Below are positions 1 to 64,000 of a stretch of DNA of 64,000 bases, piece after piece (positions within the stretch are counted from its first letter, which is position 1; the number at the start of each line of letters is the position of its first letter). Where the stretch lies: contig NZ_LT707050.1 of NCBI RefSeq assembly GCF_900155735.1, positions 1 through 64,000 of the forward strand, in the 5' to 3' direction. The notes under the pieces were generated by a model. It was not told the DNA's origin, ran no database searches, and saw nothing but the letters and a program-made list of their open reading frames with translations. This DNA comes from Intestinibacillus massiliensis (GTDB lineage Bacteria; Bacillota; Clostridia; Oscillospirales; Butyricicoccaceae). Position numbers and translations under genes: made by a program.

Positions 1-20
1 TTTTGGTTTGCTTTGCTTTA

Positions 21-42
21 CGTTGTTTAATTTACAAGGTGC
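21..42 (-). other. rRNA-leader-like sequence
   Basis: Read leftward, this stretch contains CCTTGTAAATTAAACAACG, which resembles the conserved leader found ahead of 16S genes in Clostridia. It lies downstream of three tandem leftward promoters, so a rRNA operon probably begins just outside the window. The match is from memory of the motif, not from a search. Confidence 0.4.
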
Positions 43-91
43 AATCTTTTTCAGCCTTTCCAGCGCTTTTCTTCACCGGAGCAGCTTATTT

Positions 92-120
92 AGTATAGCA
101 CTCAGCAGGCCGCTTGTCAA
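92..120 (-). promoter_or_regulatory. Leftward promoter, most downstream of three
   Basis: Reading leftward, -35 TTGACA (120-115), a 17-bp spacer and -10 TATACT (97-92). The sequence after the -10 (AAGCTGCTCCGGTGA) nearly repeats that after the next promoter upstream, so the two are duplicated units. Confidence 0.75.
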
Positions 121-187
121 GGGCTTTTTTCAAGGCCTTTTCCACTTGCCGGCTGGCGCCGCGCCGCCTCACCGAAGCAGCTTGATT

Positions 188-216
188 AGTATACCACCCG
201 ACCCAAGCTTTGTCAA
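188..216 (-). promoter_or_regulatory. Leftward promoter, middle of three
   Basis: Reading leftward, -35 TTGACA (216-211), a 17-bp spacer and -10 TATACT (193-188), followed by AAGCTGCTTCGGTGA. Same architecture and downstream sequence as the promoter at 92-120. Confidence 0.75.
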
Positions 217-297
217 CAACTTTTGACCTTATCTTTCAGGTTCACAAGCGATGCCCTTCCGGGCGCCACTGTTCCCCCTTGCAGGTGGTGTTTTTAT

Positions 298-326
298 ATT
301 TTATCCGCTTTCCGCCCGTTTGTCAA
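298..326 (-). promoter_or_regulatory. Leftward promoter, most upstream of three
   Basis: Reading leftward, -35 TTGACA (326-321), a 17-bp spacer and -10 TAAAAT (303-298). It lies back to back with the metA promoter. Three strong promoters in tandem are typical of stable-RNA operons. Confidence 0.65.
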
Positions 327-344
327 CCTCTTTTTCCTTTCTCC

Positions 345-373
345 TTGCCCCTTTTTCCCTTCTGTGCTATAAT
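345..373 (+). promoter_or_regulatory. metA promoter
   Basis: -35 TTGCCC (345-350), a 17-bp spacer and -10 TATAAT (368-373) with an extended TG at 365-366. The transcript leader before metA is only about 35 nt, too short for a SAM riboswitch or a T-box. Confidence 0.6.
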
Positions 374-415
374 AATCGGGCAAATGACACCGATTAAAGG
401 AAGGGGGCTATCCCA

Positions 416-1330
416 TTGCCTATTAAAATTGCCAACAGCCTGCCTGCGCGCGCCGTCCTTGAAAGCGAAAACATCTTCGTTATGACCGAATACCGCGCCC
501 TCCACCAGGACATACGGCCGCTGCGCCTCGCCATGCTCAACCTCATGCCCACCAAGATCGTCACCGAGACCCAGATCCTCCGCTGCCTGTCCAACACCCC
601 CCTGCAGATCGAGGTCGACCTCATCCAGACCTCCAGCTACACATCCACCCACACGCCGGAGGACCACCTGCTTACCTTTTATAAGACCTTTGACGAGATC
701 CGGGGCAATAAGTACGACGGCTTCATTATCACCGGCGCGCCGGTCGAAAAGATGGCCTTCGAGGACGTCGACTACTGGGCCGAGCTTTGCAGCATCATGG
801 ACTGGACCCGCACCAACGTCCATTCCACCCTGCACATCTGCTGGGGCGCGCAGGCCGCGCTTTACCACCATTACGGCATCCCCAAGTACCTGCTCCCCGA
901 AAAAATCTCCGGCGTATTCGGCCACCGCGTCCTGAAGCCCCGCGAAAACCTGTTCCGCGGCTTTGACGACGTGTTCCGCGCGCCGCATTCCCGCCACACC
1001 GAGACCCGCGCCGACGACGTGCGCGCCAACCCCGAACTCACCGTGCTCGCCGAGTCCGACGAGGCCGGCCTTTACATCGCCGAGGCGCGGCAAGGGCGGC
1101 AGATCTTCGTCATGGGGCACAGCGAGTATGACGCCGATACCCTCAAATCCGAGTATTTCCGCGACCTGGGCAAGGGTATGGACCCCCATATCCCAAGCCA
1201 TTACTTTACCGACGACGACCCTATGAAGCCACCTGTCGTCTCCTGGCGCTCCCATGGCCAGCTGCTTTATACCAATTGGCTTAACCATTACGTGTACCAG
1301 ACAACCCCCTACGATTTGGCGCGGATGTAA
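416..1330 (+). CDS. metA: Homoserine O-acetyltransferase (MetA family)
   Basis: This enzyme acylates homoserine as the first committed step of methionine synthesis in the cytoplasm. The 304-residue length is normal for MetA. The predicted catalytic residues are present: Cys142 in HICWGAQAA, Lys163, and His235/Glu237 in VMGHSEYD. Residue 111 is Glu (GAPVEKMAF). In this family Glu111 is known to select acetyl-CoA, whereas the E. coli succinyltransferase has Gly, so acetyl transfer is inferred. The start is TTG at 416, preceded by AAAGGAAGGGGG; no ATG in frame fits better. It stands alone, with no other methionine genes beside it. Confidence 0.93.
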
Positions 1331-1861
1331 GTGGAATCAGCCTAGTTTTACGCCATTTTCCCTATTTTATCTGCTTTAATGATCAAAATTATTCCGTTTT
1401 TCACATCATTGATCATCTGGTTGAAAACCTTGTGAAAACCGTATCTTACCGTAATTTACCGCTGTTTATCACAAAAATGGTGTACTAATTGGAGTACGGG
1501 CATTTATAATTGGAGTACAGAACGATGGTGCTTTAATGATGCATATTGCGCTCGTGCATAGAAAAGACAGGCTGAAGGGCGACCCTAATAGTTTGGAAGT
1601 TTGGCGGCAACCGCATGATACAAAAAGTATCATGCGGTTGTTTTTTACGCGTACTCGGGTGACAAGTCGATTTCTCCGATAATTATAGATCAATACGTTG
1701 GGCGCGACAGCCGCTACATTTGTCAGGACACAGCTAACTATTGAAACACCTCCTATGCGAAAATGTTCTCATACTAAGATACATTTTACGCTTATTCGGC
1801 TTTTACTTGGCTTATTGAGGAAGAAAAATGGGACAACTTTTTACACTGCCCTATTTTTAAA
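1331..1861. other. Intergenic stretch with no supported gene
   Basis: Mostly AT-rich sequence. It holds two copies of AATTGGAGTAC (about 1486 and 1508) and a strong terminator at 1608-1646. A reading frame of about 75 codons runs rightward through the terminator, but it has no convincing ribosome site and no family I recognise, so I do not call it a gene. Confidence 0.5.
1608..1646 (+). terminator. Rho-independent terminator
   Basis: A 14-bp perfect stem (CAACCGCATGATAC), a 5-nt A loop and a run of six T. It could serve readthrough from metA or a short unrecognised transcript starting after 1480. Confidence 0.8.
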
Positions 1862-2443
1862 TTATAAGAATAATGCAACAGCACAATATACAAGTAAAAG
1901 CGCCATAGCTAAATTAACAGCTTTCGTATGTTTAGAGAAATATTTGCAAAAAAATGAACCAAATAAAGCCCAGATAAATGAACCTGACGCGCCGATGACA
2001 GCCAGCAATAATGTGAAACCAACTATTGCAACTGTTGAGTGGAAAACAGGAAGGATATAAAGCGTCATGGCGGTGATTGCATAAATATATATTTTCGGAT
2101 TGACAAATTGTAGGAGCAATCCTGATAAAAAGCTGGCTTCCTTCCCACTGTCTGCGTTTATATGTACAGAGCTTTTCCAAACTTTCCAGGCTAGGTACAG
2201 CATATAGACGGCTCCAAGGCTATGCATTATAATTTTAACTTTTGGCAGAGCTGCATACAGCGTCGCACTGAATATTGCACAGATAGACATGACGATGATA
2301 AACCCGGCCAGAATACCCATGTTGAAACGCATGCTGCGCCGAAATCCAAGCCGTGCCGCATTGCTCATTGACAGTAAGTTATTTGCCCCAGGTGTATAGG
2401 CTGTTATAAAACAGTAAATTAAAAAATCAAATAAATGAAACAA
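1862..2443 (-). CDS. LysE/RhtB-family amino-acid exporter, EamB-like
   Basis: A 193-residue membrane protein with about six hydrophobic segments. The N-terminal YTPGANNLL motif is the LysE/RhtB signature, and the C-terminal ALLLVYCAVALF closely resembles E. coli EamB (YfiK), an exporter of cysteine and O-acetylserine. The family exports amino acids or metabolites by proton exchange; the substrate here is inferred only from that resemblance. The start is a TTG at 2443 with GGAGAG upstream. It is divergent from an XRE-cupin regulator, a pairing often seen for such exporters. GC content is clearly below that of the core genes, suggesting acquisition. Confidence 0.85.
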   Translation of the reverse strand: MFHLFDFLIYCFITAYTPGANNLLSMSNAARLGFRRSMRFNMGILAGFIIVMSICAIFSATLYAALPKVKIIMHSLGAVYMLYLAWKVWKSSVHINADSGKEASFLSGLLLQFVNPKIYIYAITAMTLYILPVFHSTVAIVGFTLLLAVIGASGSFIWALFGSFFCKYFSKHTKAVNLAMALLLVYCAVALFL

Positions 2444-2779
2444 TATGATCTCTCCTAATCTAAACGAACGATTGACTATTTTAAAAAAGAAACATGGCGG
2501 CTTATAAAGATAATCAGGATAATAATTGGGGGGCTTGCTTATGTATTTCCTTGAAAAATTGGGGGGTAAGACATTCCTTTGCTCAAAATGTTTTTTAATA
2601 AAAATTATCCCCTTCCGACCTATAGAATAGAAGAAAAATGTTCTTGTTTCTTTTTGCGGTACTCTCTTTCTTTCTTAAAATGCCCCTCCGGGTATAGTTC
2701 AAAGTCAATATTGTGCAACATGCTAACTACCAGAATCATTTTTAATCGCACTTCTCTTTACAAATCCGAGTTCAAACCG
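2444..2779. other. AT-rich divergent intergenic region
   Basis: No gene is supported between the exporter start and the regulator's operator. Two copies of AATTGGGGGG (about 2526 and 2557) are present but unexplained. Confidence 0.4.
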
Positions 2780-2845
2780 TATAATAATACAAAACGAACG
2801 TTATATCGCACTGTGCGATATAATAATACATCCTGTTCGTTATAT
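2780..2845. promoter_or_regulatory. Operator/promoter of the XRE-cupin regulator
   Basis: TATAATAATACA occurs at 2780-2791 and again at 2819-2830, each followed by CGTTATAT (2799-2806 and 2838-2845), giving two units exactly 39 bp apart. Between them lies a perfect palindrome at 2802-2822: arms TATATCGCAC and GTGCGATATA around one T. This fits an autoregulated site for the downstream XRE-cupin protein and could also control the divergent exporter. Confidence 0.6.
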
Positions 2846-2870
2846 TGTCAATAGAGGGAGGAGAATATTT

Positions 2871-3422
2871 TTGGATTCGATGAATCAGACTGTTGCAAAA
2901 AATATCAGACGGCTTCGAGAAAAGAATAGGCTAAGTATGGATGAACTTTCAAAGCTAAGCGGTGTCAGTAAAAGTATGCTTGCACAAATTGAACGCGGAG
3001 AAGGAAACCCCACCATTTCAACCCTGTGGAAAATATCTAACGGAATGAAAGTCCCTTTTGACGCGTTAACCGTTCGAGATAAAATTCCATATGAGATCGT
3101 CAAAATATCAGAGTTGCAGCCGTTGTTAGAAGATAAGGGTAAGGTCAAAAACTACTCTATTTTTCCGGATGATGAAAACCGGCGCTTTGCAATTTATTAT
3201 TTAGAATTAAGCGAAGGCAGCTATTGGGAGTCCGAACCTCACTTAAGTGGAACAACCGAGTTTATAACAATATTTTCTGGAACAATAGAAATTAATGTGG
3301 ATGGAAATCAATTTATAGTAGGGGTAAGTGATAGCATACGTTTTAAGGCTGACACTGTCCATTCTTATAAAAATATTGGAACTGAAACTGCGGTTCTGCA
3401 TATGATTTTGTCTAATCCATAA
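2871..3422 (+). CDS. XRE-family regulator with C-terminal cupin domain
   Basis: A 183-residue one-component regulator. Residues about 8-65 form an XRE helix-turn-helix (IRRLREKNRLSMDELSKLSG and GVSKSMLAQIERGEGNPT). Residues about 105-180 form a small cupin fold likely to bind a metabolite, as in SinR/PuuR-like regulators of amino-acid or amine genes. The TTG at 2871 is preferred because GGGAGGAG sits 7 nt upstream; the in-frame ATG at 2880 would be too far. It is divergent from the EamB-like exporter, which is its most likely target. The operator region upstream has an unusual 39-bp repeat plus a palindrome. Confidence 0.88.
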   Translation: MDSMNQTVAKNIRRLREKNRLSMDELSKLSGVSKSMLAQIERGEGNPTISTLWKISNGMKVPFDALTVRDKIPYEIVKISELQPLLEDKGKVKNYSIFPDDENRRFAIYYLELSEGSYWESEPHLSGTTEFITIFSGTIEINVDGNQFIVGVSDSIRFKADTVHSYKNIGTETAVLHMILSNP

Positions 3423-3460
3423 ATAGAATATAGAAAATGAGTAGCTGATAACATGGATAA

Positions 3461-3706
3461 TCATCTGTTGGATTTCCCAAGCCTGTCATAAGCCTCGAAA
3501 ATCAGCAAGCAATCAAACTCGCTGAACAAATTCATACGCTTCCCCAAACCAATTTTAATTTCTTGCATGATGCATGGAAAAATATTGTCGGTTCGGATTA
3601 CTCTTGGATACATGATTACGGAAGCATTATTGCTGGAATGCCAAAGGTGGCATCTTTTGATAACCATAGCCGTATTACGTTGTGGGTGCATAATGCTTCA
3701 CGCTGA
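3461..3706 (+). pseudogene. Truncated coding remnant, function unknown
   Basis: After a stop codon at 3458 an open frame of about 81 codons runs to TGA at 3704 and has no start codon or ribosome site. It contains protein-like sequence such as SLENQQAIKLAEQIHTLP and WIHDYGSIIAGMPKVASF. I do not recognise the family. The lack of a start suggests a 5'-deleted gene. The opposite frame (3461-3691) is also open, and one cannot be excluded in favour of the other from sequence alone. Confidence 0.3.
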
Positions 3707-4326
3707 GCCAACTGTGGATGGGTACTAATTTTGAGCACTCCGCTTATATATAGTTAAGCAAGGCTGACTGTGTAAAGCTTATTTTGGTGGTGTATACCTT
3801 TTTGGGGAACCTAAGCCAGGAAAATCTTGCACTATAAATAACTTATCCCCTTACTTATGCCATTAAGAGAAGTGATGGGATAAGATTGACCGTATTTTTA
3901 ACAGGATAGGCGTTCGACTGTGGAATTTATTTTGCCGCATTCGATGAATGCGCCGGGATACTGGGTGATATATCCCACAAACTTTTGGTGGTTTGCAACG
4001 CCATGCCAGCCTCATACGGTCAAGCAGCATACCGTACAGTAACTTAGCATCTGTGGAAACACGATTAAATTTCAGATTTATTATGACTTTAAGTAAATAT
4101 TTTTAAATTTAAGGTCTTGGTCTTTATCAGGAGCCGCCTACCGCCTATCCCTGTTCCATATTTGTGGGAATGGAAAAGCTAAATAAAGCAAAGATGCTGA
4201 CATTCCATCATAAGCCATCCCAGCATGAAGAAGTGGCTTTTATTTATGCACCGGGCACTTGTAGCATTTCAGCACCACAAATGGCTGGATAACCATGCTT
4301 GTATTAGGTTTTCTGGATAAATACAA
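3707..4326. other. Decayed, AT-rich region with broken reading frames
   Basis: No intact gene. Short start-less frames look like remains of coding sequence, for example 3910-4047 on the plus strand (GIYFAAFDECAGILGDISHK) and about 4170-4290 (LTFHHKPSQHEEVAFIYAPG). I could not assign them to a family. The stretch reads as a graveyard of inserted genes between the XRE regulator and the secreted protein. Confidence 0.35.
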
Positions 4327-4357
4327 GGGGCAGGGTATTGCTAACACCCTGCCCCTG
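4327..4357 (-). terminator. Terminator of the secreted-protein gene
   Basis: A perfect 10-bp stem (GGGGCAGGGT with ACCCTGCCCC) and a 9-nt loop directly after the leftward gene ending at 4391. Leftward it is followed by a T-rich stretch. Confidence 0.65.
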
Positions 4358-4390
4358 AACCTTTATATTATTATGTGTTCCTACTATTAA

Positions 4391-4783
4391 TTATTTATTC
4401 GCGGTAACTACTGTCACACAGCCGGTCTTACCATCCACCATCTTAACACTGTTGCCGTCAGTATTCGCAGGAGTACCAGAAATCACAACATCTTTTAGCG
4501 CGCTTTCAGTAACGCTGCCATCCGCGCTGTTTACAAGCAGGACATTGCCTTTGCCAACCTTCCTGTCGGCGGAAAGCGTAACGTTGTATTCAGCAGAGTC
4601 ATCGCCCGCAACCGGCGTCACGTTACCGGTCTTTCCGTCTACCATCAGGATGCTTCCCGCAGGTGTATTTGTAGCGTCACCAGGGATAACAATCGTATCT
4701 GTTGCCACTGCAGCAAAAGCCGGGACAGCCGATACGGCGGCGATCATCAGGGAAGCGAGCGTGGTTTTAATCATTTTGTTCAT
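4391..4783 (-). CDS. Small secreted protein with three internal repeats
   Basis: A 130-residue protein of unknown function. Residues 1-24 are a signal peptide ending PAFA. The mature part has three related units: SILMVDGKTGNVTPV, NVLLVNSADGSVTES and SVKMVDGKTGCVTVV, spaced about 45 residues apart, suggesting a small repeated beta fold. One Cys lies in the last repeat. It follows the histidine kinase operon on the same strand but has its own promoter region, with repeats that may bind the neighbouring response regulator. Expression by that system is an inference. Confidence 0.75.
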   Translation of the reverse strand: MNKMIKTTLASLMIAAVSAVPAFAAVATDTIVIPGDATNTPAGSILMVDGKTGNVTPVAGDDSAEYNVTLSADRKVGKGNVLLVNSADGSVTESALKDVVISGTPANTDGNSVKMVDGKTGCVTVVTANK

Positions 4784-4843
4784 AATATTTTTCCTCTCTT
4801 AACTTACATTTCTTTGTTCATTGTTTCAATTGCCAAACGGCTT

Positions 4844-4915
4844 TTACCGTAACGTGTCGTGTAAAACGCATGGGGCTTTTGTCGGTATAACGAACCCGCT
4901 GTGCGTCCTGCGCAT
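4844..4915 (-). CDS. Possible 23-residue leader peptide
   Basis: In the long 5' leader of the secreted-protein gene, an ATG at 4915 follows AAAGGAGG (11-nt spacing) and opens a 23-codon frame (MRRTHSGFVIPTKAPCVLHD...) ending at 4844, about 60 nt before the main gene. The strong ribosome site is the only evidence. It could be a regulatory upstream frame or chance. Confidence 0.3.
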   Translation of the reverse strand: MRRTHSGFVIPTKAPCVLHDTLR

Positions 4916-4949
4916 TCCTTTTAAAGCCTCCTTTCCTTGTTTCTATTAA

Positions 4950-4990
4950 CAGTATAGCAAGCCCTTAATAAAGAACTGGTTAAGAAATAC
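4950..4990 (-). promoter_or_regulatory. Promoter and candidate response-regulator site
   Basis: Reading leftward, TTCTTAACCAGTTCTTTA is a direct repeat of TTCTT with an 11-bp period, just upstream of an extended -10 TTGCTATACT. No good -35 is visible. OmpR-type regulators bind such direct repeats, so activation by the adjacent system is plausible. Confidence 0.4.
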
Positions 4991-5013
4991 GCATTTTTTG
5001 AATTTTTAGCTGA

Positions 5014-5049
5014 AAAAAATCCACGTAGCTGCGGCTACGTGGATTTTGT
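5014..5049 (-). terminator. Terminator overlapping the kinase stop codon
   Basis: Arms AAATCCACGTAGC and GCTACGTGGATTT with a 4-nt loop, followed leftward by a T run. The TAG stop of the histidine kinase lies inside the stem. Confidence 0.75.
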
Positions 5050-6219
5050 AAACCATGAGGGAACCGTATCCATCGGGATTACCGGCAGCGTTACCGTAAA
5101 GGCCGTTTCCCCATTGCAGCTGCGGGCAGAAACACTGCCCCCATGCCTATGGACAATTTCAGAAACGATAGCCAGACCGAGCCCTGCGCCTTCCGCCCCT
5201 GCACGGGAACCGTCCACACGGTAAAAGGGCTTAAAAATATCATCCAGCTTATCAGTTGGTATGCCAATACCGTTGTCCCGGATGGTAACGGCATATCGTT
5301 TCCCATCAGACTGTGCAGATATATCAATTGTCCCACCCGTAATACTATATTTCACCGCGTTTTCAACCAGATTGGAAAAAGCGCGGGTTAGCATCACACT
5401 ATTTGCGACAGTGCGGAAACCGCATGGATGATGGATCGCTACCAGGCCTTTTTCGTGGATACGGGATGCCAGTTCCGCGATGATCCCAGCAAACATTTTG
5501 TCAAAATCCACGGTATCGTTAAAGTCGTAACCGCGCTGCGCCGTCATTGCAAAAAGGTTGTCTACCAGCTTGGCCATGCGCCTCGTCTGACGCTCCATCA
5601 CGCAAATTGTTTTTTCATAAGCTTCCTGGCCGGGGCATGCGTCAAGGCGTAACACATCGAGATTTGTTTTCATAACTGCAAGCGGTGTTTTCAGTTCATG
5701 CGCGGCGTCGGAAGAAAACCTCTTTTGGTCGGAAAAAGCTTTATCGAGCCGCGCCAGCATGCGGTTAAAGGAAACCGCCAAACTGCCGATCTCGTCATGG
5801 GGGAAAGAGCCCTCAATCCGTTGGGAAAGCTCGTTCTCTGTCATCCCATCGATTTCATTGCTAAAAATACGAAGCGGTTTCAGCGCCCGGCCAAGCAAAA
5901 AATAGGTTGAAAACCCGCCTCCGCAAATAACCGCAGCCATCATCCAGAGGCTAAGGGCATTAAAATCTGCGCGAGCCTTGGCGACTAATACGGAACCTGC
6001 ATCGCCGTCAGGAAATGTGTCCGGCACCATATACAGTTCAGGCGCGCTATTGGATGAGTCAGTCGTTTTCCCCTCCCCGTTTGGTAAATTGCTTGTGAGC
6101 GGGATCACAAAAGCCTGGTTGGCATTAAAAATGGCCAGTGCAGTCAGTAGCGTACAGACACAGGTGAGCAATATAACAACATAAAGCGTTAAACGGACGC
6201 GGATCGGAAGCCGGTTCAA
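5035..6219 (-). CDS. Two-component sensor histidine kinase
   Basis: A 394-residue membrane kinase. An N-terminal helix (LTLYVVILLTCVCTLLTALA), an extracytoplasmic loop and a second helix (MMAAVICGGGFSTYFLLG) are followed by HAMP, HisKA (SSDAAHELKTPLAVMKT, phospho-His in HELKTP) and HATPase with N, G1 and G2 boxes (DNGIGIP, GAGLGLAIV). I place the start at TTG 6219: it overlaps the regulator stop as TTGA and has a GCGGGG ribosome site. The longer ATG frame from 6270 would overlap the regulator by 55 nt. Last gene of a lipoprotein/regulator/kinase operon. Confidence 0.93.
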   Translation of the reverse strand: MNRLPIRVRLTLYVVILLTCVCTLLTALAIFNANQAFVIPLTSNLPNGEGKTTDSSNSAPELYMVPDTFPDGDAGSVLVAKARADFNALSLWMMAAVICGGGFSTYFLLGRALKPLRIFSNEIDGMTENELSQRIEGSFPHDEIGSLAVSFNRMLARLDKAFSDQKRFSSDAAHELKTPLAVMKTNLDVLRLDACPGQEAYEKTICVMERQTRRMAKLVDNLFAMTAQRGYDFNDTVDFDKMFAGIIAELASRIHEKGLVAIHHPCGFRTVANSVMLTRAFSNLVENAVKYSITGGTIDISAQSDGKRYAVTIRDNGIGIPTDKLDDIFKPFYRVDGSRAGAEGAGLGLAIVSEIVHRHGGSVSARSCNGETAFTVTLPVIPMDTVPSWFTKST

Positions 6220-6926
6220 GATTTGACCCCGCTTTGGCTGGATGCGCGTTGTTCTTGTGTTTGGATACAATACCCAGCGCCCCGCACATTTATAATAATT
6301 TCCTGCCTGCTGAACGCCCCCAGTTTTTTCCGCAACGCGCTTACATGCACTTTAACGGCATTGGAAAAAAAGCTATCGTCACTGTCCCATACATGTTCGA
6401 TAAGCTCTTCTGTGCTAACCACCCTGCCACGATTGAGCAGCAAGTATTCAAGTATCGCAAATTCCTTCGGCGTCAGGGCAATGGGATCGTTTTGCTCTGT
6501 GCAAACAGTATGCTTCAATGTATCAAATCGGAAGCAGCCAAAACACAGGATGGTATTATTCTGCATGAACTCCCGGCGCAGCAAAGAACGGATCCGGGCT
6601 TCCAGTTCGCCAAAGTCAAAGGGCTTTACAAGGTAATCGTTTGCGCCCAAATCCAGCCCCTCTATCCGTTGCCCATAGTCGCTGCGGGCAGACAGGATCA
6701 ATACTTTTTGCTGGAGGTCATGTTCGCGTATTTTTTTAAGCAAAGCGAGCCCATCCATGCCAGGCAAATTTAAATCCAGCAGTATCAGGTCGTAATGGTT
6801 GACAAACGCAAGTTCATATCCTTCGTTGCCGTCTGATGCCGCATCTATTAAATAGCCTTTTTTCGTGAGCCCCTCGCAAAGTGCGTTGCGCAGGTCGCCC
6901 TCGTCTTCAACAATCAATAACTTCAT
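6216..6926 (-). CDS. OmpR-family response regulator
   Basis: A 236-residue regulator with a receiver domain (VEDE acidic pocket, phospho-Asp in LILLDLNLPGMDG, conserved Lys in YLVKPFDF) and a C-terminal winged helix (LTPKEFAILEYLL, VKVHVSALRKKL, RGAGYCI). The start MKLLIVEDE at 6926 is preferred to 6950 because AAGAAGGGG sits at normal spacing. It overlaps the kinase start, implying translational coupling. Likely targets are its own operon and the repeat-containing secreted protein; this is inferred from position. Confidence 0.95.
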   Translation of the reverse strand: MKLLIVEDEGDLRNALCEGLTKKGYLIDAASDGNEGYELAFVNHYDLILLDLNLPGMDGLALLKKIREHDLQQKVLILSARSDYGQRIEGLDLGANDYLVKPFDFGELEARIRSLLRREFMQNNTILCFGCFRFDTLKHTVCTEQNDPIALTPKEFAILEYLLLNRGRVVSTEELIEHVWDSDDSFFSNAVKVHVSALRKKLGAFSRQEIIINVRGAGYCIQTQEQRASSQSGVKS

Positions 6927-7073
6927 AAATGACCCCTTCTTCGCATCCAATGTAGCGGTGGCTGTGTATTAAAAAGTATTATATGCAATTTTGCGGGAAA
7001 GTTCAAATCCGCACTATTGTTATCATATCGATAGGCCAAATCTGGGCATAGTTGCCCATCTAGCGGGATACTT

Positions 7074-7598
7074 TTATTCTGCTGGCAGCACCAGTATGAA
7101 AGCGTATGTCTCTCCATCCGACTTCAAGGATATTAATAACCGTTCTCCTTCCTTTAACTCGTTTAAGCGGTACTCATTTCCCAACATATCGCCAATGTCC
7201 AAATCATCAGGGATCGTGAGCGTCCTGCTTTCTCCCGTATATTCAAAATCGATATCAGGTAGCTTGATGGATGCCTCGTCACTAGGGGATGGCACATCGC
7301 CATGCCCTGTTTCCGCCTCGTCTTTTTCGGTATCTTCTAGAAATACAATCTCAGGTGACGGCTGCCCTGCATTAGATTCCCCCGGATTTTCCGCCTCAAG
7401 ATAATACTGCGGTGTTTTAGAGATGTTGAGCGTCAGCTGATTGCCCTCCACAGCGGCTACGCTTCCAAAAATCAAGGCGTCATCGGGAGATGTCATATCC
7501 TTGAGCTGCCTTTCATGCGCAGGGGCAGAACCGGCGGCGCACGCTGCGAGGGATGCTACGAGCAAGCCCGCGAGGATGGTTACTATCGGCTTTTTCAT
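7074..7598 (-). CDS. Lipoprotein preceding a two-component system
   Basis: A 174-residue lipoprotein with lipobox LAAC (acylated Cys20). The mature protein has an acidic, proline-rich middle and a C-terminal part of alternating strands. I do not recognise the family. The start at 7598 (MKKPIVTIL) follows AGAAAGGA. It is the first gene before the response regulator and kinase on the same strand (147-bp gap), so it may be part of the signal input or a target. Related three-gene sets in Clostridia often handle metal or envelope stress, but the stimulus here is unknown. Confidence 0.75.
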   Translation of the reverse strand: MKKPIVTILAGLLVASLAACAAGSAPAHERQLKDMTSPDDALIFGSVAAVEGNQLTLNISKTPQYYLEAENPGESNAGQPSPEIVFLEDTEKDEAETGHGDVPSPSDEASIKLPDIDFEYTGESRTLTIPDDLDIGDMLGNEYRLNELKEGERLLISLKSDGETYAFILVLPAE

Positions 7599-7739
7599 GA
7601 GATGTAATTCCTTTCTTTGATGAAACTTGGGTTGATGCATATTGTATAGGCTTAGTCATCATTATAGTATCAATGAAATTAAGATACGGTTAAGATGAAT
7701 TTCTGCATCCTAAAATGAAACACCCTGCTAAAGCAAAAA

Positions 7740-7776
7740 CAGCCCCTCCAGCCTATGATGGCCGGAGGGGCTGTTA
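7740..7776 (-). terminator. Hairpin terminator
   Basis: CAGCCCCTCC pairs with GGAGGGGCTG; leftward the stem is followed by GTTTTTGC. It could stop transcription coming from the decayed IS region. Confidence 0.5.
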
Positions 7777-7789
7777 ATGTATATACGGA

Positions 7790-8114
7790 AACAGATAGAC
7801 CCGATGAGCGGCAATATCTCGAGCGGAAAGACTTCCCATCCAGCTAGGCCGCAGCCGGTGCCGACCCAGCGCGTGACGATGCACTACAGTATGTGGCCAG
7901 GATCGGCGGCAGGACGAAGGCTGTCTGGCGACGTGAGGATGGGACTTGGTTTGTGGAGATGAGAGAATTACTAACATCTGCCCGTGCAAATAGCTCCTGG
8001 AGTAAGGTGGAATTACTTAAAGCAAATTCAAAACCTATTTCAAGGTCATTCGACAGCCATATATCAAAAGCGCCTGGTGCATTTAATGCTGTTTCAACCA
8101 ATGCTTATCTTTGA
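7790..8114 (+). pseudogene. Start-less gene fragment, function unknown
   Basis: A rightward frame reads PDERQYLERKDFPSS, hits a TAG near 7845, then continues in frame as DDALQYVARIGGRTKAVWRR and WFVEMRELLTSARANSS to a stop at 8112. The continuity across one stop suggests an old coding sequence. The family is unknown to me. It abuts the IS200 remnant and partly overlaps its tail. Confidence 0.3.
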
Positions 8115-8553
8115 GGATCAGCTTGTCTGCAATCCGGTCTTCTTTGAGTTGGTTTTGAATGACTCTGCTATTGTTTTCGCATTCTTATCCGCAGTATCAA
8201 CGTAGTACCTCCCCCCCCCCCCCGGCACCAAAATTGCCGGTTTCCATATTTGTAGTTTTAGTTCGCATGCCGCACGAAAATGATCAAGCTGCTTTTTCCT
8301 TTAAGAACTCCAACGAAACTGGAAACGCTCATTTTGAGTGGAATTTCCGAGAGCATGTGAATGTGATCCAGGCATACTTCTTCCTCTATCATGGTGATTT
8401 GCTTCCAATTGTATAGTTCCCCCGCAATATCTTTCCTATCTCTGATCTGTTTTCCCCATAAAATACCTTACCGTGGTACTTCGAGGCAAAGACGATATGA
8501 TATTTGCAGTTCCAACTTGTATGTGCTAAACTATTTGTGTCATTGGTATTCAC
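8083..8553 (-). pseudogene. Decayed IS200/IS605-family transposase TnpA
   Basis: The leftward frame from GTG 8553 (after AAAAGGAGG) reads NTNSLAHTSWNCKYHIVFA-like sequence (here NTNDTNSLAHTSWNCKYHIV), a hallmark of the Y1 transposase TnpA. Further pieces in shifting frames match the family: DHIHMLSEIPLKMSVSSF, VGVLKEKSSLIIF and YYVDTADKN. Several frameshifts and stops separate them, and a run of 12 C (8212-8223) lies inside. The element therefore cannot make transposase. The small hairpin CCCGGC/GCCGGG near 8657 probably marks its upstream end. Confidence 0.82.
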
Positions 8554-8685
8554 GTCTGATGTCCTCCTTTTGATACTTTAGTGCAGTTGGCAGACCGCAT
8601 CTTTATTGTATCAAAAGGAGCTTTTTCATATGGAACGCTAAAGCTTTTGGGAACTCCCCGGCACAGCCGGGCGTTTTCAAGTACA

Positions 8686-8721
8686 AAAAGCCACGGGATA
8701 TCTCGGTATCCTGTGGCTTTT
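8686..8721. terminator. Bidirectional terminator
   Basis: AAAAGCCACGGGATA pairs with TATCCTGTGGCTTTT around a 6-nt loop, with T and A runs at both ends. It separates the IS remnant from the MerR gene. Confidence 0.75.
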
Positions 8722-8770
8722 CTGTTTGCTACCTGTCGCAGATGGGTGAAGTACGTATTAGGATTTGCCT

Positions 8771-9220
8771 TTAACCCAGCGTCCGCGCTTTTGCCTTCGC
8801 TTTTCTGAATTCGGCAGGGATATCTTCCTCGGACAGGGTATCATGGATGCTGCAAGATCCCGCTTCCTTGGCGGTTTCATAATACCAGCATTTATAGTCC
8901 AACATCGCGAGCGTTTCCTGCATTTGGGCAATTTGTTCCTGTACAATTGCCCTCTGCTTTTTTATAAGCTCCAGGCGCAGGTCAATCGTGCCGTCACCCT
9001 GCATACACCAATCCATAAACAGTTTGATTTCCTTGATCGGCAGGCCTGCTTTTTTTAGGCACTCAATAATAGACAGCCAAGAAAAGTCTTTTTCCTGAAA
9101 CATACGAATGCCGCCGCTGGAACGCTCCACAAAAGGCAAAAGGCCTTCCTTATCATAATATCGCAATGTAGATGGCGCCACGTGAAGTTTCTCGGCCATT
9201 TCCCCCACAGTATAAAACAT
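8771..9220 (-). CDS. MerR-family regulator of the redox operon (AdhR/NmlR-like)
   Basis: A 149-residue MerR protein: winged helix at residues 1-70 (YTVGEMAEKLHVAPSTLRYY, DKEGLLPF), then a coiled dimer helix and a short effector part containing two Cys (CWYY, CSIHD). Proteins of this group sense reactive aldehydes or electrophiles and switch on alcohol dehydrogenases. Start at 9220 with GGGG upstream. It is divergent from an iron alcohol dehydrogenase operon whose promoter has the 19-bp spacer typical of MerR control. Cys sensing is inferred. Confidence 0.88.
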   Translation of the reverse strand: MFYTVGEMAEKLHVAPSTLRYYDKEGLLPFVERSSGGIRMFQEKDFSWLSIIECLKKAGLPIKEIKLFMDWCMQGDGTIDLRLELIKKQRAIVQEQIAQMQETLAMLDYKCWYYETAKEAGSCSIHDTLSEEDIPAEFRKAKAKARTLG

Positions 9221-9255
9221 GATGATCCCCATCCTAAATTTTTTCAGTTTAGGCA

Positions 9256-9286
9256 TTGACTTAAACCTAACTTCAAGTTGTATAGT
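9256..9286 (+). promoter_or_regulatory. MerR-type promoter of the redox operon
   Basis: -35 TTGACT (9256-9261), a 19-bp spacer and -10 TATAGT (9281-9286). The spacer carries the inverted repeat AACTTCAAGTT. Overlong spacers holding a dyad are the known signature of MerR-activated promoters. Confidence 0.75.
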
Positions 9287-9349
9287 TTAATTAAGCTTAT
9301 AAGGAAGTCTAGCATGCGAAAAAAACAAAGTCAATATGGAGGATACAAA

Positions 9350-10522
9350 ATGGATTTTAATGTGTACCTGCCCACACGGGTTTTATTTGGTGCAGGACGG
9401 TTAAACGGCCTGCATACGCAAAGCCTGCCCGGGCACAAGGCAATGGTGGTCATTTCAGACGGCAAATCTGCCCGCGCAAACGGTGCGCTGACGCGCACGG
9501 AAGAACAACTGCATATGGCGGGTGTGGAAACGGTACTATTTGACAAAGTGGGCGCGAACCCGCTTAAAACGGTTGTCGAAGAAGGCGCTGCTTTCGCACG
9601 GGCAAACGCCTGTGATTTTGTAGTTGCATTGGGCGGCGGAAGTGTAATGGACGCTGCCAAGGTTATGGCCATGTATGCGCCGCAGCCCGGCGAGCTATGG
9701 GATTATGTGGCGGGTGCAACAGGAAAAAACAAGCCCCTTGCCCACGCCCCCCTACCGGTCGTTGCGATTACCACCACAGCAGGGACCGGATCGGAAGTCG
9801 ACCAATGGGGTGTTGTTACCAATCCGGAAACCCATGAGAAAATCGGTTGCGGGGGCATGGACAGCCTGTTCCCGGTGCTGGCTGTGGTCGATGCGGAACT
9901 GATGACGACCGTGCCTCCTAAGCTTACGGCTTATCAAGGTTTTGATACGCTGTTCCATGCGGTGGAAGGTTATATTTCTGCTTTTGCAAACCCTATGAGC
10001 GATATGGTGCAAGCCGCCTCCATCACACGGGTGGGCAAGTATTTGGCGCGCGCCGTGCACAAAGGGGATGACATGGAAGCACGCGAGAATATGGCGTTTG
10101 CAAATACGTTATCCGGCTGGTCGATGGTGACCGGCTCCTGCACCAGCGAGCATTCCATGGAACACGCCCTGAGCGCTTATCATCCCGGGCTTCCCCATGG
10201 CGCCGGCCTGATTATGATTTCAAAAGCGTACTTTACCCATTTTATTAACAAACACGCCTGCGATGGCCGGTTCGTGGAGTTGGCGCAAATGCTCGGTATG
10301 ACGGAGGCCAAAGAGCCGATGGACTTCATCAAGGCGCTGGGCAAGCTGCAAAAAGACTGTGGTGTGGACAACTTGAAGATGAGCGATTACGGCATCAAAA
10401 AGGAAGAATGTATGCTGCTGGCGCAGAATGCCCGCGCAACTATGGGAGGCTTGTTTGCCTGCGACCGCGTGCCGCTGACGGATGAGGAATGTGCGGCAAT
10501 CTATGAAAAATCCTATTGCTAA
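9350..10522 (+). CDS. Iron-containing alcohol dehydrogenase
   Basis: A 390-residue group III alcohol dehydrogenase, usually NAD(P)H-dependent, reducing aldehydes or ketones. It shows VLFGAGRL at the N terminus, the GGGSVMDAAK nucleotide-binding loop, TTAGTGSEVD, and the metal-ligand region (DTLFHAVEGYIS; EHSMEHALSAYHPGLPHGAG with several His). The start at 9350 follows GGAGG at good spacing; the frame is open further upstream but that would run through the promoter. First gene of the operon controlled by the divergent MerR regulator. Substrate unknown; butanol/aldehyde reduction is typical. Confidence 0.94.
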   Translation: MDFNVYLPTRVLFGAGRLNGLHTQSLPGHKAMVVISDGKSARANGALTRTEEQLHMAGVETVLFDKVGANPLKTVVEEGAAFARANACDFVVALGGGSVMDAAKVMAMYAPQPGELWDYVAGATGKNKPLAHAPLPVVAITTTAGTGSEVDQWGVVTNPETHEKIGCGGMDSLFPVLAVVDAELMTTVPPKLTAYQGFDTLFHAVEGYISAFANPMSDMVQAASITRVGKYLARAVHKGDDMEARENMAFANTLSGWSMVTGSCTSEHSMEHALSAYHPGLPHGAGLIMISKAYFTHFINKHACDGRFVELAQMLGMTEAKEPMDFIKALGKLQKDCGVDNLKMSDYGIKKEECMLLAQNARATMGGLFACDRVPLTDEECAAIYEKSYC

Positions 10523-10534
10523 GGAGATGGAATT

Positions 10535-11014
10535 GTGAAAACCCTAGTACTCTATTATTCCTATGGCGGAAACACGCGTAGCGTTGCCCAGCGTATTGGG
10601 CAGGCTCTTGGCTGCGATATAGCTGAAATTCTAACGGCAACACCTTATACCGGCAGTTACGACGCAATTGTAAGCCAGGGGCAACGAGAAGTGGATACTG
10701 GATATGAGCCGCCCATCCAAATGCTGAACAAAAACGTAAAAGATTATGATACGGTAATTTTAGGAACGCCTGTGTGGTGGTATACCTCTGCGCCGGCTGT
10801 AAAAACAGCCTTATCCACTTATGACTGGCATGGTAAGACGGTCTATCCTTTTGCCACCAACGGCGGGTGGATCGGCCACACGTTCCGGGATATTGAGAAA
10901 GCCTGTACAGGGGCAACGGTCAAAAAAGGATTGGATATCCGCTTCAGCGAAGATCAAATGCTGACGCCGGCGGCAGATATTGACCGCTGGGTCCAGCGGG
11001 TCAAGGAGGATTGA
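10535..11014 (+). CDS. Flavodoxin
   Basis: A 159-residue flavodoxin, an FMN electron carrier. The N-terminal phosphate-binding loop is YYSYGGNTRSVAQ, and the flavin-stacking region includes GTPVWWYTSAP and ATNGGWIGHTF. The GTG start at 10535 follows AAGGAGATGG, 12 bp after the dehydrogenase. It is in the electrophile-responsive operon and may supply electrons for detoxifying reductions. Members of this family can also be quinone reductases, so the redox partner is open. Confidence 0.92.
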   Translation: MKTLVLYYSYGGNTRSVAQRIGQALGCDIAEILTATPYTGSYDAIVSQGQREVDTGYEPPIQMLNKNVKDYDTVILGTPVWWYTSAPAVKTALSTYDWHGKTVYPFATNGGWIGHTFRDIEKACTGATVKKGLDIRFSEDQMLTPAADIDRWVQRVKED

Positions 11015-11017
11015 AGC

Positions 11018-11734
11018 ATGGAAAGGCCTTATATCTTTTGCCATATGATGACCTCGCTGGACGGGAAAATCATGGGGAATTATATGGACGCACCGGAAAG
11101 CGGCTCTGCCGGGGATGCCTTCTACAATATCGCCTTTGGCAAAGAACAGAACTATCATCATCAGGGCTGGCTGTCCGGTAGGGTAACCACGGATGATAAT
11201 TTTACACTATATCGCAAGCCTGCATTGGATGGGAACGCACCCAGTGTGCCCGATGGCGATTTTGTCGCGGAAAAAGCGCCCATGTACTATGTTTCGATTG
11301 ACCCATCCGGCAGGCTTGGATGGGAAAGCAATTCCCTGACCTATGTCGATACCACCGCCCATGTGCTGGAAGTGTTATCGGGGCAGGCGTCCAATGCATA
11401 CAAAGCGTTTTTGCGCAAGCTAGGGATTTCCTATATCATCGCCGGAACGGAAACTTTGGACTATAGCGTAGCGCTTTCCAAGCTCAAAAAGCTATTTGGC
11501 ATTGAAACTTTGATGCTGGGCGGGGGCGGGGTGCTGAACTGGTCTTTTATCCAAGCGGGGATGTGTGACGAAGTGAGCGTTGTGGTTGCGCCGTGTGCGG
11601 ATGGTTCCACTGAAACGCCTACATTATTTCAGGCAAAAGACGGATTAAGTACAGATACGCCGGTCGGATTCACGTTAAAAAGCGCGGATGTACTGGATGG
11701 AAGTGCGGTGTGGCTGCGTTATCTGGTCAAGTGA
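11018..11734 (+). CDS. RibD C-terminal/dihydrofolate-reductase-like protein
   Basis: A 238-residue stand-alone RibD C-terminal domain protein. It begins FCHMMTSLDGKI, the NADPH-site signature, and contains the glycine-rich MLGGGGVLNWSFIQAGMCDE motif near the C terminus. Such proteins are NAD(P)H-dependent reductases of uncertain substrate, distinct from true riboflavin-pathway RibD because the deaminase half is absent. Starts 3 bp after the flavodoxin, so it is co-transcribed. Its place in a MerR-controlled set suggests reduction of toxic small molecules. Confidence 0.88.
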   Translation: MERPYIFCHMMTSLDGKIMGNYMDAPESGSAGDAFYNIAFGKEQNYHHQGWLSGRVTTDDNFTLYRKPALDGNAPSVPDGDFVAEKAPMYYVSIDPSGRLGWESNSLTYVDTTAHVLEVLSGQASNAYKAFLRKLGISYIIAGTETLDYSVALSKLKKLFGIETLMLGGGGVLNWSFIQAGMCDEVSVVVAPCADGSTETPTLFQAKDGLSTDTPVGFTLKSADVLDGSAVWLRYLVK

Positions 11735-11763
11735 CCGCCGTGAAATATATAGGAGGATATAAG

Positions 11764-12516
11764 ATGGATAAACAGACAGCGGGCAAGGATGCCTTAGGGG
11801 GATTCGCCCCTGAATTCGCAGCGCTTAATGATGACGTGCTGTTTGGAGAGGTTTGGAGCCGCGAAGTTCAACTTTCGCTACGTGACCGGAGCCTGATTAC
11901 CGTAACGGCACTTATGAGCATGGGGCTTGTGGATTCCTCGTTCCAGTATCACCTGGCAACCGCCAAAAAGAATGGGGTCACAAAATCGGAGATCGCAGAG
12001 GCCTTGACACACCTTGCCTTTTACGCCGGATGGCCCAAGGCGTGGGCAGCCTTCCGCATGGCAAAAGAGGTTTGGTTGGAAGAAGGCAATACTGGGACTA
12101 GTGACAAAGCAGAATACGAAAAGGGGCTGCCCTTCCCTATCGGGCAACCGAACGACGCGTTTGCACAGTATTTTGTTGGGCAAAGTTACTTGGCGCCGCT
12201 TTCCACCTCCCAGGTGGGGATTTTTAACGTGACCTTCGAACCGGGGTGCCGCAACAATTGGCATACGCACCACGCAAAGAGCGGAGGCGGCCAGATTCTA
12301 GCCTGTATCGGTGGACGCGGTTATTATCAGGAATGGGGCAAACCTGCGCGGGTGCTAACCCCCGGTGATATTGTTAATATCCCAGCAGGAGTCAAGCACT
12401 GGCATGGAGCGGCACCGGATAGCTGGTTTTCCCATCTCGCGGTCGAAGTTCCTGGTGAAGCGGCCACAAATGAGTGGCAGGAACCGGTAACAGATGAAGA
12501 ATACCAAAATCTATAA
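11764..12516 (+). CDS. Carboxymuconolactone decarboxylase-cupin fusion
   Basis: A 250-residue protein with two domains. Residues about 15-105 are a CMD/AhpD-like helical domain (LRDRSLITVTALMSMG, EALTHLAFYAGWPKAW), though the AhpD Cys-x-x-Cys pair is absent. Residues about 135-240 are a cupin with metal ligands in NWHTHHAKSGGGQILACIGG and VKHWHGA. Such fusions are common next to MerR regulators and alcohol dehydrogenases; their reaction is not settled. Start at 11764 after AGGAGG. Last gene of the operon, followed by a hairpin terminator. Confidence 0.88.
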   Translation: MDKQTAGKDALGGFAPEFAALNDDVLFGEVWSREVQLSLRDRSLITVTALMSMGLVDSSFQYHLATAKKNGVTKSEIAEALTHLAFYAGWPKAWAAFRMAKEVWLEEGNTGTSDKAEYEKGLPFPIGQPNDAFAQYFVGQSYLAPLSTSQVGIFNVTFEPGCRNNWHTHHAKSGGGQILACIGGRGYYQEWGKPARVLTPGDIVNIPAGVKHWHGAAPDSWFSHLAVEVPGEAATNEWQEPVTDEEYQNL

Positions 12517-12541
12517 CTGATACAAAACCTATGCAGGGAAA

Positions 12542-12580
12542 AAACGCCGCCAAAGGGAAACATTCTTCTTGGCGGCGTTC
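12542..12580. terminator. Operon terminator
   Basis: AACGCCGCCAA pairs with TTGGCGGCGTT; T-rich sequence follows. It lies between the redox operon and the LysR remnant. Confidence 0.65.
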
Positions 12581-12584
12581 CTTA

Positions 12585-12938
12585 TTAACCTTCGTACAAC
12601 TCCTTAACCGCTACAATGAATCTTTTGGTAGCGGCGGTCGGCGCATTTGCATAAATCAGCCCATATGGCATCGTGTAGTTTGTTTCCAGCGGGATCGTCA
12701 CAAGGTTGGTGTGGATGTCAGCATAGACGAGCTGGATAATCAGCACATAAGGATTGAGTGTATACAGCGTAAAGGTATCCACCCCATAATACCCGGAATC
12801 AACAATTTGCGCGGTCGGATATTTCGCCGTCACCTTTGCTTGGAACGCATCTATTTCAGCAGATACGTTTTGAATGGGCATAACAATGTAAAGCGCGTCA
12901 TGGTGGAAGCCGTCCGGTGGGGTAAAAAAGTCGCGCAT
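12585..12938 (-). pseudogene. LysR-family regulator, 3' fragment
   Basis: The 117-codon leftward frame matches the second half of a LysR effector-binding domain: AKYPTAQIVDSGYYGVDTF, HTNLVTIPLETNYTMPYGLI and PTAATKRFIVAVKEL. The DNA-binding half is absent. Sequence homologous to LysR stops near 12935, where an SDR fragment on the other strand begins, so both genes lost their 5' ends in one event. A residual short protein might still be made but could not bind DNA. Confidence 0.72.
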
Positions 12939-13184
12939 ATCATTTCCATCTCCCCCGGCATAATTGTGACGCCGTTGGCTCTTGACGATTTTAACGGTCC
13001 GCGTGAGAATTTCTATAAGAATATGTTCGCAAAATGTCCTGCAGGACGTCCTTGTACGGCTGACGAGGTGGCAAACGTCGCGGAACTACTGATGGGCGGC
13101 AAAGGCGCTTTTATTACAGGGGCAGATTTTCTGATCGATGGCGGTGCAACCGCAAGTTTCTTTTACGGTTCGCTGAAACCGTAG
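12930..13184 (+). pseudogene. Short-chain dehydrogenase, 3' fragment
   Basis: The frame from about 12930 reads the C-terminal third of an SDR oxidoreductase: SISPGIIVTPLALDDFNG, GRPCTADEVANVAELLM and GAFITGADFLIDGGATASF. The Rossmann NAD-binding start and the catalytic YxxxK are missing. It meets the 5'-truncated LysR gene head to head at about 12935-12945, the signature of a deletion that removed the start of both divergent genes. Confidence 0.8.
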
Positions 13185-13492
13185 GAATTAAATGCTAGGA
13201 AGATTGATATACCTCGATGCTTGACGCCCTACGCCGGGAGTCGGACTAACTTAGCGCTTTCATCAAACAAAGCCATGTTTACAAAGGTTTCAACCTATGA
13301 ATGTAAGCAGCACCGTACAACTGCGATATAAATTATTAGCTGCTGTTTGGCCACCCTTTGCTATTCAAAATTAAAGAAGCCGCCCCATAAACAGGGCGGC
13401 AACTCCATAAAAGGTGTGTCAATGACATTGTAGCGCAAGGCAACTGCATATCTTGTCGTATCCGGTCGTATTTGCTTTCTTTAAATCACTGT
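13185..13492. other. Intergenic stretch
   Basis: No gene is supported. The only clear feature is the hairpin at 13379-13400 at the end of the helicase gene. Confidence 0.5.
13379..13400 (-). terminator. Terminator of the helicase gene
   Basis: GCCGCCC pairs with GGGCGGC; leftward it is followed by TTCTTTAATTTT. Confidence 0.55.
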
Positions 13493-16400
13493 TTATAGCA
13501 CATCAGCCTCCAACCGGTCGCACAAGGTATCGGCAAAACGGACGGTATGCCAAAGGCTGCGATCCCCAATTACGGCCAGCCGGTATTTTGCACGTGTGAC
13601 CGCGACGTTTAATATATTTGGCTTTTGGCCAACCCAGTCGGCAGCCAGCTTGCCTTGCCCTCCATCGCATCCCAGCACCAAAATCACTTCGTCCGCTTCT
13701 TTCCCTTGGAACGTATGCACCGTCCCGCAAGAAGCATCCAACCATGCGTGCACGTCTTTTTCCTGCCCCTCCGGCAGCAACGGTTTCAGGCAGGCTGTAA
13801 GCTGTGCTTTCAAGGAACGGATTACCGTTTTAAACGGTGAAATCACAAACACATCCGGGAGCCTGCCCGTCCGTGTCACTGCATTGGCGATGATTTCACA
13901 CACTTTGTCATTTTGCGCCTGTACGGTATGGTCTTTGCCCCCGTTTTCCGCCCCTCTAATATCAAGCCAGACGGAATGCTGGAACAACAGGCCGTCCGCC
14001 GTTTCCGGCGCCCTGGATTTGCAGAACATCCGGTTGTTATAAGCGATCTCGTTGGAGATGGAGAACATCGGGTCAATACACCTGCGGTGCATCACCAGCG
14101 GGCATCCAAGCCATAAGGCTTCCCCGTTGCAGATGCGCTCCCCGCCATACGGATTGATGGCGTCAGCGAGGTTCTGCACCGAGAGCGATGGCACGCGGTA
14201 CGCCCCAGGGATCTCATACTCGTCGGCAAAACGCTTCGCCAGTTCCCGTGGGATCGTGACCACAGGCTCCACTTGCAGCGGGTCGCCGACGACAACGGCG
14301 CGCTGCGTACGGAGTACCGCCCCCAGCGCGGATTGCGGCACCGCCTGCCCCGCTTCATCAATGATGAGCAAGCCGAGTTCACGCGGAGAAACGCCTTCCA
14401 GAAAGGCCTGCACCGAAGCAAAGGTCGTCGAAATGACAGGCACAATCAAAAACAGCGTGTTGAGCAGCGCCGCATAGCTTGCTGCCTTGTCGCGCAGGGT
14501 AAACTTCCCGTCCCAAAGGCTGTTCAGGCGGTACAAGTTCTTTTCTACCGGTTCGCAGTTCAGGACAAACGCTTTATGGAGCTGCAGCGCCTGATAAAAA
14601 AGCGCTTCGCGCAGCGCGTCGTATTCGCGGTTTGTCCAGGGGCAGGCTTCCTGGGAGGCTGCGTTGCCCGCAATCCCCTCCCAAAAAGCTTCATCCGCAT
14701 AATTTTCCCCAAACAGCACGCGGTCTTCTTCCAGCGCCTGCCGTTTCTCCGTCCAATCCAGCTCCGTGCGGACCGCCTCGGCTTCCAATGTTTGCAGCTT
14801 ATGCGTTTCCTGTTCCAACGCAGCCGTTTCCTTTGCGAAAGCGACTTTATGATCCGACAGCGCCATGGATAGCTTCTGTACTTCTTCCCGCGCCTGTTTC
14901 AAGCGCGCCAGGACGGGGTCTTTCGGGAAAAGAGCCGGAAGCAGCCGTTTCAGCCATGACAGGGATTTTTTCAGCACCCCGATACTGTCCGTTTGCGCTG
15001 CCAGCAAACGTTCCGTGTGCAAACAGTCCTGTTCCGCCCTACGGTAGCTCTCCTGCCGCTGTTCCAGGCAGCTTTGCTGCGCCTGCACCGCCGCCTTGGC
15101 CTGCAGGTATGCGCGTTCCACCGGCTCGTATTGCGCCCGGCGCGCCTGCGCTTCCTGAATCTTATTCCGGTAATCTGCAACTGCGCCATATGCTGCTGAA
15201 AAATCGCGCCTTGCCTGCTCCCAGGAGGGCTTTGCGCCGCTGAAATGCGTGTGCAAATTGCAGCCCTTATTCCAAAATGCCGCTTCTTTAAAACCCTTGA
15301 GGTTGCCCTGTTTGCCAAGCCTTGCCGAAATAAGCCCCCATGCAGGTTCGCCAAGCAACCCGGACGCAACATCAGAGAAATACAGTTCCTTCCCCTTTTG
15401 CAGCCCGAATAAGCCGGTCAGCCCGTCGCCGACCGGTTTTGGCAGTTCCTGTGAAATATTCTCCACCGCGCCGTTATTGTTGGACGCGACCAAAATACCG
15501 AAACGCGACAAAGCAGGGTCGGGCGCATAAAAATACTTCGAAAACTCATCCGGCGGGTCGGAAAAATCCGTCTTTCGAAATGCGTTTTCCGGTTTTTCAT
15601 AAGTCGAAAGCAGCGCGGCGCGTTCTACGATATTCGCTGCAATGATTTCCTTAAGCAGCGTGGTCTTCCCGGTGCCCGGCGGGCCGTTTACGGAAAAAAC
15701 GTCCTGATTGCCGAGCGCGAGGTTAATCGCCAATTGCTGCATCAGCGAAGGGCTGTGCACAGACGGCCACTTCCCCATAGGGAAACGCTCGGCCGTAAGC
15801 CAGCTTTTCATGCGCGGCACGTCGACGTCTATGTGTACGCGCGCCGCATCCCCCTCGTTTTGCATTGCCTGCGCAAACCGCGCCACATGCGGCGCGTCCG
15901 CCTCCATCACCCGGGCAATATCTTTTAAGTAAAAGCTGCCGAACAGTTCCGTCGACGGGTCGATGGACGGCTCCGGTTCGCCCGGGCGGCGTTTGTAGCG
16001 TTTGCGCCGCGCCCAGTAGCAGGGGCGGTGCAACATGCCGTTGTCAAGCCCCAGCTTTTTCATGATCCGCTCCAGGACGCTCGCCAGCGAGCTGATGGAA
16101 TCAATCGTGCCGCGTTCCATCAGCTCCGTGTCCGCAAGCTCCTGAAAGGTCTTCCATTCGGAAACCGGGAGTGCCACACGGAAATCGCCCTCCGCGAGCA
16201 TCCGGCACAGCGCCCATACGAACGTGGATACGGCGAACGAACCGGGCACATATGCGCCGTCCTCATCCAGCTTGACCGCGCAAACGCAGGTAAAGGAAGT
16301 ATCCTTTTCAATCTCGTCCGGCGTGTCAAGCTGCAGCTTCCCGATCAGCGTTTCAATGAGTTCCTGGCAAGAAAGCCGTCCCAGATAGATATCGTAATAG

Positions 16401-16540
16401 GTTTTATATTGCGGGTCGGGCGGCGTACGCCCCCAAGGCACGCCCCCCTTGGATAAATCAATATCCGTTTTCATATCGACCGGCCACGCCGGGCTGAAAA
16501 ACTCCAATTGGTACCAATATTGCAGCAGTTTGCGATACAT
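13493..16540 (-). CDS. Large SF1 (UPF1/DNA2-like) helicase
   Basis: A 1015-residue superfamily 1 helicase. Walker A is NGPPGTGKTTLLKEII (about residue 285), Walker B is LLIIDEAGQAVPQSAL (about 727), motif III is VVVGDPLQVEP (about 750), motif V is TVHTFQGKEADEVIL (about 938) and motif VI is NVAVTRAKYRLAVIGD (about 980). Between motifs I and II lies a long charged segment (about 430-620) rich in Glu, Gln, Arg and Ala that looks like a coiled coil. The N-terminal 270 residues are not recognised. The family unwinds DNA or RNA; such orphan helicases occur in DNA repair and in defence loci. It is a single gene followed by a hairpin. Start ATG 16540 with GAGGGG upstream. Confidence 0.88.
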   Translation of the reverse strand: MYRKLLQYWYQLEFFSPAWPVDMKTDIDLSKGGVPWGRTPPDPQYKTYYDIYLGRLSCQELIETLIGKLQLDTPDEIEKDTSFTCVCAVKLDEDGAYVPGSFAVSTFVWALCRMLAEGDFRVALPVSEWKTFQELADTELMERGTIDSISSLASVLERIMKKLGLDNGMLHRPCYWARRKRYKRRPGEPEPSIDPSTELFGSFYLKDIARVMEADAPHVARFAQAMQNEGDAARVHIDVDVPRMKSWLTAERFPMGKWPSVHSPSLMQQLAINLALGNQDVFSVNGPPGTGKTTLLKEIIAANIVERAALLSTYEKPENAFRKTDFSDPPDEFSKYFYAPDPALSRFGILVASNNNGAVENISQELPKPVGDGLTGLFGLQKGKELYFSDVASGLLGEPAWGLISARLGKQGNLKGFKEAAFWNKGCNLHTHFSGAKPSWEQARRDFSAAYGAVADYRNKIQEAQARRAQYEPVERAYLQAKAAVQAQQSCLEQRQESYRRAEQDCLHTERLLAAQTDSIGVLKKSLSWLKRLLPALFPKDPVLARLKQAREEVQKLSMALSDHKVAFAKETAALEQETHKLQTLEAEAVRTELDWTEKRQALEEDRVLFGENYADEAFWEGIAGNAASQEACPWTNREYDALREALFYQALQLHKAFVLNCEPVEKNLYRLNSLWDGKFTLRDKAASYAALLNTLFLIVPVISTTFASVQAFLEGVSPRELGLLIIDEAGQAVPQSALGAVLRTQRAVVVGDPLQVEPVVTIPRELAKRFADEYEIPGAYRVPSLSVQNLADAINPYGGERICNGEALWLGCPLVMHRRCIDPMFSISNEIAYNNRMFCKSRAPETADGLLFQHSVWLDIRGAENGGKDHTVQAQNDKVCEIIANAVTRTGRLPDVFVISPFKTVIRSLKAQLTACLKPLLPEGQEKDVHAWLDASCGTVHTFQGKEADEVILVLGCDGGQGKLAADWVGQKPNILNVAVTRAKYRLAVIGDRSLWHTVRFADTLCDRLEADVL

Positions 16541-16677
16541 GGCTGATTCCCCTCATACTTTGCGAAAATCGGCTGCCCGGCCGGCGGCAAACCGGCCATA
16601 TACAGCATGCTTTGACATTATATCACAAATTATAATGCTTTCCCACCTCTTTACCCTTGATTTGCAGATAAGAATAT

Positions 16678-16710
16678 AAAAAGACACGGCACATTGTGCC
16701 GTGTCTTTTT
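16678..16710 (-). terminator. Terminator of the tRNA cluster
   Basis: AAAGACACGGCAC pairs with GTGCCGTGTCTTT; leftward it ends in a T run directly after tRNA-Cys. Confidence 0.8.
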
Positions 16711-16711
16711 A

Positions 16712-16785
16712 TGGAGGTACCACCCAGAATCGAACTGGGGATCAGGGAGTTGCAGTCCCACGCCTTACCGCTTGGCTATGGTACC
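16712..16785 (-). tRNA. tRNA-Cys (GCA)
   Basis: Complete 74-nt cloverleaf with encoded CCA. Anticodon loop CTGCAAC gives anticodon GCA. Last of three tRNAs transcribed leftward. Confidence 0.96.
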
Positions 16786-16788
16786 ATA

Positions 16789-16864
16789 TGGAGCGGCTGA
16801 CGAGGCTCGAACTCGCTACCTCCACCTTGGCAAGGTGGCGCTCTACCAGATGAGCTACAGCCGC
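16789..16864 (-). tRNA. tRNA-Gly (GCC)
   Basis: Complete 76-nt cloverleaf with encoded CCA. Anticodon loop TTGCCAA gives anticodon GCC. Only 3 nt from tRNA-Cys. Confidence 0.97.
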
Positions 16865-16904
16865 ATATTGTATGCCGTCCAGCAACGGGAATCACAAAAG
16901 GAAA

Positions 16905-16980
16905 TGGTGCCTCCGGGCGGAATCGAACCACCGACACGGGGATTTTCAGTCCCCTGCTCTACCGACTGAGCTACAGAGGC
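16905..16980 (-). tRNA. tRNA-Phe (GAA)
   Basis: Complete 76-nt cloverleaf with encoded CCA. Anticodon loop CTGAAAA gives anticodon GAA. First gene of the leftward tRNA cluster. Confidence 0.97.
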
Positions 16981-17035
16981 AAATGGTGCATGGCAGGTGT
17001 ATCGCCTACTGAAATCACTCTCAGCGACGAATGTT

Positions 17036-17065
17036 ATTATATAACAACACCTGCCATATTGTCAA
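17036..17065 (-). promoter_or_regulatory. Promoter of the tRNA cluster
   Basis: Reading leftward, -35 TTGACA (17065-17060), an 18-bp spacer and -10 TATAAT (17041-17036). Confidence 0.75.
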
Positions 17066-17093
17066 GGCCTTTTCCAATCTTTTTTCCAGCCGC

Positions 17094-17693
17094 CTAACCA
17101 ATCTTACAAACCAGGTTGATCAGGACCGGCACGAACGCGGAACACAGCATGCCGTTGATGACCGCGATAAGCGCCACATCCTCACCGCCATACCGGATCA
17201 GGACAGGCAGCGTGGTATCCTCGCTCGTCGCCCCTGCAAGCGCGATTGCCGCAAAGGCGTTGGTACGGCGCATAAGGAGGGGGATCAGGCAAAACGCCAG
17301 CACCTCGCGCAGCAGGCTGGACAAGAACGCAACCGTCCCGGCCGGCGCGCCCAGCAGTTCCGTCACCATAATCCCGCTTAAACTGTACCAGCCCATCCCG
17401 CCCGCAATGGCGGCGCCGGTCTGCAGACTGTGCCCTAGGATCGGCGCGCATGCGAACCCGCCAAGCAGGGAGCCGATGGTGACGCCGATCGGGATTGCAA
17501 CAACCCTGATATTATACTGCTTGATTTTGCGCAGCATCAGCTTATTTGCACCCACGCTGATGCCGACGGAAAACATCAGGGCATATAAAAGCAGGTCAGA
17601 CGCAGCGGAGACGCTTTCAGACGCCCCGGCCGGAAGCAACAGCGCGCCGCATAAAATCCCCAGGATCAGTGCGGCGATCGCGGCAATGATCAT
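17094..17693 (-). CDS. lysO: LysO-type lysine exporter, C-terminal subunit
   Basis: A 199-residue membrane protein with about six helices that matches the C-terminal two thirds of E. coli LysO (YbjE), a lysine exporter. Shared motifs include GGMGWYSLSGIMVTELLG, the LLREVLAFCLIPLL segment and GATSEDTTLPVL. Its start overlaps the stop of the upstream 90-residue gene as ATGA. Together they make up one LysO of normal length, so the exporter is encoded in two pieces. This split form is common in Clostridia rather than a fresh mutation. Confidence 0.88.
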   Translation of the reverse strand: MIIAAIAALILGILCGALLLPAGASESVSAASDLLLYALMFSVGISVGANKLMLRKIKQYNIRVVAIPIGVTIGSLLGGFACAPILGHSLQTGAAIAGGMGWYSLSGIMVTELLGAPAGTVAFLSSLLREVLAFCLIPLLMRRTNAFAAIALAGATSEDTTLPVLIRYGGEDVALIAVINGMLCSAFVPVLINLVCKIG

Positions 17694-17962
17694 TGTTTTT
17701 TCTCCCCCAAAAAGATTTTAGACAATATGTAAACGGCCAGCACGGCGCCCGCGCCCGGTATGACGGCATACAGGAAGCTGGAAACCCCTGCCGTGCGCAA
17801 ATCCTGCAAAAACGACGGCCGTGCGCCAAACGATACGCCCATCGTAAAGAGCAGCAGCACCGTAATGGTAATTTGCAGGATGGTGTTGGCGCGCAGCCAT
17901 TTTACGGGCAGCAGCTTCGCCCCTACCAGCATCCCGAGCAGCATTATGACGGTATAACTCAT
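17690..17962 (-). CDS. LysO-type lysine exporter, N-terminal subunit
   Basis: A 90-residue membrane protein with three hydrophobic helices (TVIMLLGMLVGAKLL, LQITITVLLLFTMGVSFG, LYAVIPGAGAVLAVYIL). It corresponds to the N-terminal part of LysO and overlaps the larger subunit by 4 bp, implying coupled translation. I start at MSYTVIML (17962), after TTTTTGGGG; the frame is open upstream to 18073, but that extension would cross the likely promoter. The leader is too short for a lysine riboswitch. Confidence 0.8.
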   Translation of the reverse strand: MSYTVIMLLGMLVGAKLLPVKWLRANTILQITITVLLLFTMGVSFGARPSFLQDLRTAGVSSFLYAVIPGAGAVLAVYILSKIFLGEKKQ

Positions 17963-18089
17963 GCCTGTCCCCAAAAATCTATTGAAGTACCGCGTAAAAT
18001 CATGTAGAATAGGTTTATTATAGCGGTCTAATTTAATAGTATAATAGATTTTTGCTCCGCTGACAAGAGGCATCTAGTGGGAGGTATTT

Positions 18090-18641
18090 ATGGATACCCT
18101 TCTGGCATTGGATCACGCGATCCTATCCTATATCGCACTCCATTTTCAAAACGGCCTATTAACGGCCGTCATGCGTTTCTGTTCCGCGCTCGGTAACCTG
18201 GGCGCTGTTTGGATTGTCCTGACGCTTTTCCTGCTGGCGCGCCGCAAAACACGCCGCTGCGGGATCATCATGGCGGCCGCCCTCCTGGCCGGCGTACTGC
18301 TCGGCGAGGGGCTGCTCAAGCATCTGATCAGCCGTCCGCGCCCGTTCTTGCAATTTGACGACCTGACGCCGCTCATCCCGCCGCCGCAAAGCTTTTCCTT
18401 CCCTTCTGGGCATTCGCTTTCCAGCTTTGCCGCGGCTACGGCGCTTTTTTCCTTTTACCGGAAGCCCGGTATTTGCGCGTTTGCGCTGGCGGCTGCCATC
18501 GCATTTTCCCGCCTGTACCTCTGCGTACACTTCCCGACAGACGTATTCGCCGGCCTTATCCTCGGGATTACCGTCGGTTTGGCCGCCTATTTCATCGGGA
18601 ACCGTGTCCTCGACCGGCTGCATTACGCCAGGCTTCGCTAA
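18090..18641 (+). CDS. PAP2-family membrane phosphatase
   Basis: A 183-residue membrane phosphatase with about five helices and the three PAP2 motifs: KHLISRPRP, PSGHSLSS and SRLYLCVHFPTDV. Relatives (BcrC/PgpB type) dephosphorylate undecaprenyl or other lipid pyrophosphates outside the membrane, recycling the lipid carrier for the cell wall. The start follows GGGAGG. A flippase gene begins 27 bp downstream, so the two probably form an operon for a lipid-linked glycan. Confidence 0.92.
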   Translation: MDTLLALDHAILSYIALHFQNGLLTAVMRFCSALGNLGAVWIVLTLFLLARRKTRRCGIIMAAALLAGVLLGEGLLKHLISRPRPFLQFDDLTPLIPPPQSFSFPSGHSLSSFAAATALFSFYRKPGICAFALAAAIAFSRLYLCVHFPTDVFAGLILGITVGLAAYFIGNRVLDRLHYARLR

Positions 18642-18668
18642 TTCAGGTATCGCAAAAGGAGATTCTCT

Positions 18669-20060
18669 ATGAATCCGTATAAAAAACTGATGTCCAATAC
18701 CGCAATCTTCGCAATTGGTACGTTCAGCTCCAAATTACTCGTATTTTTCATGACACGGTATTATACCGCCGTGCTCACCGCGGACGATTTCGGCCTCAGC
18801 AATACGATTACCATGGCCAGCAATATCCTGCTGCCGATCGCGTCCGTTACGATTACAGACGCCGTAATCCGTTTCGGCCTGGACAAAAGCAACAATAAGC
18901 ACGAGGTATTTTCGACCGGGCTTTTCGCGATCCTGATCGGTTTTGTCATAACGCTGCCGTTTGCCCCCCTTGTCAATATGGTCGGGTATTTGGGCGACTA
19001 CACCGCCCTGATGTACGCCTACGTGTTTGCGGCAAACCTGCAGTCCCTGTGCGGCCAGTGCGTGCGTACGCGCGGCCATGTCAAACTATATGCTTTTGAC
19101 GGGATTTTCCGCACCATATCGACCATTATATTAAATATCATTTTCCTATCCGCATTCCATCTGGGTATTACGGGCTATGTACTATCCGTCATTTGCGCCA
19201 ACTTCTTGTCCATCCTGTTCCTGACGGCGATCGACGGACTGTACCGTTTTATCCATATCCGCGCGCTGAACCGCTCCACGATTGTAAATATGCTGCGGTA
19301 CAGCATCCCCTTGATCCCCAGCAAAATCTGCGTTTATATCTACAGCTCCGCGGACAGTTTTTTTATCCTGTATATGGTCGGCAAGCGCGCCAACGGCCTT
19401 TATAACACGGCACATAAAATACCGACGCTGTTAATCCTGGTATCCGGTATTTTTATCGAAGCGATGCAGATATCCGCCTTCAGCAGCGACAACCGCAAGG
19501 AACAGGAGAAGTTTTTCACCCGCGTCGGCAACGTCTATCAGGCGCTGATCTTTATGTTTGCATCCGGGATTATTATGACCTCTAAACTCTCCATGTCCAT
19601 CATCGCCGCCCCCTCTTATTATGAAGGCTGGCGCTTTATCCCCTTGCTGATCTTTGCGTCCGCATTCGCCTGTTTGTCGAACTTCCAGAATATCATCTAT
19701 GGCGTCGTCAAAAAGAGCGTCAGCTCGCTGACGACGACCCTCTTTGGCGCCGGGATGAATATCTTACTAAACTTCATTTTTGTGCCTAAGTGGGGTGCGA
19801 ACGGCGCCGCTTTTGCCACCTTGATCTCCTATATCGCCATGTTCCTTGTCCGCGCGGTGCATACAAGGCGCTATCTGGCCGTCCACTGGAATATCCCGCG
19901 CTTTTTCGGGACATTCCTCCTTTTATGCCTGCAAAGTGCCCTGATGCTTCATGAAGGCACATTCTGGATCCCGGTGCAGATCCTTTTATTCTTGCTGATT
20001 ACCCTCATCGGCGCAAAGGATATCCTTGCCGGACTTAGTAAAGTATTGAAAAGAGGATAA
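18669..20060 (+). CDS. Lipid-linked oligosaccharide flippase (Wzx/MOP family)
   Basis: A 463-residue polytopic protein with about 12-14 helices, of the MOP exporter superfamily. The N-terminal AIFAIGTFSSKLLVFFMTR and central PLIPSKICVYIYSSADSFFI are typical of polysaccharide-synthesis flippases that move undecaprenyl-linked sugars across the membrane. It follows the PAP2 phosphatase closely with an AAAGGAG ribosome site. No glycosyltransferases are nearby, so the glycan is unknown; a lipid II-type role is possible but not supported. Confidence 0.88.
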   Translation: MNPYKKLMSNTAIFAIGTFSSKLLVFFMTRYYTAVLTADDFGLSNTITMASNILLPIASVTITDAVIRFGLDKSNNKHEVFSTGLFAILIGFVITLPFAPLVNMVGYLGDYTALMYAYVFAANLQSLCGQCVRTRGHVKLYAFDGIFRTISTIILNIIFLSAFHLGITGYVLSVICANFLSILFLTAIDGLYRFIHIRALNRSTIVNMLRYSIPLIPSKICVYIYSSADSFFILYMVGKRANGLYNTAHKIPTLLILVSGIFIEAMQISAFSSDNRKEQEKFFTRVGNVYQALIFMFASGIIMTSKLSMSIIAAPSYYEGWRFIPLLIFASAFACLSNFQNIIYGVVKKSVSSLTTTLFGAGMNILLNFIFVPKWGANGAAFATLISYIAMFLVRAVHTRRYLAVHWNIPRFFGTFLLLCLQSALMLHEGTFWIPVQILLFLLITLIGAKDILAGLSKVLKRG

Positions 20061-20067
20061 TTTTTTA

Positions 20068-20096
20068 TTGACATTAACCTCCCCATATGATATTCT
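20068..20096 (+). promoter_or_regulatory. Promoter of tRNA-Pro(GGG)
   Basis: -35 TTGACA (20068-20073), a 17-bp spacer and -10 TATTCT (20091-20096), 18 bp before the tRNA. Confidence 0.75.
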
Positions 20097-20113
20097 AATT
20101 GGGCGAGGTAAAT

Positions 20114-20189
20114 CCGGGTGTAGCGCAGTTGGTAGCGTGCTTGACTGGGGGTCAAGAGGCCGCAGGTTCAAGTCCTGTCACTCGGACCA
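20114..20189 (+). tRNA. tRNA-Pro (GGG)
   Basis: Complete 76-nt cloverleaf with encoded CCA. Anticodon loop CTGGGGG gives anticodon GGG. It borders an AT-rich insertion. Confidence 0.95.
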
Positions 20190-20195
20190 AAAATA

Positions 20196-20229
20196 GAAAG
20201 ACCGTCGACTTTTGTCGGCGGTCTTTTGC
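20196..20229 (+). terminator. Terminator of tRNA-Pro(GGG)
   Basis: AAAGACCGTCGAC pairs imperfectly with GTCGGCGGTCTTTT. A closely similar hairpin recurs at 21117-21149. Confidence 0.8.
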
Positions 20230-20364
20230 TATGACTGTATTCATATAGGTTTCCTTCGTTTACATTTTACCAAGCACTATTATTTGGATTTACAGTAAAA
20301 ACGAGGTGCAATTTTGGATTTTTACCACACAATTATTATGATATAAAAGAAAAGAGGGATTTAT

Positions 20365-21030
20365 TTGTTAGATAATCTCGTTCTTGCATACCGTAGTGAA
20401 TTTTACGATTGGAACTTAAAAGAAACTGTTCAATTTTATAAGAGGAATAAAAAATTTCTTTGCGGATTCATTGTTTTCATACTCATTACTATACCTACAA
20501 TAATATACAGCCTAATAAACAGAACTATTGTACCAACGCTTGCTCTTATATTCATAGAACTAATTCTAGGTATCGCTAGTGACCGGTTGATGGTAAAGCA
20601 TCATCGGCAAATCATTTCTAAAAAGAAAGAACATATAAAAACTGTAAAACTTTTTTTGAAAACTGCAATTCCTGATAAAGATTTGTATTCTAAAAAGCAA
20701 GTCGAGGAATTGATAGGCCGGTTATCAATTCGTATAGATACTGGTGCTCCATTCAATAAGTTCAAATCGAATCTCATTAGTTTTGCAAAGGTTATCGTTT
20801 TCCCAATTATTACATATATTGCAGGGATGTATTCTACAAATATCCGTGAACATGAATTTACTGCGGTTATTGCTTGGACTATTAATATCATTCTTATCAT
20901 TGGATTGGTCTATATAGCATGTGGTATGCTATCTCAGGCAGTACAAAAAATCACTTGCCGGAATTATGATGCGGCAATAGCGTTGAGAGAAGATTTGCTA
21001 GACATTAAGCTTCTATTTTTTGAACAATAA
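20365..21030 (+). CDS. Membrane protein of unknown function in an AT-rich island
   Basis: A 221-residue protein. Helix pairs lie at about residues 30-75 (LCGFIVFILITIPTIIYSLI, LALIFIELILGIA) and 135-195 (VIVFPIITYIAGMYS, IINIILIIGLVYIACGML), separated by a Lys-rich cytoplasmic segment. I recognise no family. TTG start at 20365 after AAAGAGGG. The gene is much richer in A and T than its neighbours and sits between tRNA-Pro and a second copy of its terminator, so it is probably acquired. A role in phage defence or toxicity is possible but has no direct support. Confidence 0.7.
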   Translation: MLDNLVLAYRSEFYDWNLKETVQFYKRNKKFLCGFIVFILITIPTIIYSLINRTIVPTLALIFIELILGIASDRLMVKHHRQIISKKKEHIKTVKLFLKTAIPDKDLYSKKQVEELIGRLSIRIDTGAPFNKFKSNLISFAKVIVFPIITYIAGMYSTNIREHEFTAVIAWTINIILIIGLVYIACGMLSQAVQKITCRNYDAAIALREDLLDIKLLFFEQ

Positions 21031-21502
21031 GTAGCATTAAAACCCGTCTTCCATTTATTACAAACCATCAATATAATTGGCTTTCTCCAAGCCCTATAAA
21101 TTCAATCGGCCAAAATAAAAAGACCGTCGACAAAAGTCGTCGGTCTTTTGTTATTCCTTGCTTCATGCAAAATTTTGACCTCAAAGATTTAAACGCCCAT
21201 AACAAACATAAAATCTTACTTTCAATTCATTATTCAAAATGTGGCATGTGCAGCGAAAGAAAATGCTGCCCATCCCGCCGCTCTCGCCTTCGCCCCCCTG
21301 TTATGTAATCCATTCCTCCATGGGTTTTACCGTCTCGCTACAGACATGCCCACACGCATCTTCCCCCTTTCCGGCATCCATGCTATAATTTTTATAGCAT
21401 TTTCAAATTTGTATGGCGGGCATCCCGGATCGCTTGTACGATTCCCAACATGGCCTGTCATAGTGAATGCTGTCAAATTAACATAGAGGGAGGGCGTGCA
21501 GC
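21031..21502. other. Intergenic: terminator copy and long leader
   Basis: Contains the duplicated terminator at 21117-21149 and, further right, an extended -10 TGCTATAAT (21381-21389) with no clear -35. That promoter would give the response regulator gene a leader of about 110 nt. No gene is supported. Confidence 0.5.
21098..21155 (+). repeat. Second copy of the tRNA-Pro tail/terminator
   Basis: TCGGCCAAAATAAAAAGACC, followed by a GTCGAC-containing hairpin and GGTCTTTTGTTAT, echoes the region after tRNA-Pro at 20182-20232 (TCGGACCAAAAATAGAAAGA, then the same hairpin). The two copies bracket the AT-rich gene, like att sites. Confidence 0.5.
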
Positions 21503-22189
21503 ATGCCGCGAATATTTTTGGTTGAAGACGACCAGGCAATCGCCAAAAACCTTGTACTCTTGCTCCGCGCAGAGAAATTCACCGTCACCCATGCCGCTAC
21601 GCGGGGCGAAGCCCTTGCCGCGCTTGACGGGAACCAATTTGACCTCGCGCTGGTCGATATCGCATTACCCGACGGGAACGGCTTTACCGTATGTACGGAA
21701 ATCAAGGAATCATGCAAGATCCCCGTGATTTTCCTGACTGCTTCCGGCGATGAGGCGAGCATTGTCACTGGCCTGAACATCGGCGCGGACGACTATATCA
21801 CAAAGCCGTTCCGCTCGCGTGAATTAATTGCGCGGATTAATGCCGCCCTGCGGAAAAGCGGCCGCGCCCCATCGGCGTTTACCGTTGCCGGCCTTACGGT
21901 CGATACAGCCAGCGGCGTTGTGAAAAAACACGGTCGCGAGGTGTTCCTATCTGCTTTGGAATACCGCTTGCTGTTGACGTTTCTTAATAACCCCAAAAGC
22001 ATCCTCACACGCGGGAAGCTACTTGACGAGCTGTGGGATGCGGCCGGCGAGTTTGTCAATGACAATACGCTCACCGTGTATATCAAACGCCTGCGGGAAA
22101 AGATAGAGGACGAACCCGCACGCCCGAAGATCATATTGACCGTACGCGGCACCGGATACCGACTGGGGGATGGAAATGCTCCGGAATAA
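21503..22189 (+). CDS. OmpR-family response regulator (ABC-transporter linked)
   Basis: A 228-residue regulator: receiver domain with VEDDQ, phospho-Asp in LALVDIALPDGNG and Lys in YITKPFRS; winged helix in the C-terminal half (LSALEYRLLLTFL, TVYIKRLREKI, RGTGYRLG). Start ATG 21503 with GAGGGAGGG upstream. It overlaps the kinase gene and precedes an ABC transporter, the arrangement of systems that detect and remove cell-wall-active peptides (BceRS-AB type). Direct repeats ahead of the ABC genes are its probable target. Confidence 0.94.
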   Translation: MPRIFLVEDDQAIAKNLVLLLRAEKFTVTHAATRGEALAALDGNQFDLALVDIALPDGNGFTVCTEIKESCKIPVIFLTASGDEASIVTGLNIGADDYITKPFRSRELIARINAALRKSGRAPSAFTVAGLTVDTASGVVKKHGREVFLSALEYRLLLTFLNNPKSILTRGKLLDELWDAAGEFVNDNTLTVYIKRLREKIEDEPARPKIILTVRGTGYRLGDGNAPE

Positions 22190-23165
22190 GGAATTTCGCC
22201 TATTTGCAATCATATTTGGACTACTTGCAGCCGTCTCCACTGCGCTCGGTTTTGCGCTCAGCGCGGAAGCCGGTATCCTCTGCCTTGCTTCCGCCGCTGC
22301 CTATGGCGCAGCCTTTGTGGTTTTTACCGCTGCGCGGTATCAAAACATTGCAAAGCTTTCGCATCAAATCGACCTTGTCCTTCACGATGAAAACCGCCTG
22401 TCTATCGACGGGCTGGATGAGGGCGAGCTTTCCATCCTACACAGCGAAATCACCAAGCTGATGCTGCGCATCCGCGAACAGAACGACGCGCTGAAACAGG
22501 ATAAAGTGCACCTGGCAGACTCCTTGGCCGATATCGCCCACCAATTGCGTACGCCGCTCACGTCCGCAAACCTCATCCTATCGTTTCTGGAAAACGGCCT
22601 AGATGAAGATAAGCGCAAAGCCTTCGTGCGCGAAACAGAAGGACTGCTGATGCGGATGGACTGGCTGATCACTTCCCTGCTCAAGCTGTCCCGCCTGGAC
22701 GCCGGGGTCATCACGTTTCAGACCGAGCCCATCCCGGCGGACGACCTTATCCATACTGCCCTGCGCCCGCTTCTGATCCCAATGGAGCTGCACAACATCA
22801 GCTTGCAAATAAACGCACCGCAAGGGATCCATCTCTTGTGTGATCCCGGCTGGCTTTCGGAAGCACTGCAAAATATTTTGAAAAACTGCATGGAAAGCGC
22901 GGGAGATAACGGCTCGATCCAAATTGCATGTACGCAAAACCCGCTTTTCACCGAAATACGCATTACGGACAATGGATCGGGCTTCCGGGAAGAAGAGTTG
23001 CCCTGCCTCTTCGACCGGTTTTACCGTGGCAACAGCGCAAATGCGACGGGCTATGGGATCGGGCTTGCGCTCAGCAAGACCATCATCACAAGGCAGGGCG
23101 GTACGGTCACCGCGAAAAACCACCCGCAGGGCGGTGCGGTATTCGCCATCCGTTTCCCAAAGTGA
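22176..23165 (+). CDS. Sensor histidine kinase, small intramembrane type
   Basis: A 329-residue kinase. Two adjacent helices (LFAIIFGLLAAVSTALGFAL, LCLASAAAYGAAFVVF) leave almost no outside loop, which is the intramembrane-sensing layout known from BceS-like kinases. HisKA is LADIAHQLRTPLTSANLIL and HATPase has DNGSGF and YGIGLALSKTII. Start ATG 22176 fits the GGGGGATGG ribosome site better than the ATG at 22170. Such kinases usually sense through their ABC transporter rather than alone. Confidence 0.92.
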   Translation: MLRNKEFRLFAIIFGLLAAVSTALGFALSAEAGILCLASAAAYGAAFVVFTAARYQNIAKLSHQIDLVLHDENRLSIDGLDEGELSILHSEITKLMLRIREQNDALKQDKVHLADSLADIAHQLRTPLTSANLILSFLENGLDEDKRKAFVRETEGLLMRMDWLITSLLKLSRLDAGVITFQTEPIPADDLIHTALRPLLIPMELHNISLQINAPQGIHLLCDPGWLSEALQNILKNCMESAGDNGSIQIACTQNPLFTEIRITDNGSGFREEELPCLFDRFYRGNSANATGYGIGLALSKTIITRQGGTVTAKNHPQGGAVFAIRFPK

Positions 23166-23173
23166 CGGATCTC

Positions 23174-23219
23174 TCACCTGAAAGTCACCGTGCTGTATGG
23201 TTTAAGGCTCTATTATAAT
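23174..23219 (+). promoter_or_regulatory. Promoter of the ABC transporter with repeats
   Basis: -10 TATAAT (23214-23219) lacks a recognisable -35 at 17 bp. Just upstream, TCACC occurs at 23174 and 23185, an 11-bp period. A weak -35 with one-turn direct repeats fits activation by the OmpR-type regulator. Confidence 0.5.
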
Positions 23220-23253
23220 AAGTAGCCGGCCAACGCAAAAGGAGGACTACAAA

Positions 23254-23940
23254 ATGGAGCTATTGAGAATTGAAAACCTATGTAAGGTATACGGCAAGGG
23301 TGAGAGCCAAGTGACCGCGCTCGACCATGTTTCGCTGGCCATCGAAAAGGGCGAGTTCACCGCGATCATCGGCTCTTCCGGTTCCGGTAAATCCACGTTG
23401 CTGCACATAATCGGCGGCGTGGACATTCCGACCAGCGGCAAGGTCTATCTGGACGGGCAAGACGTTTACGCGCAGGGCAACGAAAAGCTGGCGATTTTCC
23501 GCCGGCGGCAGGTCGGGCTGATTTATCAGTTCCATAACCTCATCCCCACGCTGGATGTGGTGGAAAACATAACCTTGCCGATCCTGATGGACAAGCGGAA
23601 AGTCAACGAGGAACGGTTAAACGAACTGCTGGAGCTGCTCGGCTTGCAAGACCGCAGGACGCATCTGCCCAACCAGCTTTCGGGCGGGCAGCAGCAGCGC
23701 GTTTCCATCGGCCGCGCACTAATGAACGCCCCGGCCGTCATGCTGGCCGATGAACCCACAGGGAGCCTGGATAGCCGGAACGGGCATGAAATCGTCAACC
23801 TGCTCAAACGCAGCAACAAAAAATACGGGCAGACGCTAATCGTTGTGACGCATGATGAAAACATCGCCCTGCAGGCCGACCGTATCATCGGCATCGCGGA
23901 CGGCAAGGTGGTGCGGGACGACCGGGTGGTGCGGCCATGA
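23254..23940 (+). CDS. ABC transporter ATP-binding protein
   Basis: A 228-residue MacB/LolD-type ATPase. Walker A is GSSGSGKSTLL, Q-loop YQFHNLIPTL, signature LSGGQQQRVSIGRAL, Walker B VMLADEPTGSLD, and H-loop VVTHD. Start after AAAGGAGG. It overlaps the permease start by 4 bp (ATGA). Complexes of this type pump or dislodge antimicrobial peptides from the membrane, and here probably also signal to the kinase. Confidence 0.96.
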   Translation: MELLRIENLCKVYGKGESQVTALDHVSLAIEKGEFTAIIGSSGSGKSTLLHIIGGVDIPTSGKVYLDGQDVYAQGNEKLAIFRRRQVGLIYQFHNLIPTLDVVENITLPILMDKRKVNEERLNELLELLGLQDRRTHLPNQLSGGQQQRVSIGRALMNAPAVMLADEPTGSLDSRNGHEIVNLLKRSNKKYGQTLIVVTHDENIALQADRIIGIADGKVVRDDRVVRP

Positions 23941-26519
23941 ATATTTTTCACAAAGTCGCGCTGCAAAGCTTGCGGAAAAACCGTACCCGCACGGCTGTCA
24001 CAATCGTCGGCGTGATCCTGTCGGCCGCTATGATTACGGCCGTCATCACCTTCGGGGTTTCCCTGCTGCACTATATGGCGCAGGGCGCGGCGCAGAAATA
24101 CGGCGATTGGCACGTCGCGTTTTTGGATGCCGATCCCGCTTTCGCACAGGAACAGGCGGACAACGAGGCGGTAGCCGGCACGGCAACCTTTGAGAACATA
24201 GGCTATGCGCCGCTTTCAGACGGAGACGCCCCTGACAAGCCCTATCTCTTTATCGCCGGGTTTCATGAAAAAACCTTTGATACCCTGCCCATCACGCTGC
24301 TTTCCGGCAGGCTCCCTGAAAACAGCGGGGAGCTTCTTGTCTCAGGACGCGCCGCAGCGGAAGGCGGCGTGTCCTACGCAGTGGGCGATACGGTTTCCTT
24401 TTCCGTGGGCGACCGTGTATACGGGGACAGGGAACTTGGCCAAGGCGACCCGTACACCCCTGGGGTGGAAACATTTGTGCCGCAAGAGGTGAAGGCATAC
24501 ACAATTGTGGGGATTTGCGCGACGCCGGTTTTTGAAGGGGACGCCGCCCCTGGGTATACCATGATTACAAGGTCGGACGGCGCAGCCGCCATGGACAGCC
24601 TCAGCGTATTCGTTACGCTGAAAAACCCGCGCAGGGTCCATGCTTACGCGATGAGCGCGGCAGGCGCCCATGCGTACCTGCTGAACCATGACGTCCTGCG
24701 TATCATGGGGCTATCCGACGATCCCGCCGACAAGGTATTCAATGCGCTTTTATATGCGTTCGGCGGCATTGTCATCGCCATTATCATGATCGGGTCTATT
24801 CTTCTGATCTATAATTCGTTCAGCATCTCGCTAAACGAACGGATGCGGCAAATCGGCCTCCTTGCATCCGTAGGCGCCACGGCAAAGCAGTTGCGGAACT
24901 CCGTGCTCTTTGAAGGGCTTTGCATCGGTATCGTCGGCATCCCGTTCGGCGTGCTTGCGGGCCTCGGCAGTATCGGGCTTGTAATCGCCTTTGCGGCCAA
25001 CAACTTCAGTACGATCTTCCATTTCGGCGTTCCCTTAACCTTGCACCTATCCGTTTCTGCCATTTTAGGCGCGGCGGTGATCAGCTTGGTTACGATCCTG
25101 ATTTCCGCTTATATCCCCGCCAAGAAAGCTGCCGGCACGCCGGTGATGGAATGTATCCGCCAGACAAATGCAATAAAGGTGGAACCCAAAGCCATTAAAA
25201 CGCCGCGGCTGGCACAGCGCATTTACGGCCTGGAAGGGGTTCTTGCGCTGAAAAACTTTAAGCGGGACAAAAAACGGTATCGCAACATTATCCTTTCGCT
25301 TATTTTAAGCATCGTACTGTTTCTCTCTACCAGCGCCCTGGTCATGGATTTAAAGCGCATGTCGGAACAGGCGGACGTGGTCACCGATTATGACATCGGG
25401 TTCGGCGTGCAGGATATGGACAACGGTGAAATGCTGGCGCTGTACAACCGGCTCAAAACCGTGGAGGGCGTCACCCAAAGCTCATACCAGGCCGATCTGG
25501 AGTATACCTGCGCCGTGCCCGCGGATGCGCTTTCAAACGCCTACTGGGAAACCGCAGGGACACGCCAGGCGGACGTGGCAGAACTGTCCATGGTAGCCCA
25601 ATTCCTCGACGATAACACCTATCTGGGAATCCTTGGCGGGCTTGGCCTTCCTGCCGAGGAGTATACGGGACAAAACGCAAAAATAATCGCCGTTGCCAAA
25701 ATCCAAGACCGCGCAAACCAGGCGGAAGGGATGCATGGGCTTCCCGACTTGTTTGCCAACAATTCTGCGGATGTAACCCTCATCCCCCACACAAACGGGG
25801 AACTGAATATGGCGGCGGCGCAAAACGCAAATATCACCTGTGTTGAAACGGTCCCGCCTGATACGCCCCCATCTACGGCAAACGTCCCCCAGCAGCCATA
25901 CTTTTTACAGGTAATGCTCCCTTATTCACGCATAGGGGAGTTCATCCCTCCAAACGGGCTGGTAGATACCAGGGTCAAGGGGTTCACCTTCCAGTCAAGC
26001 GACCCACCGCAGTCGATGGCTGCCATCAAAACAGTTATTCAGGACGCAGGGGTCTCCTCTGCCTATTTGCTGCTCAACACCTCCGAACTGCTCGAGGAAA
26101 ACCGCAGTTATATCTTCGTTGCAAACCTGTTTGCCTATACGTTTATCCTAATGATCTCGCTGATTGCAGTCGCCAATGTATTTAATACGATCTCTACGAA
26201 TATCAAGCTGCGCCGCCGCGAACTCGCCATGCTCCGTTCGGTAGGGATGTCCGACCGCGATTTTAACAAAATGATGTGCTTTGAGTGTGTATTCTACGGC
26301 GTCAAGGCATTGCTTTACGGGCTTCCCCTGGCCGTGGTTTGCGCTTGGTTTATCCACAGCAGTATGGTCACTGGCCAGGTCGGTTTTACGCTGCCGTGGG
26401 GCAGCATCGGTATCAGCATACTCGGTGTGTTCCTGGTGATATTCATTACGATGCTGTACGCCGTCGGCAAAATTCGTAAGGAAAACATTATCGACGCGCT
26501 GCGCGACGATATGGCCTAA
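23937..26519 (+). CDS. FtsX-type ABC transporter permease, two FtsX domains
   Basis: An 860-residue permease. One N-terminal helix (residues 20-40) and a large outside domain (about 45-270) precede the first FtsX bundle (about 275-400). A second helix near 455, another outside domain (about 475-735) and the second FtsX bundle (about 738-855) follow. This is longer than BceB (about 650 residues) and closer to MacB-like duplicated permeases. LLASVGATAKQLRNSVLFEG and MLRSVGMSDRDFNKMM are the paired coupling loops. The substrate is inferred to be a cell-envelope peptide or antibiotic. Confidence 0.93.
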   Translation: MNIFHKVALQSLRKNRTRTAVTIVGVILSAAMITAVITFGVSLLHYMAQGAAQKYGDWHVAFLDADPAFAQEQADNEAVAGTATFENIGYAPLSDGDAPDKPYLFIAGFHEKTFDTLPITLLSGRLPENSGELLVSGRAAAEGGVSYAVGDTVSFSVGDRVYGDRELGQGDPYTPGVETFVPQEVKAYTIVGICATPVFEGDAAPGYTMITRSDGAAAMDSLSVFVTLKNPRRVHAYAMSAAGAHAYLLNHDVLRIMGLSDDPADKVFNALLYAFGGIVIAIIMIGSILLIYNSFSISLNERMRQIGLLASVGATAKQLRNSVLFEGLCIGIVGIPFGVLAGLGSIGLVIAFAANNFSTIFHFGVPLTLHLSVSAILGAAVISLVTILISAYIPAKKAAGTPVMECIRQTNAIKVEPKAIKTPRLAQRIYGLEGVLALKNFKRDKKRYRNIILSLILSIVLFLSTSALVMDLKRMSEQADVVTDYDIGFGVQDMDNGEMLALYNRLKTVEGVTQSSYQADLEYTCAVPADALSNAYWETAGTRQADVAELSMVAQFLDDNTYLGILGGLGLPAEEYTGQNAKIIAVAKIQDRANQAEGMHGLPDLFANNSADVTLIPHTNGELNMAAAQNANITCVETVPPDTPPSTANVPQQPYFLQVMLPYSRIGEFIPPNGLVDTRVKGFTFQSSDPPQSMAAIKTVIQDAGVSSAYLLLNTSELLEENRSYIFVANLFAYTFILMISLIAVANVFNTISTNIKLRRRELAMLRSVGMSDRDFNKMMCFECVFYGVKALLYGLPLAVVCAWFIHSSMVTGQVGFTLPWGSIGISILGVFLVIFITMLYAVGKIRKENIIDALRDDMA

Positions 26520-26554
26520 GCCCTATGATCCCGGTATTTTTATCTTATCTCCCC

Positions 26555-26580
26555 AAGCCCCGCTCCGGCGGGGCTTTTTG
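26555..26580 (+). terminator. Terminator of the ABC operon
   Basis: AAGCCCCG pairs with CGGGGCTT and is followed by a T run. Confidence 0.8.
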
Positions 26581-26700
26581 CTGTTTCCTGGATTTTATCG
26601 TGAACCATCCAAGTTCATGTGATAAAATAAAGATATCGTATGGGGGGCGCCTGCAAATTTGCACCAGCCCGCAACATGTGCACCAGGCAGGAGGGAAAAT

Positions 26701-27234
26701 ATGCAATATATCAATCATTATGCATCGCCGCTTGGCGGCATTACGCTGGGGAGCGACGGTGAAGCGCTGCTCGGGCTGTGGTTTGACGGCCAGAAATATT
26801 TCCCGGACATACTGCCAAAGGAATGGAAAAGCGCAGAACTCCCCATATTCCAACAAACAAAACGCTGGTTGGATATCTATTTCGGAGGGGATATCCCAAG
26901 GTTTACGCCGCCCTTGCGCATGCATGGTTCTGCCTTACGGCAATGCGTCTGGAAAGCCCTGCTGGAAATCCCCTACGGGCAAACCGTGACCTATGGCGAA
27001 ATTGCAGGCCGCGTGGCCAAGGGATACGGCCTTGGAAGCATATCAGCACAGGCCGTCGGGGGTGCTGTGGGGCACAATGCAATTTCCATCATCATCCCCT
27101 GCCATAGGGTCGTTGGCGCCAATGGCAGCTTGACCGGTTATGCCGGCGGCATCACAAAGAAAGTAGGGCTGCTAAAGCTGGAAAAGGCAAATATGGACAA
27201 GCTTTTTGTGCCAAAGGAAGGCACTGCGTTATAA
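26701..27234 (+). CDS. ogt: Methylated-DNA-protein cysteine methyltransferase
   Basis: A 177-residue suicide repair protein that removes methyl groups from O6-methylguanine. The acceptor site IIIPCHRVVGANGSLTGYAGG is intact apart from normal variation, with the reactive Cys in PCHRV. QCVWKALLEIPYGQTVTYGE is the DNA-binding helix region. Start ATG 26701 follows GGAGGG. Single gene with its own hairpin terminator downstream. Confidence 0.95.
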   Translation: MQYINHYASPLGGITLGSDGEALLGLWFDGQKYFPDILPKEWKSAELPIFQQTKRWLDIYFGGDIPRFTPPLRMHGSALRQCVWKALLEIPYGQTVTYGEIAGRVAKGYGLGSISAQAVGGAVGHNAISIIIPCHRVVGANGSLTGYAGGITKKVGLLKLEKANMDKLFVPKEGTAL

Positions 27235-27311
27235 AATCCTGGTGGGCAAAAGTATACAGCAAAACGTCTCCTGGGGCTGTATTAATCTGATTTATATATG
27301 TTTTCCAAGAA

Positions 27312-27356
27312 GAAGCCTCCCGGGTCATGGCATATTCGGGAGGCTTCCTTTTATCC
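27312..27356 (+). terminator. Terminator of ogt
   Basis: GAAGCCTCCCG pairs with CGGGAGGCTTC, then CTTTT. Confidence 0.7.
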
Positions 27357-27432
27357 TTGCCAGCCACGCTGATATGTACGCTGCCGGAGGAAAAGGCGGC
27401 GCCCCGTTGGCTCACCGGTAAACCGCTTCCCA

Positions 27433-27690
27433 TTATCCATCACTTACAGCGCGCCTGATCGCAGCCAGCAACCTTTGGCGCGCTTCCGCCGCATCTTGCA
27501 CGGCTTCTTCACCAGCTAGGTAGCGTAACGCATCGTTCCATTCCGCCAAAGACGCGTCTTGGTATGCAATGGCCTCCAAGGCTCGCACCAGGAGCAACGG
27601 TTCCTGCGCCTTCATGTGCCTGAGGTCGGACAGGTAACTGCAGCCCGTCCTATAGGCCAGCACATCGAGCAAAGACAATTTTACCAGCAA
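27433..27690 (-). CDS. 85-residue protein of unknown function, possible phase-variable target
   Basis: A small acidic, mainly helical protein (LSLLDVLAYRTGCSYLSDLR, EWNDALRYLAGEEAVQDAAE). I do not recognise a domain; no membrane helix or signal is seen. TTG start at 27690 with GGGAGGG 8 nt upstream. Its 5' end lies only 27 bp from an inverted repeat that bounds a promoter-bearing segment next to a tyrosine recombinase. In the present orientation that promoter points away, so the gene is probably off and would be switched on by inversion (inferred). Confidence 0.6.
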   Translation of the reverse strand: MLVKLSLLDVLAYRTGCSYLSDLRHMKAQEPLLLVRALEAIAYQDASLAEWNDALRYLAGEEAVQDAAEARQRLLAAIRRAVSDG

Positions 27691-27716
27691 AGCAATATCC
27701 CTCCCATTTTACCGTA

Positions 27717-27737
27717 GTAGTCAAAATCAACATTTTG
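27717..27737 (+). repeat. Left inverted repeat of candidate invertible segment
   Basis: GTAGTCAAAATCAACATTTT plus one G. It matches the inverted copy at 27975-27995 at 19 of 21 positions. Confidence 0.75.
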
Positions 27738-27822
27738 TATACAGCCGCATTGCACAAAATAACTTAACTGCACGGTAAAATGGTTGCCTTACCAGACTTA
27801 TATGTAGGTTTTAAGCATATGC

Positions 27823-27878
27823 GCGCACCAATCCAAGGCCGCTGAAAAACGCTTCCGCCCGGCCTTGGATTGGTGCGC
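27823..27878. repeat. Long perfect hairpin inside the invertible segment
   Basis: GCGCACCAATCCAAGGCCG (27823-27841) and its exact reverse complement (27860-27878) form a 19-bp stem with an 18-nt loop. No T run follows on either strand, so it is not a standard terminator. It may insulate the switch or fold in RNA. Confidence 0.8.
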
Positions 27879-27896
27879 CGTAATTTAGGAAACAGC

Positions 27897-27925
27897 TTGT
27901 TTTCCAGCGCGGCACATGCTATAAT
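27897..27925 (+). promoter_or_regulatory. Promoter inside the invertible segment, now facing right
   Basis: -35 TTGTTT (27897-27902), a 17-bp spacer and extended -10 TGCTATAAT (27917-27925). It lies about 50 bp from the right inverted repeat. Confidence 0.65.
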
Positions 27926-27974
27926 TTTTACAGAATATGTAGACACAAGCGCCATATCTTCGCGGCTTTTGCGT

Positions 27975-27995
27975 CGAAATGTTGATTTTGTCTAC
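27975..27995 (-). repeat. Right inverted repeat of candidate invertible segment
   Basis: Read leftward it is GTAGACAAAATCAACATTTC plus G, matching the left repeat except at two positions. The recombinase stop codon (27994-27992) lies inside it. Confidence 0.75.
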
Positions 27996-28837
27996 GATAT
28001 AAGCCCCAGCTGATCAAGCTGCTGCGCCTGTTCTTTGAATGACGTAATGAGATAAATGCGGGTGGTCTCGATCGAAGAATGCCCCAGGACATCTGCAAGC
28101 CGCGCGATATCCCTGCACGCCCGGTAATAGGATACGGCAAACAAATGGCGCAGGTTGTGCGGAAAAACCTTGGACAGGCCGACGCCCGCATATTTGCACA
28201 GCCGTTTCATTTCCGTCCAAATCTGCCGCCGTGACAAGCCGTTTCCGCTCCTGGTGAGAAAAATCCCGCCGGGGGCGATTTTATTTTGCTTCACATATTT
28301 CAGCAGCTTTCGGCACAGCTTGGCGGGTAGGATAATCGTGCGCACCTTTCCTTTCAGCGAGATTTCCGCACGTCCCCTTTGTGCCGCTTCCACGGTGATA
28401 TATTTTACCTCGCTCACCCGGATGCCGGTCGCGCAAATGGTTTCCATGAGCAGCGCAAGCCTGTCCTGTCCGCGTTTCCGCGCGGTCGCGAGCAACAGGC
28501 TGTATTCCTCACGGGTCAGCTCCTGCTTTGCGTCGCGGAACAAGCGCCGCTGCACGCGCAGATACTTGACGTTGCATTCTTTCCAGCCGGCATATGCAAA
28601 AAAGCAGTGCACCGCAGCAAGCATGGAATTGACCGTTACCGGCGCATATCCCTTGTCGCATAGAGCTGCTTTCCATTCCGTTACAGCGGCTTTGTCAACG
28701 CCCTTCCCGCAAAGCCACGCAGCAAAAGCTTTTACATCCCGCAGGTATTTTTCAATGGTACCCTCGCTTCGCTCCTCCGCCCGCAAGAAAGTTTCAAAGC
28801 CTGCAATTTGACTGCGCGTGATTATCTGGTATTCCAT
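27992..28837 (-). CDS. Tyrosine recombinase, probable invertase of the adjacent switch
   Basis: A 281-residue integrase-family protein. Residues about 1-100 are the SAM-like core-binding domain (TIEKYLRDVKAFAAWLCGKG). The catalytic domain has Arg in ATGIRVSEV, a conserved Lys in SLKGKVRTIIL, HNLRH, the second His in GHSS and the nucleophile Tyr in TTRIYL, so all key residues are present. Start ATG 28837 follows GGAGGG; the frame extends to 28864. Its 3' end overlaps the inverted repeat of the 237-bp segment, so DNA inversion there is its likely job. Small recombinases of this type also serve as element integrases, but no other element genes are nearby. Confidence 0.9.
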   Translation of the reverse strand: MEYQIITRSQIAGFETFLRAEERSEGTIEKYLRDVKAFAAWLCGKGVDKAAVTEWKAALCDKGYAPVTVNSMLAAVHCFFAYAGWKECNVKYLRVQRRLFRDAKQELTREEYSLLLATARKRGQDRLALLMETICATGIRVSEVKYITVEAAQRGRAEISLKGKVRTIILPAKLCRKLLKYVKQNKIAPGGIFLTRSGNGLSRRQIWTEMKRLCKYAGVGLSKVFPHNLRHLFAVSYYRACRDIARLADVLGHSSIETTRIYLITSFKEQAQQLDQLGLIS

Positions 28838-29148
28838 CCAACGCCCTCCATCTCGTAAATTCATAGCATTATTTTACCGTATGCACGGCCTGTCCATACA
28901 TCCGGGCCGTTTCATGGATGCGTAAATTTATATCGCGCAGCCGGAGCCTGTACGCAGGGAGATGTATGTGGTGCAAACAAAGGAACACCCGCCTGCAAGC
29001 GTTGCCTTGCAGGCGGGTGCCTATTTGGGTAGGGGAATATCTGAAAAGGAGGGGGAACAACTGCTCCTTGTATGTAGCCAGTATAACAAAACGGCCATGG
29101 GCTGTTGTAAACAAGCTTTCAACAAATGGTGAATATTGCGTAAAATAC
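28838..29148. other. Intergenic between recombinase and unknown gene
   Basis: Holds the terminator at 28986-29019; otherwise no gene or site that I can support. Confidence 0.45.
28986..29019 (-). terminator. Terminator of the 100-residue gene
   Basis: CACCCGCCTGCAAG pairs with CTTGCAGGCGGGTG (14 bp, 6-nt loop); leftward it is followed by TTCCTTTGTTT. Confidence 0.7.
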
Positions 29149-29451
29149 CTAGCCGTCCCCGCACGTCCCGCCGTCTTTTGCATTGCCGGGGGTTTTGGAG
29201 ATGCCCAAAATATCACGGAGGGACAAAACCGCATGCGTCTGCCCCTCCGCAATGCCAAAAGCCGCCCTGCGTTCCGGATGCGCCCGGAGCAGGAGCTCGA
29301 TCCCGCGCCCGACATTTTGCAGCATCTGTGCACTGTAAGCCTCCCACTGTGCCTGATCCATCAGCAGGTTCCCATCGTAATCCCTTACCGGCACGACCGT
29401 GCCGTCCGGCAGCTCCATCGCGCTGCATCCCCGCAACGGCGTTTTTCCCAT
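29149..29451 (-). CDS. 100-residue protein of unknown function
   Basis: A small soluble protein (MELPDGTVVPVRDYDGNLLM, GIELLLRAHPERRAAFGIAE). I do not recognise a domain. Start ATG 29451 is preceded by GGGGGTGAGC. Leftward transcription ends at a good terminator. Base composition is like the core genome. Confidence 0.5.
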   Translation of the reverse strand: MGKTPLRGCSAMELPDGTVVPVRDYDGNLLMDQAQWEAYSAQMLQNVGRGIELLLRAHPERRAAFGIAEGQTHAVLSLRDILGISKTPGNAKDGGTCGDG

Positions 29452-29644
29452 AAGCTCACCCCCTGCAGCAAACTTATGCGCCCATGGCTGTCCGTTATTG
29501 ATGCAGCCGCCGTATCCACGGTATAATTTTTTAAAGCGGAAATTATTAATATTTATGAACGCTGTCCCATATGCCTTGCATTTCCCCTCTCGGCATATTA
29601 AAATAGCAGAAACCACTTTTATTCAGATATGGAGGACCCTGCTT

Positions 29645-30286
29645 GTGAATGTCCGCCCCCGTTTTAAATTCCAACACGCCGCGGGTTCCTATGCCGCCGT
29701 TTTTGTAATCGGGCTGTTTGCCGGCCTGATCACAAGGCTTACAGACCTCCTCCCTTCTGACACCATATGGGGATGGGGCTCCATTGCAACGCTTTTTGGC
29801 TTTTGGATTGTATCCGCAACCCTGCTTACTTACTTCAGTTCTTCCAACCGGAACGCCGGGCTGAACGTGTCCCTTTATTTATTCTCCATGAGCCTCAGCT
29901 TTTATGTATTGCAATACGCATTCGGCCTATTTTCCGCCCGGTTTGATAACGGCGGGTTCAAAACCAACCTATTTATCCTGTATGCCGCCTTATCCGCCGT
30001 CTGCGGGCTGGTTTGCTATGTTTTATATGCGTGGAATAACGGCAAACGGTATAGCAGCGTGCTGTACGCGCTTCCGGCAGGCGGGCTGGCCGCAGAAACG
30101 TTAGGCGTCGGTGTCTACTTGGCAAACCAAAAAACTTTTTTGTTCCAGTTCCTGTTTGACCTTATCAGTTTGCTTTTGATTGGCCTGTGGTTCGGCCACA
30201 AAGCCCGTCATCGTGCGGTTTACGGTGTCACGTTGGTTTTGTCCGCTGTGCTCGAATATCTGTTTTTCTATCGACCATTTTTATAA
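29645..30286 (+). CDS. Multi-helix membrane protein of unknown function
   Basis: A 213-residue protein with about six or seven hydrophobic segments (AAVFVIGLFAGLITRLTDLL, FGFWIVSATLLTYFSS, LSLYVL-like middle helices, FLFDLISLLLIGLWFG). It resembles small unassigned membrane proteins of Clostridia; I cannot name a family with confidence. GTG start at 29645 with GGAGG at 29631. It is transcribed convergently with the MerR-TipAS regulator and shares a terminator with it. Confidence 0.75.
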   Translation: MNVRPRFKFQHAAGSYAAVFVIGLFAGLITRLTDLLPSDTIWGWGSIATLFGFWIVSATLLTYFSSSNRNAGLNVSLYLFSMSLSFYVLQYAFGLFSARFDNGGFKTNLFILYAALSAVCGLVCYVLYAWNNGKRYSSVLYALPAGGLAAETLGVGVYLANQKTFLFQFLFDLISLLLIGLWFGHKARHRAVYGVTLVLSAVLEYLFFYRPFL

Positions 30287-30300
30287 ACGAAGCAACGCAG

Positions 30301-30343
30301 GGGAAAGCCCCCGGCCGGTGTGATGCCGGCCGGGGGCTTCCCC
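30301..30343. terminator. Bidirectional terminator
   Basis: AAGCCCCCGGCCGG pairs with CCGGCCGGGGGCTT. It sits between convergent genes. Confidence 0.7.
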
Positions 30344-30396
30344 TTGCTTTATTTTATGCCGGGCGTCCGTATCCCCGGCTCGGATGCAGCGGCTGC

Positions 30397-31305
30397 TTAA
30401 CGCATTTTGATATCGTCCGGTTGCCGACCCTGCCAATAATACCGAAGCGCCTCCCCGATAAACCTTGACGCCCCCGCCCCATACCGCGCATCCATGGCTT
30501 TTATTATATCCGCGTTATGGAGATACCCGTCGGTCAGTACCGTCCAGTAGTTTTCGCCTATTTTCATGGCCGGGCGGTCCTGATCATCAAGCAGGTGCAT
30601 CATTTCATCAATAATCCCCTGTATTTCCTGTGAATGGGCGTCCTTTGAAACATCCTGCAGCAATTCTTCCATCAGCTCCTGGTTCTTTTCGACATACCCC
30701 TTCTCTTTGATCCGTTCCATCTTTTCAATATTTTCTGAAAAATGGCTCAGATTTTCCTTCATATCCGCAACATATTGCTCGACGCTCCCGTGGTAACGGA
30801 TCGCAGACTCTATCAGCGTGTCCTCGTGATCCTTCATCCGCCGGAGGAGCGCATCGAACGCCTCCAAACTGCCCCATTGTTTGATGACGGCCTCCGCATT
30901 CTCATTTTTAAACTGTTCCATGATCTGATAATACCCGTCCAAATTAAACGCCTGAAAGCCCATGCAGGCCTCGCCCCTTTCCAGTTTACCAAGCAAATCC
31001 AGCAGCCTGTCCAGCCTGTCACGCTTTGCCGTCAGCAAAGCCTTTTGCTCCTTAAAGGCTTGCAATTTGTCAAATCCCGGATCTTCCATGATCCTTTTGA
31101 TGTCCTTAAGCGGAAAATCCAGCTCTTTAAAAAACAGCACCTGCTGCAGGACATACAAAGACGCGTCATCATATAGCCGGTATCCCGCGTCTGTGACCTT
31201 GGTCGGTTTAAACACCCCGATCTCATCATAATACTGTAATGTGCGCACGCTGATCCCTGTCAGCCCTGCGACCTCTTTGATTGTCCTCAACCCATCCGCC
31301 TCCAT
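30397..31305 (-). CDS. MerR-family regulator with TipAS-like domain
   Basis: A 302-residue regulator. Residues about 7-75 are the MerR winged helix (TIKEVAGLTGISVRTLQYYD, DAGYRLY), then a long coiled coil (about 80-115), and a C-terminal helical domain (about 150-290) resembling TipAS, which in TipAL binds thiopeptide antibiotics. Without a Cys in the TipAS pocket seen here, covalent drug capture is uncertain. It is followed by a convergent membrane protein; no transporter is adjacent, so its own promoter is the clearest target. Confidence 0.88.
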   Translation of the reverse strand: MEADGLRTIKEVAGLTGISVRTLQYYDEIGVFKPTKVTDAGYRLYDDASLYVLQQVLFFKELDFPLKDIKRIMEDPGFDKLQAFKEQKALLTAKRDRLDRLLDLLGKLERGEACMGFQAFNLDGYYQIMEQFKNENAEAVIKQWGSLEAFDALLRRMKDHEDTLIESAIRYHGSVEQYVADMKENLSHFSENIEKMERIKEKGYVEKNQELMEELLQDVSKDAHSQEIQGIIDEMMHLLDDQDRPAMKIGENYWTVLTDGYLHNADIIKAMDARYGAGASRFIGEALRYYWQGRQPDDIKMR

Positions 31306-31353
31306 TTTCTGTCCGCTATCACATGCAGCGCTTTGCCTTGTCCGCCTATCTTT

Positions 31354-31384
31354 ATCTTACAATATCACGCAGCGTGAGGGTCAA
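31354..31384 (-). promoter_or_regulatory. MerR-type promoter of the TipAS regulator
   Basis: Reading leftward, -35 TTGACC (31384-31379), a 19-bp spacer and -10 TAAGAT (31359-31354). The spacer holds a perfect dyad, TCACGC and GCGTGA around one base (31365-31377). This is the known layout of MerR-regulated promoters, implying autoregulation. Confidence 0.75.
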
Positions 31385-31454
31385 CTGGTTTCTGCCGGAA
31401 ACTATCATCAATTTTATGAAGCCGCTATGCTGCCGGCAGACGCGCGGAGTGCAA

Positions 31455-31485
31455 AAAGAGCCGCCCCGCCGGGACGGCTCTTTGC
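31455..31485 (-). terminator. Terminator of the EIIC-EAL gene
   Basis: AAAGAGCCG pairs with CGGCTCTTT; leftward followed by TTTTTGC. Confidence 0.7.
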
Positions 31486-31487
31486 GG

Positions 31488-33575
31488 TTATTGCGTATCC
31501 GTACCTTGCTGCACAGGACGGTAGAACAGCAGCTCACGCAGCGGGATCGCCGGGCTATACAGGTACCCCTGGAATACCGTGCAACCTAATTCCAGCAAGG
31601 TACTGCGGAGCGCTTCGTTCTCTACGCACTCTGCAATGACCGTAAACCCAAGGTTGCGCCCCAGCGAGATAATAGACCCCGCAATATCATAGGAGCGCCT
31701 GTTTTCCTGTACCTGGCGCACCAGGCTCCCATCCAGCTTGACGTAATGGAACCGGTTGCTGCGCAGGTAGTTCAGAGAGGTCTGTCCCATGCTGAAATCG
31801 TCGATTGCCAGACGGATACCATCCCCGTTCAGGCGGTCGATATTTGCTGTAATATTGGGCAGGTTGGTCAGCGAAGTTTCTTCCGTCACTTCAAGCACGA
31901 GGTTTTCACACACATCGTACCCTTTGGCAAGCTGGATCAAGCGTTCCGTCCAATCCGGATCGTTGAGCTGTTGGGCGACAATGTTTGCGGCAATATGGAT
32001 TTGGGGATCTATTTGCTGCCGGATGGCCAAAATATCCCGGCAGACCGTGTCCAGAATGCACCATGTCAGCTTTTCATAGCACCCATCTTCCTGTGCCAGG
32101 GAAATAACCAGCGGGGGGTAAAGCGTTTTTTGGTCGTACTGCCAGCGCAGCAGGGCTTCAGCCCCGTTTACCTTGCCGTTTATATCCACCTGGGGCTGGT
32201 AAAACACCGGTATCCGGCCTGCGCTTATATCCGTGCGAAGTTGGCCGACCACACCTTTGGCGATAATGCCGAGGCTATCGTTCCGATCCAGATAACGCGG
32301 ACGCTGTGCATTTTGCTCATGCCGGCGGAAATGCTCCGTCAGTTCCTGGAGTAAAAAATCCTCCCGTCCTTCCTGCAAGCGCTCCGACAAACGGACAAAT
32401 GGGATATAGAGCAGCGTGCCCAAAACCACAGCGGCCAATTGTACGATGACGCCTTTCCAAGAACCGGTCGCCAGATACCCGCTGAAAAATACCGGCGTCG
32501 TCCAGTTTACCGATTGCTGCACAACAGGCATCCAACCTGCCGCAACCGCCCCGTATGCCAAAAGCATGGACATCACCGGCGTCAGGATAAACGGCACGAT
32601 ATAGACCGGGTTCAACACGATCGGGAGGCCAAAGACCAGGATTTCGTTAATATTAAAAAGCGCCAGCGGCGCCGCGGAATAGGCAAGCTGCCGGTTGTTC
32701 TTCTGGCGCGACACCAGCAGCAGCGCCAGGAGCAGGCACAGCGTGGAACCGCTGCCGCCGATTACCGCAAAATTGTCCAAAAAGGACTTCGTAATCACCG
32801 TTGAAGAGGCACCGCCGGCAAAAACCGTCTGCGCTACTGGGTCGAGCGCATTGCCGCCGTGGATACCAAACACCCACAAAAAATCGAGCAGTACTAGGAA
32901 GACAATGCCGTTTTCAGGCTCATGCTGCAGGCCGCCGAATGCACGGAACAGCACGCCGCTGATCAGGTCGTTCAGGTTACCGACATGGAAGGCCTGCTGC
33001 AACAGAAGGTTCGCCACTGCAAACAGCGTTACACAGACCGCCATTGGGAAAATAGCAGTGATAGAGCTGCGGAAATGGATATCGTTCCCGGCGGCATAGG
33101 AACGGTACCGCCGGTAAATAAACAAATCAAGCAGGAAAAACAGGCGCGTTGCCAGGATGGAGCATACGATTGCGGTAAACACGCCGATCGTCCCGAAACA
33201 GGATAGCGTCAACGCCCCTCCCTCTCCGCCGAAGGAAGCGATAAAGCAGGCGCACGCCGCGACCATAGACATCATCCGCAGGGACAAATTCTTCCCCGCA
33301 AAGGATGCGGAATAAAAATAGCTGATTGAGAGGGTCAGGTAAAGGGAAATAAAACCCGTGGTCGAGTCGATCATAAACGTCAGTAGCCGGGACAGCATAC
33401 CTCCGGAAAATGCAGCAAGGAAGCCCTGGTATGCGGGCACGGGGAAATTCAGCAAGAGCAGCGCAAAGGAGCCTGTCAGCACCACCGGGATGACAAGCAG
33501 GAACCCCTTTTTAATCGCGCTAAGCATCGCGTTATTTTCCATTGCGTAAAGCAGTTTGCGGATATGGACAAGCAT
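31488..33575 (-). CDS. PTS EIIC-like membrane domain fused to an EAL phosphodiesterase
   Basis: A 695-residue fusion. Residues about 1-415 are a cellobiose/lactose-type PTS EIIC channel with about ten helices (FGIHGGNALDPVAQ, NINEILVFGLPIVLNPVYIV). Residues about 440-690 are an EAL domain that hydrolyses cyclic-di-GMP: GAEALLRW, the Asn of HIAANIV, EVTEETSL, DDFSMG in place of DDFG, KLDGSLV, AECVEN and FQGYLYSP are all visible. The key acidic and Lys residues are kept, so activity is likely. EIIA, EIIB and HPr partners are absent, so the channel probably acts as a sugar sensor rather than a transporter (inferred). Start 33575 after GGGGGAGG; single gene. Confidence 0.9.
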   Translation of the reverse strand: MLVHIRKLLYAMENNAMLSAIKKGFLLVIPVVLTGSFALLLLNFPVPAYQGFLAAFSGGMLSRLLTFMIDSTTGFISLYLTLSISYFYSASFAGKNLSLRMMSMVAACACFIASFGGEGGALTLSCFGTIGVFTAIVCSILATRLFFLLDLFIYRRYRSYAAGNDIHFRSSITAIFPMAVCVTLFAVANLLLQQAFHVGNLNDLISGVLFRAFGGLQHEPENGIVFLVLLDFLWVFGIHGGNALDPVAQTVFAGGASSTVITKSFLDNFAVIGGSGSTLCLLLALLLVSRQKNNRQLAYSAAPLALFNINEILVFGLPIVLNPVYIVPFILTPVMSMLLAYGAVAAGWMPVVQQSVNWTTPVFFSGYLATGSWKGVIVQLAAVVLGTLLYIPFVRLSERLQEGREDFLLQELTEHFRRHEQNAQRPRYLDRNDSLGIIAKGVVGQLRTDISAGRIPVFYQPQVDINGKVNGAEALLRWQYDQKTLYPPLVISLAQEDGCYEKLTWCILDTVCRDILAIRQQIDPQIHIAANIVAQQLNDPDWTERLIQLAKGYDVCENLVLEVTEETSLTNLPNITANIDRLNGDGIRLAIDDFSMGQTSLNYLRSNRFHYVKLDGSLVRQVQENRRSYDIAGSIISLGRNLGFTVIAECVENEALRSTLLELGCTVFQGYLYSPAIPLRELLFYRPVQQGTDTQ

Positions 33576-33700
33576 GGCCGCACCTCCCCCAGTTACATAC
33601 CATTGTAACACGATATGCTATCAGAAAAAAGGGAATCTACAATATTTCTGCTAGTATATGGCTGGATTAACTTGGTAAACCGTGACGGCGGATCGGCGCC

Positions 33701-33738
33701 GGAAGGCCGGGCAGGGGAGCCCCCCTGCCCGGCCTTCC
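33701..33738. repeat. Strong hairpin between operons
   Basis: GGAAGGCCGGGCAGGGG pairs exactly with CCCCTGCCCGGCCTTCC (17 bp, 4-nt loop). No T run follows, so it may be an RNA stabiliser or a degenerate terminator for the leftward operon. Confidence 0.7.
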
Positions 33739-33776
33739 AATGGGTTATATTGAAAATACCTGCATCTGCTTCGCCA

Positions 33777-34694
33777 TCATTCGATTTCGCCATAAACCCC
33801 ATATATATAGGGTGCCGATGGGTCGGTGGTAACCTCTCCGGTCAGCCGGGGGCCTTGGCGGCCTTCTTCATAACTGACGGCCAGCTTGCCGGTTTTGAGG
33901 TGCAGGGTCTGCGTCTGCGTCGTGTCGTCGGTAAAGGTAACCGTGACGGTCATGGTTGCGCCGTCAAATTGATCGATTTGCCCATGCCATGCGGCCTGCA
34001 TATCGTCCGACGGGTTCTGCCCTGTTTTGGCCGGCGCCCATAGCCCGTAGCTTATGTCCGGGTCATATGCTTCTGTAAAACTGCTTTCCAGCTTAAAGCA
34101 CAGGTCTGCATACCAGGTATCCACCTCTTCCGACGGGCCGTCCCCGTATACCATAACCTGCGATGCGCCTTCCGTCCTGGAATCGGTGCGGCCAAGCATG
34201 GCTGTAATATCTTTTTCCGCAATGGGAATTGTACTGGCACGGTACAGCCCGCCCTTGTCGATGGAAGCGCTGACCGACTTGATGTTGTCGCCGGTAATAC
34301 GGAACAGGCAGCCGGAAAAGAAACCATTTTCCGGATCGTCTGAACCCGCGCCGCTGTCGAACACAATGCGGCTGCCCTGCGGCTCGATCATTTCCCTGGT
34401 CTCCGCCGCGTAGGCGACCAAGCCGAATGAATGCGCAAGCGCATCCACCGGGGAGCGCGTATCCGTCCCCTCCGGCGAAAGCAGCTTCACGCCGCCAAGC
34501 ACCACGGCCAGCGCGCAGGCGGCTGCCAGCGACCGCCGCACCCACGAAAACCTATGGCGCGGCGCAGGCCTTTTTTGCGATCCTCCGGCTTCCCCTTCCT
34601 GCCGCAGCGCCCGCGCGGCGGCAAGCGTCCGTTCCTTCCATTCAGAAGGCGCCTTTACGTCCTGCAGCTTCTGAAAATCTTTCCGGTTGTTCAT
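33777..34694 (-). CDS. Membrane partner of an ECF sigma factor (probable anti-sigma)
   Basis: A 305-residue protein with a cytoplasmic Arg/Lys-rich start (about 1-50), one membrane helix (SLAAACALAVVLGGVKLL) and a large outside domain of beta character (about 75-300, GSRIVFDSGAGSDDPENGFF). The layout matches DUF4179-like anti-sigma proteins in Clostridia. Its start is 53 nt inside the sigma gene, with its own GGAGGG, implying coupled translation. It would hold the sigma factor at the membrane until an envelope signal arrives; the signal is unknown. Confidence 0.75.
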   Translation of the reverse strand: MNNRKDFQKLQDVKAPSEWKERTLAAARALRQEGEAGGSQKRPAPRHRFSWVRRSLAAACALAVVLGGVKLLSPEGTDTRSPVDALAHSFGLVAYAAETREMIEPQGSRIVFDSGAGSDDPENGFFSGCLFRITGDNIKSVSASIDKGGLYRASTIPIAEKDITAMLGRTDSRTEGASQVMVYGDGPSEEVDTWYADLCFKLESSFTEAYDPDISYGLWAPAKTGQNPSDDMQAAWHGQIDQFDGATMTVTVTFTDDTTQTQTLHLKTGKLAVSYEEGRQGPRLTGEVTTDPSAPYIYGVYGEIE

Positions 34695-35181
34695 CGTCGT
34701 TTCCCTCCAACTCGAGTTTCAAATGTTTGCGTGCGCGGTACAGCCTCGTACGCACGGTCGCCGCACGGCAGCCGACCATCCCGGCAATCTCCCCGGTCGT
34801 ATAGCCTTCTACATAATGCAGATAGACCGGGGCGCGCAGGTCGTCCGGCAGCGCCGCAACCGCGTTCCACAACTCGGCACACGCGTCATTTTCCGGCATC
34901 GCGGCCTCTGGCAGCCCTTCCAGCGGCGCCGTCCGCTTATACCATGCGCTCCGCCGCAAGTCCCTGCACCGGCTGAGCGTTACGCGTAGCAGCCAGGCCT
35001 TTAAATGCCCGCCACTGGTGAAATCGGTCGTATCGCGAAGCAGCCGGAGAAAGACTTCCTGGAACACATCCTCCGCGTCCGCGTGCGACCGCATCTGGCA
35101 CATGGCAAGGCGGAATACCGCATCGCCAAAGCGCTCCATCGCGTCGCACAAAAACGCATCCGAGCGAAGTGTGTGATTCAC
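34642..35181 (-). CDS. ECF-family RNA polymerase sigma factor
   Basis: A 179-residue sigma-70 factor with region 2 (AMCQMRSHADAEDVFQEVFL) and region 4 (YLHYVEGYTTGEIAGMVGCR, VRTRLYRARKHLKLEL); region 3 is absent, as in ECF sigmas. I prefer GTG at 35181, which stands 9 nt after AAAGGAG; the ATG at 35190 abuts that site. Overlaps its membrane partner by 53 nt. The targets are unknown. Directly upstream is a convergently unrelated acyltransferase operon. Confidence 0.92.
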   Translation of the reverse strand: MNHTLRSDAFLCDAMERFGDAVFRLAMCQMRSHADAEDVFQEVFLRLLRDTTDFTSGGHLKAWLLRVTLSRCRDLRRSAWYKRTAPLEGLPEAAMPENDACAELWNAVAALPDDLRAPVYLHYVEGYTTGEIAGMVGCRAATVRTRLYRARKHLKLELEGNDDEQPERFSEAAGRKGAF

Positions 35182-35281
35182 AGTGACCATCTCCTTTCAT
35201 AGATAACACGATACGGCAAGCCGGATTGTTCTGGGAATAACGAAAATTTATTGCAAAAATGCCTTACGAATGGGAAGGCGG

Positions 35282-36322
35282 TCATTTGGGGGCGATCGCG
35301 AACAGCTTCCGCAGCACGGGAACCCTTCTCGCGGCTTCATAGCTTAAGAGCGTCAGTATAAAACCCAGCGGCAAGATCAGTGCAAGCTGCCCGGCAACGC
35401 TGCGGACACGCGGGCCGATATAGAAGGCCAGCAATACGATCCACGGCAGGTGGAAAATATAGATCGGAAAGGACGCTTTTATGAAATAAGCACTAAGCGC
35501 GTTATAAAAATCCAGGTACCGCCTGCCAAGCCCTAACAGCGCCAGTATCCCAAACCAGCCCGCCATCTGGAACAGCCCGTCATGGATCAGCCCCGCCGGC
35601 GAAGCGCACAGCAGCAGCGTTGCCGCGCCCCACAGCACGCACAATTGCCGCCGTTTCGCTTCCAGCCCCTGCTGCACCGTTTCACTCGACAGTACCGTCG
35701 CCCCCAGGGTAAAAAGGGCGAAATACCTGCCCAGGCTTTTACCGTTCAAATTCAGGATAGCATCCGCCAGCCAGACGGCGGCAAACAGCAGATACACCGG
35801 TAAAAGGCCGCGGAAGGCCTTCCCCCGCCTTTTCCTCCATACAAGCACCAAGGGAAGCGCCGCAAGGGAAATCACAAACAGGTAGGCCAGGAACCAGAGG
35901 TGCACCGGGGTAAAGCCCCCATGATATCCCACCAAGTCCGTTATCGTAAAGAACAGGCGGTACTGCGCAAAATAGCCGCCCGTATAGCCGTTGTGAAAGC
36001 GTTCTGCAAAATACGTCAGGGACGGCGCCACCAGGACAATGCCCGCCAGCAGCGGTATAAGCAGTTTGGAAACCCGTTCCTTCACATACTGTGCCGGCGT
36101 GCGCTTTTCCAGCGAATAGACCATACTGATTCCCGCGAGGGCAAACAGCAGCGGCATAAACCATGGCTGGCATATCTTCACCAGCAGGCTAAGCGGTCCC
36201 GATTCCGCAAGACGGACATAATAGTCCTCCCCCCAGTTATTATATAGCGTAAATGTGTGATACGGAAATAACAGCAAAATCCCCATCCACCTCAGGTTGT
36301 CGATATCGTTCCTTCTCGCCAT
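35282..36322 (-). CDS. Acyltransferase-3 family membrane protein
   Basis: A 346-residue protein with about ten helices, related to OafA/MdoC acyltransferases that transfer acyl groups onto surface sugars. It starts with DNLRWMGILLLFPYHTFTLY, containing the conserved His and Arg region of the family, and has FIKASFPIYIFHLPWIVLL near the end. Start ATG 36322 after GAGGAGGG. A TetR gene lies just upstream on the same strand and both promoters carry the same operator-like motif, so the two are probably co-regulated. Confidence 0.87.
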   Translation of the reverse strand: MARRNDIDNLRWMGILLLFPYHTFTLYNNWGEDYYVRLAESGPLSLLVKICQPWFMPLLFALAGISMVYSLEKRTPAQYVKERVSKLLIPLLAGIVLVAPSLTYFAERFHNGYTGGYFAQYRLFFTITDLVGYHGGFTPVHLWFLAYLFVISLAALPLVLVWRKRRGKAFRGLLPVYLLFAAVWLADAILNLNGKSLGRYFALFTLGATVLSSETVQQGLEAKRRQLCVLWGAATLLLCASPAGLIHDGLFQMAGWFGILALLGLGRRYLDFYNALSAYFIKASFPIYIFHLPWIVLLAFYIGPRVRSVAGQLALILPLGFILTLLSYEAARRVPVLRKLFAIAPK

Positions 36323-36346
36323 GCCAGTACCCTCCTCTGCAATAAT

Positions 36347-36363
36347 TGAACTGTTCATTTAAT
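36347..36363. promoter_or_regulatory. Operator-like site upstream of the acyltransferase
   Basis: TGAACTGTTCATTTAAT. It contains the dyad TGAACnGTTCA and nearly repeats the site at 37093-37109 ahead of the TetR gene. Confidence 0.5.
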
Positions 36364-36402
36364 TTTGCTGCAAAAAGATACGGGGACTGCGCCCCGTATG
36401 CT

Positions 36403-37074
36403 TTACCCGTTTCGCCGGTATGCGCTGAGCAGGTTGTCCAGACAGACCTCTTTGGCGGCATCCAGCGGGATATCCTTTTGTACTTCAAACGCATCGTGCA
36501 TCGCATGCATGCCCCACCAGGCCAATGTTTCTATCATAAGCTGTGTAGTCAGTTCCGGATATTTGATTGCCCGGATCTCCCCAAGGGTTTCATACAGCCT
36601 GATATACGCCAGCATTTGTCCGAAAAACTTTTTTCGGTATTCCTGATAATACGCGCCAAGCTTGCCCATGTCCCCGATGTTCTTCTCCAGGATCAGGCAG
36701 CCTGTTCCATAGCGCGCAATCGTGTCAAATGCATCAGAGACCATTTGACAAAATGGATAGCCCCGCGCCTGCCTCTCCAGCGGCGCGCCAAAGCCGCGGC
36801 AGCTTTCCTCCAAAACCGCTATTACCTCGTCTTCCAATCCCCAAAACAGTTCCTCCGTAATCGGATATGAAAAATCGCGGCCGATAAATTCGCGGTCGAT
36901 CGTGCCTTTCAGTATAAAATCCAACAGCTCTTTTTTGCCTTTAAAATACACGTAAAGCATTCCGGTGGAAAGGCCGATTTGCTTCGCAATGTCCTTCATC
37001 TGCGTCCTGACATAGCCTTTATTGATGAACAACGCGCTTGCGGCGTCAAAAATCATATGCAGCCGGTTTTCCAT
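36403..37074 (-). CDS. TetR-family regulator
   Basis: A 223-residue repressor. The N-terminal helix-turn-helix (FINKGYVRTQMKDIAKQIGL, GMLYVYFKGKKELLDFIL) is typical; the C-terminal ligand domain is long and not assignable. Start ATG 37074 follows GGGAGGG. A strong promoter with an operator-like dyad just after its -10 suggests autorepression, and the copy before the downstream acyltransferase suggests that gene is a target. Confidence 0.92.
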   Translation of the reverse strand: MENRLHMIFDAASALFINKGYVRTQMKDIAKQIGLSTGMLYVYFKGKKELLDFILKGTIDREFIGRDFSYPITEELFWGLEDEVIAVLEESCRGFGAPLERQARGYPFCQMVSDAFDTIARYGTGCLILEKNIGDMGKLGAYYQEYRKKFFGQMLAYIRLYETLGEIRAIKYPELTTQLMIETLAWWGMHAMHDAFEVQKDIPLDAAKEVCLDNLLSAYRRNG

Positions 37075-37092
37075 GCAACCGCCCTCCCTGAC

Positions 37093-37140
37093 TGAACCAT
37101 TCATTTAATCCTATTATACCGGATTCACAGCATCCGTCAA
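37093..37140 (-). promoter_or_regulatory. TetR promoter with operator
   Basis: Reading leftward, -35 TTGACG (37140-37135), a 16-bp spacer and -10 TATAAT (37118-37113). Directly after the -10, the site at 37093-37109 (plus strand TGAACCATTCATTTAAT) matches the one before the acyltransferase gene. Confidence 0.65.
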
Positions 37141-37177
37141 GGAAAATATTATTGAAAGGGACGACCGCCCCCCAATG

Positions 37178-37216
37178 ACAGGCCCCCGCCTTCCGTGCGG
37201 GAAGGCGGGGGCCTGT
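37178..37216 (-). terminator. Hairpin at the end of the vanY gene
   Basis: ACAGGCCCCCGCCTTCC pairs exactly with GGAAGGCGGGGGCCTGT (17 bp, 5-nt loop). The T run is poor. Confidence 0.6.
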
Positions 37217-37239
37217 GTAGCGTTTCTTATGGGCTCCCG

Positions 37240-37998
37240 TTAGGACGCGCCGAGGTATTCTTCCAAGCAAATCCCCTTTTCCATGATTTCCTGCGCCGCT
37301 TCCCGCCCGACAAACCGGTAATGCCAAGGCTCGAAGCCGACGCCGGTCAGTTCGCTTTTATCCGTAGGGTACCGCAGGATAAATCCATATTCCGCGCAGT
37401 GCGCCATCAGCCATTTCTGAACCGCGGTATGCTGTTGCGCTTCATCCAGGAGCTGGTAATCCTCCGCAACGATATCCACGGCGAGTCCGGACTGGTGTTC
37501 GCTTGTGCCCGGCCGCGCTACCCATTGTGCGGCCTGTTCCTCCGCAGCCTGCCTGCCGTAACCTTCCGCAAGATAGGACCGTACCTTCTTTTCATACAGG
37601 GCGGCCTGTTTTTCCGCCGGCCGGAACGACGAGCAGATCAGCGGCTTTAATCCCTCTTCCCGGGCGGCGTCCATCATCTTCTGCAGCGCCGGATATACCC
37701 GGCTGTCGATGTGTTGTCCATTGCGCAGCTTGGTCAATTCCGGCTCCGCAAAACCATCAGGCAGCGGGTGGCGTCCATTGACCAGCAGCAGTTTCCAATC
37801 CCCGGTATCCGGTTTTGCAGAAGCTTGCACCGGTGCCGTGAATGCGTGTACGTTGGATACAGGCGCCGGCGTCCATGACCGGCCGGCGAGAAAACCGCCG
37901 GCCAGCAGCGTCGCAGACAGCAAAATTATCAATACGGGAAAGGGGCTGCGTTTTTTCTTCTGCGGGCGCGAAGCCGCAGTAAATCCGGTATAGGCCAT
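37240..37998 (-). CDS. VanY-type D-alanyl-D-alanine carboxypeptidase
   Basis: A 252-residue membrane-anchored peptidase that trims the terminal D-Ala of cell-wall peptides. A basic start and one helix (PFPVLIILLSATLLAGGFLA) precede the domain. Zinc ligands are in GTSEHQSGLAVDIV and FEPWHYRFVG, and SSFRPAEKQAALYEKKV is the family signature. It follows a VanRS-like regulator pair by about 100 bp on the same strand, but no vanHAX genes are present, so it is likely a house-keeping or stress enzyme, not a glycopeptide-resistance cluster. Confidence 0.92.
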   Translation of the reverse strand: MAYTGFTAASRPQKKKRSPFPVLIILLSATLLAGGFLAGRSWTPAPVSNVHAFTAPVQASAKPDTGDWKLLLVNGRHPLPDGFAEPELTKLRNGQHIDSRVYPALQKMMDAAREEGLKPLICSSFRPAEKQAALYEKKVRSYLAEGYGRQAAEEQAAQWVARPGTSEHQSGLAVDIVAEDYQLLDEAQQHTAVQKWLMAHCAEYGFILRYPTDKSELTGVGFEPWHYRFVGREAAQEIMEKGICLEEYLGAS

Positions 37999-38098
37999 AG
38001 GGTCACTTCCTTTTCCTTGTTTTCCTATCCCTAATGGTATACTGCAATTCCATCAATCCCGCTGCATTTTTGCATCAAACCAGCATCTTTTTTTATTG

Positions 38099-38857
38099 CT
38101 ACCTAACCTTAACAGCGTTAGTCGCCGCGGTATTGTTACTCCATACACTATCCGGCAGGATCAGCAGCATATGCATCATATCTTCTGTATAGGTCAGGGA
38201 ATACCACACCGGCGGCTCGCCGGAGAGCTGGTACCATAGGCTATTGCCGGCTTCTTGCACAACAGCCGGTTCTGCAGGTTCAAACCCAAGGGATGCAAAG
38301 TATTTTTCGCCGGCCTGTTGCAGCGGGAGCGCATATTTGCCCATATGCGGGTCCATAAACACAAACTGGCAGACCTTTCCTGTCTTTTCATCAACCATAC
38401 ACCAAAAATTCGATTTCCCATTCCCATATATGCAGGAAATGTTTAAGAAACTGGCCCCGCTCCCCGTCGCGCCGTCCTGATAGATGACACGCTCTGCTGC
38501 GCTGACCGCCCAGCCGTTTTCCAGCAACTCCCGCGGTAAAACGCCGGCATCCGTCAAATTGGCAATTGCCGCCTCCATGGCCTCATGGGGGTTGGCCTCG
38601 CCCGTGCCCGGCCTTATTTCCTGTACGGCGGTAACCACCGTTGACTCCGGATACCAGCTACGGCATATCAGGGCGATGCGGTTTTGCAAATCGGTATCCA
38701 TCCCGGGGAACCCGCTGTCAACAAGCAGTTCGTCCGCATGCACCTGGCTGAACAGCGCCTGGTCGCGAAGGTGGGAAACCTGTTGCGGGAACACGGCGGC
38801 CGACAAGGCCAGCAGGCAGGTCAGCACAGGAAGCAGCCATTTATTGATCCGTTTCAT
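38099..38857 (-). CDS. Membrane-anchored protein of unknown function
   Basis: A 252-residue protein with an N-terminal signal or anchor helix (WLLPVLTCLLALSAAVFP) and an outside domain (MDPHMGKYALPLQQAGEKYF, PVWYSLTYTEDMMHMLLIL). I do not recognise the family. It overlaps the kinase stop by 17 bp, so it belongs to the regulator/kinase operon and may modulate sensing. Confidence 0.72.
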   Translation of the reverse strand: MKRINKWLLPVLTCLLALSAAVFPQQVSHLRDQALFSQVHADELLVDSGFPGMDTDLQNRIALICRSWYPESTVVTAVQEIRPGTGEANPHEAMEAAIANLTDAGVLPRELLENGWAVSAAERVIYQDGATGSGASFLNISCIYGNGKSNFWCMVDEKTGKVCQFVFMDPHMGKYALPLQQAGEKYFASLGFEPAEPAVVQEAGNSLWYQLSGEPPVWYSLTYTEDMMHMLLILPDSVWSNNTAATNAVKVR

Positions 38858-40256
38858 CCGCTGCTTCCCCCTTCAAAAATACACTGACCCGTGTCCCCTT
38901 GCCCAGCTCGCTGGCAAAGCGGAGTTGTCCGCCGTGAATTGCAACGATACGGCGGCACACCGCAAGCCCCAGCCCTGCGCCGCCTTGTGCCCGGGATCGG
39001 GATTTGTCAACCATATAAAAGGCGTCCGTAATACGGTCCAGCTCCTCCGGCGGGATACCCTTGCCGTTGTCGATGACGCTGATACAGTAGCCGCCCGGCT
39101 GCAGCTTCCCCTCAAGCAGGATGACGCCGCCGGTTTCCATCGCTTTCCGCGCGTTATCCAGCAGGTTGAGGCACACGGTTTCAATTAAATCCGGCTCTAT
39201 CGGGATTGCCGCGGGTTCCGCCCGGAGCAGCAGGCGGATATTTTGCCCGCCCAGCACAGGCTTCATCGCCCCGGCCACACGGGTCAAAAAGCCTTCCATG
39301 GGCACAGCATGCAGTACAAAATCCTGCTTTTCCAGCACAATCATATCCATCAGCTTGCGGGAGAGCGCCTCCAGGCGCCGCCCCTCGCTAAAAATATAAT
39401 CCGCGCTCTGCTGCACCTGTTCCGGCATGACCGCGCGGGAGCGCAGCAGGTCTGCATACCCGATGATCGAGGTCAGCGGCGTTTTGGTCTCATGCGCAAA
39501 ACTGTTTAAAAATTCCTCCTGCCGCTGCGCCGCTTCCCGAAGCTGGTATACCTGCGCTTCCAGTTGCTCCGTCATCGTATTGAAGTCGGCGGACAGGTGG
39601 CCAAGCTCGTCATCGCTATCTACGCGGACGCGCTGATGAAGCTGCCCTGCGGCCATGCGGCGGCTAGCATTGGATAAGCGACGCAAAGGGCGCAGCATCA
39701 GGGCAGTCAGCAGCAGCGATGTCAGCGCCGTGGCGAGGATCAGCCCTCCCATCAGATATAGGAAAGTGCGGTACTGCTCTTGCCGCATGACGAACAAAGA
39801 GGATACGTCCCGGCAATTTTCCAGATATAGCGTTCCCGATGTCAGGACAAGCGGGCTGACCGCGTGCAGGTAAAAGCGCCCCTGGATTGGCACCAGTTCC
39901 CAGCCCTTTTTCCCATCCGGCAGTTTACCGACCGCCGAGGCGTCTACGGGGATTACGCCGCTGCCGGAAACGCGCTCGCCATTGCCGCCGCTTAGGCGGA
40001 AAGCAATCACGCCGTGTCCGGTTGTAATTTTAAGGTTGTCCGCCGCGCGGGTAATCTCGCCCTGGTCCAGCAAATATTTATTCGCCAGTTCCCGGCCGAG
40101 CGTATATCGAAGCAAATCGTTTTCTTCATATACCGCCGTAACCTCACGCTCCAAGCCCGTGCGGAATTGCGAGTCGATCAGGTAAAAGCCGCCCGCCCCG
40201 CAGGCCAGCGAGGTGATGACCACCGTGCTGCAAAACAGCTTCCAGAACAGGCGCAC
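38841..40256 (-). CDS. Sensor histidine kinase (VanS-like architecture)
   Basis: A 471-residue kinase: helix 1 (VVITSLACGAGGFYL), outside sensor domain (about 25-165), helix 2 (YLMGGLILATALTSLLLTAL), HAMP, HisKA (LNSFAHETKTPLTSIIGYAD) and HATPase (DNGKGIPPEELDRI, GGAGLGLAVCRRIV). I place the start at GTG 40256, 2 bp after the regulator stop, with GGAGG at the right distance; a longer open frame upstream would duplicate the regulator end. Operon: regulator, kinase, unknown protein, then VanY. Confidence 0.93.
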   Translation of the reverse strand: MRLFWKLFCSTVVITSLACGAGGFYLIDSQFRTGLEREVTAVYEENDLLRYTLGRELANKYLLDQGEITRAADNLKITTGHGVIAFRLSGGNGERVSGSGVIPVDASAVGKLPDGKKGWELVPIQGRFYLHAVSPLVLTSGTLYLENCRDVSSLFVMRQEQYRTFLYLMGGLILATALTSLLLTALMLRPLRRLSNASRRMAAGQLHQRVRVDSDDELGHLSADFNTMTEQLEAQVYQLREAAQRQEEFLNSFAHETKTPLTSIIGYADLLRSRAVMPEQVQQSADYIFSEGRRLEALSRKLMDMIVLEKQDFVLHAVPMEGFLTRVAGAMKPVLGGQNIRLLLRAEPAAIPIEPDLIETVCLNLLDNARKAMETGGVILLEGKLQPGGYCISVIDNGKGIPPEELDRITDAFYMVDKSRSRAQGGAGLGLAVCRRIVAIHGGQLRFASELGKGTRVSVFLKGEAADETDQ

Positions 40257-40258
40257 AA

Positions 40259-40915
40259 TTATACCTCCAGTCGGTATCCCACTTTGTATACCGCAACCAG
40301 CCTGTTTTCCAGCCCCAATTTTTTGCGCATACGCTGGATATGCAGGTCGACGGTACGGCTGTCGCCCATATACGCATCGCCCCACACCCGCTCGTAAATG
40401 CGGTCGCGATACAGCGCGATGTTTTTGTTTTGCGCGAACAACAGCAGCAGGTCGTATTCCTTTGCCGTCAAGGCCACCGGCGCGCCCGCCCGCTTTACGA
40501 CATGGGACGCGGTATCAATTTCAATATCGGGCGGCAGGCTGATGATCCGCCCCGTTTTCCCGCACCTGCGCAGCACGGTTTCCACCCGCGCCAGCAGCTC
40601 CATCAGTTCAAACGGTTTTGTGATGTAATCCTCCGCACCGAGCCGCAGGCCGCGTACCCGATCCTCCAAACCGCCCTTGGCCGTAAGGAAAATGACCGGC
40701 ACATCCAGCGTGCGGCAGTATTCCAACAGCTCGTAGCCGTCGGCTTGTGGAAGCATAATATCCAGTAGCGCAAGGTCGAACGGCTGGGACTCCAGCAGGT
40801 CTGCAGCATGTGCGCCGTCCTGCGCCCAGGTGCAGCGGTATCCGGCGCCGGACAGCGCCGTTTGCAGCAGGTTCGCGATCGGCGCCTCGTCTTCTGCAAT
40901 GAGAATATGGTTCAT
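40259..40915 (-). CDS. OmpR-family response regulator
   Basis: A 218-residue regulator: receiver domain with AEDEAP, phospho-Asp in LALLDIMLPQADG and Lys in YITKPFEL; winged helix with LTAKEYDLLLLFAQN, VDLHIQRMRKKLG and YKVGYRLEV. Start ATG 40915 after GGAGGG. The kinase starts 2 bp after its stop. Neighbouring vanY suggests control of wall maturation. Confidence 0.95.
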   Translation of the reverse strand: MNHILIAEDEAPIANLLQTALSGAGYRCTWAQDGAHAADLLESQPFDLALLDIMLPQADGYELLEYCRTLDVPVIFLTAKGGLEDRVRGLRLGAEDYITKPFELMELLARVETVLRRCGKTGRIISLPPDIEIDTASHVVKRAGAPVALTAKEYDLLLLFAQNKNIALYRDRIYERVWGDAYMGDSRTVDLHIQRMRKKLGLENRLVAVYKVGYRLEV

Positions 40916-41135
40916 GTACTTCCCTCCGCTGCCATTATGCATCCGTTCCCCATCATTTTTGCATCATGCCTGGGCGCAGCCGTCCTCGGCCTTGCATAGT
41001 TTTTTCAATTGTAACATACGCCGTATAATCCGACAACCGGAACCGCTTCCCTGCATAAAAGTGCCAGCCCCGTAGCGCCACCCTTATGGGGAGGAAATTT
41101 TACAGGCGTTTTTGCAAAATCATCAGGATAACGAA

Positions 41136-41164
41136 TTGACATCCCCTGTCCGCAGGATTACACT
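41136..41164 (+). promoter_or_regulatory. Promoter of the GNAT gene
   Basis: -35 TTGACA (41136-41141), a 17-bp spacer and -10 TACACT (41159-41164). Confidence 0.65.
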
Positions 41165-41201
41165 GATACCGCAAGTTACTTTGACGTAAAGGAGATTGGA
41201 A

Positions 41202-41693
41202 ATGGATATCGGCATCAGGGAATATACGGATCAGGATATCCCGGAGGCAATCCGGATTTGGAACAGCGTTGTGGAGGATGGGGTGGCGTTCCCGCAAATG
41301 GATGTATTATCGCCGCAGTCTGGGGAACAGTTCTTTTCCGGGCAGTCCTACACCGGCGTCGCGTTTGACCAGGCGGGTGGCGAAATCGTCGGCATGTATA
41401 TCCTACATCCCAATAACGTCGGCCGGTGCGGGCATATCTGCAACGCCAGTTACGCGGTCAAGCCCGGCCTGCGCGGCCAGCGGATCGGTGAAAAGCTGGT
41501 GCGGCACTGCATGCAGACCGCCAAGGGGCTGGGGTTTAAAATCCTGCAGTTCAACGCAGTCGTCAAAACCAACGCCCCCGCTTTGCGTCTCTACAAAAAG
41601 CTCGGTTTTATCCAGCTCGGCGTAATCCCCAACGGCTTCCTGATGAAAGACGGCCATTACGAGGACATCATCCCGCATTACCGCGCCTTATAA
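41202..41693 (+). CDS. GNAT-family N-acetyltransferase
   Basis: A 163-residue acetyltransferase. Acetyl-CoA loop: VKPGLRGQRIGEKLV; the family strands surround YAVKPGLRGQ and NAVVKTNAPALRLYKKLGF. Substrate unknown (N-terminal amines of proteins or small molecules are both known). Start ATG 41202 after AAAGGAG. Single gene with promoter and terminator. Confidence 0.92.
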   Translation: MDIGIREYTDQDIPEAIRIWNSVVEDGVAFPQMDVLSPQSGEQFFSGQSYTGVAFDQAGGEIVGMYILHPNNVGRCGHICNASYAVKPGLRGQRIGEKLVRHCMQTAKGLGFKILQFNAVVKTNAPALRLYKKLGFIQLGVIPNGFLMKDGHYEDIIPHYRAL

Positions 41694-41698
41694 CACAA

Positions 41699-41730
41699 AA
41701 GCCCCGCCGTAGGTTCACGGCGGGGCTTGT
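41699..41730 (+). terminator. Terminator of the GNAT gene
   Basis: AAGCCCCGCCGT pairs with ACGGCGGGGCTT. Confidence 0.75.
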
Positions 41731-41800
41731 CTGTATTTTTACGGCGCATTGCGCCCACCGGCCATGCCTGTGTTTTCGCTGGCCGGGAACCGCTTACCCG

Positions 41801-44329
41801 TTAGTGGTCTGCGTCTAAAAACCTTTGGATTTCCTGCAGCATCGCCGGGATGTTGAGCGGTTTTGCCAGGTGGCTATCCATACCGGCCGCCCTGGCCGCC
41901 TTAATATCCTCCGCAAACGCATCCGCCGTCATAGCGAAGATGGGGATTTGCGCCGCGTCCGGCCGCGGCAGGCGCCTGATCCTGCGCGTTGCTTCATAAC
42001 CGTCCATCACGGGCATATGGACGTCCATCAGGATGAGGTCAAAATAGCCCGGTGCGGCGTGCGCAAACCGGCCGACGCATTCTTGCCCGTTGCCAGCCAC
42101 TTCGACCTGGGCGCCGACGTTCTCCAGGAGTTCCTTAGCAATCTCCTGGTTCAGCGCGTTATCCTCCGCTATTAAAATCCGTTTCCCGGCAAGGTTGACC
42201 GTACGATCCTGTTCTTCCGTGGGCAAGGCGTCATGCAGGACATATTGCCGCATGCACTGGTACAGCGTCGACCGGAAGAACGGTTTTGCCAGGAACCCGT
42301 CCGCCCCCGCCCCTACTGCTTTGGGCGCAATCCGCGCCCAGTCATAGGTGGCGACAATGAGGGCTGGCGGCTTTTCCCCGCCTTGCGCGCGGAACGCCTG
42401 CAGTGCTTGCAAGCCGTCCATGTCCGGCAGCTCCCAATCTGTCAGGATCGCGTCATATCGCTGCCCGTTTTGTACAGCTGCCGCTAGCATCCGTATCGCA
42501 TCCGCGCCACAGCAGGCTATATCCGCATACGCTCCCAGGGAGTTTAAAAATCCTGCTGCCGAGCGGCAGGTCGCGGTGTCGTCACACACGACTAAAATAC
42601 GCATCGGCGGCAGCGATAGCGCCTGGGGCGCTCCATCCGGCGCGAGCTGGAGGTCAAGATCCACGGTAAAGGCCGTGCCCTTGGAAGGCTCGCTTTCCAC
42701 GGCAACCGTCCCTTCCATCATATCGACGATCATTTTTGTAATCGCCATACCAAGCCCCGTGCCCTCGGTCTTGTTGACCCGGCTGTCCTGCTCGCGGGTA
42801 AAGGCATGAAAAATATCTTTAAGGAACTCCGGCTGCATCCCGATACCGTTGTCCTCCACGCGGAAGGTAAAGTGCGCATACCCTTCGCGGGTGGATGCGC
42901 TTTCGGTAATGTCTGCGTTGATGGCACCGCCCTCCGGCGTGTATTTCACGGCGTTCGACAGCAGGTTGAGCAGCACCTGATTGAGACGGAGCATGTCAAA
43001 GCAAAGCGTCTCGTGCTCCACATCGTGCAGGCGGATTGTAAAACGCTGCCCTTTTTGCCACGCGGCCGGTTGGATGATATTGGATATTTCTGTCGTGAGT
43101 GTAACGAGGGAATTGGCCTCGTTGCACAGCGTCATTTTGCCGCTTTCAATCTTGGACATGTCCAGGATGTCGTTGATCAGCCCTACGAGAAGCTGGCTGG
43201 ATAAGCCTATGTTCTTCAGATACCCCCGCACCTTTTCCGGTTCGTTAGCATGGTCGGCAGCCAGCTTGGTCATCCCGATAATTGCGTTCATGGGCGTGCG
43301 GATATCATGGGACATGTTGGAAAGGAAACGGCTCTTGGCGATATTTGCGCTTTCGGCCGCTTTCCGCGCCTCCTCTTCCGCCCAAAGCACACGGCGCATG
43401 GAACGCCGGTACACCAGGACAAAAGCCGTCAGCACGAAGACGCTGGCTAAAATACAAACCATCATCGCCCGTGAATGCTGCACAATGTCATTCGCCTGCT
43501 CCATGATCACGCAGTTTGGGATAATGGACACGACATACCAGCCGGCTGCGTTTTCCAGCGGCACATAACAAAATACATAATCTTCGTTTTGATACCGGAA
43601 ACGAGCCACCCCCCGCTTGCCGGTTTGAAGCGCTTCCCGGAAAGTATCGACCTGGCGGGCGTCGTTCCCCTGCAAATCGATGATATCAAACAGGTTTTGG
43701 AACGTCCGGTTGCTGTTGCGGTGCTGGGAGCGGATCAGGATATCGCCCGCCTGGTCCACGACATAGGAAAAGCCGGTGTTGTTATAAAACGACAGTGAAA
43801 AACGGTCGGCAAGCTCCGCAAGCGGCTGTGTTTTCTGTACATAGCCCTGTTTCCCGTCGGCAAAGGAAAAGCGCTCATAACAGCCTATCGTCCATACGCC
43901 CGAACGGCCATCTAAAAACGGTTGACGCATGCCTTTGCCTTCCAGCTTACGGAAAATATCAAGCTGTTCCGCCCCGAGCGCGTGCCCTTTGTCCAGCAAA
44001 TTGGTGTAAACGATACCGTCGTCCAAATCCACGCAAATATAGGACGCCCCATTTTTGTCATATTGCCGTATCCTCTCGTGCAGCACCTCCCTGTCCTGGG
44101 AGCTTTCCTCGCCCAAGTCGGCGGAGAGCAAATGCAGCGTTTCCATATCCTTTTCCATGTAGGTATCCAGCGCATGGCGTCCCTGCGCGGTGACCTCCAG
44201 GATATCCAGTACCGTGCGGTTCCACAGCGCGTCCTGCACGCTGCTAATATAATACAGCCCCCCTGCCAGGATGACGGCCGCCGACAGGAGCACCGGGAGG
44301 ATCACTTTCCACTTTCGCTTGAAATTCAT
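41801..44329 (-). CDS. Hybrid histidine kinase with Cache sensor and two receivers
   Basis: An 842-residue hybrid kinase. Helix 1 (residues about 10-28), a large outside Cache-like sensor (about 35-270), helix 2 (MMVCILASVFVLTAFVLVYR), HisKA (FLSNMSHDIRTPMNAIIGMT, about 338), HATPase (DNGIGMQ, GTGLGMAITKMIV) and two receiver domains. In the first the acceptor is in AILTDWELPDMDG, in the second LILMDVHMPVMDG. It has no output domain, so it must pass phosphate on, probably to an unlinked partner. Its start overlaps a solute-binding protein gene (ATGA), so the two are coupled. Confidence 0.92.
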   Translation of the reverse strand: MNFKRKWKVILPVLLSAAVILAGGLYYISSVQDALWNRTVLDILEVTAQGRHALDTYMEKDMETLHLLSADLGEESSQDREVLHERIRQYDKNGASYICVDLDDGIVYTNLLDKGHALGAEQLDIFRKLEGKGMRQPFLDGRSGVWTIGCYERFSFADGKQGYVQKTQPLAELADRFSLSFYNNTGFSYVVDQAGDILIRSQHRNSNRTFQNLFDIIDLQGNDARQVDTFREALQTGKRGVARFRYQNEDYVFCYVPLENAAGWYVVSIIPNCVIMEQANDIVQHSRAMMVCILASVFVLTAFVLVYRRSMRRVLWAEEEARKAAESANIAKSRFLSNMSHDIRTPMNAIIGMTKLAADHANEPEKVRGYLKNIGLSSQLLVGLINDILDMSKIESGKMTLCNEANSLVTLTTEISNIIQPAAWQKGQRFTIRLHDVEHETLCFDMLRLNQVLLNLLSNAVKYTPEGGAINADITESASTREGYAHFTFRVEDNGIGMQPEFLKDIFHAFTREQDSRVNKTEGTGLGMAITKMIVDMMEGTVAVESEPSKGTAFTVDLDLQLAPDGAPQALSLPPMRILVVCDDTATCRSAAGFLNSLGAYADIACCGADAIRMLAAAVQNGQRYDAILTDWELPDMDGLQALQAFRAQGGEKPPALIVATYDWARIAPKAVGAGADGFLAKPFFRSTLYQCMRQYVLHDALPTEEQDRTVNLAGKRILIAEDNALNQEIAKELLENVGAQVEVAGNGQECVGRFAHAAPGYFDLILMDVHMPVMDGYEATRRIRRLPRPDAAQIPIFAMTADAFAEDIKAARAAGMDSHLAKPLNIPAMLQEIQRFLDADH

Positions 44330-45630
44330 TGGATGTTCCCCTCAATCTCCGCGGACTTCCACGCACTTAGCAAGCCTCGCATCTGAGAGACCGCCGCTTG
44401 CGTACCGTCGCCCTCCAGCATCCCGACAATGCATTGCCGCGTAATATCCCAAATCGGATATTTTAAATTATCATCCGACCCAAGCACGCTGCGCCCGTTT
44501 GTCAAATACGGGCCGATCGACTGGATCGCCCGGTCCCCCGCCAACCGGTTTTCCTTCAATGGGCTGAAGGAGCTTTGGCTCTCCACAAATTCCCACATAA
44601 CGTCTTTGTGGGTCATGTATTCCACAAACTGCTTTGCTTCCTCAAGGTGCGGGCTGTCTGCATTGACGCTTACCCGGGTATCCACATTGATGACCAGTAC
44701 GCTGCCATCCTCAAAAATCGGATAAGGGCGTACCTCAAACGCAAACGCCGGCTGCAAGTCCCGCAGGCGCGTTACCGCCCATGCCCCGGTCAGCATGAAT
44801 GGTTGTCCCCCTTCAGCAAACTGCACGAGGTCGTCTTTTGTTTTTTCCGTATTTAATGCCGTCCCCGGATCGACCCAGCCGCGCTTTACCATCTGTTCTA
44901 CCAGCGCAAACCCCGGCCGGAGCGCCTCTGCCAAATCCGAGCTGCCGTCGTTAAACGCCCCGATCCTTTCCGCCGCATCCCCCTCCCGGTAAATCGGGAA
45001 CAGCGCCCTGGCGATCGCGACGGTCTTGAGGGAAATATCGTTATTGGCGACGATCGGCGTAATCCCTTCGGACACGAAATAATTGCAAACCGCCTCGAGC
45101 TCTTCCAAATTTTCCGGCACCTTTTGATGGTGCGCCTTTAAAAGGTCCGTGTTGCAGTACAGGCCGAAGGCGGAAATCGAAGTGGGTACATAATCGACCG
45201 TCCCGTCTGCATACATCTGGCTTTTCGCCAGGTCGCTGAAATCATCCAGCGTGGACAGCCCGGAGAGGTCCGCCAGCTTCCCCTGCCGGCCAAGCTCCAA
45301 TACCCGTTCATGGTCTACCATGAAAATATCGTCGCCGTTGCCTGTCGCAATCCTTTTTTCCAGCACCGAAAAATATTCCGTTCCCTTGATCCCATCATAC
45401 GATATCGAAACCCCCGGGTACGCATCCATATAGCTGTGGAGCGTATCCTCGATCGCCGCGACGTTGAGCGCCTCATACTTATAGCCGAACATCGTCAGCC
45501 TGATTTCCGGTTCATGCTCTTCCGTGTTATTGTCAAATACGATATTTTGCGCAGAACCGCACCCGGCCAGTACTGCAAGGAGCAGGGAGCATGCAGCAAA
45601 AGCCGTCCACCGCTTTTTTCGTCGTTCCAT
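44326..45630 (-). CDS. Extracellular solute-binding lipoprotein (family 1)
   Basis: A 434-residue lipoprotein: lipobox LAGC (Cys24), then a type 1 solute-binding fold with TMFGYKYEALNVAAIEDTLH, FMVDHERVLELGRQGKLADL and FVEYMTHKDVMWEFVESQ. Family 1 binds sugars for ABC import. No permease or ATPase genes are near, and the gene overlaps the hybrid kinase start, so it likely acts as the ligand-binding receptor of that kinase (inferred). Start ATG 45630 after GGGGAAGGG. Confidence 0.9.
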   Translation of the reverse strand: MERRKKRWTAFAACSLLLAVLAGCGSAQNIVFDNNTEEHEPEIRLTMFGYKYEALNVAAIEDTLHSYMDAYPGVSISYDGIKGTEYFSVLEKRIATGNGDDIFMVDHERVLELGRQGKLADLSGLSTLDDFSDLAKSQMYADGTVDYVPTSISAFGLYCNTDLLKAHHQKVPENLEELEAVCNYFVSEGITPIVANNDISLKTVAIARALFPIYREGDAAERIGAFNDGSSDLAEALRPGFALVEQMVKRGWVDPGTALNTEKTKDDLVQFAEGGQPFMLTGAWAVTRLRDLQPAFAFEVRPYPIFEDGSVLVINVDTRVSVNADSPHLEEAKQFVEYMTHKDVMWEFVESQSSFSPLKENRLAGDRAIQSIGPYLTNGRSVLGSDDNLKYPIWDITRQCIVGMLEGDGTQAAVSQMRGLLSAWKSAEIEGNIQ

Positions 45631-45713
45631 TCCCTTCCCCCTTTACGCATTAAACATATCCCCCTGCTTAAAACCACGCATCCGCTGCGCCAACCCGTTT
45701 TCATGCTTTATTT

Positions 45714-45741
45714 ATTATAGCATGATCGACCAAGAATACAA
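45714..45741 (-). promoter_or_regulatory. Promoter of the solute-binding/kinase operon
   Basis: Reading leftward, -35 TTGTAT (45741-45736), a 16-bp spacer and extended -10 TGCTATAAT (TATAAT at 45719-45714). Confidence 0.55.
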
Positions 45742-45814
45742 GCGACATAAAAGGCTTGATCCTACCGCCTACGTCATAAAAACCAGTTTATCAGCAACAA
45801 ACATGCACATATGG

Positions 45815-45851
45815 CAAAAAGCCCTGCAGCAGTAGCAACTGCTGCAGGGCC
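45815..45851 (-). terminator. Terminator downstream of the aldo/keto reductase remnant
   Basis: GCCCTGCAGCAGT pairs exactly with ACTGCTGCAGGGC (13 bp, 4-nt loop) and is followed leftward by TTTTTGCC. Confidence 0.75.
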
Positions 45852-45952
45852 CCGTTACAGGCATAAGGTGCGTGTCCACGCTGGATAGGTTACCGCTTGT
45901 ATCAATTTTAAATCCACTAAGCCGCATGCCGGCCGGTAAACCTCCTTGGGAA

Positions 45953-46186
45953 TTACAGTTTTTCGATCTGCTCAATCACCCTTTGGCTGATGATCATGTC
46001 CGCGGGTGTCATCGTATCCTTAAGCTGGCGCAGGTTCGACGAGCCGATCACCGCGTAGCCGTCTACGGCGTTATTCGCAATATAAGCCACACAAAGCGCC
46101 GCCGCCGAGCTGCCCAGCTCCTTGTAGGTTTCCGTTACCCTTTCGCGGCGGCGTTGCCAGTTTCCCTCTGCCAGGCCGCGCTCCAT
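45953..46186 (-). pseudogene. Aldo/keto reductase, C-terminal fragment
   Basis: The 77-codon frame shows the end of an aldo/keto reductase: ERVTETYKELGSSAAALCVA, NAVDGYAVIGSSNLRQLKDT and ISQRVIEQIEKL, the C-terminal helices that follow the catalytic barrel. The catalytic Asp, Tyr, Lys and His region is missing, so the gene is truncated at its 5' end. It still has a good downstream terminator, implying a recent loss. Confidence 0.72.
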
Positions 46187-46213
46187 GTAGGCCGCCCTTG
46201 CGGGCGGCTTTTG

Positions 46214-46420
46214 TCATTCTGCAAGCGTTATGAATCTCGTGCCGTTGTAGTCGATCCAACTACAGCCGTCTTCGGACTCAAACTTGCGGACGCCGAACAG
46301 CGAATTAAAGGTTTTCGTGTTCAGCATCACCGCGTCGTAACTGACGTCCGCTACGATCCCCTGCGCCTGCATCTGCGCAAGACGCTGCTGCATCCTGCAC
46401 AGTTCCTCAATGATGTCCAT
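46214..46420 (-). CDS. 68-residue protein of unknown function
   Basis: A small soluble protein (MDIIEELCRMQQRLAQMQAQ, YDAVMLNTKTFNSLFGVRKF). No family recognised; the style resembles short phage-derived proteins. The AAGGAGGTGAAAGC site right before ATG 46420 makes translation likely. It sits beside a truncated gene, so it may be a relic of the same event. Confidence 0.6.
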   Translation of the reverse strand: MDIIEELCRMQQRLAQMQAQGIVADVSYDAVMLNTKTFNSLFGVRKFESEDGCSWIDYNGTRFITLAE

Positions 46421-46520
46421 GCTTTCACCTCCTTTCGGAAGTAGCATGCCGCAGGAGAAGAATTTGCATCCGCCGGAAATGCGGATACAATCACAGCAAG
46501 CCCAAACCGTTAACAAAGAT

Positions 46521-46549
46521 TTACAGGGTTTGCCTGGTTGTGGTATAAT
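46521..46549 (+). promoter_or_regulatory. Promoter of the lipoprotein gene
   Basis: -35 TTACAG (46521-46526), a 17-bp spacer and -10 TATAAT (46544-46549). Confidence 0.6.
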
Positions 46550-46587
46550 GATACGGACTAAATTTTTAACAGGGATAGAAGGAAATC

Positions 46588-47259
46588 ATGATGAAACAAA
46601 AAAGATTGCTGGCCGCCGCCTTGGCGGGTATCCTGGCCTTATCGCTGGCCGCGTGCGGCTCATCCCCGGCGCCTGATGAGGGCACGGCCTCGCCTGCCGA
46701 TACAGCGGATACAAACGAACCGGCGCACGGCGCAGACAGCGCCGCCGTCCCCATCGGCTCCTCCCCCGTCTGGGAAACCACAGTGTACGAGGACGAATAC
46801 CTCCGGTATGAAATCCCCGCAAACTGGGTCAAGGACGCCAATAACTCCAATGACGAGCATTTATTCGCCTTTTTTACCCCGGCCGACCCTGCAACCGACC
46901 GGCCGTCCAATGTCAATCTTGCAATAAACAGCCTGGAGAACAAGAGTAAAGATTTTGACTATAGCGACCCCGCCGTACAGTCCGATTTTCACGAGTATTT
47001 GAACTCCGAAGCGGGTTCCGGCCTCCCGGATGAGGCGGCCGACGGCAATTTTACGGTTTACAAGTCTGATAAAGGCTATGCCTATGCGCTGGGCTTCGAC
47101 CGTATGGCCGATGAAAACACCAAAGTGCACCAGACGCTTTACAGCGTGATGGGGCTTGATTACGCCATCACCATCTGGGCGACCGACTGGGACGATGGCT
47201 GTTCCCCGACAGTCGAAGAGGTCGCGCAGCACATTTGCGCAACGATCGAGCTGAAATGA
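46588..47259 (+). CDS. Lipoprotein of unknown function
   Basis: A 223-residue lipoprotein: lipobox LAAC (Cys23), an acidic linker of Ala, Asp, Thr and Pro (about 24-55), then a compact domain (YEDEYLRYEIPANWVKDANN, YSVMGLDYAITIWATDWDDG) resembling small alpha/beta domains seen in PsbP-like or DUF lipoproteins. No firm family. ATG 46588, preceded by AGAAGGA; a second ATG follows at once. Single gene with promoter and terminator. Confidence 0.75.
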   Translation: MMKQKRLLAAALAGILALSLAACGSSPAPDEGTASPADTADTNEPAHGADSAAVPIGSSPVWETTVYEDEYLRYEIPANWVKDANNSNDEHLFAFFTPADPATDRPSNVNLAINSLENKSKDFDYSDPAVQSDFHEYLNSEAGSGLPDEAADGNFTVYKSDKGYAYALGFDRMADENTKVHQTLYSVMGLDYAITIWATDWDDGCSPTVEEVAQHICATIELK

Positions 47260-47282
47260 CCCGCTTGATGATAACGCGCGAC

Positions 47283-47324
47283 AAAAGCCCGCTGACCGGC
47301 AGATACCGGCCAGCGGGCTTTTCA
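47283..47324 (+). terminator. Terminator of the lipoprotein gene
   Basis: AAAAGCCCGCTG pairs with CAGCGGGCTTTT, with an inner CCGG/CCGG pair. Confidence 0.75.
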
Positions 47325-47569
47325 TATGATATTACGCGTCCCCTTTCCCATGCTTTTTTCGGAAGGGGCTTCATCCATCCCCTTTGCAAGCCATTCAGGA
47401 AACCGGCCATACCTCTATCCACAGCAAACACAAATCAGTTACAAATATTTGATAGTTTTGTCAGTTGCATTCATTCTTGAAACCGTTTAAAATAATTTTA
47501 ATAGGGTGCGCATAGGCTGGGGATCATGCGCACAAATAAAACGCTGCTCTGAAGCAGGGGGAAATAACT

Positions 47570-50554
47570 ATGCTCCGACATAAAACGGTACCGCTTATAT
47601 TTCTGCTGGCATGCCTAACCATGGTATGCGTACACGCGGAAGACGCGTCCGAATGGGATTTGTCAAATGGCGATTGCGTCATAGACTCCGGCGGCACGTA
47701 CCGCGTGTGGCAGTCATCTGGCAGTACAGAACATACCATTTCAGTCGACACAACCGACGCGGTGACGCTGATTTTGGATGGCGTGTATATCTCGTCTTCC
47801 GACGCCAGCCCCATCTCCACCACGGGCGGTGATCTGGAATTACAACTCATCGGGGAAAACCGGCTTGCCGTGGAAGGTTCCTCTACCCAATCGGTTTATG
47901 GGATATACATCCCGGAAGACCGGGCGTCGGCGCTATCGGTTGTGCCCGCCGAAACAGGCGCATCCCTGCAAATCGATGTTTTATCCAACCGCGCGTCTGC
48001 CGGCGAGCCGGTCTGCGCGGGCATCTTCTGCCGCAATTTTAGCAATTCTGCCGACCTCAGCATTACCGTTACCGGCAGTGCGTCGAGCAGCAGCGAATTA
48101 TCCGGTATTTGCTGTAACGGCGGCGATTTTACTTCCTTTTACAACGAAGGAACCCTGTCCATCATGGTACGTTCTGACCCGACAAGATATGCGTTTAAGT
48201 ACGCGGCCGGTGTGGCGGGACAATTTGCATCCTTTATTAACGAGGGGACGCTTCGCGTCACCGCATGGAACGCCAACAAAGACGCCTATGGGCTATCCTG
48301 CACAATGCAGGATGACGGCTCTTTTTCCAACCGCGGCCGGATTGACATAGACGTCACAGCGTTAGGCGGTACCGGTGCAGAATATATGGGAAGCGACGGT
48401 TTCTCCAATAACGCTACCGGGATCGACTTAGGCTGCAACGGCGCTGTAACGCTTGAAAATACAGGCAACATGCACATAGTCACAACCAACCATGGGGATG
48501 GGGAAAATAATCACCTCGAATATGCCAGCGCGATCTCGCTGGTGGGAGGCGATGAACCGGCTTTTATTATAAATGACGGGACCATGGACTTAAGCGCCAC
48601 CTGCGGCTATAGCTATGGTATTTATGCGGAAAATTTCAATGCACCGGCAATCGTCCAAAACAATGGCATTATGGATATTTATGTGACGACACGCGGCCAG
48701 TATAATGGCAATAAGCAAGAGCCGCATGATGACTGGGATCTTGCCACCGGCATTGGCATCCTGCTGGCTTTCCCAAATTATGACCAACCGCTGCTGATTT
48801 TGGGCGACGGTTCCACCCTCAATATTACCGCCGAACCGGAGGCTGGCTGTACCATCGACCCCAGCCATGTGCGGGCCGTGGTCGCGAAGCAATACTATTC
48901 GGATAATCCGATTACCGCCCCCATGCAGATTGAGCTTGCAGATACCTTGTCTGTTCGCCGCGGCGGGGCGCTTCTGCAGCAGTTTCCAACGGAACCAGAT
49001 GATTTTGGCTGCTATTATTTGACAACTTTTAGTGAGGATGGCGAGCGCTATGCGCCTTCGTTGCAGGTGGCAGCCCCCTATACCAGCATCACGCTCATGT
49101 TGGACGGCCACCCCTACACAAAGCAGCAGGTAGCCTTGGATGCCGCCCCGGACGCTGGCTCCCCAGCGCTTGCAATCCCCGAGGCAAAGGGGTTATACCG
49201 CGCCCTTGTCCAACCCGGCACGTATTATATCTACGTAAACGGCGACTGCGTCAATCCGGACGCCCCGCTGGCCGTCCCACTGGCCGGGGCGGATGCGGTC
49301 ATCCAATACTACACCGTATCCTTTGACTTAAACGGTGCGGAAGGCACGGCTCCGGGGAAACAGGTTGTACTGAGCGGCCGCCCCGCTGCAATGCCGCCCG
49401 CGCCCAGCCGCAGCGGATACCGCTTCCTCGGCTGGAAAACTGCGGCGTCCGGCGGCAACGATTTTGCCTTTAACCGCGGCGTTACTGGCACGTCCACAGC
49501 ATACGCCGCTTGGGAAAAAGAGGGCGGCGCACCACCAAGCGATTCCCAAATCGGCGGTTCCAGCGGAGGAGGCTCCGGCGGGGGCGCGCCCAGCAACATC
49601 CAAACCGAAACTACCAAAAACCCGGACGGTTCCACCACCACGGTTACCACGGATCAGAAAACCGGCGCAATAACCGTGACCACCAAAACGCCGGACGGCA
49701 CGACAAAGAAGGTGGAAACATCCAAGGACGGCACAAAGACTGTCACAGAGGAACGCAAGGACGGGACAAAGGTCAAATCTGTCGTCACCCCGGACAGCAC
49801 CACCGTATCGGTCTCCGTACCGCAAGGCACGGCGTCCGCCAAGGTCACCCTCCCTGCCGACAACATAACCCCAGGCACCGTCGCTGTGCTGATCAAGGAA
49901 GACGGCACCCGGGAAATCATAAAGGGCTGCCTGCCGGCTGCGGACGGTGTCGCCGTAACCCTGTCCGGCAATGCGACGCTTGAGGTCATCGACAATAGCA
50001 AAAGCTTTGTAGACGTGGAGCAAGACGCATGGTACGCACCGGCCGTCCAGTTCACCGCTGCGCGTGAAATCCTGCAAGGCACCGATCAGGACACCTTTAC
50101 CCCCGCCCTGCCGACGACCCGTTCCATGGTCGTCACGATGCTCCACCGCCTTGCGGGCGAGCCGGACGCCGCCGGCGTCCAGTTCGCCGATGTCGCCGCG
50201 CAGGACTGGTATGCCGGTGCAGTTGCGTGGGCGACAGAGCGCGGTGTTGTAACCGGCGTCAACGAAAAGGAATTTGCGCCGGAACAGCCTGTATCCCGCC
50301 AAGAACTTGCCGTCATGCTGTATCGCTATGGCAACTTAAACCAAACGGATGGCGGTATCACAGCCCCCGCCGACCTTTCCGGTTTCCTGGATGCCGCACA
50401 AGTTGACGCATATGCCCGACCGGCGATTGAATGGGCAATCTCCCATAAGATCTTGAACGGCCAGCCTGACGGCTCCTTGTCCCCGCACGCGCCCGCCAGC
50501 CGTGCGGAGGTCGCAACCATGCTTATGCGTTTTATGGAGAATGCCAACGGATAA
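47570..50554 (+). CDS. Large SLH-domain surface protein
   Basis: A 994-residue secreted protein. Signal peptide about 1-23 (PLIFLLACLTMVCVHA). Residues about 25-460 look like a parallel beta-helix, with repeated strand-turn units (ALTVILDGVY, SFINEGTLRV, FSNRGRIDIDV, AFIINDGTMDL). Residues about 580-653 match the InlB B-repeat (YTVSFDLNGAEGTAPGKQVV, GYRFLGWKT). A Gly/Ser linker and a Thr/Lys-rich stretch (TTKTPDGTTKKVETSKDG) lead to three SLH domains (about 810-990), which bind wall polymers. It is therefore surface-attached. Adhesion or S-layer function is inferred. GGGGG ribosome site; single gene with terminator. Confidence 0.9.
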   Translation: MLRHKTVPLIFLLACLTMVCVHAEDASEWDLSNGDCVIDSGGTYRVWQSSGSTEHTISVDTTDAVTLILDGVYISSSDASPISTTGGDLELQLIGENRLAVEGSSTQSVYGIYIPEDRASALSVVPAETGASLQIDVLSNRASAGEPVCAGIFCRNFSNSADLSITVTGSASSSSELSGICCNGGDFTSFYNEGTLSIMVRSDPTRYAFKYAAGVAGQFASFINEGTLRVTAWNANKDAYGLSCTMQDDGSFSNRGRIDIDVTALGGTGAEYMGSDGFSNNATGIDLGCNGAVTLENTGNMHIVTTNHGDGENNHLEYASAISLVGGDEPAFIINDGTMDLSATCGYSYGIYAENFNAPAIVQNNGIMDIYVTTRGQYNGNKQEPHDDWDLATGIGILLAFPNYDQPLLILGDGSTLNITAEPEAGCTIDPSHVRAVVAKQYYSDNPITAPMQIELADTLSVRRGGALLQQFPTEPDDFGCYYLTTFSEDGERYAPSLQVAAPYTSITLMLDGHPYTKQQVALDAAPDAGSPALAIPEAKGLYRALVQPGTYYIYVNGDCVNPDAPLAVPLAGADAVIQYYTVSFDLNGAEGTAPGKQVVLSGRPAAMPPAPSRSGYRFLGWKTAASGGNDFAFNRGVTGTSTAYAAWEKEGGAPPSDSQIGGSSGGGSGGGAPSNIQTETTKNPDGSTTTVTTDQKTGAITVTTKTPDGTTKKVETSKDGTKTVTEERKDGTKVKSVVTPDSTTVSVSVPQGTASAKVTLPADNITPGTVAVLIKEDGTREIIKGCLPAADGVAVTLSGNATLEVIDNSKSFVDVEQDAWYAPAVQFTAAREILQGTDQDTFTPALPTTRSMVVTMLHRLAGEPDAAGVQFADVAAQDWYAGAVAWATERGVVTGVNEKEFAPEQPVSRQELAVMLYRYGNLNQTDGGITAPADLSGFLDAAQVDAYARPAIEWAISHKILNGQPDGSLSPHAPASRAEVATMLMRFMENANG

Positions 50555-50557
50555 AAG

Positions 50558-50600
50558 ACGCCCCCGACCAGCTTCCTGCCGGCCGGGGGCGCCCTTTATT
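50558..50600. terminator. Bidirectional terminator
   Basis: GCGCCCCCGG-type stem with pairing GACGCCCCCG and CGGGGGCGCC; separates the SLH gene from the convergent small gene. Confidence 0.6.
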
Positions 50601-50772
50601 CCCGCTTCACGATCCACCACGTATGCTCGTGCGCGACCTGTTTGCCCTTCATATACCGCCATGCAGCTTCAGAAGATGGAAATTTCCTCGCATAATCCGG
50701 TAAAAATAAAGCAACGCGGTAGTTATACAGATACTTAACCGTCCCGTTGACGTCCAGTTGGATGTAATACAT
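50596..50772 (-). CDS. 58-residue protein of unknown function
   Basis: Leftward frame from ATG 50772, directly after GGAGGTGTTAATCT, to TAA at 50596. It reads MYYIQLDVNGTVKYLYNYRV, then an aromatic stretch and ends HEHTWWIVKRE. The perfect ribosome site and even codon use make it a real small gene. No family recognised; length below usual gene-finding cutoffs. Confidence 0.65.
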   Translation of the reverse strand: MYYIQLDVNGTVKYLYNYRVALFLPDYARKFPSSEAAWRYMKGKQVAHEHTWWIVKRE

Positions 50773-51037
50773 AGATTAACACCTCCGGATATAATATAAA
50801 TCTGAAGGTAGGAAATCTGACAAAATTTTAACTATTTCAATATTTTGTGTCTGCGCACTTTTCCCATGCGGCATAGGCTGCAATTGGCTGTGATACACCC
50901 CCCAGCAATCCTGGTAAATTGTTACCAGATCAGCATTTACTTCACTCTATCTGTATGTTATAGTGAAAAAAAGTTGATGCGCAAATACGGATCAAAATTC
51001 AAATCTTCCACCTTCGGCCGTGCAGGGAGGTGCCCTC

Positions 51038-51595
51038 ATGAAACGTCTTCCACAAGCGTGTGTGTTTCTCTTTCTCAGCTTTGTCCTGTATCTTTGCGCC
51101 ATCCCGCTGCTTCACCACATCGGGCCGCTTGACCTCGGACGCATGGAAGCCGAACTGGCTGCGAAGCCGGTAGACTACACACCGAAGCAGGCGCTCGCTG
51201 ACCGCTACTGCGTTGTCACGAGACAAAACGACCAATATCACGTTGCAAATGAAGCCCTGTTATACCGGTTTATCGAAAAAACCCAGAATGGTGATCCCGC
51301 CGTCCTGAAGCAGGCGCATTTTTATGATGATGCAGCCACCCTTACCTATTGCCACTATGACGGCGAATGGTATTATTTATCGATCCGCGATCTTTACCCA
51401 TTAGATGGGACCTCCCGCTGCCAAAACCGCAAATATAAAAACCTATTTGTTCTTGAAGAACCCGGAAAATCTTTCCGCGTCATCTTATGCAGCGAAGACG
51501 AGCTAACGATTGAAAAATTACGGCGCAGCAGCGCCAGCAGTTCCCTCAAAGATAAATTCAGTTTTTATCCCTTATATTTTGTTTTCGGTTCTTAA
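51038..51595 (+). CDS. Membrane-anchored protein of unknown function
   Basis: A 185-residue protein with an N-terminal anchor helix (ACVFLFLSFVLYLCAIPLL) and an outside part (LTYCHYDGEWYYLSIRDLYP, FSFYPLYFVFGS). I do not recognise the family. Start ATG 51038 after GGGAGGTG; the frame extends 18 nt upstream. Ends at a hairpin shared with the ZIP gene. Confidence 0.65.
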   Translation: MKRLPQACVFLFLSFVLYLCAIPLLHHIGPLDLGRMEAELAAKPVDYTPKQALADRYCVVTRQNDQYHVANEALLYRFIEKTQNGDPAVLKQAHFYDDAATLTYCHYDGEWYYLSIRDLYPLDGTSRCQNRKYKNLFVLEEPGKSFRVILCSEDELTIEKLRRSSASSSLKDKFSFYPLYFVFGS

Positions 51596-51622
51596 AAGGG
51601 CGCGGGATTACCGCGCCCTTTT
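51594..51622. terminator. Bidirectional terminator
   Basis: AAAAGGGCGCGG pairs with CCGCGCCCTTTT. Confidence 0.75.
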
Positions 51623-51628
51623 CCCTGC

Positions 51629-52420
51629 CTACCCAAGCGCGACATCCATAACCATCATCAGCAGGAACCCGCCCATAACGCCCAGCGTACCGATGTTAGA
51701 GTGTTCCCCCAGATGCGCTTCCGGGATCAGTTCCTCGACAACCACATACATCATCGCGCCGGCGGCAAAAGAAAGAAGCCACGGCATCAGCGGCTGTATC
51801 TGTGAGGCGGCAAGCACCGTCAAAATGCCAAACACCGGCTCTACCAGCCCCGACAGGCTGCCGCAGATAAACGCCTTTGCCCTGCCCATCCCCTCTTCCC
51901 GCAGCGGCAGCGAAATTGCCGCCCCTTCGGGGAAGTTTTGGATGCCGATACCGATCGCGAGCGCCAACGCGGCAGAATAAAGCGCCGGGTCGTTCCCATG
52001 CTGCGCGGCAAGGGCGAACGACAGCCCGACCGCCATCCCCTCCGGGATATTGTGCAGCGTTACGGCAAACACCAGCAGCGTCGTGCGTTTTACGTGTGCT
52101 TTCAGACCTTCTGTTTTCTGCGCCCCCGGATGCAGGTGCGGCAGCAGGCCGTCCATCGCAATTAAGAAGCCCACGCCCAGGACAAACCCACCGGCCGCGG
52201 GGATCCATCCCGCCATGCCCGCAGCCTCCGCCTCTTCAATCGCGGGCATGAGTAGCGACCAGATGGATGCGGCAATCATCACGCCTGCCGCAAACCCCAA
52301 AAAGATATGTTGCGCCAAGGCAGTCGCCTTTTTCCGGAAGAAAAAGACCACCGCCGCGCCCAGCGTCGTCATCAGGAACGTAAACCCTGTGCCGCCGGCT
52401 GCCCATAAAACAGGTTGCAT
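51629..52420 (-). CDS. ZIP-family metal transporter
   Basis: A 263-residue membrane protein with about eight helices, of the ZupT/GufA type, importing Zn, Fe or Mn. The two metal-binding helices carry LHNIPEGMAVGL and QNFPEGAAISL, the diagnostic HNxPEG pair (here QNFPEG in the second). The His-rich loop usually found between helices III and IV is short (LLPHLHPGAQ). Single gene; metal unknown. Confidence 0.92.
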   Translation of the reverse strand: MQPVLWAAGGTGFTFLMTTLGAAVVFFFRKKATALAQHIFLGFAAGVMIAASIWSLLMPAIEEAEAAGMAGWIPAAGGFVLGVGFLIAMDGLLPHLHPGAQKTEGLKAHVKRTTLLVFAVTLHNIPEGMAVGLSFALAAQHGNDPALYSAALALAIGIGIQNFPEGAAISLPLREEGMGRAKAFICGSLSGLVEPVFGILTVLAASQIQPLMPWLLSFAAGAMMYVVVEELIPEAHLGEHSNIGTLGVMGGFLLMMVMDVALG

Positions 52421-52614
52421 TTATAACCGCCTTTCCCATCCACAAAATGCGGATATTTGAAAATCCTGCACCGCCATTTGTTTGCATATGCTAACTTCAA
52501 GTTTACTACATCCGCCATCCCCTGTCAATCCCCCTGCACGCGGCGCTGTCCCGGCAATGGTCGGACGCCCTTTTGTTCACGGCAGGTATTGCTGTGGGCT
52601 TTCGTGCCCATACC

Positions 52615-52655
52615 TTAAAAAGGCCGGTTTGCATCGGCAAACCGGCCTTTTCCCC
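52615..52655 (-). terminator. Terminator of the ligase operon
   Basis: AAAAAGGCCGGTTTGC pairs with GCAAACCGGCCTTTT around CATCG. Confidence 0.75.
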
Positions 52656-52670
52656 TTATATTTTACGCAG

Positions 52671-54308
52671 TCAATCCTGCTGTGCCAGCGCGATTTCACG
52701 CAGCTTGTAATGCATCAGCTTGCCCGTCGCAGTATGCGGCAGTTCCTTGACAAATTGATAGGAACGCGGGCGCTTGTAGGAAGAAAGCATTGGATGGTGC
52801 GCGCAATATTCCTTCAGTTCTTCCGCCGTCAGGCTATCGTCCGAAGCCACGATATAGGCCGCCACGCTCTCGCCGCGCAGGCGGTCGGGGATGCCGATCA
52901 CGCCGCTCTCCGTCACCTTGGGATGCTCGTTCAAAATGGCTTCGATCTGCGTCGGATAGATATTTTCGCCCGCCGACACGATCATATCGTCCTTACGGCC
53001 GGCAACGGTGATGAATTCATTTTCATCCCAGGTGCCGAGATCGCCCGTGTATAGGTAACCCTTATAAAACTTTTGCGCGGTCATTTCCGGATTGTTGAAG
53101 TAGCAATAAGCGGACTTCGCCGGGGACTTGATGATAATTTCGCCAACTGCCTCGTTGTCCTTCGCCACCAGCTCGTCCGGCTCGGCATGGCCGTCCTCGC
53201 AGGCGCGCACGACGCGGACTTCGTCGTCCGTGCAGGACTGTCCCGCGCTGCCCGCCATCTCCGGCAGGTTGTAGGGGCGCAGGAAGGTGTTCCAAAAGCT
53301 CTCCGTTGTGCCGTAGCCGTTAAAAATATTGGGGGTCAGCAGCTTGAGGTACTTCTCACACGCGGCCTTTTCAAACGGCGCGCCCATGGTAACAATGCCG
53401 CGAAGCGCCGACAGGTCGGCCGGGCTTCCCTCCTGGGCGCGCGCCAGCATGGCGATAATGGTCGGCACGCCGATCAGGAAAGTGACCTTGTACTCCTCCG
53501 CATACTGCAGCGCGCGGCGCGGGCTGAAATCGCGCAGGATAATAAGCTCGCCGCCCGCGTACAGCGTCGGGTTCGGGCCGCCCGAATGCAGGCCGCCGCG
53601 GTGGAACCACGGCGTCATATTCATCGTGCGGTCGGTCGAATTCAGCGGGAAATGCATCATGACGTCGTGCGCGGACAGCACCTCGTTGACGTTATTCATA
53701 GGGACGCCCTTCGGGCGGTTGGTCGTGCCGGAGGTATAGAGGCGCGTCACCTCGTCATAGATATGGGGCTTGTCCGCACGCACCGGATCCGTATCCGGCA
53801 TGCCCGCGATATAGTCGCGGTACGCGGTCTCGCCTTCGCCCGCGACCGCCTCATCGTGCAGGTCGACGACAATAATGCGCTCGGGCTTGTATGTGGCAAG
53901 ATCCAGCGCCTGCCGCGCCATTTCGCCGAACTCCGCATCATATACAAAAACCTTCGGATGGCTGTCGTCAATGATCAGCGCAAGCTCGCCGGGCGCCTGC
54001 CGGTAGTTGACCGGGCAGTTCACCGCGCCCACCTTCTGTGCCGCCAAATAGCTGAACACAAATTCCGCGGAATTGAGCAGCATATACATGATCACGTCGT
54101 TCTTTTTCACGCCGTCCCCCTGCAATGCATGCGCCAGACGGTTTACGTCCGCATTCAGGCTGCGGTAGGTCCAGCGGCGCCCGGTCAGCGGGCAAAGCAT
54201 CGCCGGGTGCCCCGCGAAGCGCGCAACATTGCGCATAAAGCCGTTTAAATAGGTGAACTCATGCTCAAAGGTCTCTTTGAACATCGTGACGTCATACGTG
54301 TAATCCAA
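52671..54308 (-). CDS. Acyl-CoA/acyl-acid ligase (AMP-forming)
   Basis: A 545-residue ANL-superfamily enzyme that activates a carboxylic acid through an acyl-AMP. Signatures: LYTSGTTNRPKGVPMNN (AMP-binding P-loop), FNGYGTTESFW (A5) and YLYTGDLGTWDENEFITVAG (A7/A8), with the catalytic Lys in PHTATGKLMHYKL near the C terminus. Medium or long-chain fatty acids or aryl acids are possible substrates. It lies downstream of a FabF gene on the same strand (48-bp gap), so it may supply or release acyl groups for that condensing enzyme. Confidence 0.9.
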   Translation of the reverse strand: MDYTYDVTMFKETFEHEFTYLNGFMRNVARFAGHPAMLCPLTGRRWTYRSLNADVNRLAHALQGDGVKKNDVIMYMLLNSAEFVFSYLAAQKVGAVNCPVNYRQAPGELALIIDDSHPKVFVYDAEFGEMARQALDLATYKPERIIVVDLHDEAVAGEGETAYRDYIAGMPDTDPVRADKPHIYDEVTRLYTSGTTNRPKGVPMNNVNEVLSAHDVMMHFPLNSTDRTMNMTPWFHRGGLHSGGPNPTLYAGGELIILRDFSPRRALQYAEEYKVTFLIGVPTIIAMLARAQEGSPADLSALRGIVTMGAPFEKAACEKYLKLLTPNIFNGYGTTESFWNTFLRPYNLPEMAGSAGQSCTDDEVRVVRACEDGHAEPDELVAKDNEAVGEIIIKSPAKSAYCYFNNPEMTAQKFYKGYLYTGDLGTWDENEFITVAGRKDDMIVSAGENIYPTQIEAILNEHPKVTESGVIGIPDRLRGESVAAYIVASDDSLTAEELKEYCAHHPMLSSYKRPRSYQFVKELPHTATGKLMHYKLREIALAQQD

Positions 54309-54356
54309 TGCTATTCTCCTCTCCTGTGCCCGTTTACTGCTATTTTTTCCTACGGG

Positions 54357-55598
54357 CTATCCTTTATACGTTGAAACGATAATGCTGGAATTTTGGCCGC
54401 CAAAGCCCAGGGAATTGGACATTGCAGCGGAAATATCCGCATGGCGCGCCTGATTCGGCACATAATCCAGGTCACACAGCGGGTCGGGCGTTTCCAGGTG
54501 CAGCGTCGGCGGAAGGATATGCTCCCGCAGCGCCTGGATGCAGGCGATCACTTCCGTGATGCCGCCGGCGCCCATCAGGTGCCCCGTTGAGCTCTTGGTG
54601 GCGCTGACCGGGGGCGCGTCCTTCGCTTCCCCAAAAACGCTCTTGACCGCTTGGGTCTCCGCACGGTCGCCGAGCAGGGTCGACGTGCCATGCGCGTTGA
54701 TATATCCGATTTCCGAGGGTTCCATGCCCGCGCGTTGCAGGGCGCGGCGCATACAGGCCGCGGCGCCCTGGCCGTTCGGTTCCGGCGCGGTGACATGGTA
54801 CCCGTCGTTTGTGTTGGCATAGCCCGCCAGCACGGCCTTGATCGCCGCGCCGCGCGCCAGCGCGTGTTCCTCGGTCTCGATGAGCAGCGCGCCGCCGCCC
54901 TCGCCAATGACAAACCCGTCGCGATCCGCGTCAAACGGCCTGCATGCTCCCTCCGGGTCGTCGTTCCGGCGGGACAGCGCCTTGGCCTGCGCCAGCCCTG
55001 CGACCACGACCGGGCACAGGATCGACTCGCCGCCGACCGCGAGCACTGCATCGGCCTCCCCCGAGCGAAGCAGCATCGCCGCCGTCATAATCGCGTCGCC
55101 GCCCGCCGAGCACGCCGTGTTGAGCGTAAGGCTAGGCCCGTGGATGCCATGCGCTATGGCGATCTGCGCCGCCGCGACGTTGCCGATGACCATCGGCACA
55201 AAGCGCGGGCCGACCCGGCGGGGGCCGCCCGTGCTGAACTGTTCCTGCGTATGCGCGACGGTCGTGATGCCGTCCATTGCGGTGCCCATCACGATGCCGA
55301 TGCGCGCCGCCTCCGGTTCAATGTTGAGGCCGCTGTCGCGCAGCGCCTCTTCCGCCGCCACATACGAATATTGCATGAACGGGTCGGTCGAACGCACCAG
55401 GGACTTGGGCATATACGCCGCCGGGTCAAAATCCCGCACCTCCGCGGCGATCTGCACCGGCAGGCCGGACGCGTCGAACCGCGTGATCCTGCCAACGCCG
55501 CATACGCCGTTTACAAGGCTGTCCCAATATGCCTGTACGCCGATACCGACCGGCGTTACCGCACCCATTCCGGTAATTACCAGTTTCTTATCCTGCAT
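54357..55598 (-). CDS. fabF: Beta-ketoacyl-ACP synthase II (FabF type)
   Basis: A 413-residue condensing enzyme of type II fatty-acid synthesis. The catalytic triad is visible: Cys in NTACSAGGDAIM (about 163), His in YINAHGTSTLLGD (about 303) and His in SSTGHLMGAGG (about 340). N-terminal VVITGMGAVTPVG-like start. No acyl carrier protein, FabD, FabG or FabZ is beside it, which is unusual for a house-keeping FabF, so it may be an extra copy serving a special acyl product with the ligase downstream. Promoter at 55648-55676. Confidence 0.93.
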   Translation of the reverse strand: MQDKKLVITGMGAVTPVGIGVQAYWDSLVNGVCGVGRITRFDASGLPVQIAAEVRDFDPAAYMPKSLVRSTDPFMQYSYVAAEEALRDSGLNIEPEAARIGIVMGTAMDGITTVAHTQEQFSTGGPRRVGPRFVPMVIGNVAAAQIAIAHGIHGPSLTLNTACSAGGDAIMTAAMLLRSGEADAVLAVGGESILCPVVVAGLAQAKALSRRNDDPEGACRPFDADRDGFVIGEGGGALLIETEEHALARGAAIKAVLAGYANTNDGYHVTAPEPNGQGAAACMRRALQRAGMEPSEIGYINAHGTSTLLGDRAETQAVKSVFGEAKDAPPVSATKSSTGHLMGAGGITEVIACIQALREHILPPTLHLETPDPLCDLDYVPNQARHADISAAMSNSLGFGGQNSSIIVSTYKG

Positions 55599-55647
55599 TT
55601 CCTAGTACCCCAATTCTTAAATAAAGAAACAAAAGTCTCCATTGTTT

Positions 55648-55676
55648 ATTGTATAATGTTGGCCGTGTTCTGTCAA
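55648..55676 (-). promoter_or_regulatory. Promoter of the fabF-ligase operon
   Basis: Reading leftward, -35 TTGACA (55676-55671), a 17-bp spacer and -10 TACAAT (55653-55648). Confidence 0.7.
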
Positions 55677-55765
55677 CTCCGCCGCCGTGTTTTTTCGCCC
55701 GTCAGCCGTGCAAACCGCAGAATAAACCGTCAATTTAACGCCTTATTGGTGCTTTTCCGACAGAT

Positions 55766-55800
55766 AAAGGCCCTCCAGGTTTCCCTGGAGGGCCTTAACT
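55766..55800 (-). terminator. Terminator of the flavodiiron operon
   Basis: AAGGCCCTCCAGG pairs with CCTGGAGGGCCTT. Confidence 0.8.
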
Positions 55801-55801
55801 T

Positions 55802-57016
55802 TTATTGCGGCTTACGCATGGATTCCAGGATACCGTCCACCAGCGTATCCATATCCGGCGCATTGTTTTCATTCATTGCGGAGGCAAGCGAAACCTTTTC
55901 GTCCAGCACCTCCATATCGCGCATCCCCTCGACAAATTCGCGCATCAGCGCGCCCGAACGGCATGCCCAGGAGCCGTTTTCGATGATGGCAAACGTGCGC
56001 TTTTGCAGGTTGAGCGCCTTCATATCCATCAGGTAGCTGTGCATCGGCGGATAAATCCCGAGGTTATACGTCACGGACGCCAGCACGACATGGCTTAGCC
56101 GAAAGGTTTCGGAGATCAGCTGTGAAACATGCGTGCTCGACACGTCGTACATCACGACATTCGTCATCCCCCGCTCGCACAGCTTGGAGGCGAGCAGCGC
56201 CGCTGCGGCTTCCGTGTTGCCGTACATCGAGGCGTAGGCGATCATGACGCCTTGCTCCTCCGGCTCATACCTGCTCCACTTATCGTATTTATCGAGGAAA
56301 TACCCCAGGCCGCTGCGCCAAACCGGGCCGTGCAGCGGGCAGATCATTTTGATCTGATCCAGGATGCCGCCGGCCTTTTTCAGCAGGGACTGCACATGCG
56401 GGCCGTATTTCCCGACGATATTGGTATAATACCGGCGCGCGTCGTCGATCCAGTCCCGGTCAAAATTGACCTCGTCGTTAAACAGCTTGCCGTCCAGCGC
56501 GCCGAAGGAGCCGAAGGCGTCGGCAGAAAACAGCACGCCGTTTGTCGTATCAAACGTGACCATCGCTTCCGGCCAGTGCACCATCGGCGCGGCGATAAAC
56601 GTCACCGTGTGCTTGCCGAAGCAGCGCGTGTCTCCTTCGGCGACCTGCTCGATATGCCCGTCGACCGTAAAGCCGAACTGCCGCATAAACAGGAACGCTT
56701 TTTCCGTGCTGATGATTTTTACCTCGGGGTAACGCAGGATGATTTCCTCGATGGACGCGCCGTGGTCAGGCTCCATATGGTTGACGACAAGATAGTCCAG
56801 CGGGCGGCCGGCCAGCAGCGTTTCCACGTTTTCGATAAATTGCCGGCCGATAGACCAGTCCACCGTGTCGAACAGCACGGTCTTTTCGTCGAGTAGCAAA
56901 TAGGCGTTATAGCTGACCCCGCGCGGGATCGGATGGATATTTTCAAACAGGGCAAGCCTGTGGTCGTTTCCGCCCACCCAATAGAGGTCGTCGGTCACCT
57001 TTCTTACGCAATACAT
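55802..57016 (-). CDS. fprA: A-type flavoprotein (flavodiiron protein)
   Basis: A 404-residue enzyme that reduces O2 (or NO) to water in anaerobes. The N-terminal half (about 1-250) is a metallo-beta-lactamase fold with the diiron ligands HMEPDHGAS and HWPEAMVTF, HGPVW. The C-terminal half (about 255-400) is a flavodoxin domain (IAYASMYGNTEAAA, ASVTYNLGIYPP, IENGSWACRSGAL). Starts 29 bp after a fusion gene carrying rubredoxin, the known electron donor of this family, so they form an O2-detoxifying pair. Confidence 0.95.
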   Translation of the reverse strand: MYCVRKVTDDLYWVGGNDHRLALFENIHPIPRGVSYNAYLLLDEKTVLFDTVDWSIGRQFIENVETLLAGRPLDYLVVNHMEPDHGASIEEIILRYPEVKIISTEKAFLFMRQFGFTVDGHIEQVAEGDTRCFGKHTVTFIAAPMVHWPEAMVTFDTTNGVLFSADAFGSFGALDGKLFNDEVNFDRDWIDDARRYYTNIVGKYGPHVQSLLKKAGGILDQIKMICPLHGPVWRSGLGYFLDKYDKWSRYEPEEQGVMIAYASMYGNTEAAAALLASKLCERGMTNVVMYDVSSTHVSQLISETFRLSHVVLASVTYNLGIYPPMHSYLMDMKALNLQKRTFAIIENGSWACRSGALMREFVEGMRDMEVLDEKVSLASAMNENNAPDMDTLVDGILESMRKPQ

Positions 57017-57045
57017 ATTATATCCTCCTTATCATCAAGAAGCCG

Positions 57046-58941
57046 TTAAACCTCTATAAACTGCGCCTTTTCCTCGCCGCAGTCCGGGCAGATCCACTCG
57101 TCCGGCAGCTTTTCAAACAGCGTGCCCGGGACGATTTCCCCCTCCGGGTCGCCCTCCGCGGGATCGTATTCATAGCCGCAGCCACTGCATACATAACGCG
57201 GGTAGCTGGGCTTCGGCGGCTTGGCACGCTTCATCTTCTTCATCGGCGGGGCGGGCTGCTTGGGCTCGCCGTTATCGAGCGCCTTGGTGAGCAGGGGCAG
57301 GATCTCCATCAGGTCGCCAACGATGCCGTAATCACAGTTCTTGAAAATCGGCGCGTTGGGGTTATTATTGATCGCGACGATCGTCGTCGCGTCGCGGATG
57401 CCCTTAAGATGCTGCCCTGCACCGGAAATGCCGCAGGCGATGTAAAGGTTCCCGTTAAATTTTTGCCCCGACATGCCCACGTACCGGTTCAGCGGGACAT
57501 ATTTAAGCGTTTCCGCCACAGGGCGGGACGAACCGACCGCCGCCCCTGCCTGGACGGCCAGCGCCTCGATCAGCTTCATGTTTTTCTTTTCGCCGATACC
57601 CTTGCCCGCGCTGACGACGCGTTCCGCCTGGGTAATCGGCGTGTCAAGCGGGATGCCGACGGTGAAGTCGTAGCCGTCCTTCTTGAGCGCCTCCACAAGC
57701 GCGTCCACGCGCTCCTGCGCCGAACCTTCCTTAAGGACCTGCTTTTTGCGCGCGCCGGTGATCGGGCCGGCCTTACGCGGCGCTGCGCTTTCCTTCGGCG
57801 GCTTGCCGATGATGTGCGCGGCAATTACGACGCGCTGGATTTCGTTCGTACCTTCATAGATTGTGCAAATTTTTGCATCGCGATACGCACGCTCGACTTC
57901 CATGCCCTTCAGGTAGCCGTTGCCGCCAAAGATCTGGAGCGCCTCATTGACAATTTCCAGGCAAATGTCCGACGTATACTGCTTTGCCATCGCCGCCTCC
58001 ATGGAATACGGCTCGTGGTGCTCCTTCAGTTCGGCGGCGCTGTATACCAGCATGCGCGCGGCGCGCAGCTTGGTCGCCATGTCCGCCAGCTTGAACGAAA
58101 TCACCTGCTGGAACGCAATCGGCTTGCCGAACTGTTCGCGTTCCTTGGCGTATTCCAGCGCGTGCTCATATGCTCCCTGCGCGATCCCGAGTGCCTGGGA
58201 AGCAATCCCGATCCGCCCGCCGTCGAGCGTCGCCATAGCGATTTTAAAGCCGTCGCCCTCCTTGCCGAGCAGGTTCTCCTTGGGCACTTTAACGTCGTTA
58301 AAGATCAGCTCTGCCGTCGCCGAAGAACGTATGCCCATTTTATCGTAATGGTCGCCGAACGTGAACCCGTCCCAGCCCTTTTCAACGATAAAGGCGCTGA
58401 TCCCGCGCGTGCCGATCCCCGGCGTCGTCACCGCGAATACCACGTATGTATCCGCAACGCCGCCGTTTGTAATAAAGATTTTGCCGCCGTTGAGCAGGTA
58501 GTGATCCCCTTTGTCCTCGGCTACCGTTTCGGTGCCGCCCGCGTCAGAGCCTGCGTTCGGCTCGGTCAGGCCAAACGCGCCGATCTTTTCCCCCTTTGCA
58601 AGCGGTACCAGGTATTTCTTTTTCTGCTCCTCCGTACCGAACGCGGCGATCGGGTAGCTGCCCAGAGACACATGCGCCGACAAGATAACGCCAGTACCGC
58701 CGTCCACGCGGGACAGCTCTTCCACGGCAATCGCATAACTCAGCACATCAAGCCCTGCGCCGCCATATTCCTTTGGATATGGGATCCCCATCATCCCCAT
58801 TGCGGCAAGCTTCTGTACAGCCTCCGCCGGGAACTGGTTCTCCTGATCCAGCAAAAACGCAATCGGCTTCACCTCGGTTTCCGCAAACTCGCGGATTTTC
58901 GCACGCAGCGCTTCATGGGCTTCCGTCGTCTGATAATACAT
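57046..58941 (-). CDS. Acyl-CoA dehydrogenase fused to EtfA domain and rubredoxin
   Basis: A 631-residue three-part fusion. Residues about 1-378: acyl-CoA dehydrogenase ([56 protein letters not shown]; the catalytic Glu is in YEGTNE). Residues about 440-560: the FAD-binding C-terminal domain of ETF alpha ([40 protein letters not shown]). Residues about 580-631: rubredoxin with CSGC and CPDC iron ligands. ETF beta and the ETF alpha N-terminal domain are absent. Electrons from acyl-CoA could pass through FAD to rubredoxin and on to the flavodiiron protein 29 bp downstream. Fusions of this order are known in Clostridia, but the substrate is undefined. A lipid/butyryl substrate is plausible. Confidence 0.93.
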
Positions 58942-59266
58942 GAAATTGCCTCCTTTATCTATTTTGAGCTGTAAAATTTGTTGTCATACCGCCCCGCCAT
59001 TTAACCGAGGCGTGCCGGTGCAATCGCTATAAGAACCGTTCCTTTTATCGATATTTAAAGTATACTATTTTAGTATTGTTAAGTCAAACACCTTTCCCCA
59101 TCCGCAATGGAGAAAACCACGCCCCGATTTTGCGCACTATCCCTAAAAACGATCCATTTAAAAATTTATTCTGCCAGGCTACAGGCAATTCCATACCCAG
59201 GCAGCCGCATAAGGCCTGTATATTTTCCTTTCCCTCCCTGCATCTGCAAAATTTCTTAAAAAGATG
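58942..59266. other. Divergent intergenic region
   Basis: Carries the dehydrogenase promoter at 59059-59087 and, further right, the tRNA-Pro promoter. No gene is supported in it. Confidence 0.5.
59059..59087 (-). promoter_or_regulatory. Promoter of the dehydrogenase fusion with operator-like dyad
   Basis: Reading leftward, -35 TTGACT (59087-59082), a 17-bp spacer and -10 TATACT (59064-59059). The dyad ATACTA TTT TAGTAT overlaps spacer and -10, so a repressor could block it. Confidence 0.7.
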
Positions 59267-59295
59267 TTGACTTTTTACCTAAAATCCGATATACT
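59267..59295 (+). promoter_or_regulatory. Promoter of tRNA-Pro(CGG)
   Basis: -35 TTGACT (59267-59272), a 17-bp spacer and -10 TATACT (59290-59295). Confidence 0.75.
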
Positions 59296-59337
59296 AAAAA
59301 AGCTGCAAGTCAAGGCAGCCAGGAAAAATCCATATTC

Positions 59338-59414
59338 CGAGGTGTGGCTCAGCTTGGTAGAGCGCTTCGTTCGGGACGAAGAGGCCGCAGGTTCAAATCC
59401 TGTCACCTCGACCA
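59338..59414 (+). tRNA. tRNA-Pro (CGG)
   Basis: Complete 77-nt cloverleaf with encoded CCA. Anticodon loop TTCGGGA gives anticodon CGG. Second tRNA-Pro of the window, and again next to an island. Confidence 0.96.
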
Positions 59415-59415
59415 T

Positions 59416-59453
59416 GATCAAGGCCGTCGTATTTGACGGCCTTGATCTTTTTT
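59416..59453 (+). terminator. Terminator of tRNA-Pro(CGG)
   Basis: GATCAAGGCCGTC pairs exactly with GACGGCCTTGATC, then six T. Confidence 0.85.
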
Positions 59454-59499
59454 CTTTTCTTTTCATCCATTTACTCACTTATGCTGCCCCATCTGATAG

Positions 59500-59522
59500 G
59501 AAAGTCCTATAACGCCACTCGC
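59500..59522 (+). repeat. Left direct repeat of the ATPase-TOPRIM island
   Basis: Contains TCCTATAACGCCACTCGC and matches 61882-61904 at 19 of 23 positions. It resembles a degenerate tRNA 3' end, so it may be an attachment site. Confidence 0.6.
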
Positions 59523-59669
59523 GTTCAAGGTGCGGATAATAAAACTTCTTGATCCCACTCAACCTTCCCGATATATTATAAAACAATTCAATTTTCTGAC
59601 GATATGGCTCCACGCTCCCGCCTGCCGGCATTTAATTGCAGTACCCCCGTAATTTTATTACGGCATTTG

Positions 59670-59698
59670 TTGACTTGACTCTCCAATATGGGTATAAT
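59670..59698 (+). promoter_or_regulatory. Promoter of the ATPase-TOPRIM operon
   Basis: -35 TTGACT (59670-59675), a 17-bp spacer and -10 TATAAT (59693-59698), 24 bp before the ATPase start. Confidence 0.7.
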
Positions 59699-59721
59699 AC
59701 TAGTGAAAGCAGGTGAACACA

Positions 59722-60819
59722 ATGTTAAAGCTGTTCGAGGTCACGGGCTTTAAAAATTTTGAAAATACCATTCATTTGGACTTTTCCGACATCCGTGATT
59801 ACAAATTCAACAATTCCTGTATCGCCAATGGATTGCTCAGCAAGCTGATCATTTATGGTAAAAACTCTGCTGGCAAGTCCAATCTGGGCCTGGCCCTTTT
59901 TGATATTGTCTCACACCTGACGACAAACAATGTGACGCCGGGCTTGTATGACTATTATTTGAATGTCAACAACAAGACTGGTTACGCGGAGTTTCATTAT
60001 GTTTTCACGTTTGACAGCGGCGAGGTGGATTACCGATACCGTAAAAATGACAAGCAGACGCTTGTTTACGAATCCGTCGCCATTAACGGCAAGCGTCTCT
60101 TCACTTACGATTACGAGGACAAGCGCGGTGATTTAGCTGGCCTTGAGACATTGACCACGACGTTGAATCTCACCTTTCGCGGTACGGATTCTATTCTGAA
60201 ATACGCCATCGCCAATTCGGCCCTGTCGGAGAATCATCCGCTTTATCAGATGCAGCGGTTTGTATCCCATATGCTCTGGTTCCGCAGCTTGGATGAGAAT
60301 CGCTACATTGGCTATAAGTCAAACAGCAAAGATTATACCGATTTTATCTTTGAAGGCGATATGGTGAAAGAGCTGGAGTCTTTTCTGCACAAAGCTGGAA
60401 TTCAGGAAAATTTGATTGCGAAAAAAGATGTTGATGGAACAAAACGTTTATATTTTGATACAAAAACACCGTTGCCGTTTTTTAAGGTGGCATCCAGCGG
60501 CACGAAAGCCCTTTACACTTTTTTTTATTGGAGCAAGACTGCTGCAGACGTCTCCTTGATGTTTATTGATGAATTTGACGCTTTTTATCATTATGAACTG
60601 GCTGAAACGCTTGTTGAACTTTTAGAGCACCAGCCCGGTTTCCAGGCCGTGCTCACTTCCCATAATACAAACCTGCTCTCCAATCGCATCATGCGTCCGG
60701 ACTGTTACTTCATTCTGACCGGGGATGGACTCACGTCATTTGCCAATGCCACGGATCGGGAGCTCCGAGAAGGACACAATCTGGAGAAACTCTATATGAG
60801 CGGTGAATTCAATGGCTGA
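59722..60819 (+). CDS. ABC-type AAA ATPase of a defence-like pair (OLD/PARIS/AbiL-like)
   Basis: A 365-residue SMC/ABC-like ATPase of the AAA_15/21 group. FEVTGFKNFENTIHLDFS is the typical first strand, Walker A is IIYGKNSAGKSNLGLAL, signature ASSGTKALYTFFYW, Walker B LMFIDEFDAFYHYELAETL and H-loop VLTSHNTN. The middle (about 95-260) is the usual alpha-helical insertion. I start at ATG 59722 after AGGTG; a GTG 9 nt upstream is less likely. The stop overlaps the TOPRIM-like gene by 8 bp. ATPase plus separate TOPRIM effector is the layout of PARIS (AriA/AriB) and AbiL. Which of these it is, if any, needs a search. Confidence 0.82.
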   Translation: MLKLFEVTGFKNFENTIHLDFSDIRDYKFNNSCIANGLLSKLIIYGKNSAGKSNLGLALFDIVSHLTTNNVTPGLYDYYLNVNNKTGYAEFHYVFTFDSGEVDYRYRKNDKQTLVYESVAINGKRLFTYDYEDKRGDLAGLETLTTTLNLTFRGTDSILKYAIANSALSENHPLYQMQRFVSHMLWFRSLDENRYIGYKSNSKDYTDFIFEGDMVKELESFLHKAGIQENLIAKKDVDGTKRLYFDTKTPLPFFKVASSGTKALYTFFYWSKTAADVSLMFIDEFDAFYHYELAETLVELLEHQPGFQAVLTSHNTNLLSNRIMRPDCYFILTGDGLTSFANATDRELREGHNLEKLYMSGEFNG

Positions 60820-61540
60820 AGAGAAGCGGAAGATTTTTGTGTTGGTGGAGGGAGCAAAGACAGACGTTGCTTTGATGGAGCGATTGCTCTCTATTTATCA
60901 GATTGATTTCAAATATGAGATTGTCTCCTACTGTACGAATATCTACACGCTTTATAAGGAGATGTTCGAGGACAACGATCCTGATGATATGGATTTGCTC
61001 CAGCTGCTAAAATCACGTGAATCTGATTTGGTGAAAAAGAAGTTATTTGACGCATCCTACTCTGATATTTTTCTGATTTTTGATCTTGACCCGCATGATT
61101 CTGGGTTTACCCCAGAGAAGATCAGTCGCATGGCAATGTACTTTGTGGAATCTTCTGATGTGGGAAAGCTGTACATCAATTACCCAATGGTGGAGGCATT
61201 TTATCACATGACATCCATTCCGGATCCGAACTTTGACACTTACTATGCGACCCTGAATGAACTGCTTGCGGGAACATATAAGGCGCGTGTAAATCAGGAA
61301 AACCGAAATCACGATTATCGTAAATTTGCCGCAACAAAAGAAGAGTGCAATATTGTTATCGGGCAAAACATAAGCAAGGCGCGGTGGCTTGCCGGCAGTG
61401 ATTCAGGGGCCGGCTTGCTTCCCTCTCAGGCTGGAATACTCGCTGCCCAATTAAATTCCCTTCAAAACGACAGACGTATTGCCGTGCTCAGCACATGCGT
61501 ATTTTTTATTCCGGAGTATAATCCAAAATTAATACACTAA
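60812..61540 (+). CDS. TOPRIM-like effector partner of the ATPase
   Basis: A 242-residue protein. The N terminus KIFVLVEGAKTDVALMERLL has the TOPRIM Glu, DIFLIFDLDPHDSGF the DxD pair, and YINYPMVEAFYHM a following acidic site, the catalytic set of OLD-family nucleases. C-terminal region (about 150-242) has no recognised domain. The ATG at 60812 overlaps the ATPase stop (ATGGCTGA), so the two are translated together. In PARIS and OLD systems the ATPase holds the nuclease until a phage trigger releases it; by analogy this would be the toxic nuclease. The metal-site reading is by eye. Confidence 0.75.
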   Translation: MAEEKRKIFVLVEGAKTDVALMERLLSIYQIDFKYEIVSYCTNIYTLYKEMFEDNDPDDMDLLQLLKSRESDLVKKKLFDASYSDIFLIFDLDPHDSGFTPEKISRMAMYFVESSDVGKLYINYPMVEAFYHMTSIPDPNFDTYYATLNELLAGTYKARVNQENRNHDYRKFAATKEECNIVIGQNISKARWLAGSDSGAGLLPSQAGILAAQLNSLQNDRRIAVLSTCVFFIPEYNPKLIH

Positions 61541-61603
61541 TTTAGAATACATAAAGCAGCGGCTGGGCTCAAACTTATTGTTTGGGCTTAGCCTTTTTCG
61601 ATT

Positions 61604-61705
61604 TTAAAGGATTGCCTTTGGGGTGGAAATGCTGTTGTCCTCATCATGGGGGTTGTCGCTTTTGGAAATGCGGCAGTAAAGCGCGGTAATTTGAGTGTAT
61701 GTCAT
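61604..61705 (-). pseudogene. Serine recombinase, N-terminal remnant
   Basis: A leftward frame from ATG 61705 reads MTYTQITALYCRISKSDNPH and DEDNSISTPKAIL, then a stop. It matches the start of large serine recombinases of conjugative elements (ALYxRxS with the catalytic Ser, followed by SNSI). Only 33 codons remain, so it is inactive. It lies convergent to the ATPase-TOPRIM pair, inside the direct repeats, and marks the island as mobile in origin. Confidence 0.65.
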
Positions 61706-61881
61706 ATGATCTCATTCTTTCAAAGGTGCTCTCATTGTACAGGAAGAATGGGATGTATGCGTATCCAATATTGAAATCAACATGCCATTTGTGAATGAGC
61801 ACAATAACACCAAGTAGCTGTTTTGGTGTAAATACCGCTTGCTGAATACCCACAAACCATTGATATTACTTGGTTTCATGC

Positions 61882-61904
61882 GTAAATCCTATAAGACCAC
61901 TCGC
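61882..61904 (+). repeat. Right direct repeat of the ATPase-TOPRIM island
   Basis: Contains TCCTATAAGACCACTCGC and continues as ACCATAAAAA, like a tRNA 3' end with CCA. It is followed by a strong terminator hairpin, as a tRNA gene would be. Confidence 0.6.
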
Positions 61905-61916
61905 ACCATAAAAACA

Positions 61917-61951
61917 TAAAAAGGCCGCTGACTTCCGTCAGCGGCCTTTTT
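61917..61951 (+). terminator. Terminator after the right direct repeat
   Basis: AAAAAGGCCGCTGAC pairs with GTCAGCGGCCTTTTT. Confidence 0.8.
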
Positions 61952-61983
61952 ATGCCTGTATATAATCTTGCAATGATTTTAAG

Positions 61984-62012
61984 AGGGGCGCCGGCAAAAG
62001 CCGGCGCCCCTT
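61984..62012 (-). terminator. Terminator of the sulfur oxidoreductase
   Basis: AGGGGCGCCGGC pairs with GCCGGCGCCCCT; leftward it is followed by CTTAAAATC. Confidence 0.65.
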
Positions 62013-62043
62013 TGGCGTTCTCGATCGATATCTTGATCCAGCC

Positions 62044-64000
62044 TTAAATAAACAGGTTGGTGTCCGACTGTTCCGCTGCGCCGAGGAATGTAGCAACGCC
62101 GCCGACCTCCACGCCGTCGATCAATTCTTCCTGCCGAATGCCCATCACGTCCATCGACATTTGGCACGCGATTACGCGTACGCCGTTCTGGATGGCCTGC
62201 TGCATCAGTTCTTCGAGCGACTGTACGTTTTTCTTGCGCATGACGGAGCGGATCATTTTCGCGCCCATGCCGCCCATGTTCATCCGGGAGAGCCCCAGCT
62301 TACGGCTGCCGCGCGGCATCATCTTGCCAAACATCTTCTCAATTAAATTCTTTTCCGTGCGTACTTTTTCGCCGCGGCGCAGGATGTTGAGACCCCAGAA
62401 GGTAAAGAACAGCGTCACCTTCCGCCCCATTGCCGCCGCGCCGTTTGCAATAATAAACGTCGCGATCGCCTTATCCAGATCCCCGCTGAAAACGACCATA
62501 GTCTTATCGTTCCCGCCGCTGTTTTGCGGCACGGCGCAGCTATCGCCCTTCTGCATCATAACCGTATAGACGCCCTTGTCCCGCTGCTTACCCACTACCC
62601 GGTTGCCGGTGCGCTCGCACCAAGCCCCCGCATCCGATACAAAAGCCGGGTCGGTCGCACGCACGCACAAGCAGTCCCCTGTTTTCAGCTTTGCCATCGC
62701 TTCGGATACCTTCATGATCGGCCCCGGGCATTGCAGCCCGCAGGCGTCTACTTCAATGGCCACCTTTATTTCCTGACTTACAGCCGGTTTTGGCACGCCA
62801 ATGCAATCCGTTTTGGCACAAGGCTGTTCCCGCACGGGTTCTTCGTGTACCATGCGGTAAGTCTTATAGCCGCCGCTCAGATTATACGCCTCGTACCCGC
62901 GTTGGAGCAAAATACGCTGCGCAACATATCCCCGCTGACCCACGGAGCAGTAAACGTAGACCGGCTTCCCCTGCGGCACCTCAGCCAGCCTGCCGCGCAG
63001 TTCATCCAGCGGGATATGGACGGAGCCGGGCAGTTCCCCGGTCATCCGCTCTTCCGCCGTCCGGATGTCGAGCAGCGTCACAGCCTTGCGGTCAAGCGCG
63101 TCGACGTCCTCGGCATACACCACCGGCATGTCGCCGCGCAGGATATTGGCCGCGGTGAAACCCAGCATGTTGACCGGATCCTTTGCGGACGAGAACGGCG
63201 GCGCATAGCCCAGTTCCAGTTCTTCCAGGTCGTAAACCGTGCCGCCGAGCCGGATAGCCGCCGCCAGCACGTCGATGCGCTTATCGGCCCCTTCACTGCC
63301 GACCGCCTGCGCGCCCAGCAGCTTGCCGTCCGGCGCAAAGAGCAGCTTCATACTGAGCGGCGTGGCACCGGGATAGTACGAGGCATGGCTGGATGGGTGG
63401 ATATAAGTTTTATGGTATGGCAGGCCAAGCTGCTTGAGCTGCTTTTCATTCAGGCCAGTTGCCGCCGCAGCCAGGTCAAACACCTTGAGCACGGCGCTAC
63501 CCTGTACGCCCTTGAAGCGTACAGGGGTACCCCCCAGCATGTTTTCCGCGGCGATCCGCCCCTGTTTGCTGGCAGGGCCGGCCAGCGGGAGCAAAGTCTC
63601 CTGGCCGCTGACGATATGGCGCACGCTGACTGCGTCACCCACCGCGTAGATATCCGGGTCGCTGGTCGCCAGCGTATCGTCGACCTGGATGCTGCCGCCC
63701 AGCCCAAGCATCAGACCTGCATCCTTCGCAAGCTTGCTTTCCGGCGCGACGCCGATGCTCAGCAGCACCAGATCCGCAGGGAGCGCGCTGCCGTCCGACA
63801 GGCAGACGTGCAGTACGTCCCCGCGCCGTTCAAACCGCTCTACGCCAACGCCAAGCCGCAGATTCACGCCGTTTTCCGTCAGGTGCCCATGCAGGATTGC
63901 AGCCATTTCCGGATCAAGCGGCGCGACGACCTGCTTTAAAAACTCGACAACAGTGACCTCTATCCCACGTTCCCGCAGGTTTTCCGCCATCTCCACGCCG
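62044..64000 (-). CDS. FAD oxidoreductase with rhodanese, TusA and DsrE domains (5' end outside window)
   Basis: 650 residues are visible; the N-terminal FAD/first redox-Cys part lies beyond the right edge. Visible residues about 1-300: NADH-binding and dimer domains of a CoA-disulfide/polysulfide reductase-type flavoprotein (YAVGDAVSV, HPSSHASYYPGATPLSMKLL). About 310-395: rhodanese with active Cys in VYCSVGQRGYVAQ. About 425-500: TusA with VDACGLQCPGPIMKVSEAM. About 510-650: DsrE-like with a Cys in VIACQMSMDVMGI. Such proteins move persulfide sulfur from CoA or thiols between carriers. Separate enzymes in most bacteria are joined here in one chain. Confidence 0.9.
   Translation of the reverse strand, partial: GVEMAENLRERGIEVTVVEFLKQVVAPLDPEMAAILHGHLTENGVNLRLGVGVERFERRGDVLHVCLSDGSALPADLVLLSIGVAPESKLAKDAGLMLGLGGSIQVDDTLATSDPDIYAVGDAVSVRHIVSGQETLLPLAGPASKQGRIAAENMLGGTPVRFKGVQGSAVLKVFDLAAAATGLNEKQLKQLGLPYHKTYIHPSSHASYYPGATPLSMKLLFAPDGKLLGAQAVGSEGADKRIDVLAAAIRLGGTVYDLEELELGYAPPFSSAKDPVNMLGFTAANILRGDMPVVYAEDVDALDRKAVTLLDIRTAEERMTGELPGSVHIPLDELRGRLAEVPQGKPVYVYCSVGQRGYVAQRILLQRGYEAYNLSGGYKTYRMVHEEPVREQPCAKTDCIGVPKPAVSQEIKVAIEVDACGLQCPGPIMKVSEAMAKLKTGDCLCVRATDPAFVSDAGAWCERTGNRVVGKQRDKGVYTVMMQKGDSCAVPQNSGGNDKTMVVFSGDLDKAIATFIIANGAAAMGRKVTLFFTFWGLNILRRGEKVRTEKNLIEKMFGKMMPRGSRKLGLSRMNMGGMGAKMIRSVMRKKNVQSLEELMQQAIQNGVRVIACQMSMDVMGIRQEELIDGVEVGGVATFLGAAEQSDTNLFI

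Follow-up and report, generated by a model that had tools for sequence, protein, structure and literature searches.

Structure of the locus

The locus lies at positions 27717-27995 and in their flanks in the window, by which we mean the whole stretch of 64,000 nucleotides that was analysed. Two inverted repeats enclose a short segment with a promoter and a stem-loop. A recombinase gene runs into one of the repeats and a small gene lies beside the other. The features are the following.

27307-27352, no strand assigned (plus strand in the scan): terminator-like hairpin between the unit of the 85-residue gene and a convergent methyltransferase (ogt-type) gene
27433-27690, minus strand: 85-residue small helical protein (SP family), the predicted output of the switch (homologues; AlphaFold)
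27717-27737, plus strand: left inverted repeat, holding the recombination site TCAAAATCAACATTTTGT (27721-27738)
27738-27974, no strand: the 237 bp enclosed by the repeats, putatively invertible (the two sites 253 bp apart)
27823-27878, no strand: perfect 19-bp stem-loop (stem 27823-27841/27860-27878) at the position of the family's intrinsic terminator
27897-27925, plus strand: predicted promoter TTGTTT-17-TATAAT with extended TG (sequence; comparable element in 68 called loci)
27975-27995, minus strand: right inverted repeat, holding the recombination site ACAAAATCAACATTTCGA (27974-27991) and the recombinase stop codon (27992-27994)
27992-28837, minus strand: XerC/D-like tyrosine recombinase, likely 281 aa (profile and structure matches, invariant catalytic residues; ORF listed to 28864)
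28868-28896, minus strand: promoter-like site of the recombinase, TGGACA-17-AATAAT (consensus match only)

Inverted repeats bounding a segment, as in a promoter inverton, are thus present at 27717-27995. They match in inverted order at 19 of 21 positions (19-nt core, 95% in an inverted-repeat search), and the sequence-only reading, which had described 21-bp repeats around 237 bp, was correct here. Nowhere else in the window do inverted 19-nt arms with at most one mismatch flank a loop of 100-600 bp, and 30 dinucleotide shuffles yielded no pair of equal quality. With the arms taken as in the family site ACAAAATCAACATTTTGT, the left site TCAAAATCAACATTTTGT deviates from it by one mismatch and the right site ACAAAATCAACATTTCGA by two, and the central spacer CAAC is identical in both. 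The 18-bp site pattern occurs in the 2.84-Mb genome at these two places only, and a reversed control of the pattern does not occur in it at all. Because both repeats start with GTAG outside the core, an inversion would preserve the stop codon of the recombinase. The motif ACGGTAAAAT is found three times in the window (0.2 expected), always at the switch locus, namely beside the left repeat (27706-27715), inside the segment (27772-27781) and at the recombinase promoter (28871-28880). As a family-wide operator it was rejected, 10-mers common to the recombinase upstream region and the switch being found at 21% within loci versus 15% between loci.

The recombinase frame (27992-28864, minus strand) matches Pfam Phage_integrase at 6e-23 and contains in addition an N-terminal SAM-like domain, and the ATG at 28837 is the likelier start. 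It combines the two-domain architecture of tyrosine recombinases with their complete R-K-HxxR-H-Y set, each residue of which is invariant in an alignment of 11 members. A full catalytic set and a stop codon within one repeat had been claimed before, and both are borne out, the TAG at 27992-27994 lying in the right repeat. The nearest solved structures are the XerC-like 4a8e and XerD 1a0p. With the curated cut-offs of NCBIfam none of the XerC, XerD, and XerA equivalogs is reached (best 135.9 bits, compared with 220 for XerA) and these models therefore do not assign the recombinase to the housekeeping Xer enzymes.

The predicted promoter was found as the earlier reading had stated it, near one end of the segment and pointing right. 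Written in full it is TTGTTT-17-TGCTATAAT, with TTGTTT at 27897-27902, a 17-nt spacer, TG, and then TATAAT at 27920-27925. In the present, OFF arrangement it runs into the recombinase at its 3' end. An inversion would bring the -10 element to 27787-27792 on the minus strand, where it would face the 85-residue gene from some 100 bp ahead of the TTG start. Judged from the sequence and the comparative calls, the internal promoter is predicted to face the gene in one orientation only. A generic promoter scan did not list it and taken alone it is within chance; it gains weight because relatives hold a TTGnnn-17-TGnTATAAT element at the equivalent place. The stem-loop of the segment (-42.8 kcal/mol, z -6.2) is not followed by a clear T-run, and the GC stem with subsequent T-run of an intrinsic terminator is seen in many relatives. 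Elsewhere in the window, a 707-residue frame (31488-33611, minus strand) resembles a PTS EIIC membrane domain in its N-terminal half and an EAL domain in its C-terminal half, as judged by eye.

Recombination sites in related loci

Many genomes of the Oscillospiraceae, Lachnospiraceae, and related Clostridia encode relatives of the recombinase that are about 45-66% identical to it, and the genome of the window itself encodes three further members of the family. We surveyed 101 full-length, non-redundant family loci, 74 of which gave a scorable inverted pair, and nearly all of these pairs start no further than about 100 bp from the stop codon of the recombinase. Typically, one site is located just past the stop and the second, inverted site about 250 bp further on. 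If sites are scored by their arms ACAAAAT and ATTTTGT only, 66 loci contain, past the recombinase, two sites separated by more than 150 bp. The 4-bp spacers are reverse-complementary between the two sites in 62 of these 66 loci, compared with 3% of the pairs formed between loci. Such a match inside loci is needed if strand exchange depends on homology. Comparison of the loci thus establishes the structure of the sites as well as the matching of their spacers.

The distance between the sites has a median of 253 bp over the family, and the window with its 253 bp belongs to the commonest cluster. The distances cluster with a period of about 10.4 bp (10.3-10.4). After removal of related loci (47 left) the periodicity has p < 1e-4, and 0.002 if the main cluster of 249-254 bp is also left out, these p-values being indicative because the null is a uniform jitter of the observed distances. 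Since short DNA loops need their sites on matching faces of the helix, the periodicity suggests that the inversion reaction itself is under selection.

Both orientations among the relatives

The orientation of the promoter was called by a sigma-70-type score across the 74 loci. The calls are OFF, with the promoter facing the recombinase, for 48 loci and ON, with the promoter facing away, for 20, and six loci are ambiguous. Independently of the promoter scoring, the inner segments were aligned pairwise in both directions and scores of at least 45 were kept. All 13 segment pairs with opposite promoter calls align best inverted, while 20 of the 21 pairs with the same call align forward and one is a tie. 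For example, two loci of Pseudoflavonifractor capillosus An827 (L101 and L155) have segments that align inverted with 175/230 identities (score 174 versus 31 forward), whereas the 3' ends of their recombinases match forward (262/289). Among the 31 loci in which both elements are clear, 27 have the terminator opposed to the promoter (OFF 19/22, ON 8/9; Fisher 1.7e-4). Because it lies opposite in both states, promoter and terminator move as one cassette. The existence of both cassette orientations and the co-flipping of the terminator are therefore evident from the comparison of genomes.

In the genome of the window (G000) all four tyrosine-type switches are OFF (C24, C23, C34:456k, C34:529k). 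A flip was also sought in the near-identical copy of a sister switch in genome G360, which has the same orientation and is not inverted. Near-identical copies in either orientation were searched for in viral, plasmid, and phage collections, which contained only diverged relatives. The whole locus of switch, small gene, and sugar gene is essentially identical in L191 and L214 (G000:C34:528k and G360:C12), although these genomes belong to two taxonomic families. It adjoins relaxase-like and MobC-like genes and we read it as a recent horizontal transfer of a phase-variable locus. Contigs of several assemblies (G030:C13/C15 and G042) break in or just past recombinase genes, as would be the case for multi-copy or mixed-orientation loci. 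Contig ends soon after the recombinase, present in about a dozen loci, might stem from mixed orientations but were dropped as evidence for orientation because multi-copy repeats explain some of them.

The small protein and other genes beyond the outer site

The 85-residue frame has a TTG start and a GGGAGGG ribosome site and lies just outside the left repeat. Its homologues show that the gene postulated at this place by the sequence-only reading is real. Pfam, NCBIfam, and PHROGs contain no significant family match to the protein. The AlphaFold model (pLDDT 88) has five helices, and because the best hit in a fold comparison has a Z of 3.8, which is not above noise, no function is claimed from its fold. 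An SP family alignment of 20 members was built from the protein. The gene was found in 31 of the 394 Oscillospirales-level genomes sampled. In 19 of 43 small-gene loci a site-specific recombinase, in five of the 19 a serine recombinase, is encoded no more than 1.5 kb away, in every case upstream of the small gene and on its strand, and in two further loci the recombinase is more distant, behind a zinc-ribbon-like gene.

Members of the small family sometimes precede genes of surface proteins. In the genome of the window, a switch and a small gene are followed by a 1313-residue signal-peptide protein at locus C23, and by sugar-nucleotide-dehydrogenase- and glycosyltransferase-like genes at locus C34. 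In the window the small gene stands alone. No gene follows it on the same strand and the terminator-like hairpin closes the unit. Three other loci (L072, L078, and L079) share this layout of switch and small gene without a same-strand surface gene thereafter, and thus the solo arrangement is recurrent.

Two loci combine the small protein with serine recombinases. At L069:2087-3801 (G029) a presumably dead recombinase paralogue and the small protein come after a serine recombinase that has 24-nt inverted repeats of its own (2706-2729/2845-2868), so that cargo common to tyrosine switches is placed under an unrelated switch class. A fourth small-protein copy of the genome of the window follows a serine recombinase at L189:4054-6228 (C34:354k). 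This recombinase occurs twice around a run of N, which is probably a scaffolding artefact at a repeat, and no inverted repeats were found between it and the small gene.

On a speculative reading, the small protein would itself belong to the switch machinery, as a regulator that is carried by switches of both the tyrosine- and the serine-recombinase type and recurs with them, and would here be the sole output. It may, for example, bias inversion or couple the switch to the expression of the following surface gene. If this were true, the locus would be a self-contained or trans-acting bistable module.

In the relatives the neighbours of the outer site include signal-peptide surface proteins and sortase-like, FlgB-like, pilin-like, and zinc-ribbon-like repeat proteins, names that were read from the sequences and not obtained by family search. 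An S-layer protein is found beyond the outer site on a plasmid of Pusillibacter faecalis. In at least nine relatives (L094, L096, L099, L100, L108, L124, L142, L145, L155), and in addition at L069:2923-3801, a paralogue of the recombinase directly follows the switch. Its HxxR histidine is changed to Arg and the nucleophilic Tyr is gone. With these two residues lost the paralogue should be catalytically dead, and it should be under phase control.

Proposed switch and alternative explanations

It is highly likely, in our view, that the locus is an inverton, an invertible promoter switch operated by the tyrosine recombinase that is encoded next to it, and this enzyme can very probably flip the small segment. 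Each 18-bp site would be bound by recombinase subunits at its ACAAAAT/ATTTTGT arms. With the intervening DNA of about 250 bp looped out, the two sites would come together, and strand exchange in the common asymmetric spacer would invert the 237-bp segment. In the present orientation the promoter would fire towards the recombinase, leaving the small gene OFF and probably producing RNA antisense to the recombinase. In the flipped orientation the 85-residue gene would be transcribed from it, on an mRNA whose 5' leader measures about 90 nt. That the window copy is in the OFF form, and that inversion would drive this gene, is largely supported. In many relatives the intrinsic terminator flips together with the promoter, and in the OFF state it should keep transcripts of the recombinase from continuing into the output gene. 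Present flipping of the window copy, activity of its promoter, an antisense effect, and the role of the small protein are inferred. Antisense RNA in the OFF form is plausible because the promoter then points into the recombinase with no strong terminator in between, a layout present in 48 of the 68 called loci, and such RNA may affect the recombinase.

The sequence-only reading had proposed a phase switch that is OFF now and ON after inversion. All its sequence details were correct, and both the type of the switch and the assignment of its states are supported by the comparison of loci, through the matching of the spacers, the joint reversal of promoter and terminator, and the periodicity of the sites. 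However, it had missed the recombinase family, the hairpin, and the recurrence of the small protein, and the antisense feedback that it also proposed is still conjectural.

Several observations stand against a working switch. The copy of the sister switch is unflipped, the hairpin has no T-run, the right site is two positions off the consensus, the four copies in the genome are all OFF, and the promoter alone is within chance. The hairpin, the degenerate right site, and the uniform OFF state, together with the lack of a surface gene after the small gene, would also fit a locked or decaying member of the family, that is a former inverton fixed in the OFF state that has lost the usual following surface gene and rarely or never expresses the small gene. 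However, the recombinase is intact with all catalytic residues kept, the repeats have retained an identical spacer and their distance falls in the commonest cluster of the family, and the small gene, open and conserved, stands in an arrangement that recurs in L072 and L078/L079. We therefore consider decay unlikely.

It is slightly less likely still that the inversion mainly controls the recombinase itself through antisense RNA that is made or withheld, as for fimE in the fim system of E. coli, and that the small gene is incidental. The stop codon inside the repeat and the many loci whose OFF promoter points into the recombinase are in accordance with such self-control, and a phase-variable terminator after fimE indeed feeds back on that recombinase (discussed in PMC2784873). 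However, nearly all loci have a gene just past the outer repeat, often a surface gene, and switches from two unrelated classes of recombinase are followed by members of the small family. A last alternative, in which the repeats mark the ends or the attachment sites of a small mobile element and there is no switch at all, is highly improbable and was rejected. The recombinase does belong to the integrase superfamily, and some family members reside on mobile elements. However, in the genome the repeats are single-copy and do not enclose the recombinase, no further copies of the 279-bp unit with target duplications were seen in the genome, and the order of recombinase, site, promoter, inverted site, and gene is constant over dozens of loci with differing spacers and cargo.

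Comparison with known systems

As an invertible promoter switch, the locus is one more promoter inverton, a known kind of element, with a cargo that is unstudied. Promoter inversion has long been known from the fim switch of E. coli, in which fimS is inverted by FimB and FimE. Like the switch proposed here, fim has its promoter in the invertible segment, a tyrosine recombinase gene adjacent to it, and phase-variable transcription that affects the recombinase. However, recombinase lineage, sites, and cargo are different, and fim employs two recombinases and accessory proteins.

The family described here is large and little described, and its sites, layout, and flipped states can be read by comparing many genomes. 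The resulting site rule, consisting of 7-bp arms, a locus-specific spacer, and a helically phased distance, allows switches, their state, and their target genes to be called from assembled genomes without reads. In the literature searched we did not meet this rule with its helical phasing or the recurrent small protein, which is not proof of novelty. Two uncharacterised families would also be phase-controlled, namely the small helical protein and the recombinase paralogue without catalytic residues that relatives carry. Both are candidate regulators of switching.

According to read-based surveys, inversions within the Firmicutes are concentrated in the Clostridia (PMC5903667). For the hCom2 gut community, the accessible part of the report links inverton group 139 to adjacent tyrosine recombinases of invertase group 35 (PMC11892184). 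As described there, group 139 resembles the present family in consisting of Clostridial invertons (32/33) beside a tyrosine-type recombinase with both orientations seen in reads, a likeness by description; small-protein cargo, a terminator, or phasing are not described for it in that part (PMC11892184). Among the Hin-type switches with serine recombinases, that of L069 in G029 has its own repeats and precedes an SP-family gene as here, but belongs to an unrelated enzyme class with another site structure. The cwpV and flagellar switches of Clostridioides difficile, which are worked by RecV, are also from the Clostridia and likewise have a XerC/D-family tyrosine recombinase and surface genes, and the cwpV repeats are imperfect 21-bp inverted repeats 195 bp apart (PMC2784873, PMC5386303). 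However, RecV acts on more than one switch with dissimilar repeats, and the cwpV promoter is located outside the segment with control by termination (PMC2784873, PMC5386303), whereas at the present locus the recombinase is encoded next to its switch and the promoter lies inside the segment.
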